Source of the DNA: Bradyrhizobium quebecense
Lineage (GTDB): Bacteria > Pseudomonadota > Alphaproteobacteria > Rhizobiales > Xanthobacteraceae
Direction of reading: 5' to 3'
Length of the DNA stretch: 64,000 nt
Assembly (NCBI RefSeq): GCF_013373795.3
Contig: NZ_CP088022.1
Coordinates: 62,001 to 126,000, forward strand
The translations under genes and the position numbers were made by a program. Positions 1-64,000 of the stretch are shown here, one piece after another; positions within the stretch are counted from its first letter, which is position 1, and the number at the start of each line of letters is the position of its first letter. A model generated the notes under the pieces. It saw only the letters and a list, made by a program, of their open reading frames with translations, made no database searches and had not been told where the DNA came from.

Positions 1-2
1 TC

Positions 3-749
3 GGCACGTCGATGGGGCCGCTGCTCGCCGCTTTGATCGTGGTGCCGTTCGGCCAACCCTCGATCGCCTGGTTCTCCTCGATCGCGTTCCTCGCCATCAT
101 GATCCTCTGGCGCATCGGCGCCTGGTACAAGCCGCAGATCGCAGGCAAGAAGGCCGTCACCATCGCGCGGCATCCCGACCATCCGGACCAGCGGCGCGTG
201 ATGCTTGCGCTCGTCGTGCTGGTCGCGCTGCTGTTCTCCAAGCAGCTCTATGTCTCGAGCCTGTCGAGCTATTACATCTTCTATCTGATCGACCGGTTCG
301 GCGTCTCGACGCAGGCGGCGCAGCTCTATCTGTTCATCTTCCTGGCGGCGAATGCCGCCGGCGCGTTCATCGGCGGGCCGCTCGGCGACCGCTTCGGCCG
401 CAAATACGTGATCTGGTTCTCGATCCTCGGCGCGCTGCCGTTCACGCTGGCGCTGCCTTATGCCGGCCTGTTCGCAAGCGCCGTGCTGACGGTCGTGATC
501 GGCCTGATCATTTCGTCGGCGACGTCGGCGATCATCGTGTTCGCGCAGGAATTGATGCCGCATCGCCTCGGCATGATCTCCGGCGTGTTCTTCGGCGTCG
601 CCTTCGGCATCGGCGGTCTCGGCGCCGCGGTGCTTGGCAAGCTCGCGGACCACACCTCGATCGCCTTCGTCTATCAGCTGTGCGCATTCCTGCCGGCGAT
701 CGGCCTGCTCGCGGTGTTCCTGCCGAAGATGCCGAAGGCCGTTCGCTGA
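3..749 (+). CDS. MFS exporter, fosmidomycin-resistance (Fsr) type, C-terminal part
   Basis: The reading frame is open from the left window edge and ends with TGA at 747-749, so the true start lies outside. The visible 248 residues hold several hydrophobic segments and a cytoplasmic MFS loop of the form GGPLGDRFGRKYV in the middle. The stretch around 'MGPLLAALIVVPFGQPSIAW' resembles the Fsr family of inner-membrane drug/proton antiporters. Fsr proteins have about 400 residues and 12 membrane segments, so roughly the last six segments are present. The family call is from recognised sequence style. The substrate cannot be told, and efflux of fosmidomycin itself is not implied. Confidence 0.8.
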   Translation, partial: GTSMGPLLAALIVVPFGQPSIAWFSSIAFLAIMILWRIGAWYKPQIAGKKAVTIARHPDHPDQRRVMLALVVLVALLFSKQLYVSSLSSYYIFYLIDRFGVSTQAAQLYLFIFLAANAAGAFIGGPLGDRFGRKYVIWFSILGALPFTLALPYAGLFASAVLTVVIGLIISSATSAIIVFAQELMPHRLGMISGVFFGVAFGIGGLGAAVLGKLADHTSIAFVYQLCAFLPAIGLLAVFLPKMPKAVR

Positions 750-1049
750 ACGTCCGCGGCGAGGGCGCCGCTCCGCATTAAGCACTCGCTAACACTCATG
801 GCTTGCGTGCGCGGTAAACCCTGCACCTGCGTCAACGCTTCATTAGCACCTGTGGCGAGATCGCCATCTTTCGCCACCGCACTCGCGCTTTTATGGACCC
901 ATAAGCAACAGTCGCAGCAAAAGGTGAGAGAAAATCAACCTTAAAAATTAGGGTTAAGTGCCGCTTAAACATTTGCTGGCATCGTCCCGCCCGTGAGTTT
1001 CAGACGTGGGGCTTTCGTGTCGCCTCACTGGCCCAAAAGGACGAAGCCA
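750..1049. other. Intergenic region upstream of the first outer-membrane protein gene
   Basis: These 300 bases lack a convincing reading frame. The part near 930-970 is AT-richer than its surroundings, with runs such as 'ttaaaaattagggttaa', and probably contains the promoter of the downstream porin-like gene. No perfect long palindrome or terminator was seen. Confidence 0.4.
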
Positions 1050-1898
1050 ATGCGTAGCGTAACGACCCTGATTGCCGCAGGCGCGGCATCCCTGCTGTCC
1101 TCGGTGGCGTTCGCTGCCGACATGCCGATCATGCCGCCCCCGATGGCGTATGCTCCTCCGCCGGTCCAGGATTTCGGCGGCTGGTATCTGCGCGGCGACA
1201 TCGGCATGACCAACACCCAGGCCAAGCTGCACGCCAATGCCTACGACACGCTGCCGCCCGGCACTGCGTTCAGTCAGTTCGGCACCGGCTTCGACAGCGG
1301 CATGCTGTTCGGCGTCGGCGTCGGCTATCAGTTCAACAGCTGGTTCCGTGCCGACATCACCGGTGAATATCGCTCGAAGGTGAGCTTCAACGGCACCGAC
1401 TTCTTCACGTTCCCCGGGCCCAGCTCGCTGGGCGACACCTATCATGGCGGTGTCCAGAGCTGGGTCGGCCTCGTGAACGTCTACGCCGATCTCGGCACCT
1501 GGGGTTGCCTGACCCCGTTCATCGGCGCCGGTGTCGGTGCCGCGACGATCAAGACCTCGGCCTTCTCCGACGTCGCCACGTTCCCGAGCGGGTCCGGCCT
1601 GACCAGTTCCTTCGTCGCCGACGGCGCGACCAAGACCAACCTCGCCTGGGCGCTGCATGCCGGTGTCGCCTACAAGGTCACCAACAACTTCACGGTTGAA
1701 CTGGCCTATCGCTACCTCGACATGGGCACCGCCGGCCACGGCCAGGGTCACTTCTTCGACGGCACGCCGGCCGGCCCCTCGAGCTTCCAGTTCCGCGACA
1801 TGACCTCGCAGGATGTGAAGCTCGGCGTGCGCTTCGCTTTGCCCTGCTGCGACGTGCTGCCCCCCCCGCCGCCGCCCCCGCTGATCCGCAAGGGCTAA
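1050..1898 (+). CDS. Outer-membrane beta-barrel protein with Pro-rich C-terminal tail
   Basis: ATG at 1050 is chosen because it begins a typical signal peptide (MRSVTTLIAAGAASLLSSVAFA, cleaved before ADMP) and is preceded by an 'aaaagga' ribosome-binding site; an upstream in-frame start at 993 would bury the signal peptide. The mature part of about 260 residues has a Pro-rich linker, then alternating Gly/aromatic strands such as 'GWYLRGDIG' and 'GVGVGYQFNSWFRADI', as in the small Omp25/opacity-type barrels of Rhizobiales. Unlike normal barrels, which end in an aromatic residue, it continues past the last strand (LGVRFAL) into a Cys-Cys and poly-Pro tail. A run of eight C residues (1860-1867) encodes part of this tail. 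Function is probably structural. Confidence 0.82.
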   Translation: MRSVTTLIAAGAASLLSSVAFAADMPIMPPPMAYAPPPVQDFGGWYLRGDIGMTNTQAKLHANAYDTLPPGTAFSQFGTGFDSGMLFGVGVGYQFNSWFRADITGEYRSKVSFNGTDFFTFPGPSSLGDTYHGGVQSWVGLVNVYADLGTWGCLTPFIGAGVGAATIKTSAFSDVATFPSGSGLTSSFVADGATKTNLAWALHAGVAYKVTNNFTVELAYRYLDMGTAGHGQGHFFDGTPAGPSSFQFRDMTSQDVKLGVRFALPCCDVLPPPPPPPLIRKG

Positions 1899-1936
1899 TT
1901 TGAGGGTTAATTTCGAGCCTTCATGGTTAACGATTG

Positions 1937-1967
1937 AAACGGCGCGGGATCACCCCGCGCCGTTTTT
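1937..1967 (+). terminator. Rho-independent terminator
   Basis: A perfect 9-bp GC-rich stem (1940-1948 with 1954-1962) with a 5-base loop is followed directly by a T run. It lies just after the first outer-membrane protein gene and separates it from the next one. Confidence 0.88.
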
Positions 1968-2090
1968 CTTTGCGTGTCATGTCGCGAGCTTCTGCAACTT
2001 GAATGGTCGAAAAGCTCGCGGCGACAACGATTGGTTAAGGTTAACAGGCGATGATCAACGCGCATTCGGTGAGTGGGATGGAGCGTTGCA

Positions 2091-2942
2091 ATGCGTAGGT
2101 TCTTGCTGGCGGCGATGATGTTCGGGGCGGTGACCGGCGCACAGGCGGCCGACATGCCTGATTTCCTTCGCGGCAGTCTTCCCGCTTCCAGCGCGCCAAC
2201 CAGAAACTGGGACGGCTGGTATGTCGGCGGTCAGGCCGGCCAGACATGGATCAACACCGACTTCGGGGGCAGCGTTGCTTCCCTGACCAATTCCATCTTC
2301 CGCAACACCACGCTGCAGGGGCCGACGTCCCAGTTCAATCTGCTGGGCCGGGTCAACGCGCAAAGCTCGGGCTTCGGAGCATTTGTCGGACGCAACTATC
2401 AGTTTGACGACGTCGTGGTGGGTGTCGAAGCAAACTATACCTATTGGTCCGGCCTTACGACAACGACCTCCGGAAGTCTGGGTCCGATTCAAGTCGCTCA
2501 GCCAAACTTGGTCTTGCCGGCCGGCGCCACTGCCGCGGACGGCGTGACGTTGAACGGAAGCGCGTCGCTGAAGCTCAAGGATGAGATGACATTCCGCGGC
2601 CGCGCAGGTTGGGCAACCGGTGACTTTCTGCCTTACGTCTTCGGCGGCCTTGCAGTCGGCCGAATGGATGTTTCGCGCACGGTCACAAGCTCCGTGAACC
2701 GAACGATCAACTTTGCTGACGGAAGTTCGACCACCTTTGCACTCCCGCAGTTTGCCCAAACCGCGACAGATGCGAAAACAGACGCCTACGTTGCCGGCTG
2801 GACCGCTGGTCTCGGCCTTGAATACATGCTGTGGAATTGTGTTTTCGTGCGCGGCGAGTGGGAATACGTCAAGTTCAGCCCGGTCAAGAACACGTCGGTC
2901 ACGCAGAACAGCGTACGTGCCGCCATCGGCTACAAGTTCTGA
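2091..2942 (+). CDS. Outer-membrane beta-barrel protein (Omp25/Omp31-like)
   Basis: The ATG at 2091 starts a clear signal peptide (MRRFLLAAMMFGAVTGAQA, then ADMPD). A GTG at 2073 in the same frame would only add six residues in front of it. The mature protein of about 264 residues shows 'WDGWYVGGQAGQTW' at its N-terminus, Gly/aromatic beta strands throughout, and ends 'AAIGYKF'; the C-terminal Phe is the standard BAM recognition residue. It belongs to the same broad family as the preceding gene but has no Pro-rich tail. The T/C mix at third positions is somewhat less GC-rich than in neighbours. Likely a surface barrel of unknown ligand. Confidence 0.85.
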   Translation: MRRFLLAAMMFGAVTGAQAADMPDFLRGSLPASSAPTRNWDGWYVGGQAGQTWINTDFGGSVASLTNSIFRNTTLQGPTSQFNLLGRVNAQSSGFGAFVGRNYQFDDVVVGVEANYTYWSGLTTTTSGSLGPIQVAQPNLVLPAGATAADGVTLNGSASLKLKDEMTFRGRAGWATGDFLPYVFGGLAVGRMDVSRTVTSSVNRTINFADGSSTTFALPQFAQTATDAKTDAYVAGWTAGLGLEYMLWNCVFVRGEWEYVKFSPVKNTSVTQNSVRAAIGYKF

Positions 2943-3013
2943 CACACGCCGCTTCGCTTGACACCGCAAACTGCGGCTGATCGGATGTTGCTCCGCAAGC
3001 GGAGCGACCTCAG

Positions 3014-3604
3014 ATGAAAATCTACGGCGACGCCAATTCAGGCAATTGCCTGAAGGTGAAATGGGTGTGCGACAAGTTGGCGCTGCCGTACACATGGGTC
3101 GAGACCGACACCATGAAGGGCGGCAGCCGCACCGCGGAATTCCTCAAGCTGAACGGTTGGGGCCAGGTGCCGACGGTCGAACTGGATGACGGCCGCACGC
3201 TCGCGCAATCCAATGCCATCATTCGCTATCTCGCGCGCGGCAGCGATCTGATTCCCGGCGATCCCTATCGCGCGGCGCAGATGGATGCCTGGATGTTCTG
3301 GGAGCAGAACAGCCACGAGCCTTATGTCGCCGTCTGCCGCTTTCAGACCGTGTATCTCGGCAAGGCCGTGTCGGAGATCGATCCGAATCTCATCAAGCGC
3401 GGCTATGGGGCGCTCGATCAGCTGGAGCGGCATCTTGCCAGTACGAAATTCCTGGTCGGCGATGCGTTCTCGCTCGCCGACGTCTCGCTGCTGGCCTATA
3501 CGCGCGTTGCGGAGGATGGCGGCCTCGCGCTCGAACGCTATCCCATGATCCGCCGCTGGATCGCCAACGCGGAGCATGTGCTCGCTCTGCCGCCGGTCCG
3601 CTGA
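3014..3604 (+). CDS. Glutathione S-transferase family protein
   Basis: This 196-residue cytosolic protein has the GST layout: an N-terminal thioredoxin-like domain (residues 1-75) with 'MKIYGDANSGNCLKVKW' and the glutathione-binding 'VPTVELDDGRTLAQSNAI' region, and an all-helical C-terminal domain containing 'DAFSLADVSLLAY', the N-capping box of helix 6. The family conjugates glutathione to electrophiles or reduces them; the physiological substrate is not evident. The start ATG at 3014 sits at the conserved first beta strand. The next gene follows after 18 bases, so the two are probably cotranscribed. Confidence 0.9.
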   Translation: MKIYGDANSGNCLKVKWVCDKLALPYTWVETDTMKGGSRTAEFLKLNGWGQVPTVELDDGRTLAQSNAIIRYLARGSDLIPGDPYRAAQMDAWMFWEQNSHEPYVAVCRFQTVYLGKAVSEIDPNLIKRGYGALDQLERHLASTKFLVGDAFSLADVSLLAYTRVAEDGGLALERYPMIRRWIANAEHVLALPPVR

Positions 3605-3622
3605 TCTCGGGTAAACCTCGCC

Positions 3623-4093
3623 ATGCGTGAAGCTTCATCGATCACGATCCGCCGCGCCCGCCGCGAGGATGTCGCCGCCATCGTCGGCATGCTGGCGGAC
3701 GATCCGCTCGGCAGTGCGCGCGAACGGATCGCGGATCCGCTGCCGCAAAGCTATTACGACGGCTTCGCGCGGGTCGAGCGTGATCCCAACCTGCAGCTTG
3801 TCGTCGCCGTCGACGGGGAGGGCGCCGTCGTCGGCTGCCTGCAGCTTGCGGTGCTGCCGGGTATCAGCTCGCAGGGCTCTTCGCGCGGCCTGCTCGAGGA
3901 CGTCCGCGTCGCAACACACTGCCGCAGCCGCGGCATCGGTGAGCAGCTCGTGCAGTGGGCGGTCGCGGAGGCGCGTGCGCAAGGCTGCATGCTCGTCGAG
4001 TTGCTGACGCATCACACGCGCGTCGATGCGCAGCGCTTCTATGAGCGGCTCGGATTCGCGCGCAGCCATGTCGGCATGACGCTGCGCTTCTGA
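3623..4093 (+). CDS. GNAT-family N-acetyltransferase
   Basis: A 156-residue protein with the complete GCN5-related fold: N-terminal 'ITIRRARREDVAAIVGML', central strand 'VVGCLQLAVL', the acetyl-CoA pyrophosphate loop 'VATHCRSRGIGEQLVQWAV' (Q/RxxGxG/A type), and the C-terminal 'AQRFYERLGFARSHVGMTL'. It transfers an acetyl group from acetyl-CoA to an amine on a small molecule or protein; the acceptor is unknown. It is 18 bases behind the GST gene on the same strand, suggesting a two-gene unit. Confidence 0.9.
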   Translation: MREASSITIRRARREDVAAIVGMLADDPLGSARERIADPLPQSYYDGFARVERDPNLQLVVAVDGEGAVVGCLQLAVLPGISSQGSSRGLLEDVRVATHCRSRGIGEQLVQWAVAEARAQGCMLVELLTHHTRVDAQRFYERLGFARSHVGMTLRF

Positions 4094-4256
4094 CCTGTGC
4101 GAGTTGTGCCGCACACAAGGCAATGCCTGCGGTAGCCGCTGCTGCGCTATCCGGTTAACAGCCAATAAACTAAGCCGGTCTCCGTGAATTTACGGGTCGG
4201 AACGAGTCCGGTATGTCGGACGTCTCCCACGGGGCGGCGGGCAACTGGGGATTTGG

Positions 4257-4469
4257 ATGTCGGATTATTCGATCGTGCGGGTCGGCAACGAGTATATCGT
4301 GCAGGCCGGCGATAAGAGCATTTTGAAAATATCGAGCCGGCGCAAGGCAGTTAAGATCATGACTCTCGCGGCGGATTTGCTCGATCAGGAGACGATGCAG
4401 CAGGTCGAGGACGCTCCATCAATCAGCCGTGATCCCCCGGCTGTCCCGGAAAAGTCGGAACTTCCTTGA
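4257..4469 (+). CDS. Small conserved-looking hypothetical protein, 70 aa
   Basis: The frame begins MSDYSIVRVGNEYIVQAGDK and has GC-rich third positions like its neighbours. The N-terminal half reads like a short beta hairpin ('YSIVRVGNEYIVQAGDKSILKI') followed by a basic turn 'SSRRKAVKIM' and a helix; the last 20 residues look disordered. No signal peptide, membrane segment or catalytic motif is visible. I do not recognise a family. It stands alone between the acetyltransferase gene and the serC leader. Confidence 0.6.
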   Translation: MSDYSIVRVGNEYIVQAGDKSILKISSRRKAVKIMTLAADLLDQETMQQVEDAPSISRDPPAVPEKSELP

Positions 4470-4477
4470 CGTTTTGG

Positions 4478-4543
4478 TGCCCTTCCACTATTTCCGACGG
4501 CGGGAAACCTCTCCCCACCGAGAGGCAGCTATCTGGAAGGGTA
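4478..4543 (+). ncRNA. serC leader RNA (three-helix structured 5' UTR)
   Basis: Directly upstream of serC the RNA can fold into a closed three-way junction. A closing stem pairs 4478-4487 with 4534-4543 (eight Watson-Crick pairs cccttcca/tggaaggg plus G-U and U-A), hairpin one is 4491-4495 with 4503-4507, and hairpin two is 4508-4513 with 4520-4525. The 3' strand of the closing stem contains the ribosome-binding site and ends one base before the ATG at 4545, so folding would block translation. A conserved serC leader motif is known upstream of serC in Rhizobiales; assigning this structure to that motif is from memory and position, while the pairing itself is seen. Confidence 0.78.
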
Positions 4544-4544
4544 G

Positions 4545-5720
4545 ATGATGACTGCAGCGAAGCCCGCTTCGCGGCCCAACGTGCCGCATTTCTCCTCCGG
4601 CCCCTGCGCCAAGCGCCCCGGCTGGAACCCCAACAATCTCAAGGACGCCGCCCTCGGCCGCTCGCATCGTGCGAAGGTCGGCAAGGCCAAGCTCAAGCTC
4701 GCGATCGAACTGACGCGCGAGGTGCTCGAGGTGCCTGCGGACTACAAGATCGGCATCGTGCCGGCGTCGGACACCGGCGCGGTCGAGATGGCGCTGTGGT
4801 CGCTGCTCGGCGCGCGGCCCGTCACCACGCTCGCCTGGGAATCCTTCGGCGAGGGCTGGGTCAGCGACATCGTCAAGGAATTGAAGCTGAAGGACGTCAC
4901 CAAGCTGAACGCGGCTTACGGTGGAATCCCCGATCTCGCCAAGGTCGATCCCGCGTCCGACGTCGTCTTCACCTGGAACGGCACCACTTCCGGCGTGCGC
5001 GTGCCGAACGCCGACTGGATCAGCGCAACCCGTGAAGGCCTCACGATTTGCGACGCGACCTCCGCCGCCTTCGCGCAGCCGCTCGATTTCGCCAAGCTCG
5101 ACGTCGTTACCTTCTCCTGGCAGAAGGCGCTCGGCGGCGAGGCGGCACACGGCATGCTGATCCTGTCGCCGCGTGCGGTGGAACGGCTCGAGACCTACAA
5201 GCCGGCCTGGCCGCTGCCGAAGATCTTCCGCCTCACCAAGGGCGGTAAGCTCAACCAGGGTATCTTCGAGGGCGAGACCATCAACACGCCGTCGATGCTC
5301 TGCGTCGAGGATTATCTCGATGCGCTGAACTGGGCGAAGTCGATCGGCGGCCTGAAGGCGCTGATCGCTCGCGCTGACGCCAACACCAAGGCGCTCGCCG
5401 ACTGGAAGGCGCGGACGCCCTGGATCGACTTCTTGGCCAAGGACCCCGCGATCCGCTCCAACACCTCGGTGTGCCTGAAGTTCACCGATCCCGCGATCAC
5501 CTCGCTTCCATCAGACGCCCAGGCCGACTTCTGCAAGAAGCTGGTCGCGCTGGTCGAGAAGGAGAACGCCGGCTTCGACTTCGCGTATTACCGCGATGCG
5601 CCGGCCGGCCTGCGGATCTGGTGCGGCGCCACCGTCGAAGCCAAGGACGTCGAGCTGCTGACGCAGTGGATCGACTGGGCCTTCGCCGAAACCAAGGCAG
5701 CGCTGCCCAAGGCGGCCTAA
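4545..5720 (+). CDS. serC: Phosphoserine aminotransferase
   Basis: This 391-residue cytosolic PLP enzyme converts 3-phosphohydroxypyruvate and glutamate to phosphoserine and 2-oxoglutarate, the second step of serine synthesis. It is the alphaproteobacterial/Methanosarcina-type SerC: '[17 protein letters not shown]' near the N-terminus, '[18 protein letters not shown]', and the Schiff-base lysine in '[16 protein letters not shown]' (about residue 195). Length is normal for this type. ATG at 4545 is chosen because the leader stem stops there; ATG at 4548 is also possible. serA, the preceding enzyme of the pathway, lies 208 bases downstream. Confidence 0.96.
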
Positions 5721-5732
5721 GCTTTCTCTTGT

Positions 5733-5860
5733 CACCTCTCCCCGTTCTTACGGGGAGAGGTCGGATTGCGCAGCGATCCGGGTGAGGGGCCTTTTCGGCT
5801 TGTTCCTCGCCCGTGGCTGCCCTCACCCCAACCCTCTCCCCGCAAGAGCGGGGAGAGGGA
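5733..5860. repeat. Intergenic palindromic repeat, 'cacctctcccc' family
   Basis: Two inverted modules face each other: 'cctctccccg..cggggagagg' at the left and 'ccctctccccg..cggggaggg'-like sequence at the right, joined by a 'ggtgagggg' segment. Related copies lie at 7572-7700 and 59058-59180, with a short version at 37841-37866. It fills the gap between serC and serA. Such elements are common intergenic repeats in Bradyrhizobium genomes. Confidence 0.8.
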
Positions 5861-5928
5861 GAAGTGATCAGAGACTTCACCACATTGGTCCAAGAGACCC
5901 GCCCGCTGCAGGGCAGAGGAACAGTCAC

Positions 5929-7518
5929 ATGACAAAACCCAAGGTTCTGATTTCCGACGCGCTGTCTCCCGCCGCCGTGCAGATCTTCAAGGATCGCGGC
6001 GTCGAGGTCGATTTCCAGCCCAACCTCGGCAAGGACAAGGACAAGCTGGCCGAGATCATCGGCAATTATGATGGCCTTGCGATCCGCTCGGCCACCAAGG
6101 CGACCGCCAAGATCATCGAGAAGGCGACGAAGCTGAAGGTGATTGGCCGCGCCGGCATCGGCGTCGACAATGTCGAGATTCCGGCCGCGACCGCCAAGGG
6201 CATCATCGTGATGAACACGCCGTTCGGCAATTCGATCACGACCGCCGAGCATGCCATCACCTTGATGCTGGCGCTGGCGCGCGAGATCCCGCAAGCCGAC
6301 GCCTCGACCCAGGCCGGCAAGTGGGAGAAGAACCGCTTCATGGGCGTCGAGATCACCGCCAAGACGTTAGGGGTGATCGGCTGCGGCAATATCGGCTCGA
6401 TCGTCGCCGACCGCGCGCTCGGCCTGCGCATGAAGGTGATCGCGTTCGATCCGTTCCTGTCGCCGGAGCGCGCCAGGGACATCGGCGTCGAGAAGGTCGA
6501 GCTCGACGATCTGCTCAAGCGCGCCGATTTCATCACGCTGCACACGCCGCTGACCGAGAAGACCCGCAACGTCATCGACGCGGCCGCGATCGCCAAGATG
6601 AAGAAGGGCGTGCGCATCATCAACTGCGCCCGCGGCGGTCTGGTCGACGAGCAGGCGCTGGTCGATGCGCTGAATTCCAAGCACGTCGCGGGCGCCGCCT
6701 TCGACGTGTTCGTCGAGGAACCAGCGACCTCGAACGTGCTGTTCGGCCATCCCAACGTGATCTGCACCCCGCATCTCGGCGCCTCCACCACCGAAGCGCA
6801 GGAGAACGTCGCGCTGCAGGTCGCCGAGCAGATGTCGGACTATCTGCTGTCGGGCGCGATCTCGAACGCGGTCAACTTCCCATCGATCACAGCGGAAGAG
6901 GCGCCGAAGCTGAGGCCGTTCATCGAACTCGCCGAGAAGCTCGGCTCGTTCGCCGGCCAGCTCACCGAGAGCGGTATCCTCAAGACCACGATCACCTATG
7001 AGGGCCACGTCGCCGAGATGAAGATCAAGGCGATCACCTCGGCGGTGCTGTCCGGCCTGTTGCGGCCGATGCTGGGCGAGGTCAACGTGGTGTCGGCGCC
7101 TGTCGTCGCCAAGGAGCGCGGCATGGTGGTGGACGAGGTCGTCCGCGCCGCGCAGAGCGACTATGAAAGCCTGATCACGGTCACCGTCACCACCGAGCGC
7201 CAGGAGCGCTCGGTGTCCGGCACCGTCTATGCCGACGGCAAGCCGCGCCTCGTCGACATCAAGGGCATCCGCGTCGACGCCGAGTTCGGCAAGTCGATGA
7301 TCTACGTGACCAACGAGGACAAGCCGGGCTTCATCGGCGCGTTCGCGAGCCTCTTGGGTGATGCGAAAATCAATATCGCGACCTTCCATCTTGGCCGCGT
7401 CAAGCAGGGCGGCGACGCCATCGCGCTGGTCGAGGTCGACGGTGCGGTGCCGGCGGATCTGCTCGCCAAGGTGCAGTCGCTGCCGCAGGTGAAGCAGGCC
7501 AAGGCGCTCACCTTCTAA
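5929..7518 (+). CDS. serA: D-3-phosphoglycerate dehydrogenase
   Basis: The protein (529 residues from ATG at 5929, preceded by 'cagaggaac') oxidises 3-phosphoglycerate with NAD+, the first committed step of serine synthesis. Visible elements are the catalytic/NAD domain with 'GVIGCGNIGSIV' (about residues 147-158), active-site Arg in 'NCARGGLVDE' (about 235), catalytic His in 'CTPHLGAST' (about 281), an ASB domain, and a C-terminal ACT domain starting near residue 457 ('VTNEDKPGFIGAFASLLG'), which in this family mediates serine feedback. Length matches the long-form SerA. The frame is open further upstream to 5782, but that part is repeat DNA. It follows serC on the same strand. Confidence 0.96.
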   Translation: MTKPKVLISDALSPAAVQIFKDRGVEVDFQPNLGKDKDKLAEIIGNYDGLAIRSATKATAKIIEKATKLKVIGRAGIGVDNVEIPAATAKGIIVMNTPFGNSITTAEHAITLMLALAREIPQADASTQAGKWEKNRFMGVEITAKTLGVIGCGNIGSIVADRALGLRMKVIAFDPFLSPERARDIGVEKVELDDLLKRADFITLHTPLTEKTRNVIDAAAIAKMKKGVRIINCARGGLVDEQALVDALNSKHVAGAAFDVFVEEPATSNVLFGHPNVICTPHLGASTTEAQENVALQVAEQMSDYLLSGAISNAVNFPSITAEEAPKLRPFIELAEKLGSFAGQLTESGILKTTITYEGHVAEMKIKAITSAVLSGLLRPMLGEVNVVSAPVVAKERGMVVDEVVRAAQSDYESLITVTVTTERQERSVSGTVYADGKPRLVDIKGIRVDAEFGKSMIYVTNEDKPGFIGAFASLLGDAKINIATFHLGRVKQGGDAIALVEVDGAVPADLLAKVQSLPQVKQAKALTF

Positions 7519-7571
7519 GAGGCGCTGACGTTCTAGTTTTTGCGATCGGCGGTTTGTCCGCACACTCGCTT

Positions 7572-7700
7572 CACCTCTCCCGCTTGCGGGGGAGGTCGGA
7601 TCGCATCGATAGATGCGATCCGGGTGGGGGCTCTCTCCTCACGAAGACTCTCGATTGCGGAAATACCCCCACCCCAGCCCTCCCCCGCAAGCGGGAGAGG
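7572..7700. repeat. Intergenic palindromic repeat, 'cacctctcccc' family
   Basis: Copy of the element at 5733-5860: left module 'cctctcccgcttgcgggggagg', an internal 'gatcgcatcgatagatgcgatc' hairpin, and right module 'cctcccccgcaagcgggagagg'. It occupies most of the 383-base gap between serA and the thiolase gene. The remaining part (7701-7900) has no recognisable gene and presumably carries the thiolase promoter. Confidence 0.8.
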
Positions 7701-7900
7701 GGGCAAAGCGAACTCGTGGTCACCACCGGATCTCGTTCAAGCACACCCAAATTCCGATCTGCGGAACATGACGCCGTCTCCGGCCCCGGCGGCGGCGTTT
7801 GCCGTTCCGGGGCGTCTGGTATTCCTGTTGCAGTGTCCAAAATATGTGTACGAAGGCGTCAAGACGCGCCACTATCCGGCGATCTCAGAGGGAGAAAACA

Positions 7901-9073
7901 ATGCGTGAAGCCGTAATCGTTTCCTACGCGCGCACCGGCCTGGCGAAGTCCGGCCGTGGCGGATTCAACATCACCCCGCCGATGTCGCTGGCCGGGCACG
8001 CCATCAAGCACGCGGTCGAGCGCGCCGGCGTCGACAAGGACTATGTCGAGGATTGCTATCTCGGCAATTGCGCGCATGGCGCGCCGAACATCGGCCGCCA
8101 GGCGGCGCTGCTCGCCGGCCTGCCGAAGTCGACCGCCGGCGTCTCGGTGAACCGCTTTTGCTCGTCGGGCCTGCAGACCATCGCCATGGCCGCCAATTCG
8201 ATCCGTTCCGACGGCTCCGATTGCATCGTCGCCGGCGGCGTCGAGAGCATCTCGATTCCCGGCGGCGGCGCGCCGAAGGAATCGATCGATCCGGACCTGC
8301 TCAAGACCGCGCCCGCCATCTTCATGGCGATGATCGACACCGCCGACATCGTCGCCGAGCGCTACAAGGTCAGCCGCGAATACCAGGACGAGTATTCGCT
8401 GGAGTCGCAGCGCCGCATGGCGGCCGCGCAGCAGGCCAACAAGTTCAAGGACGAAATCGTCCCGATGAAGACCAAGATGAAGGTGGTCGACAAGGCGACC
8501 AAGGCCGAGTCGATCGTCGACTACGTCGTCGACCGCGACGAGTGCAACCGCCCCGAGACCACGCTGGAAGGCCTTGCCAAGCTTGAGCCGGTCAAGGGTC
8601 CGGGCAAGTTCGTCACCGCCGGCAATGCCAGCCAGCTGTCCGACGGCGCCGCCGCGGTGGTGCTGATGGAAGCCAAGGACGCCGAGAAGCGCGGCCTCAA
8701 TCCGCTAGGCCGTTTCGTGGCCTGGGCCTCGGCCGGCTGCGAGCCCGACGAGATGGGCATCGGTCCGGTGTTCGCCGTGCCGAAGCTGCTCAAGCGCCAC
8801 GGCCTGAAGGTCGATGACATCGATCTCTGGGAGCTCAACGAGGCGTTCGCGAGCCAGTGTCTCTATTCGCGCGACCAGCTTGGTATCGATCCCGAGAAGT
8901 ACAACGTCAACGGCGGCTCGATCGCGATCGGCCATCCCTTCGGCATGACCGGCGCCCGGCTCACTGGCCACCTGCTGCAGGAAGGCCGGCGCCGCAAGGC
9001 CAAGTGGGGCGTCGTGACCATGTGCATCGGCGGTGGTCAGGGCGGCGCCGGCCTGTTCGAGATCTACAGCTGA
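7901..9073 (+). CDS. Acetyl-CoA C-acyltransferase (thiolase)
   Basis: This 390-residue thiolase has all three catalytic elements: nucleophilic Cys in '[10 protein letters not shown]' (about residue 87), His in '[12 protein letters not shown]' (about 345) and the second Cys in '[12 protein letters not shown]' (about 374). It cleaves 3-ketoacyl-CoA or condenses acetyl-CoA units, in fatty-acid oxidation or related CoA pathways; the sequence alone does not separate degradative from biosynthetic use. ATG at 7901 follows a strong 'agagggagaaaac' ribosome-binding site and gives the usual family N-terminus; an upstream frame extension to 7799 lacks coding character. A strong terminator follows, so it seems monocistronic. 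Confidence 0.95.
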
Positions 9074-9107
9074 GCGTGCAACGCGGCTGACTGCTCAAGA
9101 TTCTGCA

Positions 9108-9138
9108 GCACGGCGCCTCAGGGCGCCGTGCTTTTTTA
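9108..9138 (+). terminator. Rho-independent terminator
   Basis: A perfect 10-bp stem (9108-9117 with 9122-9131) with a 4-base loop is followed by seven T residues, ending the thiolase transcript. Confidence 0.93.
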
Positions 9139-9345
9139 TGCCGCCTTCCGTGCATTGACGGCAAAGGAGACCGCTCGACATCGCCGCGCCATGCGGCAGC
9201 CGCGAGCGCGCCATCGTCGCGCCGCACCGAAACCTCAATCGAACCAGTCCTTTCCTCGCTGGGTCTCACCACGAGAAACGGTGCGCCTTTGAGTTCGGCG
9301 TGCCGTTCGTCTCGCGCGCGATGCGATGTTTCCCGGAGGGATGTG

Positions 9346-11022
9346 ATGCGAAAGATTGCGAATTGTCTTGTGACCACCAGTCTGGTGCTGGCGGGAGCGC
9401 TGGTTGCCGGGCCGCTGCATGCGGCCAATCTCGACGCGGCGTCGCAGGTCGACGCCGTGACCGTCTATCCCGATGGCGCGAGCGTCACCCGCGTCATTAC
9501 GCTCGATCTGCCGGCCGGTGACAACACGCTCGTCGCGAAGGATTTCCCGATGGGCCTCGATCCGTCCTCGCTCCGCGTGGAGGGTGAGGCCGGCGGCAAG
9601 CTGACGATCGGCGCCATCGACGCGCGGCCGCCGCGCCCGGTGGAGCCGGCGAACCTGCCCGAGATCGACAAGCGGATCGAGGCGCTGCGGGATCAGCGCG
9701 AGGATCTGCAGGGGATCATCACCTCGGCCGAGGCGCGGCGCAAATTCGCCGAACACTTCGCCGAGGCCTCGCCGGTCGGGATCGGCGAGAAGGGCGAGGC
9801 ACGTCCGGTCAGCGAGTGGCGCGCCGCGTTCTCTGCGGTCGGGGACGAAGTCGCAACCGCCGACACCGCGATCCGCGACGCCGCGCGCAAGCAGCGCGAC
9901 ATCGATCGCGAGATCGCACACCTCGAAGCCGATCGCGCCGCCAAGCCGCCGAGCAAGCTCGAGGTGCGGATCGAGCTTGCCTCCGCGGCCGCGACCCGCG
10001 CGACATTGCGGGTGACCTATGCGGTGCGCAACGCCCGCTGGATGCCGCTTTACGACGCCCGTCTCGACACCGGCGCCAGGGATCGCAAGCCCGCGATCGA
10101 ACTGGTGCGCCGCGCCGAGATTACCCAGTCGACCGGCGAGGATTGGTCGAACGTCGCGCTCGCCGTCTCCACCGTGCGCGTCGCCCGCGGCGGCAATGCA
10201 CCCGACCTCCATTCGCTGATCGTGCAGTACCCGCAGCCGCCGCGGCCGCTTGCGTGGCGAAATAGGGAGGATGGCGTGCAACAGCGCTCGGCCGCGGCGC
10301 CCGCTCCGGTCGCCGACGCGCTCAAGGAATTCCACCTTGGTGGGGGGGCGGTCATTGCGGAACAAGAGGCCACAGCTGACGTCGGCGCCTTCCAGGCCAC
10401 GTTCAAAATTCCCGGCCGTGTCAGCGTCGCCGCCAACGAGGGCGCCAAGAGCCTGCGCATCTCGACGGCGACGATCACCCCTGATCTCGCGGTGCGCGCC
10501 GTTCCGGTGATCGATCCGACCGCGTTCCTGGAGGCGAGCTTCGTGCAGGCCGACGAGGCGCCGTTGTTGCCGGGGCAGGTCTCGATCTATCGCGACGGCA
10601 TCTTTGTCGGTCGCAGCCGGATGGCCACCGCCGCCAAGGACGAGACCGTGCGGCTCGGCTTCGGCGCCGACGACAAGGTCAAAATCGAGCGCACGGTGGT
10701 GAAGCGCAATGAAGGCTCCGCCGGCCTGATCGTGACGACGTCGAAGACCGACGAGCGCGCCTTCAAAACCACGGTGCGCAACGGCCACGACTTCCCGATC
10801 AAGGTCGCGATCCAGGATCAGCTCCCGGTCAGCGAGAACGACGATATCGTGGTCGAGATGCTGCCGTCGTCGACGCCGGCGACGACAACCAATCTGCGCG
10901 ACAGACGCGGGGTGCTGGAGTGGGCGTTCGAGGCCAAGGCCGGTGAAGTCCGTGATGTCAATTTCGCCTGGCGGATGCGCTGGCCCAAGGACAAGGGCGT
11001 CGTGATGGTGCCGGCGGGCTGA
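9346..11022 (+). CDS. Secreted DUF4140/DUF4139 (mucoidy inhibitor MuiA-like) protein
   Basis: The 558-residue protein starts with a signal peptide (MRKIANCLVTTSLVLAGALVAGPLHA) behind the ribosome-binding site 'cggaggg' at 9333. The N-terminal region 'VDAVTVYPDGASVTRVITLDLPAGDNTL' is the DUF4140 domain, a coiled coil follows (about residues 100-200, 'IDKRIEALRDQREDLQGII'), and the C-terminal half is DUF4139 ('TYAVRNARWMPLYDARLD' to the beta-rich end). MuiA-type proteins were linked to mucoid capsule phenotype in Myxococcus or Pseudomonas-like systems; the biochemical role is unknown. Likely periplasmic. Confidence 0.88.
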   Translation: MRKIANCLVTTSLVLAGALVAGPLHAANLDAASQVDAVTVYPDGASVTRVITLDLPAGDNTLVAKDFPMGLDPSSLRVEGEAGGKLTIGAIDARPPRPVEPANLPEIDKRIEALRDQREDLQGIITSAEARRKFAEHFAEASPVGIGEKGEARPVSEWRAAFSAVGDEVATADTAIRDAARKQRDIDREIAHLEADRAAKPPSKLEVRIELASAAATRATLRVTYAVRNARWMPLYDARLDTGARDRKPAIELVRRAEITQSTGEDWSNVALAVSTVRVARGGNAPDLHSLIVQYPQPPRPLAWRNREDGVQQRSAAAPAPVADALKEFHLGGGAVIAEQEATADVGAFQATFKIPGRVSVAANEGAKSLRISTATITPDLAVRAVPVIDPTAFLEASFVQADEAPLLPGQVSIYRDGIFVGRSRMATAAKDETVRLGFGADDKVKIERTVVKRNEGSAGLIVTTSKTDERAFKTTVRNGHDFPIKVAIQDQLPVSENDDIVVEMLPSSTPATTTNLRDRRGVLEWAFEAKAGEVRDVNFAWRMRWPKDKGVVMVPAG

Positions 11023-11046
11023 TCTGCACCGGCAGCCGATGACTTC

Positions 11047-11099
11047 CCTCCCGATCTCGGGCATCACTTTGCCAACGGCAAAAAGCCGAGATCGGGAGG
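11047..11099 (+). promoter_or_regulatory. Nested hairpin that sequesters the ribosome-binding site of the next gene
   Basis: A perfect 14-bp stem pairs 11047-11060 (cctcccgatctcgg) with 11086-11099. The right arm contains 'gggagg', the ribosome-binding site of the gene whose ATG is at 11104. Inside the 25-base loop is a second perfect 6-bp hairpin (11068-11073 with 11077-11082). No T run follows, so this is not a standard terminator. The pairing is seen; translational control is inferred. Confidence 0.7.
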
Positions 11100-11103
11100 A
11101 TCC

Positions 11104-11940
11104 ATGAGCTACCAGCACATCATCGTCGATGATCCGCGTCCGCGCGTCCGCCGCATCACGCTGAACCGGCCCGAGAAGCGCAATGCGCTGAACAACCGCT
11201 TGCGCGGCGAGATTTTCGAGGTGCTGGAGCAGGCCGATCGCGACCCCGACATTTCGATCTCGATCCTGCGTGGCGCGGGTCCGTGTTTTTCGGCAGGCTA
11301 TGATCTCTCCGCCGACAACCGCGTCGACCAGCCCTATCATTCGGCGTCCGGCCCCGGCCAGTGGTCGCGCCACGTCGTCGAGGGCTGGTTCTCGATCTGG
11401 GATCTGGCAAAGCCGGTGATCGCGCAGGTGCACGGCTATTGCCTCGCCGGCGGCACCGAGCTCGCGACCGCCTGCGACGTGGTCTATGTCGCCGACGATG
11501 CCCAGATCGGCTATCCGCCGGTGCGGCTGATGAGCCCGCCCGACATGCAGTATCACCCTTGGCTGGTCGGCATGCGCCGCGCCATGGAATTGATGCTGAC
11601 GGGCGATGCAATGTCCGGCCGCGAGGCCGCCGAGTGGGGCTATGCGACCCGCTCGTTCCCGCTCGCCGAGCTGGAGGCGAAGACGCTGGATTTCGCCGAG
11701 CGCGCGGCGAAGGTGCCGGTCGAGCTGCAGCAGCTCAACAAGCGCAGCGTGCATCGCGCGATGGAGATCATGGGCGCCCGCGCCGCGATGCGCGCCGGCA
11801 CCGAGATCCAGGCGCTGGCCTTCACCACCGAGGCGAGCAAGGCCTACATGGCCGGCTTCCGCCGCGACGGCGGCAGCGTGAAGGCCCAACTTGACCAGCG
11901 CGACACGACGTTCGGCGATTACCGGACCAAGAAGGAGTGA
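11104..11940 (+). CDS. Enoyl-CoA hydratase/isomerase (crotonase) family protein
   Basis: This 278-residue cytosolic protein has the crotonase core: 'RRITLNRPEKRNALNN' at the N-terminus, oxyanion-hole loops 'GAGPCFSAGYDLSADN' and 'VHGYCLAGGTELATACDVV', and the helical C-terminal trimerisation part. The Glu of 'GGTELA' matches the first catalytic Glu of hydratases, but the position of the second Glu is replaced in the 'IGYPPVRLMSPPDMQ' segment, so classic hydration of enoyl-CoA is uncertain; related enzymes include isomerases and CoA hydrolases. The start ATG is fixed by the ribosome-binding site inside the hairpin just upstream. Confidence 0.88.
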   Translation: MSYQHIIVDDPRPRVRRITLNRPEKRNALNNRLRGEIFEVLEQADRDPDISISILRGAGPCFSAGYDLSADNRVDQPYHSASGPGQWSRHVVEGWFSIWDLAKPVIAQVHGYCLAGGTELATACDVVYVADDAQIGYPPVRLMSPPDMQYHPWLVGMRRAMELMLTGDAMSGREAAEWGYATRSFPLAELEAKTLDFAERAAKVPVELQQLNKRSVHRAMEIMGARAAMRAGTEIQALAFTTEASKAYMAGFRRDGGSVKAQLDQRDTTFGDYRTKKE

Positions 11941-11961
11941 CGGCTTGACGGCGAACGCGGG

Positions 11962-12405
11962 CTAGAAGCCCGCGTCCTCCTCCAGCCATTGCTGATTGTC
12001 CCAGCGCGCGCGGCGGCCGACGACATATTCGCGAACATCGTCCATGAAGCGCACTTTGCTGGCGAGTGCTCCAATGAAAGCCACGATCGCCGCGATCCAG
12101 GGCCACAGATGCATCAGCAGCGAGGCGGGTATTTGATTGGCGAACCCCGCCTGCAGCGCACCCGTGACCAGGTAAGCCAACACGCCCCAAGCAACGGCCA
12201 AGATCGTCGCCACGACCTCATAGCTGTTCTGATGAAATCTCACCAACCGTCGCATCAAGGCCAGGTAGGCAAAGTAGACGATCACGCCGAGAATCAAAGC
12301 GATGAGCCCGGGCGGAAGCCCCCAGCTCTGGTCCCAGGCCAAGTACGCAACGAAGCCCGCGGCGATGAACGCCTCGATGCAGGTCAGGCTGGATTTATCT
12401 CGCAT
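11962..12405 (-). CDS. Small integral membrane protein of unknown function
   Basis: The 147-residue protein has about four hydrophobic helices ('CIEAFIAAGFVAYLAW', 'GLIALILGVIVYFAYLALM', 'VVATILAVAWGVLAYLVTGAL', 'WIAAIVAFIGALA') and a charged C-terminal tail ending 'RRARWDNQQWLEEDAGF'. No enzyme motif is visible and I do not recognise a family. It is convergent with the crotonase-family gene, 21 bases apart. Repeat DNA lies upstream of it. Confidence 0.7.
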   Translation of the reverse strand: MRDKSSLTCIEAFIAAGFVAYLAWDQSWGLPPGLIALILGVIVYFAYLALMRRLVRFHQNSYEVVATILAVAWGVLAYLVTGALQAGFANQIPASLLMHLWPWIAAIVAFIGALASKVRFMDDVREYVVGRRARWDNQQWLEEDAGF

Positions 12406-12576
12406 GATTTGCCCCGAAGCGATTCAAGTATCGGCCGAGGCTATCATCATCGAGCGCTTCGGTAGAAGGGCAATTGCAAGACAACCGTTGGCGCCTTGTC
12501 CAGCGCGATCCTATGTTCGGGAATTCGGACGAAGAAGGAGCGAGCTAACGCTGAGTGAGGCGGGGCAGCTCCATCA

Positions 12577-12699
12577 CCGTCACCCTGAGGAGGCCGCAAA
12601 GCGGCCGTCTCGAAGGGCGACGGCCCGGCTTGCTCCGCGCGGCATCGTCGGGGCCGTGCATCCTTCGAGGTTCGCTCCGCTCGCACCTCAGGATGACGG
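12577..12699. repeat. Intergenic palindromic repeat, 'cgtcatcctgagg' family
   Basis: Starts 'ccgtcaccctgagg' and ends 'cctcaggatgacgg', with an internal 'tctcgaagggcgacggcccgg' segment. Five other copies occur at 23111-23212, 29777-29903, 32736-32838, 34475-34583 and 56327-56452. Together with the next repeat it fills the 444-base gap 12406-12849, in which I see no gene. Confidence 0.85.
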
Positions 12700-12720
12700 G
12701 ACTGCTTCCGCATATTCACT

Positions 12721-12823
12721 GTCATGCCCCGCCTTGAGCGGGGCATCCAGTACGCCGCGGCTCATCCGTTGAGTTCGGACGCCTCTGGAATACTGGATCG
12801 CCCGGTTGAGCCGGGCGATGACA
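12721..12823. repeat. Intergenic palindromic repeat, 'catccagta/actggatcgcccgg' family
   Basis: Composed of a small hairpin 'gccccgccttgagcggggc', the words 'atccagta' and 'tactggat' in inverted order, and a second hairpin 'gcccggttgagccgggc'. A second copy is at 32861-32964. It lies between the previous repeat and the 3' end of the phytase-like esterase gene. Confidence 0.8.
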
Positions 12824-12849
12824 CCGTTGTGTGTAGCGCGAGCAACCGC

Positions 12850-14202
12850 TCACTTCGCCTTCAGGAAGTCGCCGACTTCGAGCAGCACGAACTCGTTGTC
12901 ATCGGCCTTGTTCGGGTCGCGGCTCGAGGAGAACGGCAGATTGTTGTCGTTGCCGACGATGATGCGGGTCTCGTCGACCCGGTCGACGTTCTCGATGGTG
13001 AAGAACGGGAAGGTGTAGACGCCGTCGTTGAGCGGCTTGCGGGCCTTCTTGTTCGGATCGCGGATCTTCATCAGGTCGATATAGGCGATCTTGCGCACCG
13101 GCTTGCCGACATTGGCGTCGGACAGCTCGATCTTGTAGACCCGCTTGAACTTGGCGAGGTCAGGGAAACAGTTCTCGCCGCGCTGGCCTTGCGGGCAGGC
13201 CTTGTCGGCGGTGCCTTCGCCATTGTCGCGCTCGATCTCGAGGCCCTGGGTCGGATCAATCATGTTGAAGTCGCCGATCGCATTGCCGTTCTGCTCGAAC
13301 ACATATTGCCAATAGCGACCGGTGAACTTCTCCGCCGCGACGTCGAATTCCAGGATGCGCGAGGCTTCCTTGCCGTCGACCTTCTCCCAGTCCTTCTTGT
13401 CGGCATCCCACAGCGGCCCTTCGAGCAGGCCGTAGAGGAACTTGCCGTCCTTGCAGGAGGCAAAGCCCTCATAGCCCTTGGAACGGCGCAGATTGACGTT
13501 GGTGTAGCTTGCGCCGGGCGCGCCGGGCGACTGCACGGCCCAGTGATCCGGCGAGCGCACCGGCTTGCCGTCGGCGACCGTCTCGAACACCGCGAGGATC
13601 TTGCCGGTCTTGTCGGCCTTGAGGATGTAGGGCCCGAACTCGTCGCCGATCCAGAAGGTGTCGTTGATGATCTGGAAGCCCTCGGTGTCGAAATCGGCAC
13701 CGGTGAGGTAGCGCTTGGCGGTGTCCTCATGCACGATGCGGAACGGCACCTTCTTGTCGGTATCGTGCAGGAACACGGTCTCCTGACGCTCGATCTTGCC
13801 GTTCGCCCAGTCCATCTTGTAGCGGTTCAGGTACAGCATCGAGTCCGCCGAGTTGTAGCGCGAGCCCATGCCGTTATCGGTGATCACCCAGAACGAGCCG
13901 TCGGGCATCGCCTTGATGCCGGAATGGCCTTGCAGCGGCTGGCCCTTGAATGGCAGCGACACGCCGGTCGGCCGCTCGTAGGACTTGCCCATCACGGTGC
14001 CGATGGCGTCGACGCGCTTGCCGGTGGTGTACTTGCCCGATGTCTTCAAATCGTTCGGGGCATCCGCGGGGGCGTCGATGAAGCTCTCCGCCGGCATCAC
14101 GGCATGTCCTGCCAGCGTCGCCAGGAATTCGCCCTCGCTCTGCGCGAACGCGGAGGTGGCGAGCAGGATCGAGGCGACGGAACAGAGCAGTGACAGGCGC
14201 AT
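12850..14202 (-). CDS. Secreted esterase-like activity of phytase family protein
   Basis: The 450-residue product has a Sec signal peptide (MRLSLLCSVASILLATSAFA). The body looks like a beta-propeller of the 'esterase-like activity of phytase' family: 'GHSGIKAMPDGSFWVITDNG' at about residue 95, 'GADFDTEGFQIINDTFWIGDEFGPYIL' at about 170 and the final 'TRIIVGNDNNLPFSSSRDPNKADDNEFVLLEV'. Such proteins are periplasmic or extracellular and probably bind Ca2+ through the many Asp residues; activity on phosphate esters is suggested only by the family name. It is followed on the same strand by 3' repeat DNA and preceded by the end of the heme operon. Confidence 0.85.
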   Translation of the reverse strand: MRLSLLCSVASILLATSAFAQSEGEFLATLAGHAVMPAESFIDAPADAPNDLKTSGKYTTGKRVDAIGTVMGKSYERPTGVSLPFKGQPLQGHSGIKAMPDGSFWVITDNGMGSRYNSADSMLYLNRYKMDWANGKIERQETVFLHDTDKKVPFRIVHEDTAKRYLTGADFDTEGFQIINDTFWIGDEFGPYILKADKTGKILAVFETVADGKPVRSPDHWAVQSPGAPGASYTNVNLRRSKGYEGFASCKDGKFLYGLLEGPLWDADKKDWEKVDGKEASRILEFDVAAEKFTGRYWQYVFEQNGNAIGDFNMIDPTQGLEIERDNGEGTADKACPQGQRGENCFPDLAKFKRVYKIELSDANVGKPVRKIAYIDLMKIRDPNKKARKPLNDGVYTFPFFTIENVDRVDETRIIVGNDNNLPFSSSRDPNKADDNEFVLLEVGDFLKAK

Positions 14203-14310
14203 GGTTGATCTCCCAAAGGATAAACGATGCGATGTTCTCCGAGCCGCCTGTTACAGCCGGCTGACAGTTTTGTGAATCGCGGATGTTGCGACGGGATAAG
14301 GCTTGCGGCG

Positions 14311-15114
14311 TTACGTCGCCTTGCCCGCCGGCCGCATCGTCTGCGGCAGCAGGAAGGGCACGCCGCTCGTAGTATAGTCGATCGTGGCGTCGATCTCGAA
14401 GATCTGCCTCAGCGTGTCCGCTTGCATCGCGGCGGCACGGTCGCCGTCGACGGCAAGCCGGCCGCGATGCAGCAGCAGGATGCGGTCGGCGAACCGCATC
14501 GCGAGGTTGAGGTCGTGCAGGATCGCGATCACGGCGGTGCCGCGCGCGGCGCGCCGCCGGGCGGTTTCGACCAGGTCGATCTGATGCCGCAAATCGAGGC
14601 TCGAGGTCGGCTCGTCCAGCAGCAACAGCCCCGGCCCATGCAGCGCCTCGCCGCAGGCGAGCTGCACCAGCACGCGGGCGAAATGCGCGCGCTGCTGCTC
14701 GCCGCCGGACAGCGTCGGCAATTGCCTGAACCGGAAATGCGCCAGCCCGACCTCGTCCAGCGCGGCAGTGACCAGCGCCCGCGTCACCGCGCGCGGACGC
14801 TCGCCGGCGCCCATGCTGACGATTTCCTCGACCGTGAACGGGAAGGTGACGTTGACGTGCTGCGACAGCATCGCACGGTGCCGTGCCAGCTCGCGCGGAC
14901 CATAGGCGTTGAGGTCGCGCTGCCTGAGCCGGATCGTTCCGCGCGACGGACGGAGATCGCCCGACAGCATCCGCAACAGGGTCGATTTGCCGGCGCCGTT
15001 GGGACCGACGATCGCGACCATCTCGCCGGCGCCGATCTGCAGCGAGACCGCATCGACCAGCGCCGCGCCGCCGACCGTCATCGATACCGACTGCGCCTCC
15101 AGCAGCGCGCTCAT
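14311..15114 (-). CDS. hmuV: Heme ABC transporter ATP-binding protein HmuV
   Basis: A 267-residue ABC ATPase with Walker A 'GPNGAGKST' (residues 37-45), signature 'LSGGEQQR' (135-142), Walker B 'LLLLDE' (163-168) and the H-loop His in 'AILHDLN'. It powers import of heme across the inner membrane with HmuU and HmuT. The start ATG at 15114 overlaps the hmuU stop by four bases (ATGA), so the two are translationally coupled. The open frame upstream of this ATG is the shadow of hmuU. Last gene of hmuPTUV. Confidence 0.95.
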   Translation of the reverse strand: MSALLEAQSVSMTVGGAALVDAVSLQIGAGEMVAIVGPNGAGKSTLLRMLSGDLRPSRGTIRLRQRDLNAYGPRELARHRAMLSQHVNVTFPFTVEEIVSMGAGERPRAVTRALVTAALDEVGLAHFRFRQLPTLSGGEQQRAHFARVLVQLACGEALHGPGLLLLDEPTSSLDLRHQIDLVETARRRAARGTAVIAILHDLNLAMRFADRILLLHRGRLAVDGDRAAAMQADTLRQIFEIDATIDYTTSGVPFLLPQTMRPAGKAT

Positions 15115-16211
15115 AGCGACACCAGGGAGCGCTGGCGCAGCAGCATGGCAAGGAAGAACGGTGCGCCGATCGCCGCGGTCAGGATGCCGATCGGCATTTC
15201 CGCGGGGGCCACGATGGTGCGCGCCACCGTGTCGGCGCCGACCAGCAGGATGGCGCCGAGCGATGCGGAGGCCGGCAGCAGCAGGCGATGCCCGGGTCCG
15301 ATCACCAGCCGCAGCAGATGCGGCACCACGATGCCGACGAAACCGACCACGCCGCAGACCGAAACCGCGACCCCGGTCATCGCCGACACCAGCACGATCG
15401 AGATCCGCTTCAGCCGTTCGACATCGACGCCGCTGTGGAACGCCTCGGCCTCGCCGAGCACGAGCACGTCGAGCCCGCGCGCAATCCAGAGGCAGGCGAT
15501 CAGGGCCACGGCCAGCACCGGCGCCAGCGCCGTGAGCTTGGTCCAGGTCGCGCCGCTCAGCGAACCCAGCATCCAGAAGGTGATGTCGCGCAGCTGGCGG
15601 TCGTCGGCGACGAAGACCAGCAGCCCGATGCCGGCATTGGCGATCGCGGCAATTGCAAGTCCGGCGAGCAGGAAGATCGCAATCGAGGTCCGGCCGCCGC
15701 GGCTCGCAATGCCATAAAGCACGATGGTCGTGACCAGCGAACCGGCGAAGGCCGCGATCGGCAGCAGCTGATGCTGCAGGAAGCGCAAGCTCTCGCCGAA
15801 CTGGCTGTCGGTGAACACGATCGCCGCCGCGGCGGCAAACGCGCCGCCGGAGGAGACGCCGACCAGCGCCGGGTCGGCGAGGGGGTTGCGGAACAGGCCC
15901 TGCATGATTGTGCCTGATACGGCAAGGAGTCCGCCGACCATCGCGGCCGCGGCGATCCGCGGGATCCGGATCGACCACACCACGAGCTGGTCGCGCGCGA
16001 GCAGCGGGTTGGCCGCGCCGTCGGCCCATAGTCCGAGCGCGGCGGGAAGCCGTGCCATTGGGATACCCGCGGCGCCGACCGTCAGGGCGACCAGAGCGCT
16101 TGCTGCGAGCGCCGCAAGCAGGCAGAGCAGGGCGAGTGTCGCTGCCGGCCGCAGCGACATGCCGGCGCGCCGTTGGTTCGCACGCGTGCGGCGTTCGGCC
16201 AGCACACTCAT
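15111..16211 (-). CDS. hmuU: Heme ABC transporter permease HmuU
   Basis: A 366-residue FecCD/BtuC-type permease with about nine to ten membrane helices. Recognisable features are 'RIPRIAAAAMVGGLLAVSGTIMQGLFRNPLADP' region near residue 90 (the R-x-PR..G..L...G...Q...RNPLA block of the family) and 'GFVGIVVPHLLRLVIGPGHR' near 285. It moves heme through the inner membrane. The chosen ATG at 16211 overlaps the hmuT stop (ATGA), and its own stop overlaps the hmuV start, so the operon is tightly coupled. Confidence 0.94.
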   Translation of the reverse strand: MSVLAERRTRANQRRAGMSLRPAATLALLCLLAALAASALVALTVGAAGIPMARLPAALGLWADGAANPLLARDQLVVWSIRIPRIAAAAMVGGLLAVSGTIMQGLFRNPLADPALVGVSSGGAFAAAAAIVFTDSQFGESLRFLQHQLLPIAAFAGSLVTTIVLYGIASRGGRTSIAIFLLAGLAIAAIANAGIGLLVFVADDRQLRDITFWMLGSLSGATWTKLTALAPVLAVALIACLWIARGLDVLVLGEAEAFHSGVDVERLKRISIVLVSAMTGVAVSVCGVVGFVGIVVPHLLRLVIGPGHRLLLPASASLGAILLVGADTVARTIVAPAEMPIGILTAAIGAPFFLAMLLRQRSLVSL

Positions 16212-17170
16212 TGCCGGCAGTTCGCGGTCAGCGCCGCCGGCTTGAAGGTGGCGGCCTCCGGCGCCAGCGCCGGATAGAGCTTGACCGAGAGGTCGCGTGC
16301 CGCGGCCGCGGTGCGCGGCCCGAAGCCGAGCAGGTAAAGCCCCTCCATCGAGATGAAGGCCTTGTTGGCCGCGACCGGTGTCAGCGCGAAGGCCGGATGC
16401 GCGAACACGGCCTCCGGCGTCAGCGAATCCTTGCCGCGATCGATCGACAGCACGACATCCGGTTTCGCGGCCACGATGGCTTCGTCGTTGACCGGCTTGT
16501 AGCCGTCGTAACCGTCGATCGCGTTGACGCCGCCGGCGAGCTGGATGATCTCGTCCGCGGCGGTCTTGTGGCCCGCGGCCAACGCCCGGCCGTTCAGGAG
16601 CGACATCACGAACATCACGCGCACCGGCTTTGCCACTTTGGCGCGCAGTGTGCGCAGTTGTGTGAGATCGTTTTCCACCGCCGTGGCCAGGCAGGCGGCG
16701 CGCGGATCGGCGCCCATGGCGTGGCCCACCAGCCTGATCTTCTCCACCAGCCCGGTCTCCGAGAACGTCTCCGGCACCAGCACCAGCGGCACCTTGGCCG
16801 CCTCCAGCACTTCCATGGTCTCCTTCGGCCCGGAGCCCTGCACCGCAAGCACCAGCGATGGATGCAGGCCGAGCACGCCCTCCGGCGACAGCTGACGCAT
16901 GTAGCCGACGTCGGGCTTCTCGCGCAGTGCGGACGGCGGGTAGAGGCTGGTCGCATCGACGCCGGCAATGCGGTCCTCGAAGCCGAGCGCATAGAGGATC
17001 TCGGTGATTGCGCCGCCGATCGAGACGATCCGCGTGGGATCGTCGATCACGACGTCGCGGTCGCGTGCGTCGTGCACGGTGATGCCCTCGGCGGCCGCTG
17101 CGCCGATCGGCAGCAGACAGCAGAACGCGAGCAGAGCGAGCGTGCGACAAATTGTCATCGGGGCGGTCAC
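16208..17170 (-). CDS. hmuT: Periplasmic heme-binding protein HmuT
   Basis: The 320-residue protein (GTG at 17170, or ATG four codons later) has a signal peptide (MTICRTLALLAFCCLLPIGAAAA) and the class III substrate-binding fold: 'RIVSIGGAITEILYALG', 'VGYMRQLSPEGVLGLHPSLVLA' and a C-terminal 'AYNK'-like end. The Tyr in 'VGYMRQLS' corresponds to the heme-ligating Tyr of ShuT/PhuT. It carries heme from the outer-membrane receptor to HmuUV. The GTG start overlaps the hmuP stop (GTGA) and the stop overlaps the hmuU start. Confidence 0.93.
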   Translation of the reverse strand: MTAPMTICRTLALLAFCCLLPIGAAAAEGITVHDARDRDVVIDDPTRIVSIGGAITEILYALGFEDRIAGVDATSLYPPSALREKPDVGYMRQLSPEGVLGLHPSLVLAVQGSGPKETMEVLEAAKVPLVLVPETFSETGLVEKIRLVGHAMGADPRAACLATAVENDLTQLRTLRAKVAKPVRVMFVMSLLNGRALAAGHKTAADEIIQLAGGVNAIDGYDGYKPVNDEAIVAAKPDVVLSIDRGKDSLTPEAVFAHPAFALTPVAANKAFISMEGLYLLGFGPRTAAAARDLSVKLYPALAPEAATFKPAALTANCRQ

Positions 17171-17373
17171 TTGGTCAGGATCAGCTTGTTCTGCGAGGTC
17201 AACCGCAAGCGGTAGTGCTCTTCGCCATGCACGATGATGATCTCGCGCTCAGCCGAGAACAGGTCGCGGCTGTCGAGGCGATTCCCATGCATGATGAGCG
17301 TTTTGGCAGCGTCAGACGCTGATGCGGCCTGTTTTCCCGCCGCGCCGATGTTGTCTCCGGAAGTTGCCGACAT
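17167..17373 (-). CDS. hmuP: Hemin uptake protein HmuP
   Basis: A 68-residue protein whose C-terminal half 'LFSAEREIIIVHGEEHYRLRLTSQNKLILTK' is the HmuP family signature. In Bradyrhizobium, HmuP is reported to act with Irr as a coactivator of hmuR transcription, so it is a regulator rather than a transport component. It is the first gene of hmuPTUV and faces hmuR across a 250-base shared promoter region. The N-terminal 30 residues are Ala/Ser-rich and probably flexible. Confidence 0.93.
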   Translation of the reverse strand: MSATSGDNIGAAGKQAASASDAAKTLIMHGNRLDSRDLFSAEREIIIVHGEEHYRLRLTSQNKLILTK

Positions 17374-17453
17374 ACTCGTGGTGCTGCGCCTACGAAATCT
17401 TCAAATGATGCTTGCTTGTATAAGCGGGCGACAGCGCATTCCAACGGCTGCAC

Positions 17454-17470
17454 TTTACAATCGATGTAAA
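17454..17470. promoter_or_regulatory. Palindromic operator candidate in the hmuP-hmuR gap
   Basis: The sequence tttaca-atcga-tgtaaa is a perfect 6-bp inverted repeat with a 5-base spacer, AT-rich against a GC-rich background, and lies in the divergent promoter region of hmuP and hmuR. Irr acts at an iron control element at this locus in Bradyrhizobium; that this palindrome is the binding site is inference. A smaller palindrome 'gcttgtataagc' is at 17414-17425. Confidence 0.45.
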
Positions 17471-17623
17471 CAGCGCTGCCGCATTCTTGACCGTTTTGTT
17501 GCCGGCTCGTAACCAATCATCACACGATGTAGGCTGTGGCTTGCATCGCAACGTAGCCAGCAAGCCGCTCAGTGGAGCGCACGCCAGCCAAACCAGAAGA
17601 GCGAAGATCGGGCTGGGGCTAGA

Positions 17624-19972
17624 ATGGCTGACGGGGCTAGGGTTTCGCGCGCCTTGATGTTGGGTGCGTCGGTGTTTTCAATTTCGGCAGCACTGCCGGC
17701 AGGCGGTTTGGCGCAAACGGCCGATGCTTCGGCTGCGCGTCCCGCGACCGAGCGGCCGAAGCAGGCCCAACGCAAGCCGAAGCCTGCGGCCAACCCGCAG
17801 GCGGCGGCGTCGCCGGCGATGAATGCGCGCGCGCAGATCGGCGCGGTGCCGGTGCAATCGCTCGACACCATCACGGCGGTCGCCTCCAAGACCGAAGAGC
17901 GCGCGATCGACGCGCTGGCGCCGGTCAGCTCCGTCACGCTGGAGAAGATTCAGGGCCTGCAGCCGAACCGGGTGTCCGACATCTTCTATAACGTGCCCGG
18001 CGTCTCGTTCCAGGAACGCGGCGACGATCCGGCGACCGTCATCAACATCCGCGGCCTGCAGGACTTCGGCCGCGTCGCCGTGGTGGTCGACGGCGCGCGG
18101 CAGAATTATCAGCGCACAGGCCACAACGCCAACGGCTCGTTCTTCCTCGATCCCGAATTGGTCGGCGGCGTCGACGTGGTGCGCGGCCCGACCGCGAACA
18201 TCTACGGCTCCGGCGCGATCGGCGGCGTGGTCTCGTTCCGCACCAAGGATATCGACGATGTGGTGCGTCCTGGCGAGCGCTGGGGCGTCGACATGTCGGG
18301 ATCCTTCGGCAGCAACAAGGACCGCGGCATGGGTTCGGTGTTCGGCGGCGTGCGCGCCGATCCGAATGTCGATGTCTTCGGCGGCGCGGTCTACCGCACC
18401 CGGAGCAACTACGAGGACGGCGCGGGCACCGAGATCGGCAACACCGGCAACGATATCGCGGCCGGCCTGATGAAGGTGACGATCCGCCCGGCCGAAGGCC
18501 ACGAGTTCAAGATCGGCGGTGTCTTCCAAGACTACCAGTACAATATCGGCCAGCCCAACCGCGGCCCGACCACCACGGCGGCGCCGCTGGCGGCGATCGC
18601 CGGCTCCTCGGTCTACGCCTCCGATGCAAGGAACTACACGGGCACGCTGAGCTGGCGATACTCCAAGCCCGACGACATGCTGTTCGACTGGAACATCTCG
18701 GTCTACGGCAACCGCACCGACAACGACCAGGTCAAGACCTACAACAACCGCATCAGCACCGGCGGCGGCGTCTGCACGCTGGCCGATCCCGGCAACAACA
18801 TCTCCGGCTGCGTCGGCGACAAGCGCGGTTACTCGCTCGACACCGTCGGCCTCGACGTCAACAACACCTCGCGCTTCAATTTCGGCGACTGGCGCAACGC
18901 CCTAACCTACGGTTTCGACGCCTTCCGCGATGATGTCGAGACCTTCGACTCCCGCGGCAATTCCAACATCACGACGCCCGGCGGCCAGCGCACGGTGTCG
19001 GGCGGCTTCGTGCAATTGAAGCAGAACTATTCGACCTGGCTCGAGCTCGTCAGTGCGGTCCGCTACGATCATTACGAGCTCACCTCGATCAACACCACGA
19101 CCAGCGGCGACCGGCTGTCGCCGAAGATCACGGTCGGCGTCACGCCGGTGGCCGGCTTCACGCCCTATGTGAGCTATGCCGAAGGCTATCGCGCGCCGTC
19201 GATCACCGAGACCCTGATCTCGGGCGGCCACGCCACCGGCGGCGGGCCGGCGCTGTTCAACTGCCCCGATGGCACCAGCGGCCTGTTCTGCTTCCTGCCC
19301 AATGCGGCGCTGCGGCCCGAGGTCGGCAAGAACAAGGAAGCCGGCATCAATCTGAAGTATGACGGCATCTTCACCGCGAACGATTCATTCCGCGGCAAGA
19401 TCAACGTGTTCCACAACGACGTCGACGGCTATATCGACCTCGTCCCTTCGGCGCCGACCCTGACGCCGTTCGGACGCTTCAGCCAGTTCTACCAGTACCA
19501 GAACATCGCCCATGCCCGCGTCGAGGGTCTTGAGCTCGAGACGATGTATGACGCGGGTGACTGGTTCGTGGGGGTCACCGGCCATCTGATGCGCGGCCGG
19601 AACACCGGGACCAATGTCGGGCTCGCTACCATCACGCCGCGCAAGGTGACGACGACGGGCGGCGTCCGCCTGCTCGACCGCTCGCTGATCATTGCCGCGC
19701 AATGGTCCTCGTTCGGCGCCAACAACGATTTGCCGGCGGGCTATCTGCCCTCGACCGGCTACGAGCTGGTCAATCTCTATCTGACCTGGAACGCCACCAA
19801 GGACATCACCTTCACAGCGTCCGTCGACAATCTCTTGAACCAGTACTACCGGCCCTATGCGATCCCGGGCTCCTCGACCGATGGCACGACGCAGAACGAC
19901 GTGCTGTTCTCGAGCCCCGGTCCGGGCACCGTCTACAAGGCCGGGCTCAGGATTCACCTAGGTGGAGCGTAA
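17624..19972 (+). CDS. hmuR: TonB-dependent heme receptor HmuR
   Basis: A 782-residue outer-membrane receptor. It starts with a signal sequence (cleavage probable near 'GGLAQT'), a Pro/Ala-rich spacer, a TonB-box-like 'LDTITAVASKTEE', then the plug domain (about residues 90-210, 'VINIRGLQDFGRVAVVVDGA' and 'VDVVRGPTANIYGSGAIGGVV') and a 22-strand barrel. Heme-receptor hallmarks are the 'YRAPS' box, a His in 'SGGHATGG' and the 'LPNAALRPEVGKNKE' box. It imports heme using TonB-ExbBD energy, all encoded just downstream. Start ATG at 17624; a Met at 17657 is an alternative. Confidence 0.94.
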   Translation: MADGARVSRALMLGASVFSISAALPAGGLAQTADASAARPATERPKQAQRKPKPAANPQAAASPAMNARAQIGAVPVQSLDTITAVASKTEERAIDALAPVSSVTLEKIQGLQPNRVSDIFYNVPGVSFQERGDDPATVINIRGLQDFGRVAVVVDGARQNYQRTGHNANGSFFLDPELVGGVDVVRGPTANIYGSGAIGGVVSFRTKDIDDVVRPGERWGVDMSGSFGSNKDRGMGSVFGGVRADPNVDVFGGAVYRTRSNYEDGAGTEIGNTGNDIAAGLMKVTIRPAEGHEFKIGGVFQDYQYNIGQPNRGPTTTAAPLAAIAGSSVYASDARNYTGTLSWRYSKPDDMLFDWNISVYGNRTDNDQVKTYNNRISTGGGVCTLADPGNNISGCVGDKRGYSLDTVGLDVNNTSRFNFGDWRNALTYGFDAFRDDVETFDSRGNSNITTPGGQRTVSGGFVQLKQNYSTWLELVSAVRYDHYELTSINTTTSGDRLSPKITVGVTPVAGFTPYVSYAEGYRAPSITETLISGGHATGGGPALFNCPDGTSGLFCFLPNAALRPEVGKNKEAGINLKYDGIFTANDSFRGKINVFHNDVDGYIDLVPSAPTLTPFGRFSQFYQYQNIAHARVEGLELETMYDAGDWFVGVTGHLMRGRNTGTNVGLATITPRKVTTTGGVRLLDRSLIIAAQWSSFGANNDLPAGYLPSTGYELVNLYLTWNATKDITFTASVDNLLNQYYRPYAIPGSSTDGTTQNDVLFSSPGPGTVYKAGLRIHLGGA

Positions 19973-20006
19973 CGCGACGAGCCGATCATTCCATCCAGGT
20001 TGCTCC

Positions 20007-20033
20007 GGCCGCGCTGGTGCCCCCAGCGCGGCC
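20007..20033 (+). promoter_or_regulatory. Strong hairpin between hmuR and the heme monooxygenase gene
   Basis: A perfect 11-bp GC-rich stem (20007-20017 with 20023-20033) with a 5-base loop stands 34 bases after the hmuR stop. Only a weak 'ttgg' follows, so termination would be partial at best; it could act as a transcript stabiliser or attenuator between hmuR and the downstream genes. Confidence 0.6.
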
Positions 20034-20131
20034 TTGGCGTACTCCTTGGCGCATTCATGTTATTAACGAGATCAACCGGCAGGATCCAAGGCATCGTCCG
20101 AGGCAGCCGCCGCCAACAGGAGAAGACTTTC

Positions 20132-20464
20132 ATGTTCATCGCAATGAACCGGTTTCAGGTGATCAAGGGCAAGGAACAGGCGTTCGAGACGGTCTGGAAG
20201 ACCCGTGAATCCTATCTCGGCGATCTGCCGGGATTCATCGAATTTCATCTGGTGAAGGGCCCCGAGGCCGAGGACCACACGCTCTATGCAACCCACACGG
20301 TGTGGGGTAGCAAGGGAGCGTTCGAGGACTGGACCCGGTCGGATGCGTTTCGCCGCGCCCATTCTCGCGCCGGCAACGAGACCGGCGGCAGCCTCTATCT
20401 CGGCCATCCCAAATTCGAAGGTTTTGAGGTGCTGATCACCGAGCGGGCCAAGAGCCCGGCGTGA
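20132..20464 (+). CDS. IsdG-type heme-degrading monooxygenase (HmuQ/HmuD-like)
   Basis: A 110-residue ABM-domain protein: 'MFIAMNRFQVIKGKEQAFETVW', then 'GFIEFHLVKGPE' and 'YATHTVWGSKGAFEDWTRSDAFRRAH'. In the IsdG family, Asn (here Asn7), Trp (in 'EDWTRS') and His (in 'RRAH') form the active site, and all three are present. It would open imported heme and release iron in the cytosol. Bradyrhizobium has two such enzymes, HmuQ and HmuD; which one this is I cannot decide, though the location in the heme cluster fits HmuQ. ATG at 20132 follows 'aacaggagaaga'. Confidence 0.92.
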   Translation: MFIAMNRFQVIKGKEQAFETVWKTRESYLGDLPGFIEFHLVKGPEAEDHTLYATHTVWGSKGAFEDWTRSDAFRRAHSRAGNETGGSLYLGHPKFEGFEVLITERAKSPA

Positions 20465-20985
20465 CGGAGGCGGCCGTGCAGAACGCGGAGCTCGCCGGGC
20501 TGAAGGCCTATATGGCCGACAATCCCGGCGCAGTCATCGAGGACGTCGCGCGCTACTGCAAGGTGACGCCGCGCGCGGTGCTTGAGGCGCTGCCCGAAAG
20601 CATGGTGCGGATCGGCGCTGCCGAGTTCGCCGCCACGATGCAGGACATCGCGGAATGGGGTGAGGTAACGCTGATCGTGCACACCGATGACGCGATCTTC
20701 GAGTTCACCGGCGCTGTTCCGAAAGGCGAAGTAGGCCGCGGCTATTTCAACCTGATGCAGCCGAAGGGCCTGCACGGCCATCTCAGGCATGAGCGCTGTG
20801 CGGCGATCGCCTTCGTCGAGCGGCCGTTCATGGGGAAGGTGTCGGCCTTCATCGCTTTCATCAATCTCGACGGCGGCATCATGTTCAAGGTGTTCGTCGG
20901 CCGCGACGAGACGCGCGCGTTGCGCGGCGACCAGCTGGCGCGCTTCCACGCGCTGGCGGACCGCTTCGCACCGAAAGCGGGCTGA
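20461..20985 (+). CDS. hutX: Cytosolic heme carrier HutX
   Basis: The 174-residue protein matches the HutX/HuvX family: an N-terminal helical segment '[20 protein letters not shown]' and a C-terminal HutX domain with '[22 protein letters not shown]', '[23 protein letters not shown]' and '[13 protein letters not shown]'. HutX binds heme and hands it to degrading enzymes. The GTG start overlaps the stop of the heme monooxygenase gene (GTGA), so the carrier and the enzyme are made together, which fits their function. Confidence 0.92.
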
Positions 20986-21010
20986 GACCGACGAAGGACG
21001 GGAGGCGACC

Positions 21011-21796
<786 letters not shown>

Positions 21797-21799
21797 GGG

Positions 21800-22246
21800 A
21801 TGGGCGCGAAGCTTGGCACTGGCGGTGCGTTCGGCGGCCGGCGTCGCGGCGACGACGAGCTGACCGAGGCCCATGAGATCAACGTCACGCCGTTCATCGA
21901 CGTCATGCTGGTGCTGCTCATCATATTCATGGTGGCGGCGCCGCTGGCGACCGTCGATCTCGGTGTCGACCTGCCGGCCTCGACCGCCGAGCCGCAGCCG
22001 CGGCCGGACAAGCCGGTGTTCGTCACGGTGAAGCCCGACCTCTCGGTTGCGGTCGGCGGGGACGTGATCGCGCGCGACGCGCTGACCGCGACCCTCGACG
22101 GCGCGACACAAGGCAAGAAGGACGAGCGCATCTTCCTGCGCGCCGACAAGGCAGTCAGCTATGGCGACCTGATGGAGGTGATGAACCTGTTGCGCAATGC
22201 CGGCTATCTCAAGATCGCGCTGGTCGGCCTCGACGGACGCAGCTGA
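21800..22246 (+). CDS. exbD: TonB-system subunit ExbD
   Basis: A 148-residue protein with a short cytoplasmic N-terminus ('ELTEAHEINVTPFIDVMLVLL'), one membrane helix that carries the essential Asp in 'FIDVMLVLLIIFMV', and a periplasmic domain with 'KAVSYGDLMEVMNLLRNAGYLKIALVG'. It forms the proton-driven motor with ExbB. It lies between exbB (3 bases) and tonB (5 bases) on the same strand. Confidence 0.95.
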   Translation: MGAKLGTGGAFGGRRRGDDELTEAHEINVTPFIDVMLVLLIIFMVAAPLATVDLGVDLPASTAEPQPRPDKPVFVTVKPDLSVAVGGDVIARDALTATLDGATQGKKDERIFLRADKAVSYGDLMEVMNLLRNAGYLKIALVGLDGRS

Positions 22247-22251
22247 TTTCG

Positions 22252-23073
22252 ATGAATGCGTATGCGCTTCATGATGCGGACGACGATATCAGGTTGAGGC
22301 GGTGGGGCCTGTCGGCGGCCGCGATCCTGGCAGCGCATGCGGCGCTGATTGCGCTCGGCATCACCTGGGTCTCTGCGCCGCCGCCGGGCGTTGCCGTGCC
22401 CGCGGTGCTGGTCGACCTGACGCCGATCACGTCCTCGCCGGCGATTTCGGAGACCGAACTGCCGCCGGGTCCGGCGATGCAGGAGGCTGACGCCTCGCCG
22501 CCGGAGCCTGCCGCCGCGCTGCCGGTGCAGGAGGAGATCGCGCCGACGCTGCTGCAGGAGAAGCCCGAGGTGACGGCGCCGCCGGAGCAGAAGCAGCAGG
22601 CCAGGCCGCCGAAGCCCGAACCCGCGAAGGTCGTTCCGGAGCGGAAGCCCGAACCCATCAAGCCGAGGGTGGTCCGCCGGGAGGCAAAGAAGCCGTCCGA
22701 GGCGACGCAGGCACCACGCACCAGCGCGCCGAGCCGCGCCGAGCGTCAGGCGCCCGCGGCATCCGCGATCAGCGCCGGCGCAGCCGCGTCGGCGATCGCG
22801 GCCTACAACGCACGCGTTCGCGCGCATTTGCTGCGGTTCCATTCCTATCCGGCCGGGGGCAACGGCCAGCGCGGCGTGGTCCGCCTGGTGTTCACGCTCG
22901 GCCGCGGCGGGCAGGTGCTGTCGAGCCATCTCGGTTGCTCCTCCGGCAATCCGACCTTCGACACGCGGGCGCTGGCGATAGTGCGCCAGGCCCAGCCGTT
23001 TCCGGCGTTTCCATCCGAGGTCACGCAGGGCTCGATGGCTTTCAGCGTGCCGGTCGCGTTCGTGCCGCGCTAG
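22252..23073 (+). CDS. tonB: Energy transducer TonB
   Basis: The 273-residue protein has an N-terminal membrane anchor ('GLSAAAILAAHAALIALGITW', residues about 17-37), a Pro/Glu/Lys-rich periplasm-spanning region (about 50-165, including 'EQKQQARPPKPEPAKVVPE'), and the C-terminal TonB domain from about 185 ('YNARVRAHLLRFHSYP', 'GVVRLVFTLGRGGQVLSSHL', 'ALAIVRQAQPFPAFP'). It links ExbBD to the TonB box of HmuR. Last gene of the hmuR strand; followed by repeat DNA. Confidence 0.95.
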   Translation: MNAYALHDADDDIRLRRWGLSAAAILAAHAALIALGITWVSAPPPGVAVPAVLVDLTPITSSPAISETELPPGPAMQEADASPPEPAAALPVQEEIAPTLLQEKPEVTAPPEQKQQARPPKPEPAKVVPERKPEPIKPRVVRREAKKPSEATQAPRTSAPSRAERQAPAASAISAGAAASAIAAYNARVRAHLLRFHSYPAGGNGQRGVVRLVFTLGRGGQVLSSHLGCSSGNPTFDTRALAIVRQAQPFPAFPSEVTQGSMAFSVPVAFVPR

Positions 23074-23110
23074 TACCAAGCCTCACTGACCTAGGTCGCA
23101 CTTCATTTTG

Positions 23111-23212
23111 CCGTCATCCTGAGGTGCGAGCGGAGCGAGCCTCGAAGGATGCACGGCCCCGCCGGTGGCCGTCGATCCTTCGAGACGCGCTTCGCGCTCC
23201 TCAGGATGACGG
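23111..23212. repeat. Intergenic palindromic repeat, 'cgtcatcctgagg' family
   Basis: Begins 'ccgtcatcctgaggtgcgag' and ends 'cctcaggatgacgg'; it fills the gap between the convergent tonB and permease genes and may serve as a bidirectional transcript end. Confidence 0.85.
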
Positions 23213-23244
23213 GAAAGGCTGAGTTCGCTTCGACCGACGCCCCG

Positions 23245-24141
23245 CTACTCCTTCACCGCCCCCGTCAGCGACGACACGTAGTAGTCGACGAACAGCGAGT
23301 AGAACAGCGCGACCGGCAGCGAGCCGAGCAGGGAGCCGGCCATCAGCGCGCCCCACTGGTAGACGTCGCCGGTGATGAGCTCGGTCAGGATCGCGACCGG
23401 CACGGTCTTGTTGGCGCCGCTCTGGATGAAGGCGAGCGCGTAGATGAACTCGTTCCAGGACAGCGTGAAGGAGAAGATGCCGGCCGAGATCAAGCCGGGT
23501 ACCGCGAGCGGCAGCGTGATCCGCCACAGGATCTGCAGCCGCGTTGCGCCGTCGACCAGCGCGCATTCCTCGAGTTCATAGGGGATCGACTTGAAATAGC
23601 CGATCAGGAGCCAGGTGCAGAACGGCACCAGGAAGGTCGGATAGACCAGGATCAGCGCCAAGGGTGAATCGAACAGGCCGAACTGCACGATCACGGTTGC
23701 CAGCGGAATGAACAGGATCGACGGCGGCACCAGATAGGCGAGGTAGATGCCGAGCCCGACATAGGGGCTGCCGCGGAAGCGCAGCCGCTCGATCGCGTAG
23801 GCGGCGAGCGTTGAGGCGAACAGCGACAGGAAGGTCGAGCCGATCGCGACCAGCATGGTGGTCTTCAGCCAGCGCGGATACGACGTGTCGAACAACAGAT
23901 GCTTGACATGCGCGAGCGTCGGCGAGGTGATCCAGAACGGATTGTGCTCCTTGTAGTTCAAGAGCTCCGCGTTCGGTTTGAACGAGGTGATCGCCATCCA
24001 GTAGAACGGGAACAGCAGGATCAGGATGAAGCAGGCGAGCGGCAGATAGATCATCACCACGCGCCGGGCGCGAGAATCCCACGCCATCGTGTCGGGCGTG
24101 GCGCTGGCGACGTTGGAGGATTGGGCGGCAACGTCAGTCAT
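23245..24141 (-). CDS. Carbohydrate ABC transporter permease, MalG type
   Basis: This 298-residue protein has six membrane helices and the MalG-class EAA loop in 'YELEECALVDGATRLQILWRITLPLAVPG' region near residue 195. It forms the inner-membrane channel with the preceding MalF-type subunit for import of a sugar or polyol. Its start at 24141 overlaps the upstream permease stop by eight bases. The substrate is unknown. It is the last gene of a four-gene minus-strand operon that ends without an ATPase gene. Confidence 0.92.
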   Translation of the reverse strand: MTDVAAQSSNVASATPDTMAWDSRARRVVMIYLPLACFILILLFPFYWMAITSFKPNAELLNYKEHNPFWITSPTLAHVKHLLFDTSYPRWLKTTMLVAIGSTFLSLFASTLAAYAIERLRFRGSPYVGLGIYLAYLVPPSILFIPLATVIVQFGLFDSPLALILVYPTFLVPFCTWLLIGYFKSIPYELEECALVDGATRLQILWRITLPLAVPGLISAGIFSFTLSWNEFIYALAFIQSGANKTVPVAILTELITGDVYQWGALMAGSLLGSLPVALFYSLFVDYYVSSLTGAVKE

Positions 24142-25090
24142 TGGCTTCTCCCTGCTGCCATTTGCGGCGGGCGAGGCCGAAGTAGCTGAACAACGTCGCG
24201 AACACGAGGAACGGGATCATCGAGACCGCGATCGCTGCACCCTCGCCGAGCTCGCCGCCGGCGATGCCGCGCTGGAACGCCAGCGTCGCGAGCAGATGGG
24301 TCGAGTTGACCGGGCCGCCGCGGGTGATGGCGTAGACGAGCTGGAAGTCGGTGAAAGTGAAGATGATCGAGAACGTCATCACGATCGCCAGGATCGGCAT
24401 CATCATCGGGAAGGTGATGTAGCGGAAGCGCTGCCAGGAGGTGGCGCCATCGAGCATCGCCGCTTCATAAAGCGAGGGCGAGATGGTTTGTAGCCCGGCC
24501 AGCAGCGAGATCGCGACGAACGGGATGCCGCGCCAGATGTTGGCCGCGATCAGCGAGAACCGCGCCGGCCAGGGCGAGCCGAGGAAATCGACATTGCTGT
24601 CGCGCAGGTGCAGCACGTCGACCAGCAGATAGGAGATGATCGAGAACTGCGGATCGTAGATCCACCAGAATGCCAGCGCGGAGAGCACCGTCGGCACGAT
24701 CCATGGCAGCAGCACGATGGCGCGGATCAGGCTCTTGAACGGGAAATGGTTGTTGAGCAGCAGCGCCAGCCAGAAGCCGAGCGCGAATTTTCCGAAGGTT
24801 GCGACTGCGGTGTAGAAGATCGAGTAGAACACCGCGTTCCACCACAGGGGATCCTTGAGCAGATACTGGAAGTTCTCGAGCCCGATATAGACACCGCGCT
24901 GGCCGATCGTGGTGTCGGTGAAGGCGAGCCAGATGCCGAGGCCGAGCGGATAGGTGAGGAACACCAGCAGCAGGCCGACCGCGGGCGCAAGGCACATCAC
25001 GATCAGGAACGGCTTGTAGTCGAACAGGCGCGCGAGCCAGCCGGGCTGGCGTAGTGCCGCGCCGCGTGAATTGAGGGTGGTTACGGACAT
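24134..25090 (-). CDS. Carbohydrate ABC transporter permease, MalF/UgpA type
   Basis: A 318-residue permease with about six membrane helices: 'FLIVMCLAPAVGLLLVFLTYPLG' near the N-terminus and the EAA loop 'SLYEAAMLDGATSWQRFRYITFPMMMP' region around residue 215. It pairs with the MalG-type permease that overlaps its 3' end. An 85-base palindromic repeat separates it from the upstream binding-protein gene, an arrangement that in other transporters lets the binding protein be made in excess. Confidence 0.92.
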   Translation of the reverse strand: MSVTTLNSRGAALRQPGWLARLFDYKPFLIVMCLAPAVGLLLVFLTYPLGLGIWLAFTDTTIGQRGVYIGLENFQYLLKDPLWWNAVFYSIFYTAVATFGKFALGFWLALLLNNHFPFKSLIRAIVLLPWIVPTVLSALAFWWIYDPQFSIISYLLVDVLHLRDSNVDFLGSPWPARFSLIAANIWRGIPFVAISLLAGLQTISPSLYEAAMLDGATSWQRFRYITFPMMMPILAIVMTFSIIFTFTDFQLVYAITRGGPVNSTHLLATLAFQRGIAGGELGEGAAIAVSMIPFLVFATLFSYFGLARRKWQQGEAND

Positions 25091-25106
25091 TGAATGCTCG
25101 TCTTGT

Positions 25107-25190
25107 CGTCATTGCGAGGAGCGAAGCGACGAAGCAATCCATCTCTCCTCTGGGGCGTTATGGATTGCTTCGCTTCGCTCGCAATGACGG
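25107..25190. repeat. Intergenic palindromic repeat, 'cgtcattgcgagg' family
   Basis: 'cgtcattgcgaggagcgaag' at the left is mirrored by 'cttcgctcgcaatgacgg' at the right, and 'gaagcaatccat' is mirrored by 'atggattgcttc', so the whole element can fold into one long hairpin. A second copy is at 55327-55411. It lies inside the ABC operon between the binding-protein and permease genes. Confidence 0.88.
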
Positions 25191-25221
25191 TTGATTAAGT
25201 TTCGCGGTTCAATGACCGTCG

Positions 25222-26568
25222 TTACCGGCCCTGCCGCCGGAAGTACCGCTTGGCGCGCTGCTCGGCTTCCGCGGCGGCAGCCTCGGGCGTTGCCGCATCG
25301 GTCGCCACCGAGGCGCACATCTGCACCAGCACGTAATCCGCGTTGACGGCACCGGTCGCGGTCGAGATCGGCCCCTTGTAGCCGTTGTAATAGGGGCTCT
25401 TCATCGTGTCCTTGAAGATCGCGACCTTGGGATCGCCCGACCACACCGCAGCGTCCGCGTAGGCCGCGAGCGGCTGCGACCAGTAGCAGGAGTTGGCGTT
25501 GAGCCACGGCTCGTACTGCTCCTTCTCCAGCATGAATTGTAGGAAGGCCTTCGCCGCGTTGGGATACGGGCTGTGCTTGAACACCATCGCATTCAGGGTC
25601 AGGCCGGACATCGGCGAGGTCGATGCCAATCCCTTGGGCAGCAACTGATGCTCGGTGTCGTCGGCGATCGCCTTGGTCGCGGGATCGTTCTTCAGCGAGA
25701 AGTACAGCGAGACGCCGTTGCCGGTCAGGCCGATCTCCTGCGACGAGTAGGCGCGGTTGTTGGAGACGTCGTTCCAGGATGGCGTGCCGGCGATGAAGGT
25801 CGGATAGAGCTCCTTCAAATATTTCAGTGCGGCGATGGTCTCCTTGCTGTTGATGATGATATTGCCTTCCTCATCGAGCAGCGCGGCGTTGTGCGACCAC
25901 AACAGCCAGTTGGCGAAGCCGTTGCCGTCGCCGACGGCGTTGCCGAGCGCGAAGCCCGCCGGCTTGCCGGCCGCCTTCAGCTTCTTGCAGAGCGCGAGGA
26001 TGCCGGCGTGGTCTTCCGGCACCTTGTCGAAGCCGGCCGCGTTGACCAGTGACTTGCGGTAGACCAGCGGGCCGCCCGAGGCGCCGAACGGCAGGCCGAC
26101 CCAGCTCTTCGACTTCGAGCGCATGCCGTAGCGGCGCGCCAGCGTGAGCCATCCGCCGTAGCGCTTGTCGAGATAATCGGCGACGTCGGTCAATTCGATC
26201 AGCTTGTCGATATAGATGTGCGGTGCGTCGCCGAAGCCGATGATGATGTCGGGGCCGGCGCCGGAGTTCGAGGTCACCGCGGTTTGCTGATTGATGTCTT
26301 CCCAGCCGACGAAGTCGACCTTGACCTCGACGCCGGTCTTGTCGGTGAATCGCTTGGCATTGGCGCGGAACACGTCTTCGTCGGCCTGGACGAAGCGCAC
26401 CGGCCGCAACATGCGCAAGGTCGCGCCCTTCTCGATCGGCAGCGCCGGCGCCGCCACGTCGGCAGCCTTCACTTTCGATGCGTCCTGCGCCGCAGCCCCG
26501 GTGACCGCCAGTGCCGCCGCGGACGCCCCCAGCGCCAGCGCGTCGCGACGCGTGATCTCGTACTTCAT
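25222..26568 (-). CDS. ABC transporter substrate-binding protein, sugar family 1, Tat-exported
   Basis: A 448-residue periplasmic binding protein. The N-terminus 'MKYEITRRDALALGASAAALAVTGAAAQ' has a twin-arginine motif followed by a hydrophobic stretch. The mature part has the family 1 fold, with 'FTDKTGVEVKVDFVGWEDI', 'GPDIIIGFGDAPHIY' and 'KAFLQFMLEKEQYEPWLNANSCYW'. It would deliver a sugar, polyol or similar solute to the two permeases downstream. A GC-rich hairpin lies upstream of it and a palindromic repeat downstream, so its transcript is bracketed by stable structures. Confidence 0.9.
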   Translation of the reverse strand: MKYEITRRDALALGASAAALAVTGAAAQDASKVKAADVAAPALPIEKGATLRMLRPVRFVQADEDVFRANAKRFTDKTGVEVKVDFVGWEDINQQTAVTSNSGAGPDIIIGFGDAPHIYIDKLIELTDVADYLDKRYGGWLTLARRYGMRSKSKSWVGLPFGASGGPLVYRKSLVNAAGFDKVPEDHAGILALCKKLKAAGKPAGFALGNAVGDGNGFANWLLWSHNAALLDEEGNIIINSKETIAALKYLKELYPTFIAGTPSWNDVSNNRAYSSQEIGLTGNGVSLYFSLKNDPATKAIADDTEHQLLPKGLASTSPMSGLTLNAMVFKHSPYPNAAKAFLQFMLEKEQYEPWLNANSCYWSQPLAAYADAAVWSGDPKVAIFKDTMKSPYYNGYKGPISTATGAVNADYVLVQMCASVATDAATPEAAAAEAEQRAKRYFRRQGR

Positions 26569-26658
26569 GTCGTTCGCACTCCCGTTCTTATTGTTTCGTT
26601 GTCATTGTTCCTTCCCGGCGTTGGCCGCCGGTGAAGGGTCTTGTGGTCGCGGCGCGCC

Positions 26659-26692
26659 CGCGCGAAGGGCCCGCATGGCGGGTCCTCGCGCG
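26659..26692. promoter_or_regulatory. GC-rich hairpin between dehydrogenase and binding-protein genes
   Basis: About 14-15 base pairs join 26659-26674 with 26678-26692 around a 3-base loop, with one bulged A and one imperfect pair. It lies in the 141-base gap between two genes of the same minus-strand operon and could act as a processing or stabilising structure. Confidence 0.5.
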
Positions 26693-26709
26693 AAGAGCGC
26701 ATTCCCGCC

Positions 26710-27753
26710 TTAGCTGTTCGGACCGCGATCCATGCTGACGGGCTGCCAGCGGCGCAGCGCGGTGTCTTGCAGCACCGACGGGTTGACGCAGCTTACCGGC
26801 CACATGCCTTGCAGCACTAGTGACAATTCGTAGCCCACCCGGCGCTTGCGCGCCTCGTCAAAACGTGCCGATGCCGAGGCGACATGGGCGGTCAAGGTAA
26901 CATTGTCCATCCCGAGCATCGGATTGTTGTGCGACGGGGGCTCCTTCTCCAGCACGTCGAGCGCGGCGTGGGCGATCCAGCCCTCCTGCAGCGCCTTGAT
27001 CAGCGATTCCTCATCGACGGTGGCGCCGCGGCCGGTGTTGATGAAGATGGCCGATTTTCTCATCTGACGAAAATGCTTCTCGGTCAGCATGTGGTGCACT
27101 TCGGGCCGCGCCGGGGCGTGCATCGAGACGAAATCCGACTGCGACAGCACCTCCGACAGCGTCGAGGGAATCACGCCGTGGTCGTACATCAGCGTTTCCT
27201 GAATGAAGGGATCGTAGGCCATCATCCTGAGGCCGAACGGCGCGGCGCGCTTGGCCACCGCGCGGGCGACGCGGCCGAACGAGATGAAGCCGAGCGTCTG
27301 GCCCATCAGCCGCGGAATCTTCAGCAGCGCCGGGCGGCCCTCGGCCCAGCGGCCGCTGCGCACCATCTTGTCCTGCTCGATCAGGCGGCGGAAGCCGGCG
27401 AGCAGCAGCATCATGGCGTGGTCGGCAACCTCCTCGATGAAGGTGTCGGGGATGTTGGTGACGGGGATGCCGCGGGCGGTCGCGGCCTTGACGTCGACCG
27501 AGTCGACGCCGACGCTGCCGAGCGTGATCACCTTGCAGTTCTCCAGCGCGTCGATCACCGCTTTGGTGATCGGCATGCCCTTGGCGTAGATCGCGTCCGC
27601 GGTGCGTGCCGCGGCGATGAATTCGGTCTCGTTGGCCGGCGCCTCGACGATCTCCGCGCCGATCGGATCGAGCGCCTCGCGCTCATAATCATAGCCGCCG
27701 CCGGCGACCGTGAAGCTCGCGCCCTTCGGCGTCACCACCCTGAATTTCGACAT
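26710..27753 (-). CDS. 2-hydroxyacid dehydrogenase with altered NAD-binding glycine motif
   Basis: A 347-residue D-isomer 2-hydroxyacid dehydrogenase. Catalytic Arg lies in 'NTGRGATVDEESL' (about 245), and the catalytic His in 'VTLTAHVASAS' (about 293). The usual GxGxxG of the Rossmann fold, which in relatives reads G-L-G-R-I-G, is S-F-G-R-V-A here ('LGFISFGRVARAV', about residue 155), so two of the three glycines are replaced. It may still bind a dinucleotide but less conventionally. As first gene of the transporter operon it probably processes the imported acid or sugar acid. Start ATG has 'cgggagcag' upstream. Confidence 0.86.
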   Translation of the reverse strand: MSKFRVVTPKGASFTVAGGGYDYEREALDPIGAEIVEAPANETEFIAAARTADAIYAKGMPITKAVIDALENCKVITLGSVGVDSVDVKAATARGIPVTNIPDTFIEEVADHAMMLLLAGFRRLIEQDKMVRSGRWAEGRPALLKIPRLMGQTLGFISFGRVARAVAKRAAPFGLRMMAYDPFIQETLMYDHGVIPSTLSEVLSQSDFVSMHAPARPEVHHMLTEKHFRQMRKSAIFINTGRGATVDEESLIKALQEGWIAHAALDVLEKEPPSHNNPMLGMDNVTLTAHVASASARFDEARKRRVGYELSLVLQGMWPVSCVNPSVLQDTALRRWQPVSMDRGPNS

Positions 27754-27779
27754 TGTCTGCTCCCGATTGAGGTCTTCTG

Positions 27780-27817
27780 TTCTTGCTTCTTGCTGGTCTG
27801 CTTCTTGATGTTCTTGC
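27780..27817. repeat. Imperfect TTCTTGC heptamer repeats
   Basis: Two adjacent TTCTTGC units (27780-27793) are followed by TTCTTGA at 27802 and TTCTTGC at 27811. They lie 26 bases upstream of the start codon of the minus-strand hydroxyacid dehydrogenase gene, in its leader (CAAGAA-type on the coding strand). Compare the perfect array at 36906-36940. Confidence 0.55.
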
Positions 27818-28022
27818 TTCTCGGAGCGCGGCTTGGATCACCACTGTCCCTACTTCTACGCGAGCGGCGCTGTTCGCTCCACAATTGCCGGTTGGTCCGC
27901 GGCCCGATTCTCCGGGCTTCTACGGGGAACCTCCGTAACCATCAGGTAAAGGGTCTCACATTACGGTGAGCGGAATCAATCCGCCAATCGCGTCGCGTTC
28001 CCCGCCTCTTCTGGAGATCCCC

Positions 28023-29708
28023 GTGAAGCTGTCAAATCTGAAGATCACCCCCAAGCTCGGCATTCTGGTGGGGGTGACCCTCCTTGGTCTGTGCACGGCC
28101 GGCATCCTCGCCGGTCACCTGATGCAGCGTGAGATGACAAATGCACGCATCGACCAGGCCAAGGCCATCGTCGAGATGGCGAAGAACATGGCGGCGGGCC
28201 TGAAGAAGGAAGTCGACGTCGGCAAGATGACCAAGGAGGCCGCGCTGGCCGAGTTCGGCAAGCGCGCCAACGCCATGACCTATGACAACGGCGCCGGCTA
28301 TCTGTTCGGCACCGACTACAACGGCATCACCGTGCTGGCGCCTGATCCGAAGCAGGTCGGAACCAACCGCATGGACGTCGTGACCAATGGCCGCAAGCTC
28401 TCGCAGGAACTGATGGACGGCGTGAAGGCCAAGGGCGAGATCCTGCTGTTCTATGATTATGTGAAGCCCGGTCAGGAGACGCCGATCCACAAGCTCGGCT
28501 ATGCCGTCGCGGTCCCCGGCTTCGACATGTATCTCGGCACCGGCGCCTATCTCGAGGATATCGACGCCAAGATGCGGCCGATCGCGTGGCTGCTCGGCCT
28601 TGCGATCCTCGGCATCGGCATCATTTCCGGCTCGGTCGCCTGGCTGATCGGCCGCAGCATCTCCCGGCCGCTCAACCTGCTGGGCTCGCGCATGCGCGAC
28701 ATCGCCGACGGCAAGCTCGACGGCGACATCCCGGGTGTCGGCCGCGGCGATGAGGTCGGCGGCATGGCGGCGACCGTGCAGATCTTCAAGGACAATGCGA
28801 TCCGCATCCGCGGCCTTGAGCAGGCCGAGGCCGAGACGCAGGCGCGCGCCGCCGCCGAGCGGCGCAGCGCGATGCAGGACCTTGCGAGCGATTTCGAGCG
28901 CAGCGTGAACGGCATCGTCCGGACGGTGGCCTCCGCCGCCGCCGGCATGCAGACCACGGCGCAGTCGATGACCGCAACCGCCAGCGACGCCAGCGCGCGG
29001 GCCGCGACCGTCGGTGCCGCCTCCGATTCTGCCTCCAACAATGTCGGCACCGTCGCCGCGGCGGCCGAGGAACTCTCCAGTTCGGTTGCGGAGATCTCCC
29101 GCCAGGTGGCGCGCTCCAGCGAGGTCGCAAGCCAAGCGGTGGCCGATGCCGAGCGCACCAACGCGACCGTGCAGGCGCTCTCCACCGGCGCCGAGAAGAT
29201 CGGCGAGGTGGTCAAGCTGATCCACTCGATCGCCGCCCAGACCAACCTGCTGGCGCTCAACGCCACCATTGAGGCGGCGCGCGCCGGCGAATCCGGCCGC
29301 GGCTTCGCGGTTGTCGCCTCCGAGGTGAAGGCGCTGGCCAACCAGACCGCAAAGGCGACCGAGGAGATCTCGGCGCAGGTCGCGGCGATGCAGGCCTCTA
29401 CCGGCGAAGCGGTGACATCGATCGGCGGTATCACCGCGACCATCGCGCAGATGAGCGAGATCACCGCCTCGATCTCGACCGCGATCGACCAGCAGGGCGA
29501 TGCGACGCGCGAAATCGCGCGCAACATCCAGCAGGTCGCAGCCGGCTCGAGCGAGATCTCCGCCCATATCGGCGGCGTCACCACCGCGGCCGCCGCCACC
29601 GGCACCGCCGCGGGCGACGTGCTGTCGAACGCGCGCGAGCTCGACACCCAGTCCGGCATGCTGCGCAACGCGGTCGACGAGTTCCTGCAGAAGGTACGTG
29701 CGGCGTGA
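28023..29708 (+). CDS. Methyl-accepting chemotaxis protein with single Cache domain
   Basis: A 561-residue chemoreceptor. GTG at 28023 is preferred because 'ctggag' lies seven bases upstream and the membrane helix then starts near residue 10; a start at 27966 would add 19 odd residues. Order: membrane helix (about 13-30), periplasmic sCache_2 domain (about 35-185, '[27 protein letters not shown]'-type core), second helix (about 190-210), HAMP, then a methyl-accepting coiled coil with the hairpin tip '[19 protein letters not shown]'. Cache sensors bind small organic acids or amino acids. It ends 'FLQKVRAA', without a CheR-tethering pentapeptide. Confidence 0.93.
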
Positions 29709-29776
29709 CGGATCGCGCAGGGTGGGTTAGCTAGCGAAGCGCAACCCACCCAGCGCATTCCACGACTGCGCATCCC

Positions 29777-29903
29777 CGTCATCCAGAGGTGCGAGCCTTG
29801 CGGCGCAATTGCGCCGCCGGGCGAGCCTCGAAGGATGTGCGGCCCGGCTGGTGGCCGTCGATCCTTCGAGACGCGCGCAACAGCGCGCACCTCAGGATGA
29901 CGG
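29777..29903. repeat. Intergenic palindromic repeat, 'cgtcatcctgagg' family
   Basis: From 'cgtcatccagaggtgcgag' to 'cctcaggatgacgg'. It is a longer copy with an additional 'cggcgcaattgcgccg' internal hairpin. The rest of the 387-base gap 29709-30095 between convergent genes shows no reading frame that I can support. Confidence 0.82.
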
Positions 29904-30095
29904 AATTGGCAGGTGCCGGGAGCAGCCTTTCGCCGCATGGCTACTCCCGGGCCGTCGCAGGGATGGGCTGCCAAAAATATCGAAAACAACCCCATGCAAA
30001 GTAGCCGATGGCGGCCGGCGGTCGACCAGGCAACTTGACACGTCGGGCAAATCAGCCTCATTATTCCGGTATTCAGAAATATTGGTGAGGGGGCG

Positions 30096-30479
30096 CTACG
30101 ATCCCGCCGGGAAGACCTGCGCGACGTGAAAGGCCTTGGTGGTGATGAGCCACCTGCCGTCGATCCGATGAAACACGAGATGATCGATGAAGCCGGTTTG
30201 GCCGGCCCTGACGCGCACCTTGGCGATGGCCAGATCGGACGCGGTCTGGTCGATGCTGATGATGGCCTCCTCGCGCGGCGATTTCATCGACGCCGGCGAG
30301 GGACGGCTACGGATGAAGTCGCGAAATTCCGCGGCCGACCGCACCGTGTGCTTGCCGTCCCGGATGCCGTGTACGATGCAGCCATCGGAGAAGACGTCGC
30401 GGAACCGGCTATCGTCGACGTCATACATCAGGTCGAAATATCCATCGATCGCGGATGCGATGGCCTGGATGTCGCTCAT
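30096..30479 (-). CDS. NTF2-like (SnoaL-type) protein
   Basis: The 127-residue protein has the cone-shaped NTF2-like layout: N-terminal helix 'MSDIQAIASAIDGYFDLMYDVD', 'FRDVFSDGCIVHGIRDGKHTVRSAAEFRDFI', then strands 'ISIDQTASDLAIAKVRVRAG' and 'IDHLVFHRIDGRWLITTKAFH'. Members are small-molecule isomerases, dehydratases or binding proteins; many are simply 'nuclear transport factor 2 family'. It is divergent from a LysR-type regulator gene with 135 bases between the starts, so it is a likely target of that regulator. Confidence 0.85.
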   Translation of the reverse strand: MSDIQAIASAIDGYFDLMYDVDDSRFRDVFSDGCIVHGIRDGKHTVRSAAEFRDFIRSRPSPASMKSPREEAIISIDQTASDLAIAKVRVRAGQTGFIDHLVFHRIDGRWLITTKAFHVAQVFPAGS

Positions 30480-30614
30480 TGCAAAATCTCCGTAGCGGAT
30501 GATGTGGCGGTGGCCTCACCGGATCGAACCGGTGATCTGCGCCGACAGTGGCCGATATGGTGGCGGAGTGCTACGACTGGCCGGTCATCTCTTGGATGAC
30601 TGAGAGGCATCGGC

Positions 30615-31571
30615 ATGGACGAAGTTGACGGTCGGCTGGTTGGCGGCCTGGTGGTGCTCGCGGCGCTGGCGGATGCGCGCAGCTTTGGCCGGGCCGCCGA
30701 ACGGCTCGGCATGACGCAATCCGGGGTCAGCAAGGCGATCGCCAAGCTCGAGGCGCGCCTCGATGCCAGGCTGGTTCACCGCACGAGCCGCGCCGTCGAG
30801 CTCACCGAGGAAGGACGCGCGCTGGTCGAGCGGGTTGCCGCGCATCTGGCCGGGATCGGCGAGGCGGCGGCGGAGACCGCGAAATCGCGCGATGCGGTCC
30901 GCGGCAGGCTGCGGGTCAATGTCGATCCGCTGTTCTCCCGCATGGTGCTGTCGCCGAAGCTGAGCGAGTTCCTGCTGCAGAATCCGGGCATGGAGCTGCG
31001 GATCGAGACCCGCGACCGGATCGCGGATCTGGTCAGCGACGGTTTTGATCTGGCGGTGCGTTTCGGCGAGCCGGCGCCGTCGGCGCTGATTGCGCGCCGC
31101 GTCCTCGATGCGCGCGTGCTCACCGTGGCCTCGCCGATCTATCTCGAACGGCACGGCCGGCCGCTTGATCCGCGGGAGCTGGCGAGCCGCGACCATCAGT
31201 GCATCCTGGCCATCGACGCGGCGACCGGGCGTCCCTTCGATTGGGAGTTTTGGCGCGGCGGCGAGGTCGTGCCGGTGGCGGTCAACGGGCGGCTCACCGT
31301 GACCGATTCAGGAACCAAGCTCGGCGCTTGCCTGGCCGGCTTCGGCATCGCGCAAGTGATCGATCTCGGCCTCGACGATCACCTGAGGAGCGGCGCGCTG
31401 ATCGAGCTGTTTCCCGACTGGCCCGACGAGCGTTTTCCGCTCTACGTCTATTACGCCTCGCGTAACCACGTGCCGGCCAAGGTGCGGCGGTTCATCGACT
31501 TCATCACTGAAACGCTGACGGCAAAGCCCCATTCGCCACGCAAGTCCGCCGGCTTGCGCAAGGCAGGTTAG
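30615..31571 (+). CDS. LysR-family transcriptional regulator
   Basis: A 318-residue LTTR: N-terminal winged helix ('VLAALADARSFGRAAERLGMTQSGVSKAIAKLEARL', with 'LVHRTSRAVELTEEG') and a two-lobed effector domain from about residue 95 ('LRVNVDPLFSRMVLSP', 'FDLAVRFGEP', 'GIAQVIDLGLDD'). It probably controls the divergent NTF2-like gene and itself. The stop codon TAG (31569-31571) is the first three bases of a palindromic repeat element. Confidence 0.93.
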   Translation: MDEVDGRLVGGLVVLAALADARSFGRAAERLGMTQSGVSKAIAKLEARLDARLVHRTSRAVELTEEGRALVERVAAHLAGIGEAAAETAKSRDAVRGRLRVNVDPLFSRMVLSPKLSEFLLQNPGMELRIETRDRIADLVSDGFDLAVRFGEPAPSALIARRVLDARVLTVASPIYLERHGRPLDPRELASRDHQCILAIDAATGRPFDWEFWRGGEVVPVAVNGRLTVTDSGTKLGACLAGFGIAQVIDLGLDDHLRSGALIELFPDWPDERFPLYVYYASRNHVPAKVRRFIDFITETLTAKPHSPRKSAGLRKAG

Positions 31572-31670
31572 AGCTTCGGTTCTGATTGAATCAGAACCGA
31601 AGCTCTAGATTCTTGCTTTGACGCGTTTTCTTCACGCGAACCGGTGCCCACTCCGCTCGAAAACGCTTTA
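31569..31670. repeat. TAGAGCTTCGG palindromic repeat that supplies a stop codon
   Basis: A perfect 17-bp inverted repeat (31569-31585 with 31591-31607, loop of five) followed by a second module containing 'gcgttttc' and 'gaaaacgc'. An inverted-orientation copy is at 42997-43096. The first three bases are the TAG stop of the LysR gene. Confidence 0.85.
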
Positions 31671-31689
31671 GCCATATCCCCGGCGTCAG

Positions 31690-32631
31690 CTAGCCCTTCG
31701 CCGATCCTTGCCGTGAGGCGATGATGACGCCGGCGAGCACCAGCGCGTAGCCGATCAGATGGAACGGCGCGAGCGTCTCGCCGAGCAGCAGGATCGCCAT
31801 CGCCGAGCCGAACACCGGCACCAGATGAAAGAACGGCGCCGCGCGGTTCGGGCCGATCAATGCGACGCCGCGGTTGAAGAACAGATAGGCGAGCGTGGAC
31901 GGGAAGATCAGCGTGTAGCCCAGCGTGGCAAAGGTCAGAACGTCGAGCTTCAGCGTCACGCCGTTGGCGAATTCCCACGCCGCCACCGGCAACAGCATCA
32001 GCGCACCGCAGCAGGTGGTGAACGAGATCAGCGAGAGCTGATGGATTTTCGGCCGCCGCGGGATCAGCGCCGAATACAGCCCGAACGACACCAGCGAGGC
32101 GCCGAACATGATGTCACCGCGGTTGAAGCTGATGCTGGCGAGCGCCGAGAAATCGCCGCGCAGGATGATGGTCAGCACCCCGGCCAGCGAGATCGCAATG
32201 CCGGCAAGCTGCGCCGGCGTCAGCCGGACGCCGAACAGGATCAGCGACCACAGCGCCACGAACAGCGGCCCCGCCGACTGGATCAGCAGCGCGTTCAACG
32301 CCTCGGTATATTGCATCGCCCAGTAGGAGATCGCGTTGTTGAACGCGAAACCGACCGCGGACAACAGCAGCATCAGCGGCAGCGCCCTGCGCAGCTTCGG
32401 CCAGTCCTCCTTCAGATGCGGCCAGGCGAACGGCAGCAGGATCAGGAATACGCCGAACCAGCGGATCGTGGTCAGCGTGACCGGCGGCACATGGCTGCCG
32501 ACATGCCGCGCCAGCACGATATTGGCGGCCCAGAACAGCGACGTCAGGCTGAGCAGCAGATAGGGCTGGTTGTTGAGCCAGTGCAGCGGCTGATAGCGCG
32601 GGGTTGTGGCAGGTGCGGGCAAGGCGGTCAT
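31690..32631 (-). CDS. EamA/DMT-family transporter
   Basis: A 313-residue inner-membrane protein with ten hydrophobic helices arranged as two EamA repeats: 'YLLLSLTSLFWAANIVLARH' at the N-terminus, 'QSAGPLFVALWSLILFGVRLT' at the end of repeat one, and 'RAAPFFHLVPVFGSAMAILLL' near the C-terminus. The family exports metabolites such as amino acids. ATG at 32631 is used; the frame is open further upstream, but those residues are Gly/Ser-rich and uncharacteristic. A clear paralogue lies at 37876-38802, same strand. Confidence 0.9.
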   Translation of the reverse strand: MTALPAPATTPRYQPLHWLNNQPYLLLSLTSLFWAANIVLARHVGSHVPPVTLTTIRWFGVFLILLPFAWPHLKEDWPKLRRALPLMLLLSAVGFAFNNAISYWAMQYTEALNALLIQSAGPLFVALWSLILFGVRLTPAQLAGIAISLAGVLTIILRGDFSALASISFNRGDIMFGASLVSFGLYSALIPRRPKIHQLSLISFTTCCGALMLLPVAAWEFANGVTLKLDVLTFATLGYTLIFPSTLAYLFFNRGVALIGPNRAAPFFHLVPVFGSAMAILLLGETLAPFHLIGYALVLAGVIIASRQGSAKG

Positions 32632-32735
32632 TATCTGGCGGATGTTGTGCCCGATTCCGCCGCCGCCACAAGACGAAAGAGCGGATTGGAGCCATGCGTG
32701 GCCGAGCTTGTCGTCACTCGTTTCACCGCGCGATT

Positions 32736-32838
32736 CCGTCATCCTGAGGAGCGCGCAGCGCGTCTCGAAGGATGCACGGCCACAGTTGGGCCGTCGACCC
32801 TTCGAGACGGCCGCGATGCGGCCTCCTCAGGGTGACGG
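32736..32838. repeat. Intergenic palindromic repeat, 'cgtcatcctgagg' family
   Basis: From 'ccgtcatcctgaggagcgcg' to 'cctcagggtgacgg', adjacent to the next repeat. The 414-base region 32632-33045 consists largely of these two elements and has no gene that I can support. Confidence 0.85.
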
Positions 32839-32860
32839 GGTGATTGCTGAGCTTGCTCCG

Positions 32861-32964
32861 TGTCATCACCCGCGCATGCGGGTGATCCAGTATTCCAGAG
32901 ACCGCGGTGCTTGAGCCGAGAGGTCGCGGCGTACTGGATCGCCCGGTCAAGCCGGGCGATGACA
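32861..32964. repeat. Intergenic palindromic repeat, 'catccagta/actggatcgcccgg' family
   Basis: Second copy of the element at 12721-12823: hairpin 'caccccgcgcatgcgggtg'-like start, 'atccagta', 'tactggat' and the terminal hairpin 'gcccggtcaagccgggc'. In both places this family stands next to a 'cgtcatcctgagg' element. Confidence 0.82.
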
Positions 32965-33045
32965 GCGGTGGACGAGGATATAGCCTCACATCCTCTCAGG
33001 GTGACGGGGATAGTGTCTTGCTTGCGGCCCTGCGCGGCCTTCAAC

Positions 33046-33888
33046 CTACTTCTGCGGCCCGGATAGCGAGATGTCGCGCTCGGCGCGAAACACGTTGCTG
33101 TAGAGGTTGGCGATCCATTGCCGTCCGCTGGAGGTGATGTTGAGGTGGCGGATCGCCTTCTGCACATGCGGCGCGACGCTGTCCCAGTAGAAGCGCGGAT
33201 AGAGGTCGACGAGATCGGCCGGCGAATCGTAGCCGAGCTGGCGGTTCAGCCCGGCCTCCTCGAATTCGAGGTACAGCGCGTTGGCCTTGCGGATGTAATG
33301 GGGATCGCCGAGCTGGCCGATCAGGTCGGCCGCCCGCAGCAGGCTGGCCTCCTCGCCGAACTCCTCATTCCCGTCCGGCGCGCTCTGCGGAAACCGTGTG
33401 CCCTCGATGGCGCGCGCGATGCGCTCCTTGTCGAGGAGGTCGACGCCCTTGAGCCGCTCCATCACGAAGATCTTCGAACGGTCGACGTGATAGGACATCA
33501 GCGCCGCATCCGACGAGCCGCGCGGCAGGATCACCTTGCGGCCGTCGGCGGCGACCAGATAGCCGTTGCGGTCGTCGGCGTCGAACAGCCCGCGCACATA
33601 GCCGATGTCATGGGTGAGGCAGGCGACGATGACATGCGCATAATCCTCGGCGCTCATGTGCGAGTGCAGCGCGCGGCCGCGCAGGATGGCGTGGCCGGCC
33701 AGGGTCACCAGCATGGTGTGCTCGACATTGTGATAGAGCGCGTCGCTGTTGCCGATGCATTCGATCGCGATCCGCGCGATCGAGGGCACCATCTCGACCA
33801 GCTGGGTCTGTGAAGAGCCGAACCGGCGCTGCATGTATTCGCCGAGGAATTTGCCGAGCGCGTCGGCCGCAAGTTCGGGAAGGGTCAT
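33046..33888 (-). CDS. HD-domain protein, probable metal-dependent phosphohydrolase
   Basis: The 280-residue protein has the HD-type metal ligands: His in 'YHNVEHTML' (about 53 and 57) and the His-Asp doublet in 'CLTHDIGY' (about 93-94), with a further helical region to the C-terminus. It would cleave a phosphate ester or nucleotide; the substrate is not evident. ATG at 33888 is used; a GTG one codon earlier would give one more residue. It is divergent from the DUF1330-like gene, so the 136-base gap holds two promoters. Confidence 0.85.
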   Translation of the reverse strand: MTLPELAADALGKFLGEYMQRRFGSSQTQLVEMVPSIARIAIECIGNSDALYHNVEHTMLVTLAGHAILRGRALHSHMSAEDYAHVIVACLTHDIGYVRGLFDADDRNGYLVAADGRKVILPRGSSDAALMSYHVDRSKIFVMERLKGVDLLDKERIARAIEGTRFPQSAPDGNEEFGEEASLLRAADLIGQLGDPHYIRKANALYLEFEEAGLNRQLGYDSPADLVDLYPRFYWDSVAPHVQKAIRHLNITSSGRQWIANLYSNVFRAERDISLSGPQK

Positions 33889-34024
33889 CACGGCATTGAC
33901 CTCCGAGATCGGGTGACGAGCTTACGGCCTGCCGGCATTTCAGGGTAGTCCCGCGATGTGACATAATCGTTGCGGCCGGACCGACCCGGCCCGAACTGAT
34001 GCGACTTTGGGCGGGAGCTGGTGG

Positions 34025-34429
34025 ATGGGTGTCGATCTCCTGAATGTCAAAGGCTTGGGCGAACTGGATCAAGAGGCTCCGGTCGTCATGGTCAACCTGA
34101 TGCGATTTCGCCAGCGGTCGCTCGACGGCGACGGCTCGGGCTGGGATGCATATCTGCGCTACAGCGCGCTCACCGTCCCCATGATCAAGGCACGCGGCGG
34201 CACGCTGCTCTGGACCGGCAGCGCCGAGACGGTCGCACTGGGCGAACCGGCCGGCCAGCGCTGGGATTACCTCGCGCTGGTCACCTACCCGAGCGTCGCG
34301 GCCTTCCTCGACATGATGACCTCGGCCGACTACGAGACCCGCTGCGACCCGCATCGCCGCAACGGCTGCGAGGAGCACGTCATCATCGCGACGCGCGAGG
34401 CCTACAGCAAGTTCAAGGTGGGCGAGTAG
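34025..34429 (+). CDS. DUF1330-like protein
   Basis: A 134-residue protein of the ferredoxin-like ABM/DUF1330 type: 'PVVMVNLMRFRQRS' as the first strand and 'YLALVTYPSVAAFLDMMTSADYE' as the signature helix-strand part near the C-terminus. ATG at 34025 follows 'gggag' by seven bases, better than GTG at 34007. No catalytic residue can be named. Its function is unknown; the fold occurs in small monooxygenases and binding proteins. Confidence 0.78.
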   Translation: MGVDLLNVKGLGELDQEAPVVMVNLMRFRQRSLDGDGSGWDAYLRYSALTVPMIKARGGTLLWTGSAETVALGEPAGQRWDYLALVTYPSVAAFLDMMTSADYETRCDPHRRNGCEEHVIIATREAYSKFKVGE

Positions 34430-34474
34430 CAAGACGCACGTCTCTTGACTGAACCCGTGTACGCCAATCCATCT

Positions 34475-34583
34475 CCGTCACCCTGAGGTGGCCGCTTCTT
34501 CAGCGGCCCTCGAAGGGTCGACGGCCCGACTGTGGCCGATTCATCCTTCGAGGCTCGCAAGCGCTCGCACCTCAGGATGACGG
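34475..34583. repeat. Intergenic palindromic repeat, 'cgtcatcctgagg' family
   Basis: From 'ccgtcaccctgaggtggccg' to 'cctcaggatgacgg', in the gap between the convergent DUF1330-like and TetR genes. It ends about ten bases inside the TetR 3' end: the stop of that gene (34572-34574) lies within the repeat. Confidence 0.83.
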
Positions 34584-35189
34584 GTCTGACAGATTAGCAA
34601 GCGCTGCGCGGCAGGCCGTCTGAACCACCCGGCAGACCTCATCCCTTGATCGTCCCGCGCTGAGCGACGCGAAGGTCGGATAGCTCGTCAGTGCGAAGAT
34701 CAGGTCGACGGCATCGTTGCGGGCCTGCGGCGATGCGCCCTTGCCCGCGATGCGGTCGACCAATGCGGTGACGCCGCGGCGGCGACGCTCGTTGCGCTCG
34801 CGCACGGCTTCGGTGAATTCGGGATCGGTCGCCATCGCGTCGTGCAGGCGGGCGACCGCGGAATCGCGGCTCCAGAATGCGCAGAAGATCTCGACCATGC
34901 GGTCGAGCGCGGCGCGCGGATCGGCCATCGCCATGGCGTCGGCGAGCTGATGCAGCCCGCCATGGCGCGCGATCTCGTCGAACACGGCTTCGAGCAGCCC
35001 GCGCCGGGAGCCGAACTGGTTATAGACCGTCAGCCGCGTCACGCCGGCGGCCTTCGCCACCGTATCCAGCGAGAAGCGCGCCATGCTCTCGCCTTCGCGC
35101 AGCGCGCGCGCGGCCGCCTCGATCACGCGCTCGCGGGTCTCGGCGGCGGCGGCGCTGCGCGCCGGGCTCACATAGCTGCGCGGCGGCAT
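34572..35189 (-). CDS. TetR-family transcriptional regulator
   Basis: A 205-residue regulator with N-terminal TetR helix-turn-helix (residues about 15-65: 'RERVIEAAARALREGESMARFSLDTVAKAAGVTRLTVYNQFGSRRGLLEAVF') and a helical C-terminal ligand domain. The gene is divergent from a small membrane-protein gene; a 15-base palindrome in the 74-base gap is a likely operator. The C-terminal end 'AALANLSDPSS' is read from the palindromic repeat next door. Confidence 0.93.
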   Translation of the reverse strand: MPPRSYVSPARSAAAAETRERVIEAAARALREGESMARFSLDTVAKAAGVTRLTVYNQFGSRRGLLEAVFDEIARHGGLHQLADAMAMADPRAALDRMVEIFCAFWSRDSAVARLHDAMATDPEFTEAVRERNERRRRGVTALVDRIAGKGASPQARNDAVDLIFALTSYPTFASLSAGRSRDEVCRVVQTACRAALANLSDPSS

Positions 35190-35217
35190 CGGCTGGCCTT
35201 GCTTTCGTCTAATTGAT

Positions 35218-35232
35218 TATACATTGTGTATA
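35218..35232. promoter_or_regulatory. TetR operator candidate
   Basis: The sequence tataca-ttg-tgtata is a perfect 6-bp inverted repeat with a 3-base spacer, AT-rich in GC-rich DNA, centred 36 bases before the TetR start and 39 bases before the membrane-protein start. It is the only such palindrome in the gap. Confidence 0.68.
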
Positions 35233-35263
35233 TCTAATTTCCAATGCCCATTGGAGCGAGATC

Positions 35264-35668
35264 ATGCAGATCATCCTCATCATAGCCCTGTCCCTTCACG
35301 TCCTGTCATCGGTGTTTTGGGCCGGCTCCAGCTTCACTTTGGCGCGCACCGGCGGCCTCGGTGGCGAAAAGCTGCTGGTTCCGCAAATCGGCGCGGCGAC
35401 GGTTGCGATCGTGACCGGTGCCACGCTGTGGCGCCTGGTCCATGAAGGTTCGTTCGCGTTGTCGGAGCAGATCCTGGCGGGCGGCGCGCTCGCCGCGCTG
35501 GCCGCGATCACCGTGCAGATCATCGTCGGCGGCGGCGCCATCAGGCAGCTGCGCAATGGCGCGGCCGACGCATCAGCCGCACGTTCGCGGCTCGCGGTCG
35601 CCCAGCGCATCGCGGCCGGGCTGCTCGCGATCACCGCGCTCTGCATGGGCGCGGCGCGTTATGCGTGA
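35264..35668 (+). CDS. Small membrane protein, divergent from the TetR regulator
   Basis: A 134-residue protein with about four helices: 'IILIIALSLHVLSSVFWAGS', 'AATVAIVTGATLWRLV', 'ILAGGALAALAAITVQIIVGGGAI' and 'QRIAAGLLAITALCMGAAR'. The His-x-x-x-x-x-Phe-Trp pattern in helix one resembles the CopD/DUF-type small integral proteins, but I would not name a family. ATG at 35264 follows 'ttggagcgag'. It is likely the regulated target of the TetR gene. Confidence 0.75.
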   Translation: MQIILIIALSLHVLSSVFWAGSSFTLARTGGLGGEKLLVPQIGAATVAIVTGATLWRLVHEGSFALSEQILAGGALAALAAITVQIIVGGGAIRQLRNGAADASAARSRLAVAQRIAAGLLAITALCMGAARYA

Positions 35669-35670
35669 GC

Positions 35671-36888
35671 TCAAAACTTCCGCACCAGGTCCGGGGTGAT
35701 CTCTTTTAGGCTGCGGATGCCGAGCAGCGCGAGGTCGCGGTCGATCTCGGCGTGCAGCAGCGAGATCGCGCGCGAGACGCCGGCTTCGCCCGCGACCACC
35801 GCGCCGTAGAGGAACGGGCGGCCGATCCAGACGAAGTCCGCACCGAGCGCGAGCGCCTTGATTACGTCGGTGCCGCGGCGGATGCCGCCGTCCATCATCA
35901 CGGTCATGCTGCCCTTCTGCGCCGCGATCTCCGGCAGCGTGCGCAGCGCGGAGACGGTGTAGTCGAGCTGGCGGCCGCCGTGGTTGGAAACCATCACGCC
36001 GTCGCAGCCATGCTCGCGCGCCAGCCGCGCGTCCTCCGGCGAGATCAGCCCCTTGACCACGAGCTTGCCGCGCCAGCGCTTGCGGATCAGCTCGACGTGT
36101 TTCCAGGCGAGCTGGTCGCGGCTGCCGATGTTGCGCATCAAATTCTTGGACAGCACCGGCGGGCCCTGCTTGGCGTCCATGTTCTCGAAATGCGGCATGC
36201 CGTGATTGAACACGGTGCGGGCCCAGGTGTTCAGCAGCCAGTCCGGATGGGTGATGGTGTCCCAGAACACCCGCGGCGTGATCTCGAGCGGCACCTGGAA
36301 GCCGTTGCGGATGTTGTTCTCGCGGTTGGGCGGCACCGGCACGTCGGCGGTGACGACGAAGGTGTCGTAGCCGGCCGCCGCGACGCGATCGACCAGCGGT
36401 TCGATCCGCTCGTCGAGCCCGGCGAGATAGGCCTGGTACCAGGCCTGCTGATTGGCGGCGCGGACGTCCTCCAGCGTGATCAGCGAGGAAGCCGAGAGGA
36501 TCATCGGGACATTGGCCGCGGCCGCCGCGCGCGCCAGCACGATATCGCCGCGATAGGCGCACAGCGCTGACGAGCCCATCGGCGGGATCCCGAACGGCGA
36601 GGCGTAGGTCTTGCCGAACAGCGTCGTGGTCTGGTCGCGGCCGGAGACGTCCTTCAGTACCCGCGGCACGAAGCCGTATTCGTCGAACGCCCGGCGATTG
36701 TCTGACCGTGCCGCGTCGGTCTCGGCGCCGCCGGAGATGTAGCCGTAGAGGAATTTCGGCAACAGCCGCCGCGCCTGCGGCTCGAAATCGTCGAGCGTGA
36801 GATAGCGTCGCAAATGCCGGGGCACGGCACTCGCCGCGCGGTTGACGCTTGCGGGAGGCGGGGAAGGGGCTGCGGTCCGGTCGTGCAC
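35671..36888 (-). CDS. FMN-dependent alpha-hydroxy-acid oxidase/dehydrogenase
   Basis: A 405-residue TIM-barrel flavoenzyme: 'FGIPPMGSSALCAYRGDIVLARAA' (N-terminal FMN site), 'VVKGLISPEDARLAREHGCDGVMVSNHGGRQLD' (catalytic His in 'SNHGG', about residue 290) and 'VMMDGGIRRGTDVIKALALGADFVWIGRPF'. The family oxidises L-lactate, glycolate, mandelate or longer 2-hydroxy acids; substrate cannot be fixed here. The likely start is GTG at 36888 ('MHDRTAAPSP'). An uninterrupted heptamer repeat lies in its leader. Confidence 0.9.
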   Translation of the reverse strand: MHDRTAAPSPPPASVNRAASAVPRHLRRYLTLDDFEPQARRLLPKFLYGYISGGAETDAARSDNRRAFDEYGFVPRVLKDVSGRDQTTTLFGKTYASPFGIPPMGSSALCAYRGDIVLARAAAAANVPMILSASSLITLEDVRAANQQAWYQAYLAGLDERIEPLVDRVAAAGYDTFVVTADVPVPPNRENNIRNGFQVPLEITPRVFWDTITHPDWLLNTWARTVFNHGMPHFENMDAKQGPPVLSKNLMRNIGSRDQLAWKHVELIRKRWRGKLVVKGLISPEDARLAREHGCDGVMVSNHGGRQLDYTVSALRTLPEIAAQKGSMTVMMDGGIRRGTDVIKALALGADFVWIGRPFLYGAVVAGEAGVSRAISLLHAEIDRDLALLGIRSLKEITPDLVRKF

Positions 36889-36905
36889 GTCGAGTGTTTC
36901 CGTTG

Positions 36906-36940
36906 TTCTTGGTTCTTGGTTCTTGGTTCTTGGTTCTTGG
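36906..36940. repeat. Five perfect tandem copies of TTCTTGG
   Basis: Five uninterrupted copies of the heptamer TTCTTGG run from 36906 to 36940, followed by a partial unit 'ttgg'. The array is 17 bases upstream of the start of the minus-strand hydroxyacid-oxidase gene and 13 bases after the stop of the MCE gene. Confidence 0.9.
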
Positions 36941-36953
36941 TTGGAGTTTCGGG

Positions 36954-37763
36954 TTAGCGCCTGCCGCCGCGCCCGACAATTTTCTCGTTGAACGTGTTGA
37001 CGGACTGGCTGACGTCGCTGAGCGTCCTGCGGGTTTCGGCGATCATGGCGCCGGATTTCTTGTCAAAACTCTGGATCAGCTCGCGCAGCGAGATCACGGT
37101 CGGTAGCAACTCGCCGCCATATTTGTCGCTACCGAAGCTCTTCAGGAACTTGTCGGCGGACGTCAACTTGCCGTCGACCGCGTCGACGCCGTCCTCGGCG
37201 GCATCGATGAAGCCCGCGATCAGCTCGCCACTGCCGGACAGCGAGTTGGTGAAGTTCTCGAGCCCGAGCAGCGAGTCCTTGATGTCGGCCTCGTTCTCGG
37301 TGATGACGCGATCGACATTGCGCAGCGCGACGCGCAGCTTCTCCTGGATGCCCATCGTGCCTTCGGCGTCGGCGGTCAGCTCGGGAATGCCGTCGGCGCC
37401 GAGCGCAGGCGGCGGAGCATCGTCGGTGCCGCCGGTGAAGGAGATCGAGGCGATCCCGGTGAGGCCCTGGAATTCGAGGCCGACCTGGGTGTCCTTCTTG
37501 ATCGGGGCGTTGCCCTCGATCCGCGTCATCGCCACCACGCGGTGACGGTCGAGCCTGATCGAGACCACCTCGCCGATCCGCACGCCGGCGAAGTTGACGC
37601 TGCCGCCGCGGCGCAGGCCGGAGGCCGAGCCCTCGAACACGACGCGGAACGGCACCATCCGTTTGATGCCGGCATAGCGCTGATAGCCCAGCCAGCCGCC
37701 GAGCGAGCCGGCGATCAGGGCCAGCGTCAGGGTGCCGATCACGAGATTGCTGGCGCGCGCCAT
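36954..37763 (-). CDS. MCE/MlaD-family lipid-transport protein, orphan
   Basis: A 269-residue protein from ATG 37763 (11 extra residues if GTG-like start at 37796 is used). N-terminal membrane anchor 'NLVIGTLTLALIAGSLGGWLGY', then one MCE domain ('FRVVFEGSASGLRRGGSVNFAGVRIGEV', with the 'GLxxGxxVxxxGxxxGxV' MlaD motif) and a long helical C-terminal region with 'VALRNVDRVITENEADIKD'. MCE proteins hold phospholipid for transport across the periplasm by an ABC system. No ATPase or permease gene lies beside it here. Confidence 0.87.
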   Translation of the reverse strand: MARASNLVIGTLTLALIAGSLGGWLGYQRYAGIKRMVPFRVVFEGSASGLRRGGSVNFAGVRIGEVVSIRLDRHRVVAMTRIEGNAPIKKDTQVGLEFQGLTGIASISFTGGTDDAPPPALGADGIPELTADAEGTMGIQEKLRVALRNVDRVITENEADIKDSLLGLENFTNSLSGSGELIAGFIDAAEDGVDAVDGKLTSADKFLKSFGSDKYGGELLPTVISLRELIQSFDKKSGAMIAETRRTLSDVSQSVNTFNEKIVGRGGRR

Positions 37764-37840
37764 GCGTTGGGGACCTGTCCGCGAAGCAGACCTCAAGAGA
37801 TAGCGGATTTGCGGCGGATAGTCACCGCGCTTGTCCTCTT

Positions 37841-37866
37841 ACCTCGCCCCGCTTGCGGGGAGAGGT
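37841..37866. repeat. Short 'cacctctcccc'-family hairpin
   Basis: The sequence 'acctcgccccgcttgcgggg' continuing 'agaggt' forms a hairpin of about ten pairs with one mismatch. It resembles the left module of the elements at 5733, 7572 and 59058, and lies between two co-oriented genes. Confidence 0.6.
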
Positions 37867-37875
37867 AGTGGAGAG

Positions 37876-38802
37876 TCATGCGCTCTGCCTCCGCGACGCC
37901 GCGAAGACGCCGGCCAGCACCAGCGCGAAGCCGATGAAATGGAAGGCCTGCGGATGCTCGCCGATGAACACGATCGACATGATGGTGCCGAACACCGGAA
38001 CCATGTGGAAGAACGGCGCGGCGCGGTTGGCGCCAATCAGCTGCACACCGCGGTTGAAGCACAGATAGGCCACCGTCGAGGGGAATACCGCGACATAGAA
38101 CAGCGACAGCAGATTGCTGGTGGTGAGCTGCATCACCGGACGCGTGCCGAGTTCCCAGATCAGGAACGGGATCAGCAACAGCGCGCCGCAGCCGAAGGTG
38201 AAGGCCGCGACCGACAGGCCATGGATCTTGGGCCGCTTCAGGGTCAGCACCGAGTACAGCGCGAAGATCACCAGCGCGGCGATGAAGATCAGGTCGCCCT
38301 TGTTGAACTCGATCTTCGACAGCGTCGTGAGATCGCCGTGCAGCAGGATCACCAGCACGCCGGCGAGCGATAGCAACACGCCGCAGAGCTGCGCCAGCGT
38401 CAGCCGCGCGCCGAGCAGGATCAGCGACCACAGCGCGACCATCAGCGGCACGGAGGATTGCAGCAACAGCGTGTTGAGCGCCTGGGTGTGCTCGAGCGCC
38501 CAGTATTGCAGCGTGTTGAAGGCGCTGATGCCGGTCATCGACAGCAGCATCATGATGCCGAGATTCTTGCGGATCGCAGGCCAGTCGCTGGCGAGGTGCT
38601 TCCAGGCAAACGGCAGGATGATCAGGAACGCCACGAACCAGCGCAGGAACGACAGCGTCACCGGCGGAATATGGCCGGCCGCGAGCCGGCCGACGATGGC
38701 ATTGCCGGCCCAGCACATCGCGGTGATGCAGAGCAGCAGATATGGCTGGTTGGCGATCCAGGAGCCGGACGCAGGCGTTGTGGTGGAATCGGTGGCAGAC
38801 AT
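37876..38802 (-). CDS. EamA/DMT-family transporter, paralogue of the 31690-32631 gene
   Basis: A 308-residue, ten-helix exporter with the same blocks as its paralogue: 'NQPYLLLCITAMCWAGNAIV', 'PPVTLSFLRWFVAFLIILPFAW', 'QSSVPLMVALWSLILLGARLT', 'RPKIHGLSVAAFTFGCGAL' and 'RAAPFFHMVPVFGTIMSIVFI'. The two proteins look about half identical by eye along the whole length. The substrate is not known. ATG at 38802 gives the expected start; there is no leader peptide. An upstream promoter probably lies in the 290-base gap before the XRE-like gene. Confidence 0.92.
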   Translation of the reverse strand: MSATDSTTTPASGSWIANQPYLLLCITAMCWAGNAIVGRLAAGHIPPVTLSFLRWFVAFLIILPFAWKHLASDWPAIRKNLGIMMLLSMTGISAFNTLQYWALEHTQALNTLLLQSSVPLMVALWSLILLGARLTLAQLCGVLLSLAGVLVILLHGDLTTLSKIEFNKGDLIFIAALVIFALYSVLTLKRPKIHGLSVAAFTFGCGALLLIPFLIWELGTRPVMQLTTSNLLSLFYVAVFPSTVAYLCFNRGVQLIGANRAAPFFHMVPVFGTIMSIVFIGEHPQAFHFIGFALVLAGVFAASRRQSA

Positions 38803-39017
38803 GCGAAAGGCCCGGGTTCACGGCGCCGCGGCCCGCCCGCCCGGCCGTCGCCGGGCCGGTATGGATCGTCCCGGCGCCCCGTCACAGACACGGATTCCGC
38901 CGTTCTATCAATGGGGATCGACGCATCGCGACCATGCGCGAAGGCCTCTTACGGAAGGCGCGATGGCGCTTTGCCAGGCCGGTCGGCACACGCCGATCCG
39001 CCACAAGCCTCTTGTAT

Positions 39018-39095
39018 GAGCATGATCTCCGCGCAAACGCGTTCCGCGTTTGTCGCGAGGGAAAACCGCGTCGCACTTTTCCGGATCATGCTCTA
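39018..39095. repeat. TAGAGCATGATCC palindromic repeat that supplies a stop codon
   Basis: 'gagcatgatct' at the left and 'ggatcatgctcta' at the right form imperfect ends, with an internal 'aacgcgttccgcgtt' hairpin. On the minus strand it begins TAGAGCATGATCCGG; the TAG is the stop codon of the XRE-like gene. Elements starting this way are common in Bradyrhizobium. The remainder of 38803-39017 shows nothing that I recognise. Confidence 0.75.
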
Positions 39096-39479
39096 GCCGG
39101 TCTCCGGCGGCGTGGTCTGGCGCTTGACGATCTGCTCGGCGAGCTCGATCAGGATCCGCTTGGTGTCAGGGTCCTTGACGTCGCGGAACACCCGCAGCAT
39201 GCGCAGCTCGAGCAGGGATTGCAGCGATTCCGACGCCTGGCCGCCTTGTGTCTGCGCTGTGGCGGCGGGCCGGTGATTGAGGATGTCGGCGGCGATCCCG
39301 AGCATCTCGGCGACGGTCGCCAGGCGGCCGGTATCGATTTTGACGGTGCCGTCCACGCCGTTCTTTTGCAGGGAGGCCCCCGCGCACAGGATCTCGGCGA
39401 GATCTGCCTGCGACAGCCCGATTGCGCGCCAGCGCGCCTGCACCAGTTGATCGATCTGGTCGTCCTGCGATGTGCTCAT
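39093..39479 (-). CDS. XRE-like helix-turn-helix protein
   Basis: A 128-residue protein whose N-terminal 70 residues resemble a degenerate XRE domain: 'QLVQARWRAIGLSQADLAEILCAGASLQKNGVDG', with 'TGRLATVAEMLGIAADIL' as the later helices. The C-terminal half ('ESLQSLLELRMLRVFRDVKDPDTKRILIELAEQIV') is helical and may dimerise. It is probably a DNA-binding regulator. Its stop codon is contributed by a repeat element. Target unknown; it is co-oriented with luxR 421 bases upstream. Confidence 0.75.
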   Translation of the reverse strand: MSTSQDDQIDQLVQARWRAIGLSQADLAEILCAGASLQKNGVDGTVKIDTGRLATVAEMLGIAADILNHRPAATAQTQGGQASESLQSLLELRMLRVFRDVKDPDTKRILIELAEQIVKRQTTPPETG

Positions 39480-39899
39480 GGTGCGCTTGGGCGATCTCCA
39501 GCTACGTCCGTCGACAGCATGTCCGCGACGATGATTGGTAGCAAATGGAACAGCGGTTCGTCGCGACGGGACTTCTACGGATCACCCGGATCGACAATCG
39601 GTCCCGGCGCACCGGGCGAGGTGCAGGACGAACCGTGCTTTCACGACAGCTCGGCAGTCGCGCCGGGCGGGCACTGCAATATGCACCCATGGTCTGAAAT
39701 CCCTGTCATCGGGCCGCAGCCTTATTATCTAGATCGTACGCGAATGCAATCTGTGGGTGATCGTGGAGGCAAATCCAACCCGGATGTGTGACCTTGCCAC
39801 AGTTCGCGGCGTTGCCGCCGAGCGCGGCGATATGGGGCGCACGGAAGCAGCGCGCACCGAAGCAGCCCTCAGAGCGCCGCGACGGCCGCGCGGCCCCGC
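39480..39899. other. Intergenic region with one possible short frame (39531-39791, +)
   Basis: This 420-base gap has no recognised repeat. One plus-strand frame from ATG at 39531 gives 86 residues starting MIGSKWNSGSSRRDF and ending 'RGGKSNPDV'. Its third positions are mixed and it has no ribosome-binding site that convinces me, so I do not call it a gene. The part near 39700-39780 is relatively AT-rich and may hold the promoter of the minus-strand XRE-like gene. Confidence 0.3.
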
Positions 39900-40673
39900 T
39901 CACAGGTCGATGATCCCGAGCGCGATGCTCTTCGCCACCCCGTGCGTCTTGTTGGAGGCCTCGAGCTTGCGCAGCGCCTGCTTGATGAAGCCTTCCACCG
40001 TCTCCGGCGAAATGCCGAGGATCTGCGCGGTGTCGACCACGGTCTTGCCGCGCGCCGCCCAGGCGATCACTTCCTTCTCCCGTGCCGTCAGCTTGATGGT
40101 CTCGGCGGCGTCGGCGGGTTTCAGGATGGTCGGCGCGTTGCGCTGGTCGCGGTTGACGATGTCCATCGCGCGCTGCACCCAGTAGATCATTAACAGATGC
40201 AGTTCATGGCGATGGCAGACGAACAGCTTGTCGAAGTCGCGCCGCTCGTCTTCCCAGAAGAACACCGTCGAGCTCGAATGCACGGCGCCGAGCCGGTCGC
40301 GGTAATGGAAAGGCACCACGAAGCCGTCCTTGAAGCCGAACTCGCGGGCGGCATCCATCGTCTTGGCTTCGGGCGCCCGCTTGTGTCCGCTTCGTTCCGG
40401 CAGCTTCAGGCTGCTCCAGCTGAACGGCGTGTTGGTGCGTCGCGACCGCGCCAGCGCCGGATCGGCATGGACGAACTCGTTCTGCACATACGCCCGCTTC
40501 CAGGCGTCGGGAAAGGTGCCGACATGATAGGGCAGATCAAGGTCGGGCCGGCCGGCATCGACAAAGGCGAAGCCCGAAAAGCCGTAGTTCTGGACGACAC
40601 GATGCAATGACGAGCTGAGCTCGTCGATGGTATGCGACGCCTCGATGGTTGCAATCGCGTCTACCAGGCCCAT
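39900..40673 (-). CDS. LuxR-family quorum-sensing regulator
   Basis: A 257-residue LuxR-type protein. Its N-terminal autoinducer domain keeps the conserved ligand residues W58, Y62, D71, P72, W86 and G117 ('PDAWKRAYVQNEFVHADPALARS' region), and the C-terminal GerE helix-turn-helix is 'LTAREKEVIAWAARGKTVVDTAQILGISPETVEGFI' from about 192. It is divergent from the luxI-type gene with a 78-base shared gap, so it probably senses that enzyme's product. The described bjaR1-bjaI pair is co-oriented as I recall, so this is likely a different pair. Confidence 0.94.
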   Translation of the reverse strand: MGLVDAIATIEASHTIDELSSSLHRVVQNYGFSGFAFVDAGRPDLDLPYHVGTFPDAWKRAYVQNEFVHADPALARSRRTNTPFSWSSLKLPERSGHKRAPEAKTMDAAREFGFKDGFVVPFHYRDRLGAVHSSSTVFFWEDERRDFDKLFVCHRHELHLLMIYWVQRAMDIVNRDQRNAPTILKPADAAETIKLTAREKEVIAWAARGKTVVDTAQILGISPETVEGFIKQALRKLEASNKTHGVAKSIALGIIDL

Positions 40674-40683
40674 TGACTAAAAC

Positions 40684-40698
40684 CCCCGGTTTTCGGGG
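40684..40698 (-). promoter_or_regulatory. Hairpin over the luxR ribosome-binding site
   Basis: On the minus-strand transcript ccccg-aaaac-cgggg is a perfect 5-bp hairpin just upstream of the luxR start at 40673. Its 3' arm includes the only G-rich ribosome-binding-site candidate (rc of 40683-40687). Confidence 0.45.
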
Positions 40699-40714
40699 TA
40701 CCACAGTTAACCCC
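40695..40714. promoter_or_regulatory. lux-box-like 20-bp element between luxR and luxI
   Basis: The 20-base sequence with ends ggggt and acccc is a 5-bp inverted repeat with a 10-base centre, the size of known lux boxes. It is located 38-57 bases before the luxI start. The centre is not symmetric, so identification as the LuxR site is tentative. Confidence 0.35.
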
Positions 40715-40751
40715 TTTCGTTCCAGATGTTCCGCATTTGGAGGAAGGGATA

Positions 40752-41408
40752 ATGCCGCATTCATTGGACGGATATCATGCACTCATCACCAGGGAAGAGC
40801 TTGATGCGGCGCATGTCGGGGCGATGTTGCGGCTGCGCAAGCAACTGTTCGTCGACCATTGCGGCTGGCTTCTGAGCACGACCGGCGACGTCGAACGCGA
40901 TCAGTTCGACAGTTGGTATACCGAGCACTGCCTGTTGTTCTCAGGCGTCGAGCTGGTCGGCGGCTTCCGGGCGATCCGCACCGATTATCCCTATCTGACC
41001 AAGTCGGTGTTCCCGCAGCTTGCGATGCGTCGCTTTCCGAGCCGTCGCGATGCCTGGGAAATCAGCCGGTTCGGCGTGCTGCCTGGTGTCGCGAGGTCGC
41101 GGACGGCACGCGTGAACTACGCGCTGATGTTCCGCTTCGCCGAGCTGCGCGGGGCGGCGGCGCTCGTGGCGCTCGCCGACCTTTCCTACGAGCGCTTTCT
41201 CACCCGCATGGACATCCGCACCCGCCGCTACGGCCCGCCGCAGGTGATCGGCAATGATCGCATGGGCCGCCCGCTGACGGCGCTCGCCGGAGAAATCCCG
41301 CTTGGTCTCGCCGACAATCCCGGCCTGACCAAATTCCTCGACCTTGGACGGCAATTGGAGATTCACGATGCCTCACATGTTCTCGGACGTTCGAGCATTC
41401 CAGCGTGA
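40752..41408 (+). CDS. LuxI-family acyl-homoserine-lactone synthase
   Basis: A 218-residue autoinducer synthase. All conserved LuxI residues line up with correct spacing: R29, F33, W39 ('RLRKQLFVDHCGW'), D50 and D53 ('ERDQFDSWY'), R73 ('GGFRAIRTDYP'), F87, E103 and R106 ('WEISRFGV'). It joins an acyl group from acyl-ACP or acyl-CoA to S-adenosylmethionine, releasing an acyl-homoserine lactone; the acyl group cannot be told. ATG at 40752 follows a strong 'ggaggaaggg' site. Its last 41 bases overlap the following P450 gene, so the two are translated together. Confidence 0.94.
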   Translation: MPHSLDGYHALITREELDAAHVGAMLRLRKQLFVDHCGWLLSTTGDVERDQFDSWYTEHCLLFSGVELVGGFRAIRTDYPYLTKSVFPQLAMRRFPSRRDAWEISRFGVLPGVARSRTARVNYALMFRFAELRGAAALVALADLSYERFLTRMDIRTRRYGPPQVIGNDRMGRPLTALAGEIPLGLADNPGLTKFLDLGRQLEIHDASHVLGRSSIPA

Positions 41409-42732
41409 CCCGCTGCGTCTGTTGCTGACGCGCGGCAACGAGGCCGAGCTGGGTCTCGTGCCCCTGCGGCTCGGTCCTGCGCCCGTCTTTCTGGTGAACG
41501 ATCCCGATCTGCTGCGCCCGATCCTCAAGGCGCCGGAGACCGACATCGGAAAGGGGAAGCTGATCAAGAAGCTGACGCCGGTGCTCGGCCGCAGCTCGCT
41601 GATGCTGAGCGGCGAGGAGCACAAGCGGCGGCGGACGGTGCTGCAGAAGCACATGGCCAAGGGCAGCGTCGAGAAATTCCTGCCGCATATGTGCGCCGAG
41701 ATCCGCGCGGTCGGCGCCAGCCTGGCCCGGCTCGGATCGTTCGATCCGCATCATGTCACGGCGATGCTGGCGTTGCGGACTATCTGCGTCGCGATCTTCG
41801 GCTCCCAGTTGATGTCGTCCGGCGACGAGGAAGCGCTGGTTCAGGCCGTCGGCGTGATCGAGGACGATCTGGCCGAGGAGATGTTCCGCGCGTTGCCGTT
41901 CGGTCCGGTGGCTTGGTACCGGCGCCGGCAGAACCGGGTCTGCGCCAAGCTCGCGATGTCGACGGTGGTGCAGCGCCTGCGCCGCAAGGCGGGCTCAAGC
42001 AGCGCGCTGCGGGATCTCGAGGCGCTCGGCCTGAGCGATCGCGATCTCGAGGACGAGATCCTGACACTGCTGCTGGCCGGCCATCACACCACCGGTTCGA
42101 CTGCGGCGTGGATGTTCTACCAGATGGCGTCCGATCCCGCCCTGATGGACGACATTGCCGACGAGGCGGCGGAGTGCCTTGGCGACGACGGCGAGCTGCG
42201 GCTTGACGCGGTGAAGCGCGCCAATCTGAGCGCGACGCTTGTCAAGGAGGTCTGCCGGCTGTATCCCAGCGCCTGGTGGTTCTCGCGCGAGGTGATGCAG
42301 CCGGTGACGATCGGCGGGCGCGACCTCAAGGTCGGCACCTCGCTGCTGATCTGTCCCTGGCAATTGCAGCGCGATCCCAGGCATTTCGAGGATCCCGACC
42401 GCTTCCTGATGACGCGGCGCTACAACACCGACGCCTACATCCCGTTCGGCGCCGGCCCGCGCGCCTGCGCCGGGATGGGGGTTGCGATGCTCGAGTTGCA
42501 ATTGCTCGCGCTCGAGATCGCAGCCGCCTATCGCTTCACCGCCGTCAGCCCGAATCCGGCGCCCTGGCCGAAAGCTTCGGTGACGCTGATTCCGCCGCCG
42601 ATGACGATCGACATCGAAGTCCGCGAGCTGCCATCGCGCATCCTGCATCTCGGCGAGGAAGCCGAGCGGCTGCCATACATTTCATCCGCCAGCGCGGCGT
42701 CCATCAGCACATTACAATCGGTATCCCAATGA
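41368..42732 (+). CDS. Cytochrome P450
   Basis: A 454-residue soluble P450 with every diagnostic motif: I-helix 'AGHHTTGST' (residues 237-245), K-helix ExxR in 'KEVCRLYP' (E294, R297), and heme-binding 'FGAGPRACAGMG' (C367). There is no N-terminal membrane anchor. ATG at 41368, with 'ttggag' eight bases before, lies inside the end of the luxI gene. P450s of this class use ferredoxin partners; none is encoded here. Its substrate is unknown; the luxI overlap suggests a role linked to signal making or to a signal-controlled product. The stop overlaps the next small gene (ATGA). Confidence 0.95.
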   Translation: MPHMFSDVRAFQRDPLRLLLTRGNEAELGLVPLRLGPAPVFLVNDPDLLRPILKAPETDIGKGKLIKKLTPVLGRSSLMLSGEEHKRRRTVLQKHMAKGSVEKFLPHMCAEIRAVGASLARLGSFDPHHVTAMLALRTICVAIFGSQLMSSGDEEALVQAVGVIEDDLAEEMFRALPFGPVAWYRRRQNRVCAKLAMSTVVQRLRRKAGSSSALRDLEALGLSDRDLEDEILTLLLAGHHTTGSTAAWMFYQMASDPALMDDIADEAAECLGDDGELRLDAVKRANLSATLVKEVCRLYPSAWWFSREVMQPVTIGGRDLKVGTSLLICPWQLQRDPRHFEDPDRFLMTRRYNTDAYIPFGAGPRACAGMGVAMLELQLLALEIAAAYRFTAVSPNPAPWPKASVTLIPPPMTIDIEVRELPSRILHLGEEAERLPYISSASAASISTLQSVSQ

Positions 42733-42989
42733 CAACACACATCACGACTGCCAGCATCGGGCAGAGGGCCATGGATCAAGTGCAAATGCGCAGCTTGCGC
42801 GACGTCATCGCGGTGTTGATCGAGCAGCGCAGCATCGTGACGGCGGCCGGCGCGACCTTCGCCGCACATCTGCTCGACCTCGCGATCATGCAGCTCAGGC
42901 TCAACGTCAACGATATTTCGGCGGAGGAATTGTCCGGCCTGTCCGACTATGTCGGCGCGGAGTTCAACAGGGACAAGCCCTCGCATTGA
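42729..42989 (+). CDS. Small protein coupled to the P450 gene, 86 aa, unknown
   Basis: The ATG at 42729 overlaps the P450 stop (ATGA). The 86-residue product begins MTTHITTASIGQRAMDQVQ and is mainly helical, with 'LRDVIAVLIEQRSIVTAAGATFAAHLLDLAIMQLRLN' as a possible amphipathic helix pair and 'NDISAEELSGLSDYVGAEF' at the C-terminus. No cofactor motif, signal peptide or clear membrane segment. I do not recognise a family. The overlap and good codon usage support it as a real third member of the luxI-P450 unit. Confidence 0.7.
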   Translation: MTTHITTASIGQRAMDQVQMRSLRDVIAVLIEQRSIVTAAGATFAAHLLDLAIMQLRLNVNDISAEELSGLSDYVGAEFNRDKPSH

Positions 42990-42996
42990 TCGCGCG

Positions 42997-43096
42997 AAGC
43001 GTTTTCGAGCGAAGTGGGCACCGGTTCGCGTGAAGAACGCGCGCTAGAGCAAGAAGCCGGAGCTTCGATTCTGATTCAATCGTAACCGAAGCTCTA
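42997..43096. repeat. TAGAGCTTCGG palindromic repeat, inverted copy
   Basis: Carries 'gcgttttcgagcgaagtggg' at its left and 'ctgattcaatcgtaaccgaa' plus 'gctcta' at its right: the reverse of the element at 31569-31670, with two mismatches in the 17-bp arms. The final TAG on the minus strand is the stop codon of the ybaK-type gene. Confidence 0.82.
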
Positions 43097-43576
43097 ATCC
43101 TGCGTCGCCACCAGCGCCTTCATCGTGGCGCCGGCGGCAAGCGCGGCGTCGTTCGGATCGATCTCGATCTGCAGGCCGCGCTGGCCGCCATTGACGAACA
43201 CGCTGACATGCGTGAGCGCGGTCTCGTCGATCGCGGTCGGCACTTTCTTTTTCTGGCCGAACGGGCTGATACCGCCGACATGATAGCCGGTCAGCCGCTC
43301 GGCATCGGCCGGGCGCATCATCCTGGCCGACTTGCCGCCGAGGGCTGCGGCAAGCTTCTTCATGCTGACCTCGCAGTCGGACGGCACCACGGCGCAGACC
43401 GGCTTGCCGTCGACCTCCGCCATCAGCGTCTTGAGCATGCGGTTCGGGTCGACCCCGAGCGCCTCCGCCGCCTGCAGCCCGATGCTCTCGGCGCTGGAAT
43501 CGTAGACATAGGTGTGGAGCTTGAAGGCAATGCCTAGCTTGCGCAGCGCAATCGTCGCTTGTGTCGAATTGGGCAT
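43094..43576 (-). CDS. ybaK: Cys-tRNA(Pro) deacylase, YbaK/EbsC family
   Basis: A 160-residue trans-editing protein: 'MPNSTQATIALRKLGIAFKLHTYVYD', then 'QAAEALGVDPNRMLKTLMAEVDGKPVCAVVP' with the catalytic Lys in 'LKTLMAEVDG' (about residue 55) and 'YHVGGISPFGQKKKVPTAIDE'. It removes cysteine wrongly loaded on tRNA-Pro. ATG at 43576 gives the usual family start; the longer frame to 43630 adds an unlikely N-terminus. Its TAG stop is the first three bases of a palindromic repeat. Confidence 0.92.
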   Translation of the reverse strand: MPNSTQATIALRKLGIAFKLHTYVYDSSAESIGLQAAEALGVDPNRMLKTLMAEVDGKPVCAVVPSDCEVSMKKLAAALGGKSARMMRPADAERLTGYHVGGISPFGQKKKVPTAIDETALTHVSVFVNGGQRGLQIEIDPNDAALAAGATMKALVATQD

Positions 43577-43926
43577 GGTCCGGGCCGGTTGATACGGGCG
43601 AATGATCGCCGCAATGGGCCCGGCGATCAATCGGCCGTACGGTTAGCCCAAGGCCGCCCCAACATTAAATTCCCGCCAGTCCGGCGCAGCCGGGCACGGC
43701 ATGGAATTTTCAGGGGATATCAAAGGGTTGTAGCTCGTCTAAAAGGCGCAAACGACCCCCTTCTTGCTTGCGCAGCCGACCCGCTTCCTTTATCCGGTAG
43801 GCGCCTTGCGTGCGCCGCGGCCGGCCGCCGCGGTTTGGGCTGGGCATATCATGCATGGTCGCTGTGGGCGGACGCGTTTTCGCCGCGATCATGGTCTCTG
43901 AAACACCTGAAGGGAACATCTTCGCA

Positions 43927-45219
43927 ATGGCCAATGTTGTCGTCGTCGGCGCCCAATGGGGTGACGAGGGGAAGGGCAAGATCGTCGACTGGCTGTCGGA
44001 ACAGGCCGACATCGTCGTGCGCTTCCAGGGCGGCCACAATGCCGGCCATACGCTCGTGATCAATGGCGAGACCTACAAGCTGGCGCTGCTGCCCTCCGGC
44101 GTGCTGCGCCCGAACAAGCTCGCGGTGATCGGCAACGGCGTGGTGTTCGACCCGCAGGCCTTCCTCGACGAGGTCGCCAAGCTGAAGGGCCAGGGCGTTG
44201 CGGTCGGACCGGACAATCTGCGGATCGCCGAGAACGTCACCCTGATCCTGCCGCTGCATCGCGAGCTCGACTCGCTGCGCGAATCCTCCAACGCCGTCAC
44301 CTCGATCGGCACCACCCGCCGCGGCATCGGCCCGGCCTATGAGGACAAGGTCGGCCGCCGCGCCATCCGCCTGATGGATCTCGCCGATCTCGATACCCTA
44401 CCGCACAAGATCGAACGCCTGCTGGCGCACCACAATGCGCTGCGCCGCGGCAACAATCTGGAGGAGATCGACGGCAAGGGGATTCTCGCCGAACTGACGG
44501 CGTTCGCGCCGAAGCTGCTGCCCTATGCCGAGACGGTGTGGCGGCTGCTGGATATCAAGCGCCGCGAGGGCAAGCGCATCCTGTTCGAGGGCGCGCAGGG
44601 CGCGCTGCTCGACGTCGACCACGGTACCTATCCCTATGTGACGTCGTCCAACACGGTGGCGGCGCAGGCCGCGACCGGCACCGGCATGGGTCCGGGCGCG
44701 GTCGGCTATGTGCTCGGCATCTGCAAGGCCTACACCACCCGGGTCGGCCAGGGTCCGTTCCCGACCGAGCTGAACGACGAGATCGGCGAGGAAATCGGCC
44801 GCCGCGGCAAGGAATTTGGCGTCAACACCGGGCGCAAGCGCCGGGTCGGCTGGTTCGATGCGATGCTGGTGCGGCAGACCGTCCGCACCTGCGGAATTGC
44901 CGGGCTGGCGCTGACCAAGCTCGATATTCTCGACGGGTTCGACAGCATCAAGGTCTGCATCGGCTACAAGCTCGACGGCAAGGAAATCGACCATCTGCCG
45001 GCGGGCGAGGGCGCGCAGGCCCGCATCGAGCCGATCTATGAGATCATCGAGGGCTGGAAGCAGCCGACCGCCAATGCGCGGTCCTGGGCGGACCTGCCGG
45101 CCCAGGCCATCAAGTATGTCCGCCGGGTCGAGGAACTGGTGGGGTGCCCGGTCACCCTGCTTTCCACCAGCCCGGAACGTGAAGATACTATTCTGGTACA
45201 GAATCCGTTCGAGGCTTAA
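43927..45219 (+). CDS. purA: Adenylosuccinate synthetase
   Basis: A 430-residue enzyme that joins IMP and aspartate using GTP, the first step from IMP to AMP. Diagnostic segments: '[20 protein letters not shown]' (GTP P-loop with catalytic Asp), 'GGHNAGHTL' with catalytic His, '[16 protein letters not shown]', '[24 protein letters not shown]' and '[12 protein letters not shown]'. Length is normal. ATG at 43927 is in the conserved position; the frame is open upstream to 43810 without homology-like content. The next gene starts 35 bases downstream on the same strand. Confidence 0.97.
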
Positions 45220-45254
45220 CGGGATATTACCTATATCCCACCAATTGTGTGGAA

Positions 45255-46823
45255 ATGGCTGACTACTACCCGCTGATCGCCCGTGCCATCGCCGGACTGG
45301 ACCCCAACGCCCCCGGCGAAGCCCGCCGTGCGCTGTATGCGCGGGCGCGGACGGCGTTGATCCAGCAACTCCGCGGCGTGCAGCCGCCGCTCTCCGAATC
45401 CGAGATCACCCGCGAACGGCTGTCGCTGGAAGAGGCGGTGCGCAAGGTCGAGTCCGAGGCCGCGCAGCGCGCCCGCGAGGCCTCGCGCCCCGGCGGCGGG
45501 GCGGCCCGCAGCAGCGACCCGCTGCGCCGTGCCAATCCAAGACCGCCGGAGGCAAATACAAGGCCGCCCGAGGCCAATTCCGCCGACAATGCCGCGCGCC
45601 CGCGGCCGCCGGTCGAACCCCGCCCGCGCAATTTGCGCCCCGACGCGCCGCCGCCGGCCCCACCACGGCCGCAGAACCCGCAGGTTGCTGCCGGCACCGA
45701 TACCCAGGCGCCGCCCGCCCGGCCGGCTGCGCCGCGCCGTGGCCCCGAAGGCGCGCCGCCCCCGGCCGCCCCGGGTGTGCGCGGCTTCCGCGACATCACC
45801 GCCGACGCCGACGATCTCGGCCGGGCCGCCGCGCAAGCCAGCCGCAACGCGCGCAAGACCTACGCCAACGTGCCGTCGCCCTCGCCGGAATTCGACCGGC
45901 TCGAGCCGAGCCTCGAAAACCGCGGCGGCGATCCCGAGGCGCCGTATTCCTACGAGGAGTCGATCGAGGAGGCGGAGCGCTACGCCCCGCAGCCGCCCCA
46001 GGCGCCGCCGCCGCGCGCGCGGGTCAGCAATGCCGAGCGCGAGCCGAAGCGGCCGCGTGTCGGTTCGATGTTCCCGTTCAAGACCGCGATCGTGATCGGC
46101 ATCCTGCTGATCCTGGCCGGCACCGGCATCCTGCTGCGGCAGCAGGCGACCGCCTTCGTCAGCAGCCTGTTCAAATCCTCCGCCCCCGTCGAGGCGCCGA
46201 AGGATGCCGCGGCGACGCCTTCGAGCAAGAAGATCACCGACCGCGTCGGCCAGCCGTCGTCGTCGGGCGAGCCGGTCGCTCCGGTGGCGCAGCGCGTGGT
46301 GCTCTATGACGAGGACCCGTCGGATCCGAAGGGCAAGCAATATGTCGGTTCGGTGGTCTGGCGCACCGAGCAGGTCAAGGGCTCGGGCAACCAGAAGCCC
46401 GACATCGCGGTGCGCGCCGACATCGACATCCCCGATCGCAAGTTCAAGATGACGATGTCGTTCCGCCGCAACACCGATTCATCGCTGCCGGCGAGCCACA
46501 CCGCGGAATTGACCTTCATCCTGCCGCAGGACTTCGCCAATGGCGGCGTCGGCAACGTGCCGGGCATCCTGATGAAGTCCAACGAGCAGGCGCGCGGCAC
46601 GCCGCTGGCCGGGCTCGCGGTCAAGGTCACCGACGGCTTCTTCCTGGTCGGCCTCTCCAACGTCGACGCCGACCGCTCGCGCAATCTGCAGCTGTTGAAG
46701 GAGCGCTCCTGGTTCGACGTGCCGCTGGTCTATACCAACCAGCGCCGCGCCATCATCGCGATCGAAAAGGGCGCCCCCGGCGAGCGCGCCTTCAACGACG
46801 CGTTCGCCGCGTGGGGTGAGTAA
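45255..46823 (+). CDS. Large Pro-rich single-pass membrane protein of unknown function
   Basis: A 522-residue protein in three parts: an N-terminal helical cytosolic region (1-75, 'YYPLIARAIAGLDPNAPGEARRALYARARTALIQQL'), a long Pro/Arg/Ala-rich disordered stretch (80-270, with 'PRPPEANTRPPEANSADNA' repeats), one membrane helix ('FKTAIVIGILLILAGTGILLR', about 275-296) and a C-terminal domain probably in the periplasm ('VLYDEDPSDPKGKQYVGSVVWRTEQV', 'SHTAELTFILPQDFANGGVG'). ATG at 45255; a GTG two codons before is possible. It follows purA closely. I do not recognise a family. The base composition of the Pro-rich region is extremely GC-rich. Confidence 0.85.
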   Translation: MADYYPLIARAIAGLDPNAPGEARRALYARARTALIQQLRGVQPPLSESEITRERLSLEEAVRKVESEAAQRAREASRPGGGAARSSDPLRRANPRPPEANTRPPEANSADNAARPRPPVEPRPRNLRPDAPPPAPPRPQNPQVAAGTDTQAPPARPAAPRRGPEGAPPPAAPGVRGFRDITADADDLGRAAAQASRNARKTYANVPSPSPEFDRLEPSLENRGGDPEAPYSYEESIEEAERYAPQPPQAPPPRARVSNAEREPKRPRVGSMFPFKTAIVIGILLILAGTGILLRQQATAFVSSLFKSSAPVEAPKDAAATPSSKKITDRVGQPSSSGEPVAPVAQRVVLYDEDPSDPKGKQYVGSVVWRTEQVKGSGNQKPDIAVRADIDIPDRKFKMTMSFRRNTDSSLPASHTAELTFILPQDFANGGVGNVPGILMKSNEQARGTPLAGLAVKVTDGFFLVGLSNVDADRSRNLQLLKERSWFDVPLVYTNQRRAIIAIEKGAPGERAFNDAFAAWGE

Positions 46824-46858
46824 CAGCTTCAGCGCTCACCTCGGTACTCACGATCTCA

Positions 46859-46880
46859 TCGCCCGGCTGTGTCCGGGCGA
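46859..46880 (+). terminator. Hairpin after the purA unit, possible terminator
   Basis: A perfect 8-bp stem (46859-46866 with 46873-46880) around a 6-base loop, followed by 'ttcc' only. It is 36 bases behind the stop of the Pro-rich protein gene. A weak T run makes factor-independent termination uncertain; it also resembles part of the 'gcccgg..ccgggc' repeats. Confidence 0.45.
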
Positions 46881-47016
46881 TTCCGTATCGCAGCGAAGTC
46901 CGGCTGTTGCAGCGCATCGACGCGATGATCCCGGAACATTACCGGGCGCTTTCGATTTTCCCTAGAACCGTTGCGTGACTGCGTTACACTCGCCTGATGT
47001 CGGGCAGGGGCACGCT

Positions 47017-47451
47017 ATGAAACGCTATCTGATCTTCGCAGCCATCGGGCCGTTCATCGGCGGCTTCCTGCTGCTGCTCATGACCACCTATCAGTCCGGC
47101 TACTGGACCGAGACCAATGGCGGCGAGGTGGCGAAGCTGCTCGTCGTGTTCGTGAAGTCGCTGCAATACAATTATCTGTTCGGCATCGTGCCGTCGCTGA
47201 TGTTCGGCGCGGTCGACGACATCCTGATGCATATGCGGCGGATCACGCCGACGGTGCGGATGCTGATCGTCGGCGCGGTGGCGTTCGTCGGCGCAGCGCT
47301 GACCTACGCCTCGCACGGCTCCGAAAGCGGCGCCGTGCAGTTCATCCTCTACGGGCTGGTCGGCTTCATCCCAGGCGTGATCACGTCCTGGCTGGCGCAC
47401 AAATATGCCGAAGAGCAGCACGTGCCGGCGACGCCGGCATCCCAGCATTAG
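47017..47451 (+). CDS. DUF5413-like small membrane protein
   Basis: A 144-residue protein with four hydrophobic segments: 'YLIFAAIGPFIGGFLLLLM', 'YLFGIVPSLMFGAVDDILM', 'MLIVGAVAFVGAALTYA' and 'FILYGLVGFIPGVITSWLA'. It resembles the DUF5413 family of short alphaproteobacterial membrane proteins, named from memory. No function known. ATG at 47017, weak ribosome-binding site 'caggggcacg'. It stands alone between the purA unit and the autotransporter. Confidence 0.75.
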   Translation: MKRYLIFAAIGPFIGGFLLLLMTTYQSGYWTETNGGEVAKLLVVFVKSLQYNYLFGIVPSLMFGAVDDILMHMRRITPTVRMLIVGAVAFVGAALTYASHGSESGAVQFILYGLVGFIPGVITSWLAHKYAEEQHVPATPASQH

Positions 47452-47723
47452 GACGTTCACGGAGCATCTCGATCCTTCGAGATCACGAACCCCAGATGAC
47501 TCCAGTCCGCGCGCGCCGCGATCCGGATATCCATACCGCTTATACCGTTAGCGCCAAGACCAAGCCAAGCAGATTGTTGCCGTGTAGCAACAAGAGGCGA
47601 CGATCCGCAATTTCGGTAGTTGAGTCGGTTCAGTCCACATTGCGTCTGTTACGATAATCGCCTCAGAGTTGTGCCCGAGCGTTGGCGCTTTCTAATCTGG
47701 ATTGCCCGACGGGAAGGCTGGGA

Positions 47724-50420
47724 ATGCGCAAGTTGGGAATTCACTATCGCGGCGTCGCTTTGCGTCGCTTGACGCTGGCTACGGGACTACTGACAGCACT
47801 TCCGTTGTGGATGAACCGGCCGGCCTATGCCGACTGCACGCCCGCAGCCGCTGACGGAGTGACGGCGTTCTGCACGGGCACGACCACCAATCAGGGCGGC
47901 GGCGCACCTGGCACCAGTGCTAGTGTTCAAGGCTTTGGCTACGGAACCGGCAGCGAGGCTGGCGTCACCATCAACGTCGGCACCGGGAGTACGCTCACAG
48001 GCAATTCTGCCGGCATCTCCATTCACGACGGAACGGTAACTAATGAATCCCGTGGCATCATTTGGGGACCAATCAAAGGCGTAGTGGCTAGCGGCAATTT
48101 AACGCTAACCAACAAGGCGGATGGTTCCATCTTCACTACTGGACCGACGGCGATCACCGTCGGCGGCACCGCCAACATCAACAATTCTGGGGGGATTATC
48201 GGACTCTTTATAGTGGCCGTTGCTGTTGCGAATGGCTCTGTGGTGAACAACGCTGGCGGACGCATCACTGGTGACATCGTCGGAGTTTCCGGCGGATCTG
48301 GTGTCGTCGTTTCCAATTATGGCATCATCAGTAGCAACAACTATGCGGCTTTGGAGATATTTGGAGGCTCGGTTGTAACCAACGCTGCGAGCGGCAGCAT
48401 CTTCGGTTTGGCTTACGGAATTTTGGCTAGCGGCGACGGACTGTCCGTCTTTAACGTCGGCTCCATTGCGGGGACCTTTGCAATCTCGACGACGGGCAGT
48501 GGAACATCAATCTTTAATGCTGGCTCCATCTTTGGGGGCTCTACCGCGATTCAATTCGGCGGTGGAAATAACACGCTGACGCTTGCACCGGGCTCATCTA
48601 TCCAAGGTCTGGTGTCCGCGTCCGGCAGCGACACTTTCCAGCTCGGGGGCCACGGCACTGCGGTTTTCGACCTGAGCTCGATCGGCGCGGCCCAGCAATA
48701 CCGGGGCTTTTCGACCTTCAACGTGGTCGACAATGCGACCTGGACGGTCACCGGGACATACGGACAAACCAATCCGTGGACGGTGAAGGGAGGTACGCTC
48801 AACGTCAGCGGCGACCTGTCGGCGGCTACCAATCTCACCGTGGCGGGTGGCACGCTCGTGGGCGTGGGCACGGTCGGAGCGACACAAGTCAATTCCGGCG
48901 CCATATTCGCGCCGGGCAACGGCTCGCCAGGCACGTCGATGACGGTGTCGGGCAATCTCGCCTTCCAGCAGGGTGCGATCTATCAGGTGCGGGTCAATCC
49001 ATCGATTGCATCCTTCGCCACCGTCAGCGGCACGGCCACGCTCGACGGCGCTACCGTGAACGCGTTCTATGCCCTAGGCAGCTATGTTAACAAGCAATAC
49101 ACCATCCTGACCGCAACAGGCGGTGTGTCCGGGACGTTCGGTTCGCTCGTCAACACCAACCTGCCGGCGAATTTTCAAACCGCACTGAGCTATGACGCCA
49201 ACGACGCCTATCTCAACTTGTTCCTGAACTATGCGCTTCCAAGTGGCAACCAGCAGGCGGTTGGCAACGCACTGACTGGTTTCTTCAATAGCAACGGCAG
49301 CATTCCGCTGCTCTACGGCTCACTCTCCGCCGGCGGCCTGACGCAGGCTTCCGGCGAGAGCGCTACGGGCTCGCAGCAGGCCACATTCAATGCGATGCAC
49401 CAGTTCATGGGCCTGCTTGCCGATCCGTTCATGGGTAGGGGTAATGGCTTTGGCGGAGCATCGGCGGCGACCGGTTACGCGGAGGAGGGCGACCAGACGA
49501 GCGCTTATGCGGCACGCCATCGCGATGACGCGTTTGCGATGTTCACCAAAGCGCCGCCGGCGGCGCTTGTGCCGCGCTGGAACGTGTGGGTGGCGGGATA
49601 TGGTGGCTCGCAATCGACAAGCGGCAATGCGGCCATTGGTTCAAATGACACCACGAGCCGCATTGCTGGCACGGCAGTCGGAGCAGACTATCTGTTCTCG
49701 CCGAACACACTTGCGGGCTTCGCGCTCGCTGGCGGCGGCACCAGCTTCAGCGTCAACACACTCGGCGGTGGCCGCTCCGATCTATTCCAGGCCGGTGCTT
49801 ACATCCGCCATACCGATGGCCCGGCCTACGTGACCGCCGCGCTCGCCTATGGCTGGCAAGACATCACCACCAACCGCACGGTCACGGCCGCCGGCATCGA
49901 CCAGCTTCGCGCTGAGTTCAATGCCAATGCCTATTCCGGCAGGCTTGAGGGCGGCTATCGTTTCGTCGCGCCGTGGACCGGCGGCGTGGGGATCACCCCT
50001 TACGCCGCAGGCGAATTCACGAGCTTCGAACTGCCTGCCTACGCTGAGCAGGCGACCTCGGGCTTGCCGAGCTTTGCACTTCGGTATGCCGGCCGGAGCG
50101 TGACGGATCCGCGCAGTGAGCTCGGCGTCCGCACCGACAAGTCCTTCCTGATGCAGGACGGCATCCTGACGCTGCGCACGCGCTTCGCCTGGGCGCACGA
50201 CTGCAATCCGAACCGCCTGGCTGCGGCCACCTTCCAGGCGCTGCCGGGCGCCAGTTTTGTCGTCAACGGCGCGGCGCAGGCAAGCGACTCCGCCTTGACG
50301 ACGGCATCGGTCGACATGAAGTGGCGAAATGGCTGGTCGGCGGCCGCGACGTTCGAAGGCGAATTCTCCAACGTTACCTCGAGCTATGCCGGCAAGGGCG
50401 TGGTGCGCTACGCTTGGTGA
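47724..50420 (+). CDS. Autotransporter with beta-barrel domain
   Basis: An 898-residue type Va autotransporter. ATG at 47724 leads into a signal peptide ('LTLATGLLTALPLWMNRPAYA', cleaved before DCTP). The passenger (about 40-590) is built of short Gly/Asn/Ser-rich strands such as 'VTNAASGSIFGLAYGILASG', which would form a beta-helix, and includes the 'autotransporter-associated' pattern 'GGTLNVSGDLSAATNLTVAGGTLVGVGTVG'. The barrel covers about 620-898 ('NVWVAGYGGSQSTSGNAAIGSNDTTSRIAGTAVGADY'), ends in Trp and inserts in the outer membrane. The passenger (48000-48560) uses more A/T at third positions than surrounding genes. Role unknown; adhesion is typical for the class. Confidence 0.92.
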   Translation: MRKLGIHYRGVALRRLTLATGLLTALPLWMNRPAYADCTPAAADGVTAFCTGTTTNQGGGAPGTSASVQGFGYGTGSEAGVTINVGTGSTLTGNSAGISIHDGTVTNESRGIIWGPIKGVVASGNLTLTNKADGSIFTTGPTAITVGGTANINNSGGIIGLFIVAVAVANGSVVNNAGGRITGDIVGVSGGSGVVVSNYGIISSNNYAALEIFGGSVVTNAASGSIFGLAYGILASGDGLSVFNVGSIAGTFAISTTGSGTSIFNAGSIFGGSTAIQFGGGNNTLTLAPGSSIQGLVSASGSDTFQLGGHGTAVFDLSSIGAAQQYRGFSTFNVVDNATWTVTGTYGQTNPWTVKGGTLNVSGDLSAATNLTVAGGTLVGVGTVGATQVNSGAIFAPGNGSPGTSMTVSGNLAFQQGAIYQVRVNPSIASFATVSGTATLDGATVNAFYALGSYVNKQYTILTATGGVSGTFGSLVNTNLPANFQTALSYDANDAYLNLFLNYALPSGNQQAVGNALTGFFNSNGSIPLLYGSLSAGGLTQASGESATGSQQATFNAMHQFMGLLADPFMGRGNGFGGASAATGYAEEGDQTSAYAARHRDDAFAMFTKAPPAALVPRWNVWVAGYGGSQSTSGNAAIGSNDTTSRIAGTAVGADYLFSPNTLAGFALAGGGTSFSVNTLGGGRSDLFQAGAYIRHTDGPAYVTAALAYGWQDITTNRTVTAAGIDQLRAEFNANAYSGRLEGGYRFVAPWTGGVGITPYAAGEFTSFELPAYAEQATSGLPSFALRYAGRSVTDPRSELGVRTDKSFLMQDGILTLRTRFAWAHDCNPNRLAAATFQALPGASFVVNGAAQASDSALTTASVDMKWRNGWSAAATFEGEFSNVTSSYAGKGVVRYAW

Positions 50421-50565
50421 AGTGGCGTTTGCGACGAAATGAGCGTCTTGCAATCTGACAGGAAGCCAAGCTTAACGCACCGCGAGCGACAGATGGCGCC
50501 GTTACGCTAAATTTATCAATAGATTAGACGCCGGCCGCAGGCCGGGCACATCGTCTTTCATGGAA

Positions 50566-50605
50566 CTGTCATATGGACGTCATGTCAACGTAGTCCAAAT
50601 GTCAC
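50566..50605 (+). promoter_or_regulatory. Tandem Pho-box half-sites upstream of the phosphate transporter gene
   Basis: Heptamers at an exact 11-base period resemble the PhoB half-site ctgtcat: ctgtcat at 50566 (7/7), acgtcat at 50577 (5/7), acgtagt at 50588 (weak) and atgtcac at 50599 (5/7). The first two form a full Pho box 76 to 65 bases ahead of the start codon. The match is visible; PhoB control is inferred from the family consensus. Confidence 0.72.
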
Positions 50606-50648
50606 ATGGCCGCTTTTGTCCTCCCGCGGCCGTGAGGGAGGGCGATCC

Positions 50649-52271
50649 ATGAGCGATGCAGCGTTACCTGGTTCGATCGAGCCTGCGCGTAGCGGCGGGC
50701 CCGATCTCGAGAAAGGCTTTCATCCCCTCACCGGCATCATCTATCTCGGCGTGGTCGGCGCCGCGCTGCTGTTCGTGGCCTACAGCATCTACGCGGATGT
50801 TGGCGCGACGGGCCCCGGCAAGACATCCTATCTCGCGTTCCTGCTGCTGTTCGTGGCGCTGTTGATCTCGCTCGGCTTCGAATTCGTCAACGGCTTTCAC
50901 GACACGGCGAACGCCGTCGCCACCGTGATCTACACCCGTTCGATGCCGGCCCACATTGCCGTTGTCTGGTCGGGCCTCTTCAATCTGATCGGTGTGCTGC
51001 TCTCCAGTGGCGCCGTTGCTTTCGGCATCGTCTCGCTGTTGCCGGTCGAGTTGATCCTTCAGGTTGGCAGCAGCGCCGGGTTCGCCATGGTGTTTGCGCT
51101 CCTGATCGCCGCCATCATCTGGAACGTGGGTACCTGGTATTTTGGTTTGCCTGCCTCGAGCTCGCACACCCTGATCGGATCGATCATGGGCGTCGGCATC
51201 GCGAATGCCCTGATGCACGGACGGGAGGGGACCTCCGGCGTGGATTGGTCGCAGGCCGTCAACACCGGCAAGGCGCTGCTGTTGTCGCCGCTGTTCGGAT
51301 TTGCGCTCGCTGCCATCCTGCTCTACGGGCTGAAAACCGCGCTGTTGCGCGCAACGCCGGCGCTGTTCGGCGAGCCGAAAGGCGATCAGCCGCCGCCATG
51401 GTGGATCCGCGGCATCCTGATCCTGACCTGCACCCTGGTCAGCTTTTTCCACGGATCGAACGACGGTCAAAAGGGCATGGGTCTCATCATGCTCATCCTG
51501 ATCGGCGTGGTCCCAACCGCTTACGCACTCAACCGCGCGATGCCTGCGAGCCAGATCGCGGCATTCACCGCGAATTCGGCGGCGGCGAGCAAGGTGATCG
51601 AGGATAGGGGAGCCGATCGCAAGGTGACGGGCAATCCGCGTCCGGCGGTGACGAACTACATCGCCCTTCGGCAACTCACCGACGATACCTATCCGTCACT
51701 CGTCGTTCTCGTCGGCGAAATCCGCGATCAGGTCGTTCAGTACGGTTCGCTGGCAAAATTCCCGGCCGAGACCGTCGGCAACACGCGCAACGACATGTAT
51801 CTGGTGTCGGAGGCGTTGCGCTCGCTCATGAAGAGCAGCGACAGCGGGCTGAACGATGCCGATGTCGCGACGCTCAATCGCTACAAGGGCTCGCTGGATG
51901 CCGCGACCAAATTCATCCCGTCCTGGGTCAAGATTGCGGTCGCCATCGCGCTCGGTCTCGGCACGATGGTCGGCTGGAAGCGGATTGTCGTGACGGTGGG
52001 TGAAAAGATCGGCAAGACCCATCTGACCTATGCGCAGGGTGCCTGCGCCGAGATCACGGCAGCGGCGACCATCGCCGCGGCAGACGGGTACGGCTTGCCG
52101 GTGTCGACAACGCATGTGTTGTCGTCCGGCATCGCCGGCACCATGACCGCAAACGGATCCGGCCTGCAATGGTCGACAATCCGCAACATCGCCATGGCCT
52201 GGGTTCTGACCTTGCCGGTGGCGATGCTGATCTCGGGCCTGCTCTACTTTGTTTTCGCGCATTTGTTTTAG
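50649..52271 (+). CDS. pit: PiT-family inorganic phosphate transporter
   Basis: A 540-residue inner-membrane protein with two PiT signature repeats, 'GFEFVNGFHDTANAVATVIYTRSM' near residue 88 and 'VSFFHGSNDGQKGMGLIM' near 275, around ten membrane helices, and a large central loop (about 300-420) that is longer than in small PiTs. It takes up phosphate with a cation, normally as a low-affinity carrier. ATG at 50649 follows 'gagggaggg'. A Pho-box array upstream suggests phosphate control. A cNMP-binding protein gene follows after 63 bases. Confidence 0.93.
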   Translation: MSDAALPGSIEPARSGGPDLEKGFHPLTGIIYLGVVGAALLFVAYSIYADVGATGPGKTSYLAFLLLFVALLISLGFEFVNGFHDTANAVATVIYTRSMPAHIAVVWSGLFNLIGVLLSSGAVAFGIVSLLPVELILQVGSSAGFAMVFALLIAAIIWNVGTWYFGLPASSSHTLIGSIMGVGIANALMHGREGTSGVDWSQAVNTGKALLLSPLFGFALAAILLYGLKTALLRATPALFGEPKGDQPPPWWIRGILILTCTLVSFFHGSNDGQKGMGLIMLILIGVVPTAYALNRAMPASQIAAFTANSAAASKVIEDRGADRKVTGNPRPAVTNYIALRQLTDDTYPSLVVLVGEIRDQVVQYGSLAKFPAETVGNTRNDMYLVSEALRSLMKSSDSGLNDADVATLNRYKGSLDAATKFIPSWVKIAVAIALGLGTMVGWKRIVVTVGEKIGKTHLTYAQGACAEITAAATIAAADGYGLPVSTTHVLSSGIAGTMTANGSGLQWSTIRNIAMAWVLTLPVAMLISGLLYFVFAHLF

Positions 52272-52334
52272 CCGGAGCAGCAAGACAACCGGATGTAGGA
52301 GATCTGCATCCGGATTCGGGGAAAGGAATTTCGA

Positions 52335-52703
52335 GTGGCAGATGCAAGCTTCAGCCTTCTGACGGGCAACGATATCGAAACGCGCCTGGTCCGGGCCGGC
52401 GGCCTCATCTTTCGCGAAGGTGAGCAGGCCAACGAGCTGTTCGTGATCAAGAGCGGCTATGTGCGCATTCAGGTCGGTAACAAGACCATGGCGGACCTGG
52501 CGCCTGACACGATCTTTGGCGAAATGGCATTGATCGACAACGAGCCAAGAAGCGCGACCGCCACGGCGCTCACGGATGTCGAGCTCGTCCCGGTCTCGGA
52601 AAAGCAGTTTCTCTTCCTCGTCAGCCAGACGCCGCATTTTGCCCTGAAGGTGATGAGGACGCTGGCCCAGCGGCTCAGAACGATGAACAAGGGCGTCTAT
52701 TAG
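52335..52703 (+). CDS. Stand-alone cyclic-nucleotide-binding domain protein
   Basis: The 122-residue protein consists of one cNMP-binding fold: 'IFREGEQANELFVIKSGYVRIQVGNK', the phosphate-binding cassette 'FGEMALIDNEPRSATATAL' (about residues 62-80, with Glu and Arg that hold the ribose-phosphate) and a C-terminal helix. There is no DNA-binding domain, so it is not a CRP-type activator. GTG at 52335 follows 'aaagga'. Its close position behind pit suggests that it modulates that transporter, which is inference. Confidence 0.88.
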   Translation: MADASFSLLTGNDIETRLVRAGGLIFREGEQANELFVIKSGYVRIQVGNKTMADLAPDTIFGEMALIDNEPRSATATALTDVELVPVSEKQFLFLVSQTPHFALKVMRTLAQRLRTMNKGVY

Positions 52704-52912
52704 GCGAGGCGAACAGAGCATCTCGCCAATTCACGCTTCGCGCGAAAACCTCTCGCTGAGCGTTGCAGCCAAAACGGCGGACATTCCCGTCTGCCGTCGC
52801 TTCGGCTTGACGCCGTCGGCGGCGCGCGGCACGTGACGACGCTTGAACGGCCTTGAACGTGACACAGTGGTAATGTGACGCAACTTGAACCACCTGCCGG
52901 CGTTACCATCTG

Positions 52913-53461
52913 ATGGCCATGCCCGAGGACGACATTTTCTCTCCCCACGCCACGCGATCGCGGCCGCCGTTCGGCGGGGCGCAGGCGCGCGGCAAGGTCA
53001 TCGATCAGGACGGGCGCGAGCTCGGCGATGGCCCGCTGCATCCGCAGTTCCAAGGCTTTCAGGAAAGCTTCAGCTTCGACTTCCGCAACTCGACCGCCAA
53101 CCCGTTCGGCAACCTGACGCGCGAGGAGCGGCTCGCACGGCTGGAGATGATCGCAAAGCTGCTCGACGTCGCCTTCGTCGTGCCGGGCACCAATGTCCGC
53201 TACGGCATCGACGGGTTGATCGGCCTGATCCCGGTGATCGGCGATCTCATCACCACCGCGATCTCGCTGTGGCTGGTGCGCGAGGCCCGCTTGCTGGGTG
53301 CGCCCTGGCACATCACCGCGCGGATGCTTGCCAATGTCGCGGTCGACGGCGTGGTTGGCATGGTGCCGGTGGCGGGCGATGCCTTCGACGTCATGTTCCG
53401 CGCCAATATCCGCAATGTGCGGATGCTGCGGCGCTGGCTCGACAAGCAGCCGAGACTCTAA
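52913..53461 (+). CDS. DUF4112 protein
   Basis: A 182-residue protein. The C-terminal 110 residues hold the DUF4112 pattern: 'LARLEMIAKLLDVAFVVPGTNVRYGIDGLIGLIPVIGDLITTAISLWLVREAR' and 'NVAVDGVVGMVPVAGDAFDVMFRANIRN', with one or two amphipathic membrane-associated helices. The N-terminal 65 residues are polar and probably disordered. Function unknown. ATG at 52913; a second ATG at 52919 is equally possible. It shares a bidirectional terminator with the next, convergent gene. Confidence 0.88.
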   Translation: MAMPEDDIFSPHATRSRPPFGGAQARGKVIDQDGRELGDGPLHPQFQGFQESFSFDFRNSTANPFGNLTREERLARLEMIAKLLDVAFVVPGTNVRYGIDGLIGLIPVIGDLITTAISLWLVREARLLGAPWHITARMLANVAVDGVVGMVPVAGDAFDVMFRANIRNVRMLRRWLDKQPRL

Positions 53462-53471
53462 CCTCAAAAAC

Positions 53472-53501
53472 AAAAGCCCCCGGATCGGTCCGAGGGCTTT
53501 T
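53472..53501. terminator. Bidirectional rho-independent terminator
   Basis: A 13-bp stem with one mismatch (53472-53484 with 53489-53501), A-rich on the left and T-rich on the right, around a 4-base loop. It serves the DUF4112 gene (plus) and the convergent small gene at 53523-53813 (minus). Confidence 0.9.
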
Positions 53502-53522
53502 CGTTAGCGACGAGTAGAAGGT

Positions 53523-53813
53523 CTATGCAGCGTCGGCGTCGGTCTGGGCCGGCTCGGGGCGCGGACGGCGCGGCAGCGGGAAGCCTTCGCTCTCATACAG
53601 CGAACGGATGCCGTTCTGGTCGAAACGGGCTTCCTCGACCTGGAGATAGGCGCCGTTCAGCGAGTCCGCCGGCAGCTCTTCCATCGCAAAGCGCACGGCT
53701 TCGGCGGCAGTGCCGAAACGGCGATAGGCGAAGCCGGCCCGCTTCTTCTTGCGGATCGCGGCGGGGAACAGTTCGGCGGACGTGTTATAGTTGAACGGAC
53801 GCAGGGGACGCAT
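53523..53813 (-). CDS. Small conserved-looking hypothetical protein, 96 aa
   Basis: The frame gives 'MRPLRPFNYNTSAELFPAAIRKKKRAGFAYRRFGTAAEAVRFAMEE', a compact basic N-terminal half, followed by 'LPADSLNGAYLQVEEARFDQNGIRSLYESEGFPLPRR' and an acidic tail. It has no signal or membrane segment and I do not recognise a family, but codon use and a proper terminator support it. The 222-base upstream gap is comparatively AT-rich and holds its promoter. Confidence 0.72.
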   Translation of the reverse strand: MRPLRPFNYNTSAELFPAAIRKKKRAGFAYRRFGTAAEAVRFAMEELPADSLNGAYLQVEEARFDQNGIRSLYESEGFPLPRRPRPEPAQTDADAA

Positions 53814-54035
53814 GGTCGACGACCTCTTGTGTTCTTGGCATAGAGCGGCGAAAGGGATTTTGGGGGACGGCGGCCTATAATCGGCGGCGCGCCGTACATG
53901 TCATTTCGATCCCTAATATAGGCCTCTTTGACAAAAATGCGACCCCAGAAGCGCCCCCGGCAGGGCACATGCTGAATCCGCGCATGGCACGCGGTCGATC
54001 AAAATAACTTAATCAATTTCAATAGCTTACAGCCA

Positions 54036-54200
54036 TTAAATCTTGTCGAGCAAGGCCAGGATCACGACCACGATCAAAATCACCCCGAAAAGGCCCATTC
54101 CGGAGTGGCCGAGACCATAGCCATAGCCGCGGATGCGGCCGCTATAGCCGCCCAGCAGGATAATCAGCAGGAGGATGATGAGGATCAGTCCAAGCGACAT
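54036..54200 (-). CDS. DUF3309-like small membrane protein, 54 aa
   Basis: Too short for a usual frame list. The frame from ATG at 54200 to TAA at 54036 reads 'MSLGLILIILLLIILLGGYS', a Gly/Tyr/Arg-rich loop 'GRIRGYGYGLGHSGMG', then 'LFGVILIVVVILALLDKI'. Two hydrophobic helices around a GYGYG loop are the pattern of DUF3309 proteins in Rhizobiales. Preceded by 'ggagggcgcc' on the coding strand. Function unknown, probably a stress-related inner-membrane peptide. Confidence 0.82.
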   Translation of the reverse strand: MSLGLILIILLLIILLGGYSGRIRGYGYGLGHSGMGLFGVILIVVVILALLDKI

Positions 54201-54337
54201 GGCGCCCTCCTCAGAACAGGCGGCAGCCGCACGGCGAGACGCCTACGGCCCCGCGAATTCGGAGCAAAGCACATTCCGGGGCGCGAGTCGTTAAGGCCGC
54301 CGGCCGATCACGAGGATGTTGTTGGGCGCCGGGGCGG

Positions 54338-54715
54338 CTATTTCTTGCTTTCGTCGATCGGGAGCACCTTCAGGGGCGTCGGATAGGGCTCGACCCGCAG
54401 CGAGTCGCTGGCGATCAGGCCGATCTTGTGCAGCGGCGCCTGTTCGAGCTCGCCGGAAGCGGATTTGTGCACGGCGTATTGCCAGACGCTGATCGAGCCC
54501 TTGGCGACCAGCATCTTGGCGATGCCGCCGGCATTCTGGCCCTCGACTTGCGCGAGATCGGCATCCGTCAGGCCGATGGCGATTTCGTCCTTGGAGGTGA
54601 TGACCTTGAACAGCGAGATCTTGTCGGCGGCGAAGGCCGGCATGCTCACGGCGCTCCCGATGACGAAGCTGGCAAGACCGAGACCAAACAAAAGCTTTGC
54701 TGGAATTGGCGACAT
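54338..54715 (-). CDS. Secreted protein of unknown function, 125 aa
   Basis: ATG at 54715 starts a signal peptide ('MSPIPAKLLFGLGLASFVIG', cleaved after 'SMPAFA'). The mature 95 residues ('ADKISLFKVITSKDEIAIGLTDADLAQVEGQNAGGIAKMLVAKG') form a small mixed alpha/beta protein, probably periplasmic. I do not recognise a family. It lies on the same strand as the msrB and msrA genes but 178 bases away from msrB. Confidence 0.78.
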   Translation of the reverse strand: MSPIPAKLLFGLGLASFVIGSAVSMPAFAADKISLFKVITSKDEIAIGLTDADLAQVEGQNAGGIAKMLVAKGSISVWQYAVHKSASGELEQAPLHKIGLIASDSLRVEPYPTPLKVLPIDESKK

Positions 54716-54893
54716 CAAAATTTCCTTATGTTTACGCGCGCGGAAGGACGGCCGCGCCAAAACAAAACCCCGCGCGACCGGTTCTTGGTCGCGCGGGGCG
54801 GAGAAATTGTTCGACGTGAGGCCGGGATATTTGCCGGACCCGCCATCGTCATTGCCGGGCTTGACCTGGCAATCCATCGCAGAGCGGCAGCTG

Positions 54894-55307
<414 letters not shown>

Positions 55308-55326
55308 TCAACCTCCTTGGTTTGAT

Positions 55327-55411
55327 CGTCATTGCGAGGAGCGGAGCGACGAAGCAAGCCATCTTTCCGCTTGCCGCGATATGGATTGCTTCGCTTCGCT
55401 CGCAATGACGG
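55327..55411. repeat. Intergenic palindromic repeat, 'cgtcattgcgagg' family
   Basis: Second copy of the element at 25107-25190; 'cgtcattgcgaggagcgga' is mirrored by 'cttcgctcgcaatgacg'. Both copies lie between two genes of the same minus-strand unit (binding protein/permease, and msrA/msrB). Confidence 0.87.
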
Positions 55412-55422
55412 GAAGCGTCGCC

Positions 55423-56139
55423 TCAGTTGGTGACCTTGGTGCTGCTCACCAGCGTCGGCTTCTCGATGTAGTTCTCCGCGAAGATCTTCTTCAGGTTTTC
55501 GACCTTCGGGATGTCGTTATACGCAATATAGGGTTGGTTCGGGTGCAGCGTCAGATAGTCCTGGTGGTAGCCCTCCGCCGGATAGAACGCCTCCAGCGCG
55601 CCGACCTTGGTGACGATCGGCTTCTTGTAGACCTTGGCGGCGTTGAGCTGGGCGATATAGGCGTCCGCCACCTTCTTCTGCTCGTCGCTGGTCGTGAAGA
55701 TCGCCGAGCGATACTGCGTGCCGGAGTCGGGCCCCTGGCGGTTCAACTGGGTCGGGTCGTGCACGACGGAGAAGAAGATCTGCAGGATCTTGCCGTAGGA
55801 GATCTTCTGCGGATCGTACTTGATTTCGACGGATTCGGCGTGGCCGGTGGTGCCGGTCGAGACCTTCTCGTAATCAGCATTCGCCTTGCTGCCGCCGGAG
55901 TAGCCGGACACCGCGCTGACGATGCCGGCGGTGTGCTGGAACACGCCCTGCACGCCCCAGAAGCAGCCGCCGGCAAGCACCGCGGTCTTGATGCCGGTTT
56001 CCGGCGCGCTCGCGGCCGGCGGCGGGATGACCACGGCGTCCTCGGCGGCAAGCGAGGGCGCAACGGCAAAAGCTGTGACGGCCAGCGCGCCGATCGCGGC
56101 GGCGTAAAGCGAGAGGCGGCTGAGGGAGCTTTTGGGCAT
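55423..56139 (-). CDS. msrA: Periplasmic peptide-methionine (S)-S-oxide reductase MsrA
   Basis: A 238-residue MsrA with an N-terminal signal peptide ('LSLYAAAIGALAVTAFAVAPSLAA', after 'MPKSSLSR'), so the enzyme works in the periplasm. The catalytic motif 'GGCFWG' is at residues 57-62 (Cys59), with 'YSGGSKANADYEKVSTGTTGHAESVEI', 'DPTQLNRQGPDSGTQYRSAIF' and 'EGYHQDYLTLHP' downstream. It reduces methionine-S-sulfoxide. ATG at 56139 is chosen because it starts the signal peptide; the frame seven codons before begins with MRSHEEP. Confidence 0.93.
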   Translation of the reverse strand: MPKSSLSRLSLYAAAIGALAVTAFAVAPSLAAEDAVVIPPPAASAPETGIKTAVLAGGCFWGVQGVFQHTAGIVSAVSGYSGGSKANADYEKVSTGTTGHAESVEIKYDPQKISYGKILQIFFSVVHDPTQLNRQGPDSGTQYRSAIFTTSDEQKKVADAYIAQLNAAKVYKKPIVTKVGALEAFYPAEGYHQDYLTLHPNQPYIAYNDIPKVENLKKIFAENYIEKPTLVSSTKVTN

Positions 56140-56326
56140 GGGTTCCTCGTGGGATCGCAATTGGGGGCCAGTCTAGAGCGGGAGCCGGCATTGGCAAATC
56201 GGGCCGGGCTGCTCCGACGCTTCAAAATACGGGCGAGGGGGCGTTTTGTTACGGCGCCGGCCACACGGTTTCGTGAGGGAAATGCTGGTTATTCAGACGT
56301 GTAGGTGCCGTGGAGGTGCCATGCAC

Positions 56327-56452
56327 CCGTCATCCTGAGGAGCCGCGGAGCGGCGTCTCGAAGGATGCACGGCCCGGCTGTGGCCGATTCATCCTTCGAG
56401 GCTCGCTCCGCTCGCACCTCAGGCTCGCTCCGCTCGCACCTCAGGATGACGG
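56327..56452. repeat. Intergenic palindromic repeat, 'cgtcatcctgagg' family, with internal duplication
   Basis: From 'ccgtcatcctgaggagccgc' to 'cctcaggatgacgg'. A 22-base unit (56402-56423) is exactly repeated in tandem at 56424-56445, which lengthens this copy. It lies between msrA and the convergent helicase gene. Confidence 0.88.
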
Positions 56453-56481
56453 GTCTAGGAAGTGTAGAGTGCGCGGGACTT

Positions 56482-57591
56482 TCACACCACGATGCTCAGT
56501 CGCTTCGCCGCCCGCGTGATGCCGGTGTACAGCCACCGCGCGCGCGAGTCCTGGAACGCAAAGCTCTCGTCGAACAGCACGACGTCGTCCCATTGCGAGC
56601 CCTGCGACTTGTGCACGGTCAGCACATAGCCGTAGTCGAACTCGTCATAGGGCTTGCGCTGCTCCCACGGCACGCCCTCGACGCCGCCGTCGAAGCATTC
56701 GCCGCGCACCGAGACCTTGGTGACCTTGTAGCCGAAATCCTCGTCCGGCATCACGCGCATGGTGATGATCTTCGACTTCGACTGCGCGCGCGCCTTGACC
56801 CGCCACAGCCCGCCGTTGAACAGGCCCTTCTTGCGGTTGTTGCGCAGGCAGACCAGCTTGTCGCCGGCGACGGGGAGGGGATCCTCGATGTTCTGCCGCT
56901 GCCGCACCCGCATGTTGTAGGCGCGGCGGGTGTTGTTGCGGCCGACCAGCACCTGGTCGGCGCTCATCACGCGGTCCGGATCGAGCTCCTTGCGCGACAC
57001 CACCTCGCTCTCGCCGTGGCGGCCGATCTCGAGCTCGCGGCCCTCGCGGATATCCATCGACATCCGCACGATCGGATCGTCCTGCGCCTGGCGGTGCACC
57101 TCGGTCAGCATCGCGTCCGGTTCGGCGTCGGTGAAGAAGCCGCCGCCCTGGATCGGCGGCAATTGCGCGGGATCGCCGAGCACCAGCAGCGGGCAATCGA
57201 ACGACATCAGGTCGCGGCCGAGCTCGGCGTCGACCATCGAACATTCGTCGATCACGATCAGCTTGGCTTTTGATGCCGGAGCGTCGTCCCACAGCTCAAA
57301 ACTCGGCTGCTCGACGCCGGACTCGCGGGCGCGGTAGATCAGGGAATGGATCGTGGAGGCGCTGTCGCAACCCTTGTTGCGCATCACGAGCGCCGCCTTG
57401 CCGGTGAAGGCCGCGAACTTCACCTCGCCGTCGACGCCTTCGGCGATGTGGCGGGCGAGCGTGGTCTTGCCGGTTCCAGCATAGCCGAACAGGCGGAATA
57501 CCGGCGGCGTCCCGTTCTGGCCGGGCTTGGCTTTCAGCCAATCGGCAACGGCTTTCAGCGCGGAGTCCTGGTGCGGCGTAAAGGTGGTCAT
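56482..57591 (-). CDS. SF1 DNA helicase, RecD2/Dda-like
   Basis: A 369-residue ATP-driven helicase: Walker A 'GYAGTGKTT' (residues 36-44), Walker B 'LIVIDECSM' (Asp115, Glu116), motif III 'VLGDPAQLPPIQGGG' and the UvrD_C_2 end 'YVLTVHKSQGSQWDDVVLF' with motif VI-like 'YTGITRAAKRL'. It resembles the compact RecD-like/T4-Dda helicases that work alone, without RecBC. ATG at 57591 gives 'MTTFTPHQDSALKAV'; the frame ten codons longer adds 'MIARSPFRKL'. Role in DNA repair or replication restart is inferred. Confidence 0.9.
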   Translation of the reverse strand: MTTFTPHQDSALKAVADWLKAKPGQNGTPPVFRLFGYAGTGKTTLARHIAEGVDGEVKFAAFTGKAALVMRNKGCDSASTIHSLIYRARESGVEQPSFELWDDAPASKAKLIVIDECSMVDAELGRDLMSFDCPLLVLGDPAQLPPIQGGGFFTDAEPDAMLTEVHRQAQDDPIVRMSMDIREGRELEIGRHGESEVVSRKELDPDRVMSADQVLVGRNNTRRAYNMRVRQRQNIEDPLPVAGDKLVCLRNNRKKGLFNGGLWRVKARAQSKSKIITMRVMPDEDFGYKVTKVSVRGECFDGGVEGVPWEQRKPYDEFDYGYVLTVHKSQGSQWDDVVLFDESFAFQDSRARWLYTGITRAAKRLSIVV

Positions 57592-57810
57592 GAGCTTTCG
57601 GAAGGGTGAGCGCGCGATCAATAGCGCCGCGACTCAGCTCGTTACAAGCTAACCATTCGTGCGTTCCGATCAAGCCGGCTTCCGCTACGCGGAATTGGGG
57701 TTTCGTTCCCGAGGCTAGACTTGGGGTGTTACGGCACTAGACTGCCGTAAAACAACAAATGGTCGGGGACCACAACAAATGGTCAAGCACGCGACCTTGG
57801 GAGTGACGCC

Positions 57811-59016
57811 ATGAAATTCGGCATCTTCTACGAGCTGCAACTGCCGCGCCCCTGGAACGATGGCGACGAGCTCAGGCTCTACCAGAACGCACTGACGCAA
57901 TTGGAGACCGCCGACCGGCTTGGCTACGACTACGCCTGGGTCGTCGAGCATCACTTCCTCGAGGAATATTCGCACTCGCCGGCGCCGGAATCTTTCCTCG
58001 CCGCCGCGAGCCAGCGCACCAGGAACATCCGGCTCGGCCACGGCATCTTCCAGCTCACCACCAATCATCCCGCGCGCGTCGCCGAGCGGGTGGCGGTGCT
58101 CGATCTGCTCTCTAACGGCCGCTGTGAGTTCGGCATGGGTGAAAGCGCCTCGATCACCGAGCTGACGCCGTTCGGCCGCGACATGGAGACCAAGCGCGAG
58201 GTGTTCGAGGAGGCGGTGAGTGCGATCTTCCCGATGTTCACCAAGGTCGGCACCGAACATCACGGCAAGTATTTCGACATCCCGCTGCGCAATGTCGTGC
58301 CGAAGCCGGTGCAGAAGCCGCATCCGCCGCTCTGGATGGCCTGCTCGCAACTGCCGACGATCGAGCGCGCCGGGCAGAACGGGTTTGGTGCGCTCGGCTT
58401 CCAGTTCGTCAGCGCCGAGGCGGCGCATGCCTGGGTGCACGCCTATTACAACGCGATCACCAAGCGGCTGAAGAAGCTCGCCGACTACGAGATCAATCCC
58501 AACATGGCGCTGGTCTCGTTCTTCATGTGCGCCGAGACCGACGAAGAGGCGCGCAAGCGCGCCGACGGCGCGACCTTCTTCCAGTTCGCGCTGCGCTATT
58601 ACGGCCAGGCGCAGAACCGGCAGCGGCCGGCACCCGGTACGGTCAACATGTGGGACGAGTACAACAAGTGGAAGCGCGAGAATCCCGAGGCGCAGGAGGC
58701 CGCGCTGCGCGGCGGCCTGATCGGTTCGCCGGAAACGATCGCTAAGAAGCTGCGGCGCTTCCGCGCGTCGCATATCGACCAGGTGATCCTGCTCAACCAG
58801 GCCGGCAAGAACACCCATGAGCACATCTGCGAGTCGCTCGAGCTTTTTGGGAAAGAGGTAATGCCCGAGTTCCAGCACGATCCCGAGCACGATGCCTGGA
58901 AGAAGGGCGTGCTTGACGGCTCGATCCAGCTCGAGGAGATCGACACTCAGGCGTTCTCGGACCGCTATGGTAAACTCGCGGTCAGTGTCGGCCCGAAGAC
59001 CGCAGCCGCGGGCTGA
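57811..59016 (+). CDS. LLM-class flavin-dependent oxidoreductase
   Basis: A 401-residue luciferase-like protein: 'MKFGIFYELQLPRPW', 'DYAWVVEHHFLEEYSHSPAPESFLAAASQRT', 'LGHGIFQLTTNHPARVAERVAVLDLLSNGRCEFGMGE' and a C-terminal helical part. The 'EHHF' and 'NGR.EFGxGE' blocks are typical of bacterial luciferase-like monooxygenases that use reduced FMN. The substrate is unknown. It precedes the alkanesulfonate operon but is separated from it by 415 bases with a repeat, so it is probably a separate transcript. Confidence 0.9.
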   Translation: MKFGIFYELQLPRPWNDGDELRLYQNALTQLETADRLGYDYAWVVEHHFLEEYSHSPAPESFLAAASQRTRNIRLGHGIFQLTTNHPARVAERVAVLDLLSNGRCEFGMGESASITELTPFGRDMETKREVFEEAVSAIFPMFTKVGTEHHGKYFDIPLRNVVPKPVQKPHPPLWMACSQLPTIERAGQNGFGALGFQFVSAEAAHAWVHAYYNAITKRLKKLADYEINPNMALVSFFMCAETDEEARKRADGATFFQFALRYYGQAQNRQRPAPGTVNMWDEYNKWKRENPEAQEAALRGGLIGSPETIAKKLRRFRASHIDQVILLNQAGKNTHEHICESLELFGKEVMPEFQHDPEHDAWKKGVLDGSIQLEEIDTQAFSDRYGKLAVSVGPKTAAAG

Positions 59017-59057
59017 TCGAGAGCAGTAGCTTCAATCGGTGTGGCCGCGTGTTCGAT

Positions 59058-59180
59058 CCACCTCTCCCCGACGGGGAGAGGTGGATTTGCGCAGCAAATC
59101 GGGTGAGGGGCCGCAGCTCCCGCGAGAGACTGTGACCCCTCACCCGGCGCTGCGCGCCGACCTCTCCCAAGGGAGAGGTG
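59058..59180. repeat. Intergenic palindromic repeat, 'cacctctcccc' family
   Basis: Left module 'ccacctctccccgacgggga' plus 'gaggtgg', right module 'cctctcccaagggagagg', and 'aaatcgggtgagggg' between. It occupies part of the 415-base gap 59017-59431; the remaining 59181-59431 has no gene and presumably holds the promoter of the sulfonate operon. Confidence 0.83.
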
Positions 59181-59431
59181 AACCACCGACGTTACTTTCT
59201 CTAATCTCATCGCGCTTTCATCCCCTGCAGCGACCTCGCGATCGCGTGAAGAAAATAATTCGCTACGCGCGACCCGCGCCTTGAACGAAACGGCACGTGC
59301 GATGCCTGCACCGAAGTGCCGGCATCGCTATTTTTGTGCGGTGCTCGACAGCTTCATTCGCGCGCCCCATCATCCTGACATTGCATGATCGCGTGTTGAG
59401 AAGCGCGCTTGATCGTCAGGAGAGTCTCGGA

Positions 59432-60382
59432 ATGAAGCGTCGTGAGTTCCTCCAGCTGTCGCTTGCCACAGCAGCTGCTGCTGCGCTGTCAGGGCGCGCG
59501 CAGGCCCAGGCGGACGCGAAGGAAGTTCGTATCGGCTACCAGAAGAACGGCGTGCTCGTTATCACGCGCCAGCGTGAGGCCTTGGAAAATCATTTCAAGC
59601 CGCAGGGCGTCAGCGTGAAATGGGTCGAGTTCTCCTCGGGCCCGCCGATGATGGAGGCGATGAATGTCGGCAGCGTCGATTACGGCGCGGTCGGCGATTC
59701 CCCGCCGATCTTCGCCCAGGCCGCGGGCGCGGCCATCGTCTATGCCGCCGCGCAGCCCATCATCAACGGGTCGGGGATCCTGGTGCCGCAGAATTCGGCA
59801 ATCACCGCCATCGCCGATCTCAAGGGCAAGCGTGTCGGCTTCACCAAGGGATCCAGTGCGCACAACGTCGTGATCCAGACGCTGGAGAAGGCCGGGCTGA
59901 CCTATGACGACATCACGCCGGTCTATCTGACGCCGCCGGACGCAGGTCCTGCCTTTGCCAATGGCGGCATCGACGCCTGGGCGATCTGGGATCCGTATTT
60001 TGCGATCGCCGAGACCAGGCAGAACGGCCGCATTCTGGTCAAGAGCAGCGATATCACCAAGACCAACGCGTTCTACATCGCCAACCGCGATTTCGCGAAC
60101 AAGCACGGCGCCCTGCTGCAGCAGATCGTCGATGTCACGACATCAACGGCGAAATGGGCCGAGGCGCATCCCGATGAGGTCGCGAAATCGCTGGCCGCCG
60201 TCACCGGCGTCCCGCTCGATATCCAGACCATCGCGGCAAAGCGGGCCGGCTTCTCGGTCGGCCCCGTGACCGACGACATCATTGCGACCCAGCAGGGCGT
60301 CGCCGATCGCTTCTTCAAGCTCGGCCTGATCCCAAGGCAGATCGCGATCCGCGACATCGTCTGGCGCAATACCCAGACCTGA
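59432..60382 (+). CDS. ssuA: Aliphatic sulfonate ABC transporter binding protein (Tat-exported)
   Basis: A 316-residue SsuA-type periplasmic protein. The N-terminus 'MKRREFLQLSLATAAAAALS' holds the twin-arginine RREFL motif, so folding in the cytosol before export is likely. The mature part has 'VRIGYQKNGVLVITRQREALE', '[36 protein letters not shown]' and 'GGIDAWAIWDPYFAIAE', the pattern of sulfonate and taurine binders. It delivers organosulfonates to SsuBC. ATG at 59432 follows 'caggagag'. A second, Sec-type SsuA follows 49 bases later. Confidence 0.92.
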   Translation: MKRREFLQLSLATAAAAALSGRAQAQADAKEVRIGYQKNGVLVITRQREALENHFKPQGVSVKWVEFSSGPPMMEAMNVGSVDYGAVGDSPPIFAQAAGAAIVYAAAQPIINGSGILVPQNSAITAIADLKGKRVGFTKGSSAHNVVIQTLEKAGLTYDDITPVYLTPPDAGPAFANGGIDAWAIWDPYFAIAETRQNGRILVKSSDITKTNAFYIANRDFANKHGALLQQIVDVTTSTAKWAEAHPDEVAKSLAAVTGVPLDIQTIAAKRAGFSVGPVTDDIIATQQGVADRFFKLGLIPRQIAIRDIVWRNTQT

Positions 60383-60431
60383 TCGGCGTCTTGCTCAGTT
60401 CCTTGGTGAATTCAATGCAAAGGATATTCCT

Positions 60432-61385
60432 ATGACGCGTTTGTTTCGACGCTGGGTCGCCCGCGCGGTGCTGTCGGTCAGCATCGTGGCTGCTAGCGTC
60501 GGCGCCTCCTACGGTCAGGAGAAGGTCGTCCGCATCGGCTTCCAGAAATACGGCAAGCTGGTGCTGTTGAAAAGCAAGGGCTCGCTCGAGGAGAAGCTGA
60601 AATCGGTCGGCTACAAGGTCGCCTGGACCGAGTTTCCGTCCGGGCCGCCGCTGCTTGAAGCGCTCAATGTCGGCGTGATCGATTTCGGCAACACCGGCGA
60701 GGCGCCGCCGATCTTCGCGCAGGCCGCCGGGGCGCCGCTCCAGTATGTCGCCTACGAGCCGCCGGCGCCAAAGGGCGAGGCGATCCTGGTGCCGAAGGAC
60801 AGCCCGATCAAATCGGTCGCCGATCTCAGGGGCAAGAAGGTCGCGCTGAACAAGGGCTCCAACGTCCACTATCTGCTGGTGAAGGCGCTGGAGAAAGCTG
60901 GCGTCAAATATCCCGAGATCGAGCCGGTGTTCCTGGCGCCGGCCGATGCACGCGCGGCGTTCGAGCGCGGCGCGGTCGATGCCTGGGTGATCTGGGATCC
61001 GTTCCAGGCCGCGGCGGAGGCCGCGACCGGCGCGCGCACCGTCGCCGACGGCACCGGCATCGTCGCCAACTATCAGTTCTACTTCGCCTCGAAGAAGTTC
61101 CTGCAGACCGATCCGAAGATCGTCGAGCTCGTGCTGGCGCAGCTGAGCGAGGTCGATGACTGGGCCAAGGGTGACATTCACGCCGTCGCCGAACAGCTGG
61201 CGCCGAGCATCGGCCTGTCGGTGCCGGTGGTCGAGGTCGCGCTGAAGCGGCAGGCCTACGGCATCAAGCCGGTCACCGATACCGTGATCGCGGATCAGCA
61301 ACAGGTCGCCGACACGTTCTTCGCGCTCGGCCTGATCCCCAAACCAATCAAGATTTCCGACGTCGCATGGAGGCCGGGCACGTGA
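60432..61385 (+). CDS. ssuA: Aliphatic sulfonate ABC transporter binding protein, second copy
   Basis: A 317-residue SsuA paralogue. The signal peptide '[20 protein letters not shown]' has no twin-arginine motif and is Sec-type. The core segments '[37 protein letters not shown]', '[22 protein letters not shown]' and '[17 protein letters not shown]' line up with its neighbour, with about half identity by eye. It probably widens the range of sulfonates taken up. Its TGA overlaps the ssuD start (GTGA). Confidence 0.93.
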
Positions 61386-62548
61386 GCACCCCAACCAACG
61401 CCAACATCCTCTGGTTCCTGCCGACCCATGGCGACAGCCGCTATCTAGGCACGTCGATCGGCGGCCGCGAGGTGAACTTCAATTATCTGCGCCAGATTGC
61501 GCAGGCCGCCGACCAGCTCGGCTACTACGGCGTGCTGCTGCCGACGGGCCGGAGCTGCGAGGATTCCTGGGTGGTGGCCTCGGGCATCGCGCCCTGGACC
61601 GAGCGCCTGCGCTATCTTGTGGCGGTCAGGCCCGGCCTGCAATCGCCAAGCGTCGCCGCGCGCATGACCGCGACCTTGGACCGGCTGTCGAACGGCCGCC
61701 TGCTGATCAATGTCGTCACCGGCGGCGATCCGATCGAGAACAAGGGCGACGGCATCTTCCTCGATCACGACGAGCGCTACGCGGTGACGCGTGAATTCCT
61801 GAACGTCTACAGCGATCTGCTCGCCGGCAAGACGGTCAATGTCGAAGGCAAGCACATCAGGATCGAGGACGGCCGCCTGCTGTTCAATCCGGTGCAAACG
61901 CCGCGGCCGCCGCTGTATTTCGGCGGCTCGTCGGATGCCGGCATCGACGTCGCAGTCGATACCGTCGACAAGTACCTGACCTGGGGCGAGCCGCCGGCCC
62001 AGGTCGCCGAGAAGATCGCGAGGGTGAAAGCCGTCGCCGTGCAGCGCGGCCGCAAGCTCTCTTTCGGCATCCGCCTGCACGTGATCGTGCGCGAGACCAA
62101 CGCCGAGGCGTGGAGGGCGGCCGACGAGCTGATCCAGTACGTCACCGACGACACCATCGCGGCCGCACAGAAGATCTTTTCGCGGATGGATTCGGTCGGC
62201 CAGCAGCGCATGGCGCAGCTGCACGGCGGCCGTCGCGACAAGCTCGAGATCAGCCCGAATCTGTGGGCCGGCGTCGGCCTGGTGCGCGGCGGGGCCGGCA
62301 CCGCGCTGGTCGGCGATCCCGAGACCGTCGCCGCGCGGATCAAGGAGTATCAGGACGTCGGCGTCGATACCTTCATCATGTCGGGTTACCCGCATCTCGA
62401 GGAAGCCTATCGGTTCGCCGAGCTGGTGTTCCCGCTGCTGTCGTTGGCGCAACCCGGCAACGTGACGCCGATCCGCGTCAACACCGGGCCGTTCGGCGAG
62501 ACCATCGGCAACGACTACCGTCCGCAAAAGCAGGCATCGCAATCATGA
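61382..62548 (+). CDS. ssuD: FMNH2-dependent alkanesulfonate monooxygenase
   Basis: A 388-residue TIM-barrel enzyme that splits alkanesulfonates with FMNH2 and O2 to give aldehyde and sulfite, providing sulfur. Active-site elements of SsuD are present: Cys in 'TGRSCEDSW' (about residue 55), Arg and His in '[11 protein letters not shown]' (about 226-228) and the Arg of the mobile loop in '[13 protein letters not shown]' (about 300). GTG at 61382 overlaps the ssuA stop. FMN reductase (SsuE) is not in the window. The stop overlaps the ssuC start (ATGA). Confidence 0.96.
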
Positions 62549-63351
62549 GCTTGATCGATTCGCTACCGCGCGTCGGCGCCCCCAAACTCCCCAAAATCGA
62601 CGGGCTGATCCCCTGGATCGTTCCACTGGTCATTGTCCTGGTCTGGCAGCTTGCCTGCGTCACCGGCTACGTGCCGTCGCGGGTGTTGCCGGCGCCGACC
62701 GACGTGGCGCTCGCTGGCTGGAAGTTGCTGCTATCAGGCGAACTGATCCGCAACATCTGGGTCAGCTTCTGGCGCGCCTCGATCGGGTTTGTGATCGGCG
62801 GCGGAATCGGCTTTGCGTTCGGGCTCGCCAACGGCCTGTCGCAGCTGTCGGCGAAACTCACCGACACCACGCTGCAGATGGTGCGCAACATCCCGCATCT
62901 GGCGCTGATCCCGCTGGTCATCCTGTGGTTCGGCATCGACGAATCGGCAAAGCTCTTTCTCGTGGCGCTCGGCGTGTTCTTCCCGATCTATCTCAACACG
63001 CTGCACGGTATCCGTACCGTCGATCCGCAGCTGATCGAGATGGGCCGGATCTACGGCATGACCGACGGCGAGCTGTTCCGGCGGGTGATCTTCCCCGGCG
63101 CACTGCCCTCGATCTTCGTCGGCCTGCGCTTTGCGCTCGGCATCATGTGGCTGACCTTGATCGTCGCGGAGACCATCGCGGCGTCGTCGGGCCTCGGCTA
63201 CATGGCGATGCAGGCGCGCGAGTTCATGCTGATCGACGTCGTCGTGCTCTCGATCCTGATCTACGCCTTGCTCGGCAAACTCGCCGACAGCGCCTCGCGG
63301 GCGCTGGAGCGCCTGACCTTGTCGTGGCACCCCGCGTTCCAGAAGAAGTGA
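62545..63351 (+). CDS. ssuC: Alkanesulfonate ABC transporter permease
   Basis: A 268-residue inner-membrane permease with about six helices and the EAA loop around '[33 protein letters not shown]' (residue about 165). N-terminal '[21 protein letters not shown]' is the first helix. It works with the SsuA proteins and SsuB. The start overlaps the ssuD stop by four bases, and ssuB starts two bases after its stop, so ssuD-ssuC-ssuB are tightly coupled. Confidence 0.95.
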
Positions 63352-63353
63352 GA

Positions 63354-64000
63354 ATGAGAATGCAAGAAGCGCTTCGTTTCCAGCCGGTTGACGCCGAGCC
63401 GGTCGACCATGCCGACATCGTCGTGAAGCCGCGGCATCTGCGGCGAGTGACGGAAAGTGCGGCCCGCGGCCTGGCGCTGACCATCCGCGGCCTTCGCAAG
63501 GCGTTCGGCGACAATGAGGTGTTGCGCGGCATCGACCTGCACATTCCCGCGGGCCAGTTCGTCGCGATCGTCGGCCGCAGCGGCTGTGGCAAGAGCACAT
63601 TGCTGCGCCTGATCGCCGGCCTCGACGCGCCGACGGCAGGCAGCATCGCCTTCGGTGAAGAACCCCGGGCGCAAGACGTCCGCGTCATGTTCCAGGAGCC
63701 GCGCCTGCTGCCCTGGGCGCGGGTGCTGTCCAATGTCGAGGTGGGGCTTGGGCGCGAGCGCTCATCTGCCGACGCGCAGGCCCGTGCCGAGCGGGCGCTG
63801 GTCGAGGTCGGCCTCGGCGAAAAGCGCGGGCAGTGGCCCTCGGTGCTGTCAGGCGGTCAGAAGCAGCGTGTGGCCCTGGCGCGGGCGCTGGTCAGCCAGC
63901 CGCGCGTGCTGGCGTTCGACGAGCCGCTCGGCGCGCTCGATGCGCTGACCCGGATCTCGATGCAGCAATTGCTGGAGCGGGTCTGGCGTGACCAGGGCTT
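63354..64000 (+). CDS. ssuB: Alkanesulfonate ABC transporter ATP-binding protein, 3'-truncated by window end
   Basis: The frame is open from ATG 63354 to the window edge, so it lacks a stop codon here. The visible 215 residues contain Walker A 'GRSGCGKST' (74-82), the Q loop 'FQEPRLLPW' (113-121), signature 'LSGGQKQR' (165-172) and Walker B 'VLAFDE' (185-190). It powers sulfonate import. A 40-residue N-terminal extension precedes the ABC domain; a later ATG at 63360 would hardly shorten it. Only the last few tens of residues are missing. Confidence 0.94.

Follow-up and report, generated by a model that had tools for sequence, protein, structure and literature searches.

A conserved luxI-P450 overlap in soil bacteria that fix nitrogen, and in related genera, suggests that a cytochrome P450 chemically finishes a signal molecule

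The closest precedent for the locus considered here is the R1-I1-crotonase system of Mesorhizobium japonicum, described as a three-component circuit whose signal is 2E,4E-C12:2-HSL, and in which the I1-linked gene is needed for normal signal production, a deletion mutant making little (PMC10470506). Cytochrome P450s have also been connected with acyl-homoserine lactones (AHLs). CYP102A1 (P450 BM3) oxidises AHLs and is described as a quencher (PMC3355433), and in strain MOLA 401 a P450 reported in the genome has been proposed to account for poly-hydroxylated AHLs, a role presented there as a hypothesis (PMC5479921). Among the papers listed from open-access PMC full text, no description of a luxI-P450 unit was seen.

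The locus lies in a 64,000-nt stretch (the window) of Bradyrhizobium quebecense, assembly GCF_013373795.3, contig NZ_CP088022.1, positions 62,001 to 126,000 of the forward strand, and coordinates throughout are positions in that window (Table 1). An earlier note on this DNA had described a divergent luxR and luxI with 78 nt between them, a 41-nt overlap of luxI with the P450 gene, and an ATGA overlap of the latter with a small ORF, all of which the ORF coordinates bear out. Its further remark that nothing in LuxI or the P450 looks decayed also holds. Seven LuxI residues, R29, W39, D50, D53, R73, E103 and R106, whose catalytic roles we assume, are kept in all 37 cassettes compared, with F33 in 34 of them; the P450 heme and helix motifs ExxR, FGxGxRxCxG and GHHT, with roles that we likewise take as given, are complete in 37/37; and the genes are under purifying selection, with dN/dS of 0.04-0.38 (20 gene pairs, from comparison with four Bradyrhizobium loci, computed with the gene overlaps left in).

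Table 1. Features of the luxI-P450 locus, in window coordinates
Feature	Position	Strand	Description
PraR-like gene	39093-39479	-	128 aa; degenerate, variable recognition-helix region, conserved C-terminal domain
luxR	39900-40673	-	257 aa; receptor/regulator of the LuxR type, divergently oriented to luxI
Lux-box-like dyad ACCCC-N8-GGGGT	40682-40699		just upstream of luxR
luxI	40752-41408	+	luxI-type AHL synthase, 218 aa; intact catalytic residues
Shine-Dalgarno-like GGAG	41357-41360	+	inside luxI, 7 nt 5' of the P450 ATG
Cytochrome P450 gene	41368-42732	+	454 aa; 41-nt overlap with luxI; motifs intact
Small ORF	42729-42989	+	86 aa, helical; 4-nt ATGA overlap with the P450 gene

The coupling of luxI to the P450 gene is old and strictly co-inherited within the sampled genomes, so the adjacency is not a peculiarity of this strain, the outcome that the earlier note had named as fatal to its proposal. 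LuxI and P450 (E <= 1e-20 and E <= 1e-60, respectively) occur in an identical set of 29 out of 265 Bradyrhizobium genomes, adjacent every time. In a sample of 397 genomes of the order, the P450 gene adjoins luxI in 11 of the 11 with a strong LuxI match (E <= 1e-38), the window's own among them, and in a 12th P450-bearing genome the locus is cut at a contig end. The linkage is kept across genera at 38-57% P450 identity, and no P450-like frame accompanies LuxI at 36 further sites, drawn from 40 records that mostly have flanks of about 1.5 kb. The P450-linked LuxIs form a single clade, which a branch with SH-aLRT 100 separates from 33 other LuxIs, in a quick tree that includes 27 of the 37 P450-linked rows. 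Pairwise distances for 17 of the 37 taxa correlate between LuxI and P450 (r 0.91, with 0 of 2000 permutations equally high) and between LuxI and LuxR (r 0.95). Against this, the trees have only 6/14 and 8/14 splits in common, respectively, with weak backbone support. Among the 40 largest clusters of ORFs of at least 70 aa from 19 loci of several genera, LuxR, LuxI and P450, with frames antisense to them, are alone common to loci across genera, and no additional biosynthetic or substrate-making gene was seen travelling with the cassette.

The overlap itself measures 41 nt in 27 of the 37 cassettes, 62 nt in eight, and 44 and 140 nt in one each. Because the 41-nt version recurs so often, and exactly, in at least six genera and down to 38% LuxI identity, it is not a product of chance. 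The P450 start lies inside luxI behind a Shine-Dalgarno-like core (GGAG, AGGA or GAGG within 15 nt of the ATG in 34/37 cassettes), so that both enzymes are probably made from one message. The luxI stop falls within conserved R-D-P codons of the P450, and since the overlap is thus partly frozen by coding, the evidence for long joint inheritance is surer than that for translational coupling.

LuxI matches Pfam Autoind_synth at 54.5 bits (cut-off 24), and scores 59 bits to LasI versus 35 bits to the 5w8 entries, which we take to be BjaI. Pairwise alignment to LasI sets R148 (37/37 cassettes), R152 (32/37) and R159 (37/37) against K150, R154 and R161 of that protein, whose loop with basic residues was tied to ACP use by Christensen et al. 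(PMC4234381). These conserved residues suggest that the acyl donor of LuxI is probably a fatty acyl-ACP. An acyl-CoA-type LuxI of the BjaI clade was considered and rejected, given the presence of the ACP-loop residues. The adjoining LuxR contains Pfam Autoind_bind and GerE domains, with W58 in 35/36 cassettes and Y62, D71 and W86 in 36/36. In 17 of 20 loci the best lux-box-like dyad begins no more than 18 nt from the start of luxR, but only in eight of the 20 does it individually exceed shuffled sequence (10 or fewer of 200); the window's own dyad does not exceed its shuffles (38/200).

Around the directly observed gene order, overlap, conservation, co-distribution, single LuxI clade and intact motifs we propose, with moderate confidence, a three-component AHL circuit, in which the P450 oxidises LuxI's signal or its acyl precursor and LuxR reads the product. 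The divergent luxR and luxI may share a lux box. LuxI would make an AHL from its probable acyl-ACP donor, and the co-produced P450 would oxidise the AHL itself or, ahead of transfer, its acyl chain. The finished signal would be an oxidised AHL, and its reader the cognate, co-evolving LuxR. In Bradyrhizobium, the 86-aa helical protein at the operon end may then relieve repression by a PraR-type regulator, in the manner of CinS and MmaP.

Co-expression of luxI and the P450 gene is by itself also compatible with a quorum-sensing-controlled oxidase of another substrate, or with a signal-degrading enzyme. It is unlikely, though the better of these alternatives, that the P450 product is a distinct metabolite under density control, such as an oxidised lipid or a terpenoid, and the P450 a quorum-sensing target that merely comes next after luxI. 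The protein (Pfam p450, 176 bits) has the I-helix sequence AGHHTT, with His in the usual acid position, and its I-helix Thr, ExxR and heme-Cys motif are present. Its closest sequence relatives among curated profiles and solved structures are terpene P450s, albaflavenone synthase CYP170A1 and pentalenene oxygenase, which favors a separate product, but the nearest named profiles, all terpene oxygenases, match far below their curated cut-offs. Also on that side, its predicted fold is nearest to CYP175A1, followed by P450 BM3 (a fused-reductase enzyme), CYP46A1 and CYP170A1. A further point against the proposed circuit is that a scan of 11 ORFs from 36954 to 47451 showed no ferredoxin or reductase; at other places in the genome there are 26 Fer2 matches. 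Against a separate metabolite stand the lack of a substrate-making gene with the cassette across genera, the pairing of this clade's LuxI with the P450 in every sampled genome where that LuxI was found (29/29 and 11/11), and the distinctness of the LuxI clade, which a simple downstream target would not require. The earlier note had offered both this reading and one in which the P450 modifies the lactone or its acyl precursor; we infer that the latter has more support, since the cassette was not seen to travel with any further biosynthetic gene.

That the P450 instead removes or attenuates the signal, as a built-in negative feedback or pulse, seems distinctly improbable. AHL oxidation by CYP102A1 does lower AHL activity (PMC3355433), but a synthase co-produced with its own quencher would presumably run a futile cycle, and a quencher need not follow one LuxI clade so strictly. 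An accidental or decayed linkage, to which an overlap that could be coding-frozen and two imperfect P450 frames (that of L004 is cut, that of G230 contains a single stop close to its end) might point, is already disfavored by the co-distribution, and conservation across genera, intact motifs and purifying selection make it very improbable indeed.

The earlier note had drawn the small gene into the same joint function as luxI and the P450 gene; the luxI-P450 part of that unit stands, but the small gene's part is not supported. Two features went unmentioned there, the 128-aa PraR-like gene and the restriction of the small gene to Bradyrhizobium-near cassettes (21/37), outside the cross-genus core. 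In 20 of those 21 it overlaps the preceding gene by 4 nt, and that gene is the P450 gene rather than luxI. Where LysR, GNAT and isochorismatase genes replace luxI-P450, the small gene and the degenerate PraR-like gene are still found in 9 of 10 fetched loci. Because the small gene overlaps an unrelated enzyme gene in such relatives, which have neither luxI nor the P450 gene at the locus, a function shared with luxI-P450 is not supported. The 86-aa protein has no Pfam family match; of 20 hand-picked ORFs, those closest to it by profile are a coupled ORF that follows luxI (L098) and an ORF 79 nt after luxI (L099). It looks more like a regulatory output than a component of signal chemistry, and by analogy we propose that it is a CinS/MmaP-like anti-repressor. 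The PraR-like gene adjoins luxR in all 21 Bradyrhizobium-near cassettes. Its product gives a near full-length match to a PraR-type protein of its own genome (28%, E 1.6e-4), and is without a Pfam match, with a sub-threshold HipB-type NCBIfam match only (E 0.055).

A more speculative extension, which we regard as doubtful, is that the locus is a plug-in signalling hub, where exchangeable signal modules would drive a constant output pair (the degenerate PraR-like protein and the CinS-like small protein). One module would be LuxR plus LuxI-P450, whose P450-oxidised AHL would belong to a new chemical class; the other would combine LysR, a GNAT acyltransferase and an isochorismatase-like enzyme, and might produce another signal. 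Translational coupling of the small gene would be renewed with each enzyme placed before it, and some strains would keep an orphan LuxR after synthase loss and may eavesdrop.

Together the cassettes make up one coherent, as yet uncharacterised family of AHL systems among legume symbionts and related bacteria. The family's signal is probably unpredictable from LuxI alone, and standard AHL screens could miss it. The locus also allows a direct test of whether a dedicated bacterial P450 finishes a quorum signal and, if so, the idea of a three-component circuit would extend from one enzyme class to another.

As in the M. japonicum R1-I1-crotonase system, luxR and luxI travel together with a linked third enzyme gene. 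As that system is described, however, the third enzyme belongs to the crotonase superfamily and is encoded 8 bp downstream of I1, whereas here a P450 gene overlaps luxI. The synthases differ too, in that I1 groups with the acyl-CoA type and the present LuxI has retained basic residues found in ACP users. BjaR-BjaI of Bradyrhizobium, with isovaleryl-HSL (PMC4234381), is an AHL system of the same genus, from which our locus differs in having another LuxI (the 5w8 entries score 35 bits, LasI 59), ACP-type basic residues and a linked P450. CYP102A1 is reported to act on the acyl chains of AHLs and the MOLA 401 enzyme is a proposed case of such action; the P450 here may do likewise. Finally, as in the accounts of CinR-CinI-CinS/PraR of Rhizobium leguminosarum (PMC4149787) and MmaI-MmaP/PraR of Methylobacterium (PMC10790750), a small protein is encoded at the end of the presumed luxI operon and the same genome has a PraR-type regulator. 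Unlike CinI-CinS and MmaI-MmaP as described, a P450 gene sits between luxI and the small gene, and a degenerate PraR-like gene adjoins luxR.

Coordinates, gaps and overlaps were rechecked, and the gene map drawn in the earlier note proved exact, with luxR and luxI divergent and 78 nt apart.

Genes of the LuxR-LuxI-P450 cassette and its neighbours, with positions in the window
Gene	Position	Strand	Remarks
PraR-like 128-aa gene	39093-39479		adjoins luxR
luxR	39900-40673	-	Pfam Autoind_bind + GerE
luxI	40752-41408	+	Pfam Autoind_synth
P450 gene	41368-42732		Pfam p450; start 41 nt ahead of luxI stop
86-aa ORF	42729-42989		begins within P450 stop (ATGA)

The window genome carries two more LuxI genes (185.6 and 177.4 bits versus 54.6 for the window LuxI), each with a similar ORF of ~322 aa, and no P450, directly after it. 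This ORF, which we take to be TrbB-like from its appearance, suggests that the extra genes, located on contigs C3 and C2 (L001 and L002), belong to conjugation-linked quorum sensing.

A scan of named genomes for the LuxI protein picked out 22 loci. By tblastn with all four proteins, the LuxR-LuxI-P450 order is shared by 19 loci of Bradyrhizobium and by those of Microvirga pudoricolor (49% for LuxI, 58% for P450) and Methylocystis rosea (38% for LuxI, 46% for P450); at the 22nd, from Pseudomonas, tblastn found no P450. The pairing of LuxI with an adjoining P450 that the earlier note had singled out recurred across Bradyrhizobium and its relatives. Of 265 Bradyrhizobium genomes searched whole, 29 hold the P450 (E <= 1e-60) and 29 hold a LuxI of this clade (E <= 1e-20), the two sets being identical and the genes adjacent every time. 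An order-wide sample of 397 genomes, the window's own counted, held the P450 in 12, across 9 of 141 genera, while 15 genomes had a LuxI at E <= 1e-12; the P450 adjoined all 11 of the LuxIs at E <= 1e-38, the other four (E about 1e-13 to 1e-14) came without such a P450, and in the twelfth P450 genome (G395) a contig end cuts the locus. A class-wide sample of 327 genomes yielded no match beyond the window's own genome. Because of these genus, order and class counts, the cassette looks like an order-level trait, patchy in distribution. It is also present on a 573-kb Bradyrhizobium japonicum plasmid typed as conjugative (p1S06B, L026), where an IS1380-type transposase gene lies immediately after the P450, together a possible transfer route. 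On the Methylosinus plasmid pMSC49b, a P450 of the same subfamily (L027:7920-9151) stands without luxI, is cut short and overlaps an IS66 accessory gene; it is apparently a decayed copy. The P450 frame is also cut in two relatives, within the gene at L004:5531-6891 and near its end in G230, which may reflect assembly error or decay.

Across 37 cassettes, the window's own among them, the luxI/P450 overlap, counted by a script from the start codon nearest the aligned start, measures 41 nt in 27, 62 nt in eight, and 44 and 140 nt in one each. Even among the 16 cassettes outside the Bradyrhizobium-near group, 38-55% (LuxI) and 38-57% (P450) identical to the window's, 14 keep the 41-nt overlap. The TGA that stops luxI falls within the codons for a conserved Arg-Asp-Pro of the P450, which partly locks the overlap to the P450 sequence; the overlap shows long, unbroken joint inheritance of the two genes, and translational coupling is likely. 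In 34/37 cassettes a GGAG, AGGA or GAGG core precedes the P450 ATG by 15 nt or less. Catalytic motifs are intact in every cassette. A quick maximum-likelihood tree was built from 60 LuxIs, 27 of the 37 P450-linked ones and 33 others, with a single sequence from outside the order; it sets the P450-linked sequences together on one side of a branch supported at SH-aLRT 100. At 36 further LuxI places (40 records, four places having been fetched twice; most span only ~1.5 kb per side) no P450-like frame turned up. Over 17 taxa the pairwise distances for LuxI, LuxR and P450 are correlated (0.90-0.95), and their trees, with weak backbone support, share only 6-8 of 14 splits. Among ORFs of at least 70 aa at 19 loci (40 largest clusters), no further gene accompanies the cassette across genera; the other clusters comprised antisense or low-complexity frames, genes that neighbour the cassette within Bradyrhizobium and, in Microvirga, a YbaK-like ORF more than 7 kb away.

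Of 217 Bradyrhizobium genomes, 44 carry the PraR-like gene that flanks luxR here: beside the cassette in 24, apart from its own cassette in one (G167), and without a cassette in 19. Ten of these last loci were fetched (L110-L119), and luxI and P450 were absent from all ten stretches. Nine of them keep the PraR-like and small genes at the syntenic place, between EamA and PurA, the tenth (L113) being without the small gene. The same nine hold an alternative module, in which a LysR regulator is divergent from a GNAT protein of ~400 aa, followed by an isochorismatase-like enzyme, the small gene and an MFS transporter. Such a module could serve a further signal or a metabolite. In both settings the small gene overlaps the enzyme gene ahead of it, the P450 by 4 nt in 20 of 21 cassettes (L004, with its shortened P450 frame, is the exception) and the isochorismatase-like gene by 8-14 nt at 9/9 loci, taking the ATG nearest the isochorismatase stop as start. 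Both modules whole were found at none of 31 loci (21 cassette, 10 cassette-less), and a search at E <= 1e-10 gave no GNAT gene in the window genome. Orphan LuxRs 81% identical to the window's persist at two of the ten loci (L110:2265-3035 and L113:5759-6529); the cassette was therefore probably lost there, leaving possible LuxR solos.

The 86-aa protein is confined to the Bradyrhizobium-near cassettes (21/37). None of its 35 database relatives bears a functional name, and it is modelled at moderate confidence as three helices. Its family profile retrieved a paralogue in the window genome (E 4e-9), lying ~0.5 kb or less from a PraR-type regulator gene to which it is divergent (L076). Of 20 small ORFs picked by hand from places elsewhere that follow luxI or P450 genes, to which set the E-values refer, the best scores came from L098 (E 3e-5) and from L099, 79 nt after another luxI (E 2e-4), each unmatched by its own 300 shuffles; the remaining 18 gave no convincing match. 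By eye, L098 reads as luxI, a 72-aa ORF in ATGA overlap with the luxI stop, and a crotonase-like ORF, a variant of the Mesorhizobium R1-I1-crotonase circuit with a small gene placed between luxI and crotonase. The PraR-like protein matches a PraR-type protein of the window genome over residues 2-122 (28%, E 1.6e-4), its C-terminus conserved and its recognition-helix region degenerate and variable. CinS and MmaP are described as small proteins of luxI operons that bind PraR (PMC4149787; PMC10790750). Given this precedent, the PraR-type neighbours and the luxI-linked profile relatives, we propose that the 86-aa protein may be an anti-repressor of the CinS/MmaP kind.

Because no other biosynthetic gene was seen travelling with the unit, the simplest account of it would be that the P450 serves the signal, oxidising the AHL, or the acyl chain while on its carrier, and that LuxR would read the oxidised product. 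Oxidation of AHLs by CYP102A1 is reported (PMC3355433), and for strain MOLA 401 a P450 was put forward as a hypothesis for poly-hydroxylated AHLs (PMC5479921). Less probably, the P450 may instead make a separate metabolite, as the earlier note allowed, or degrade the signal. No description of a luxI-P450 unit was found in open-access PMC full text, most papers being judged by title and abstract; on that basis, what is new here is the P450 as third component of a three-component AHL circuit, a circuit type already known. The proposed role of the P450 in serving the signal mirrors that of the linked enzyme in Mesorhizobium, where deletion of the crotonase gene is described as leaving little 2E,4E-C12:2-HSL made (PMC10470506).
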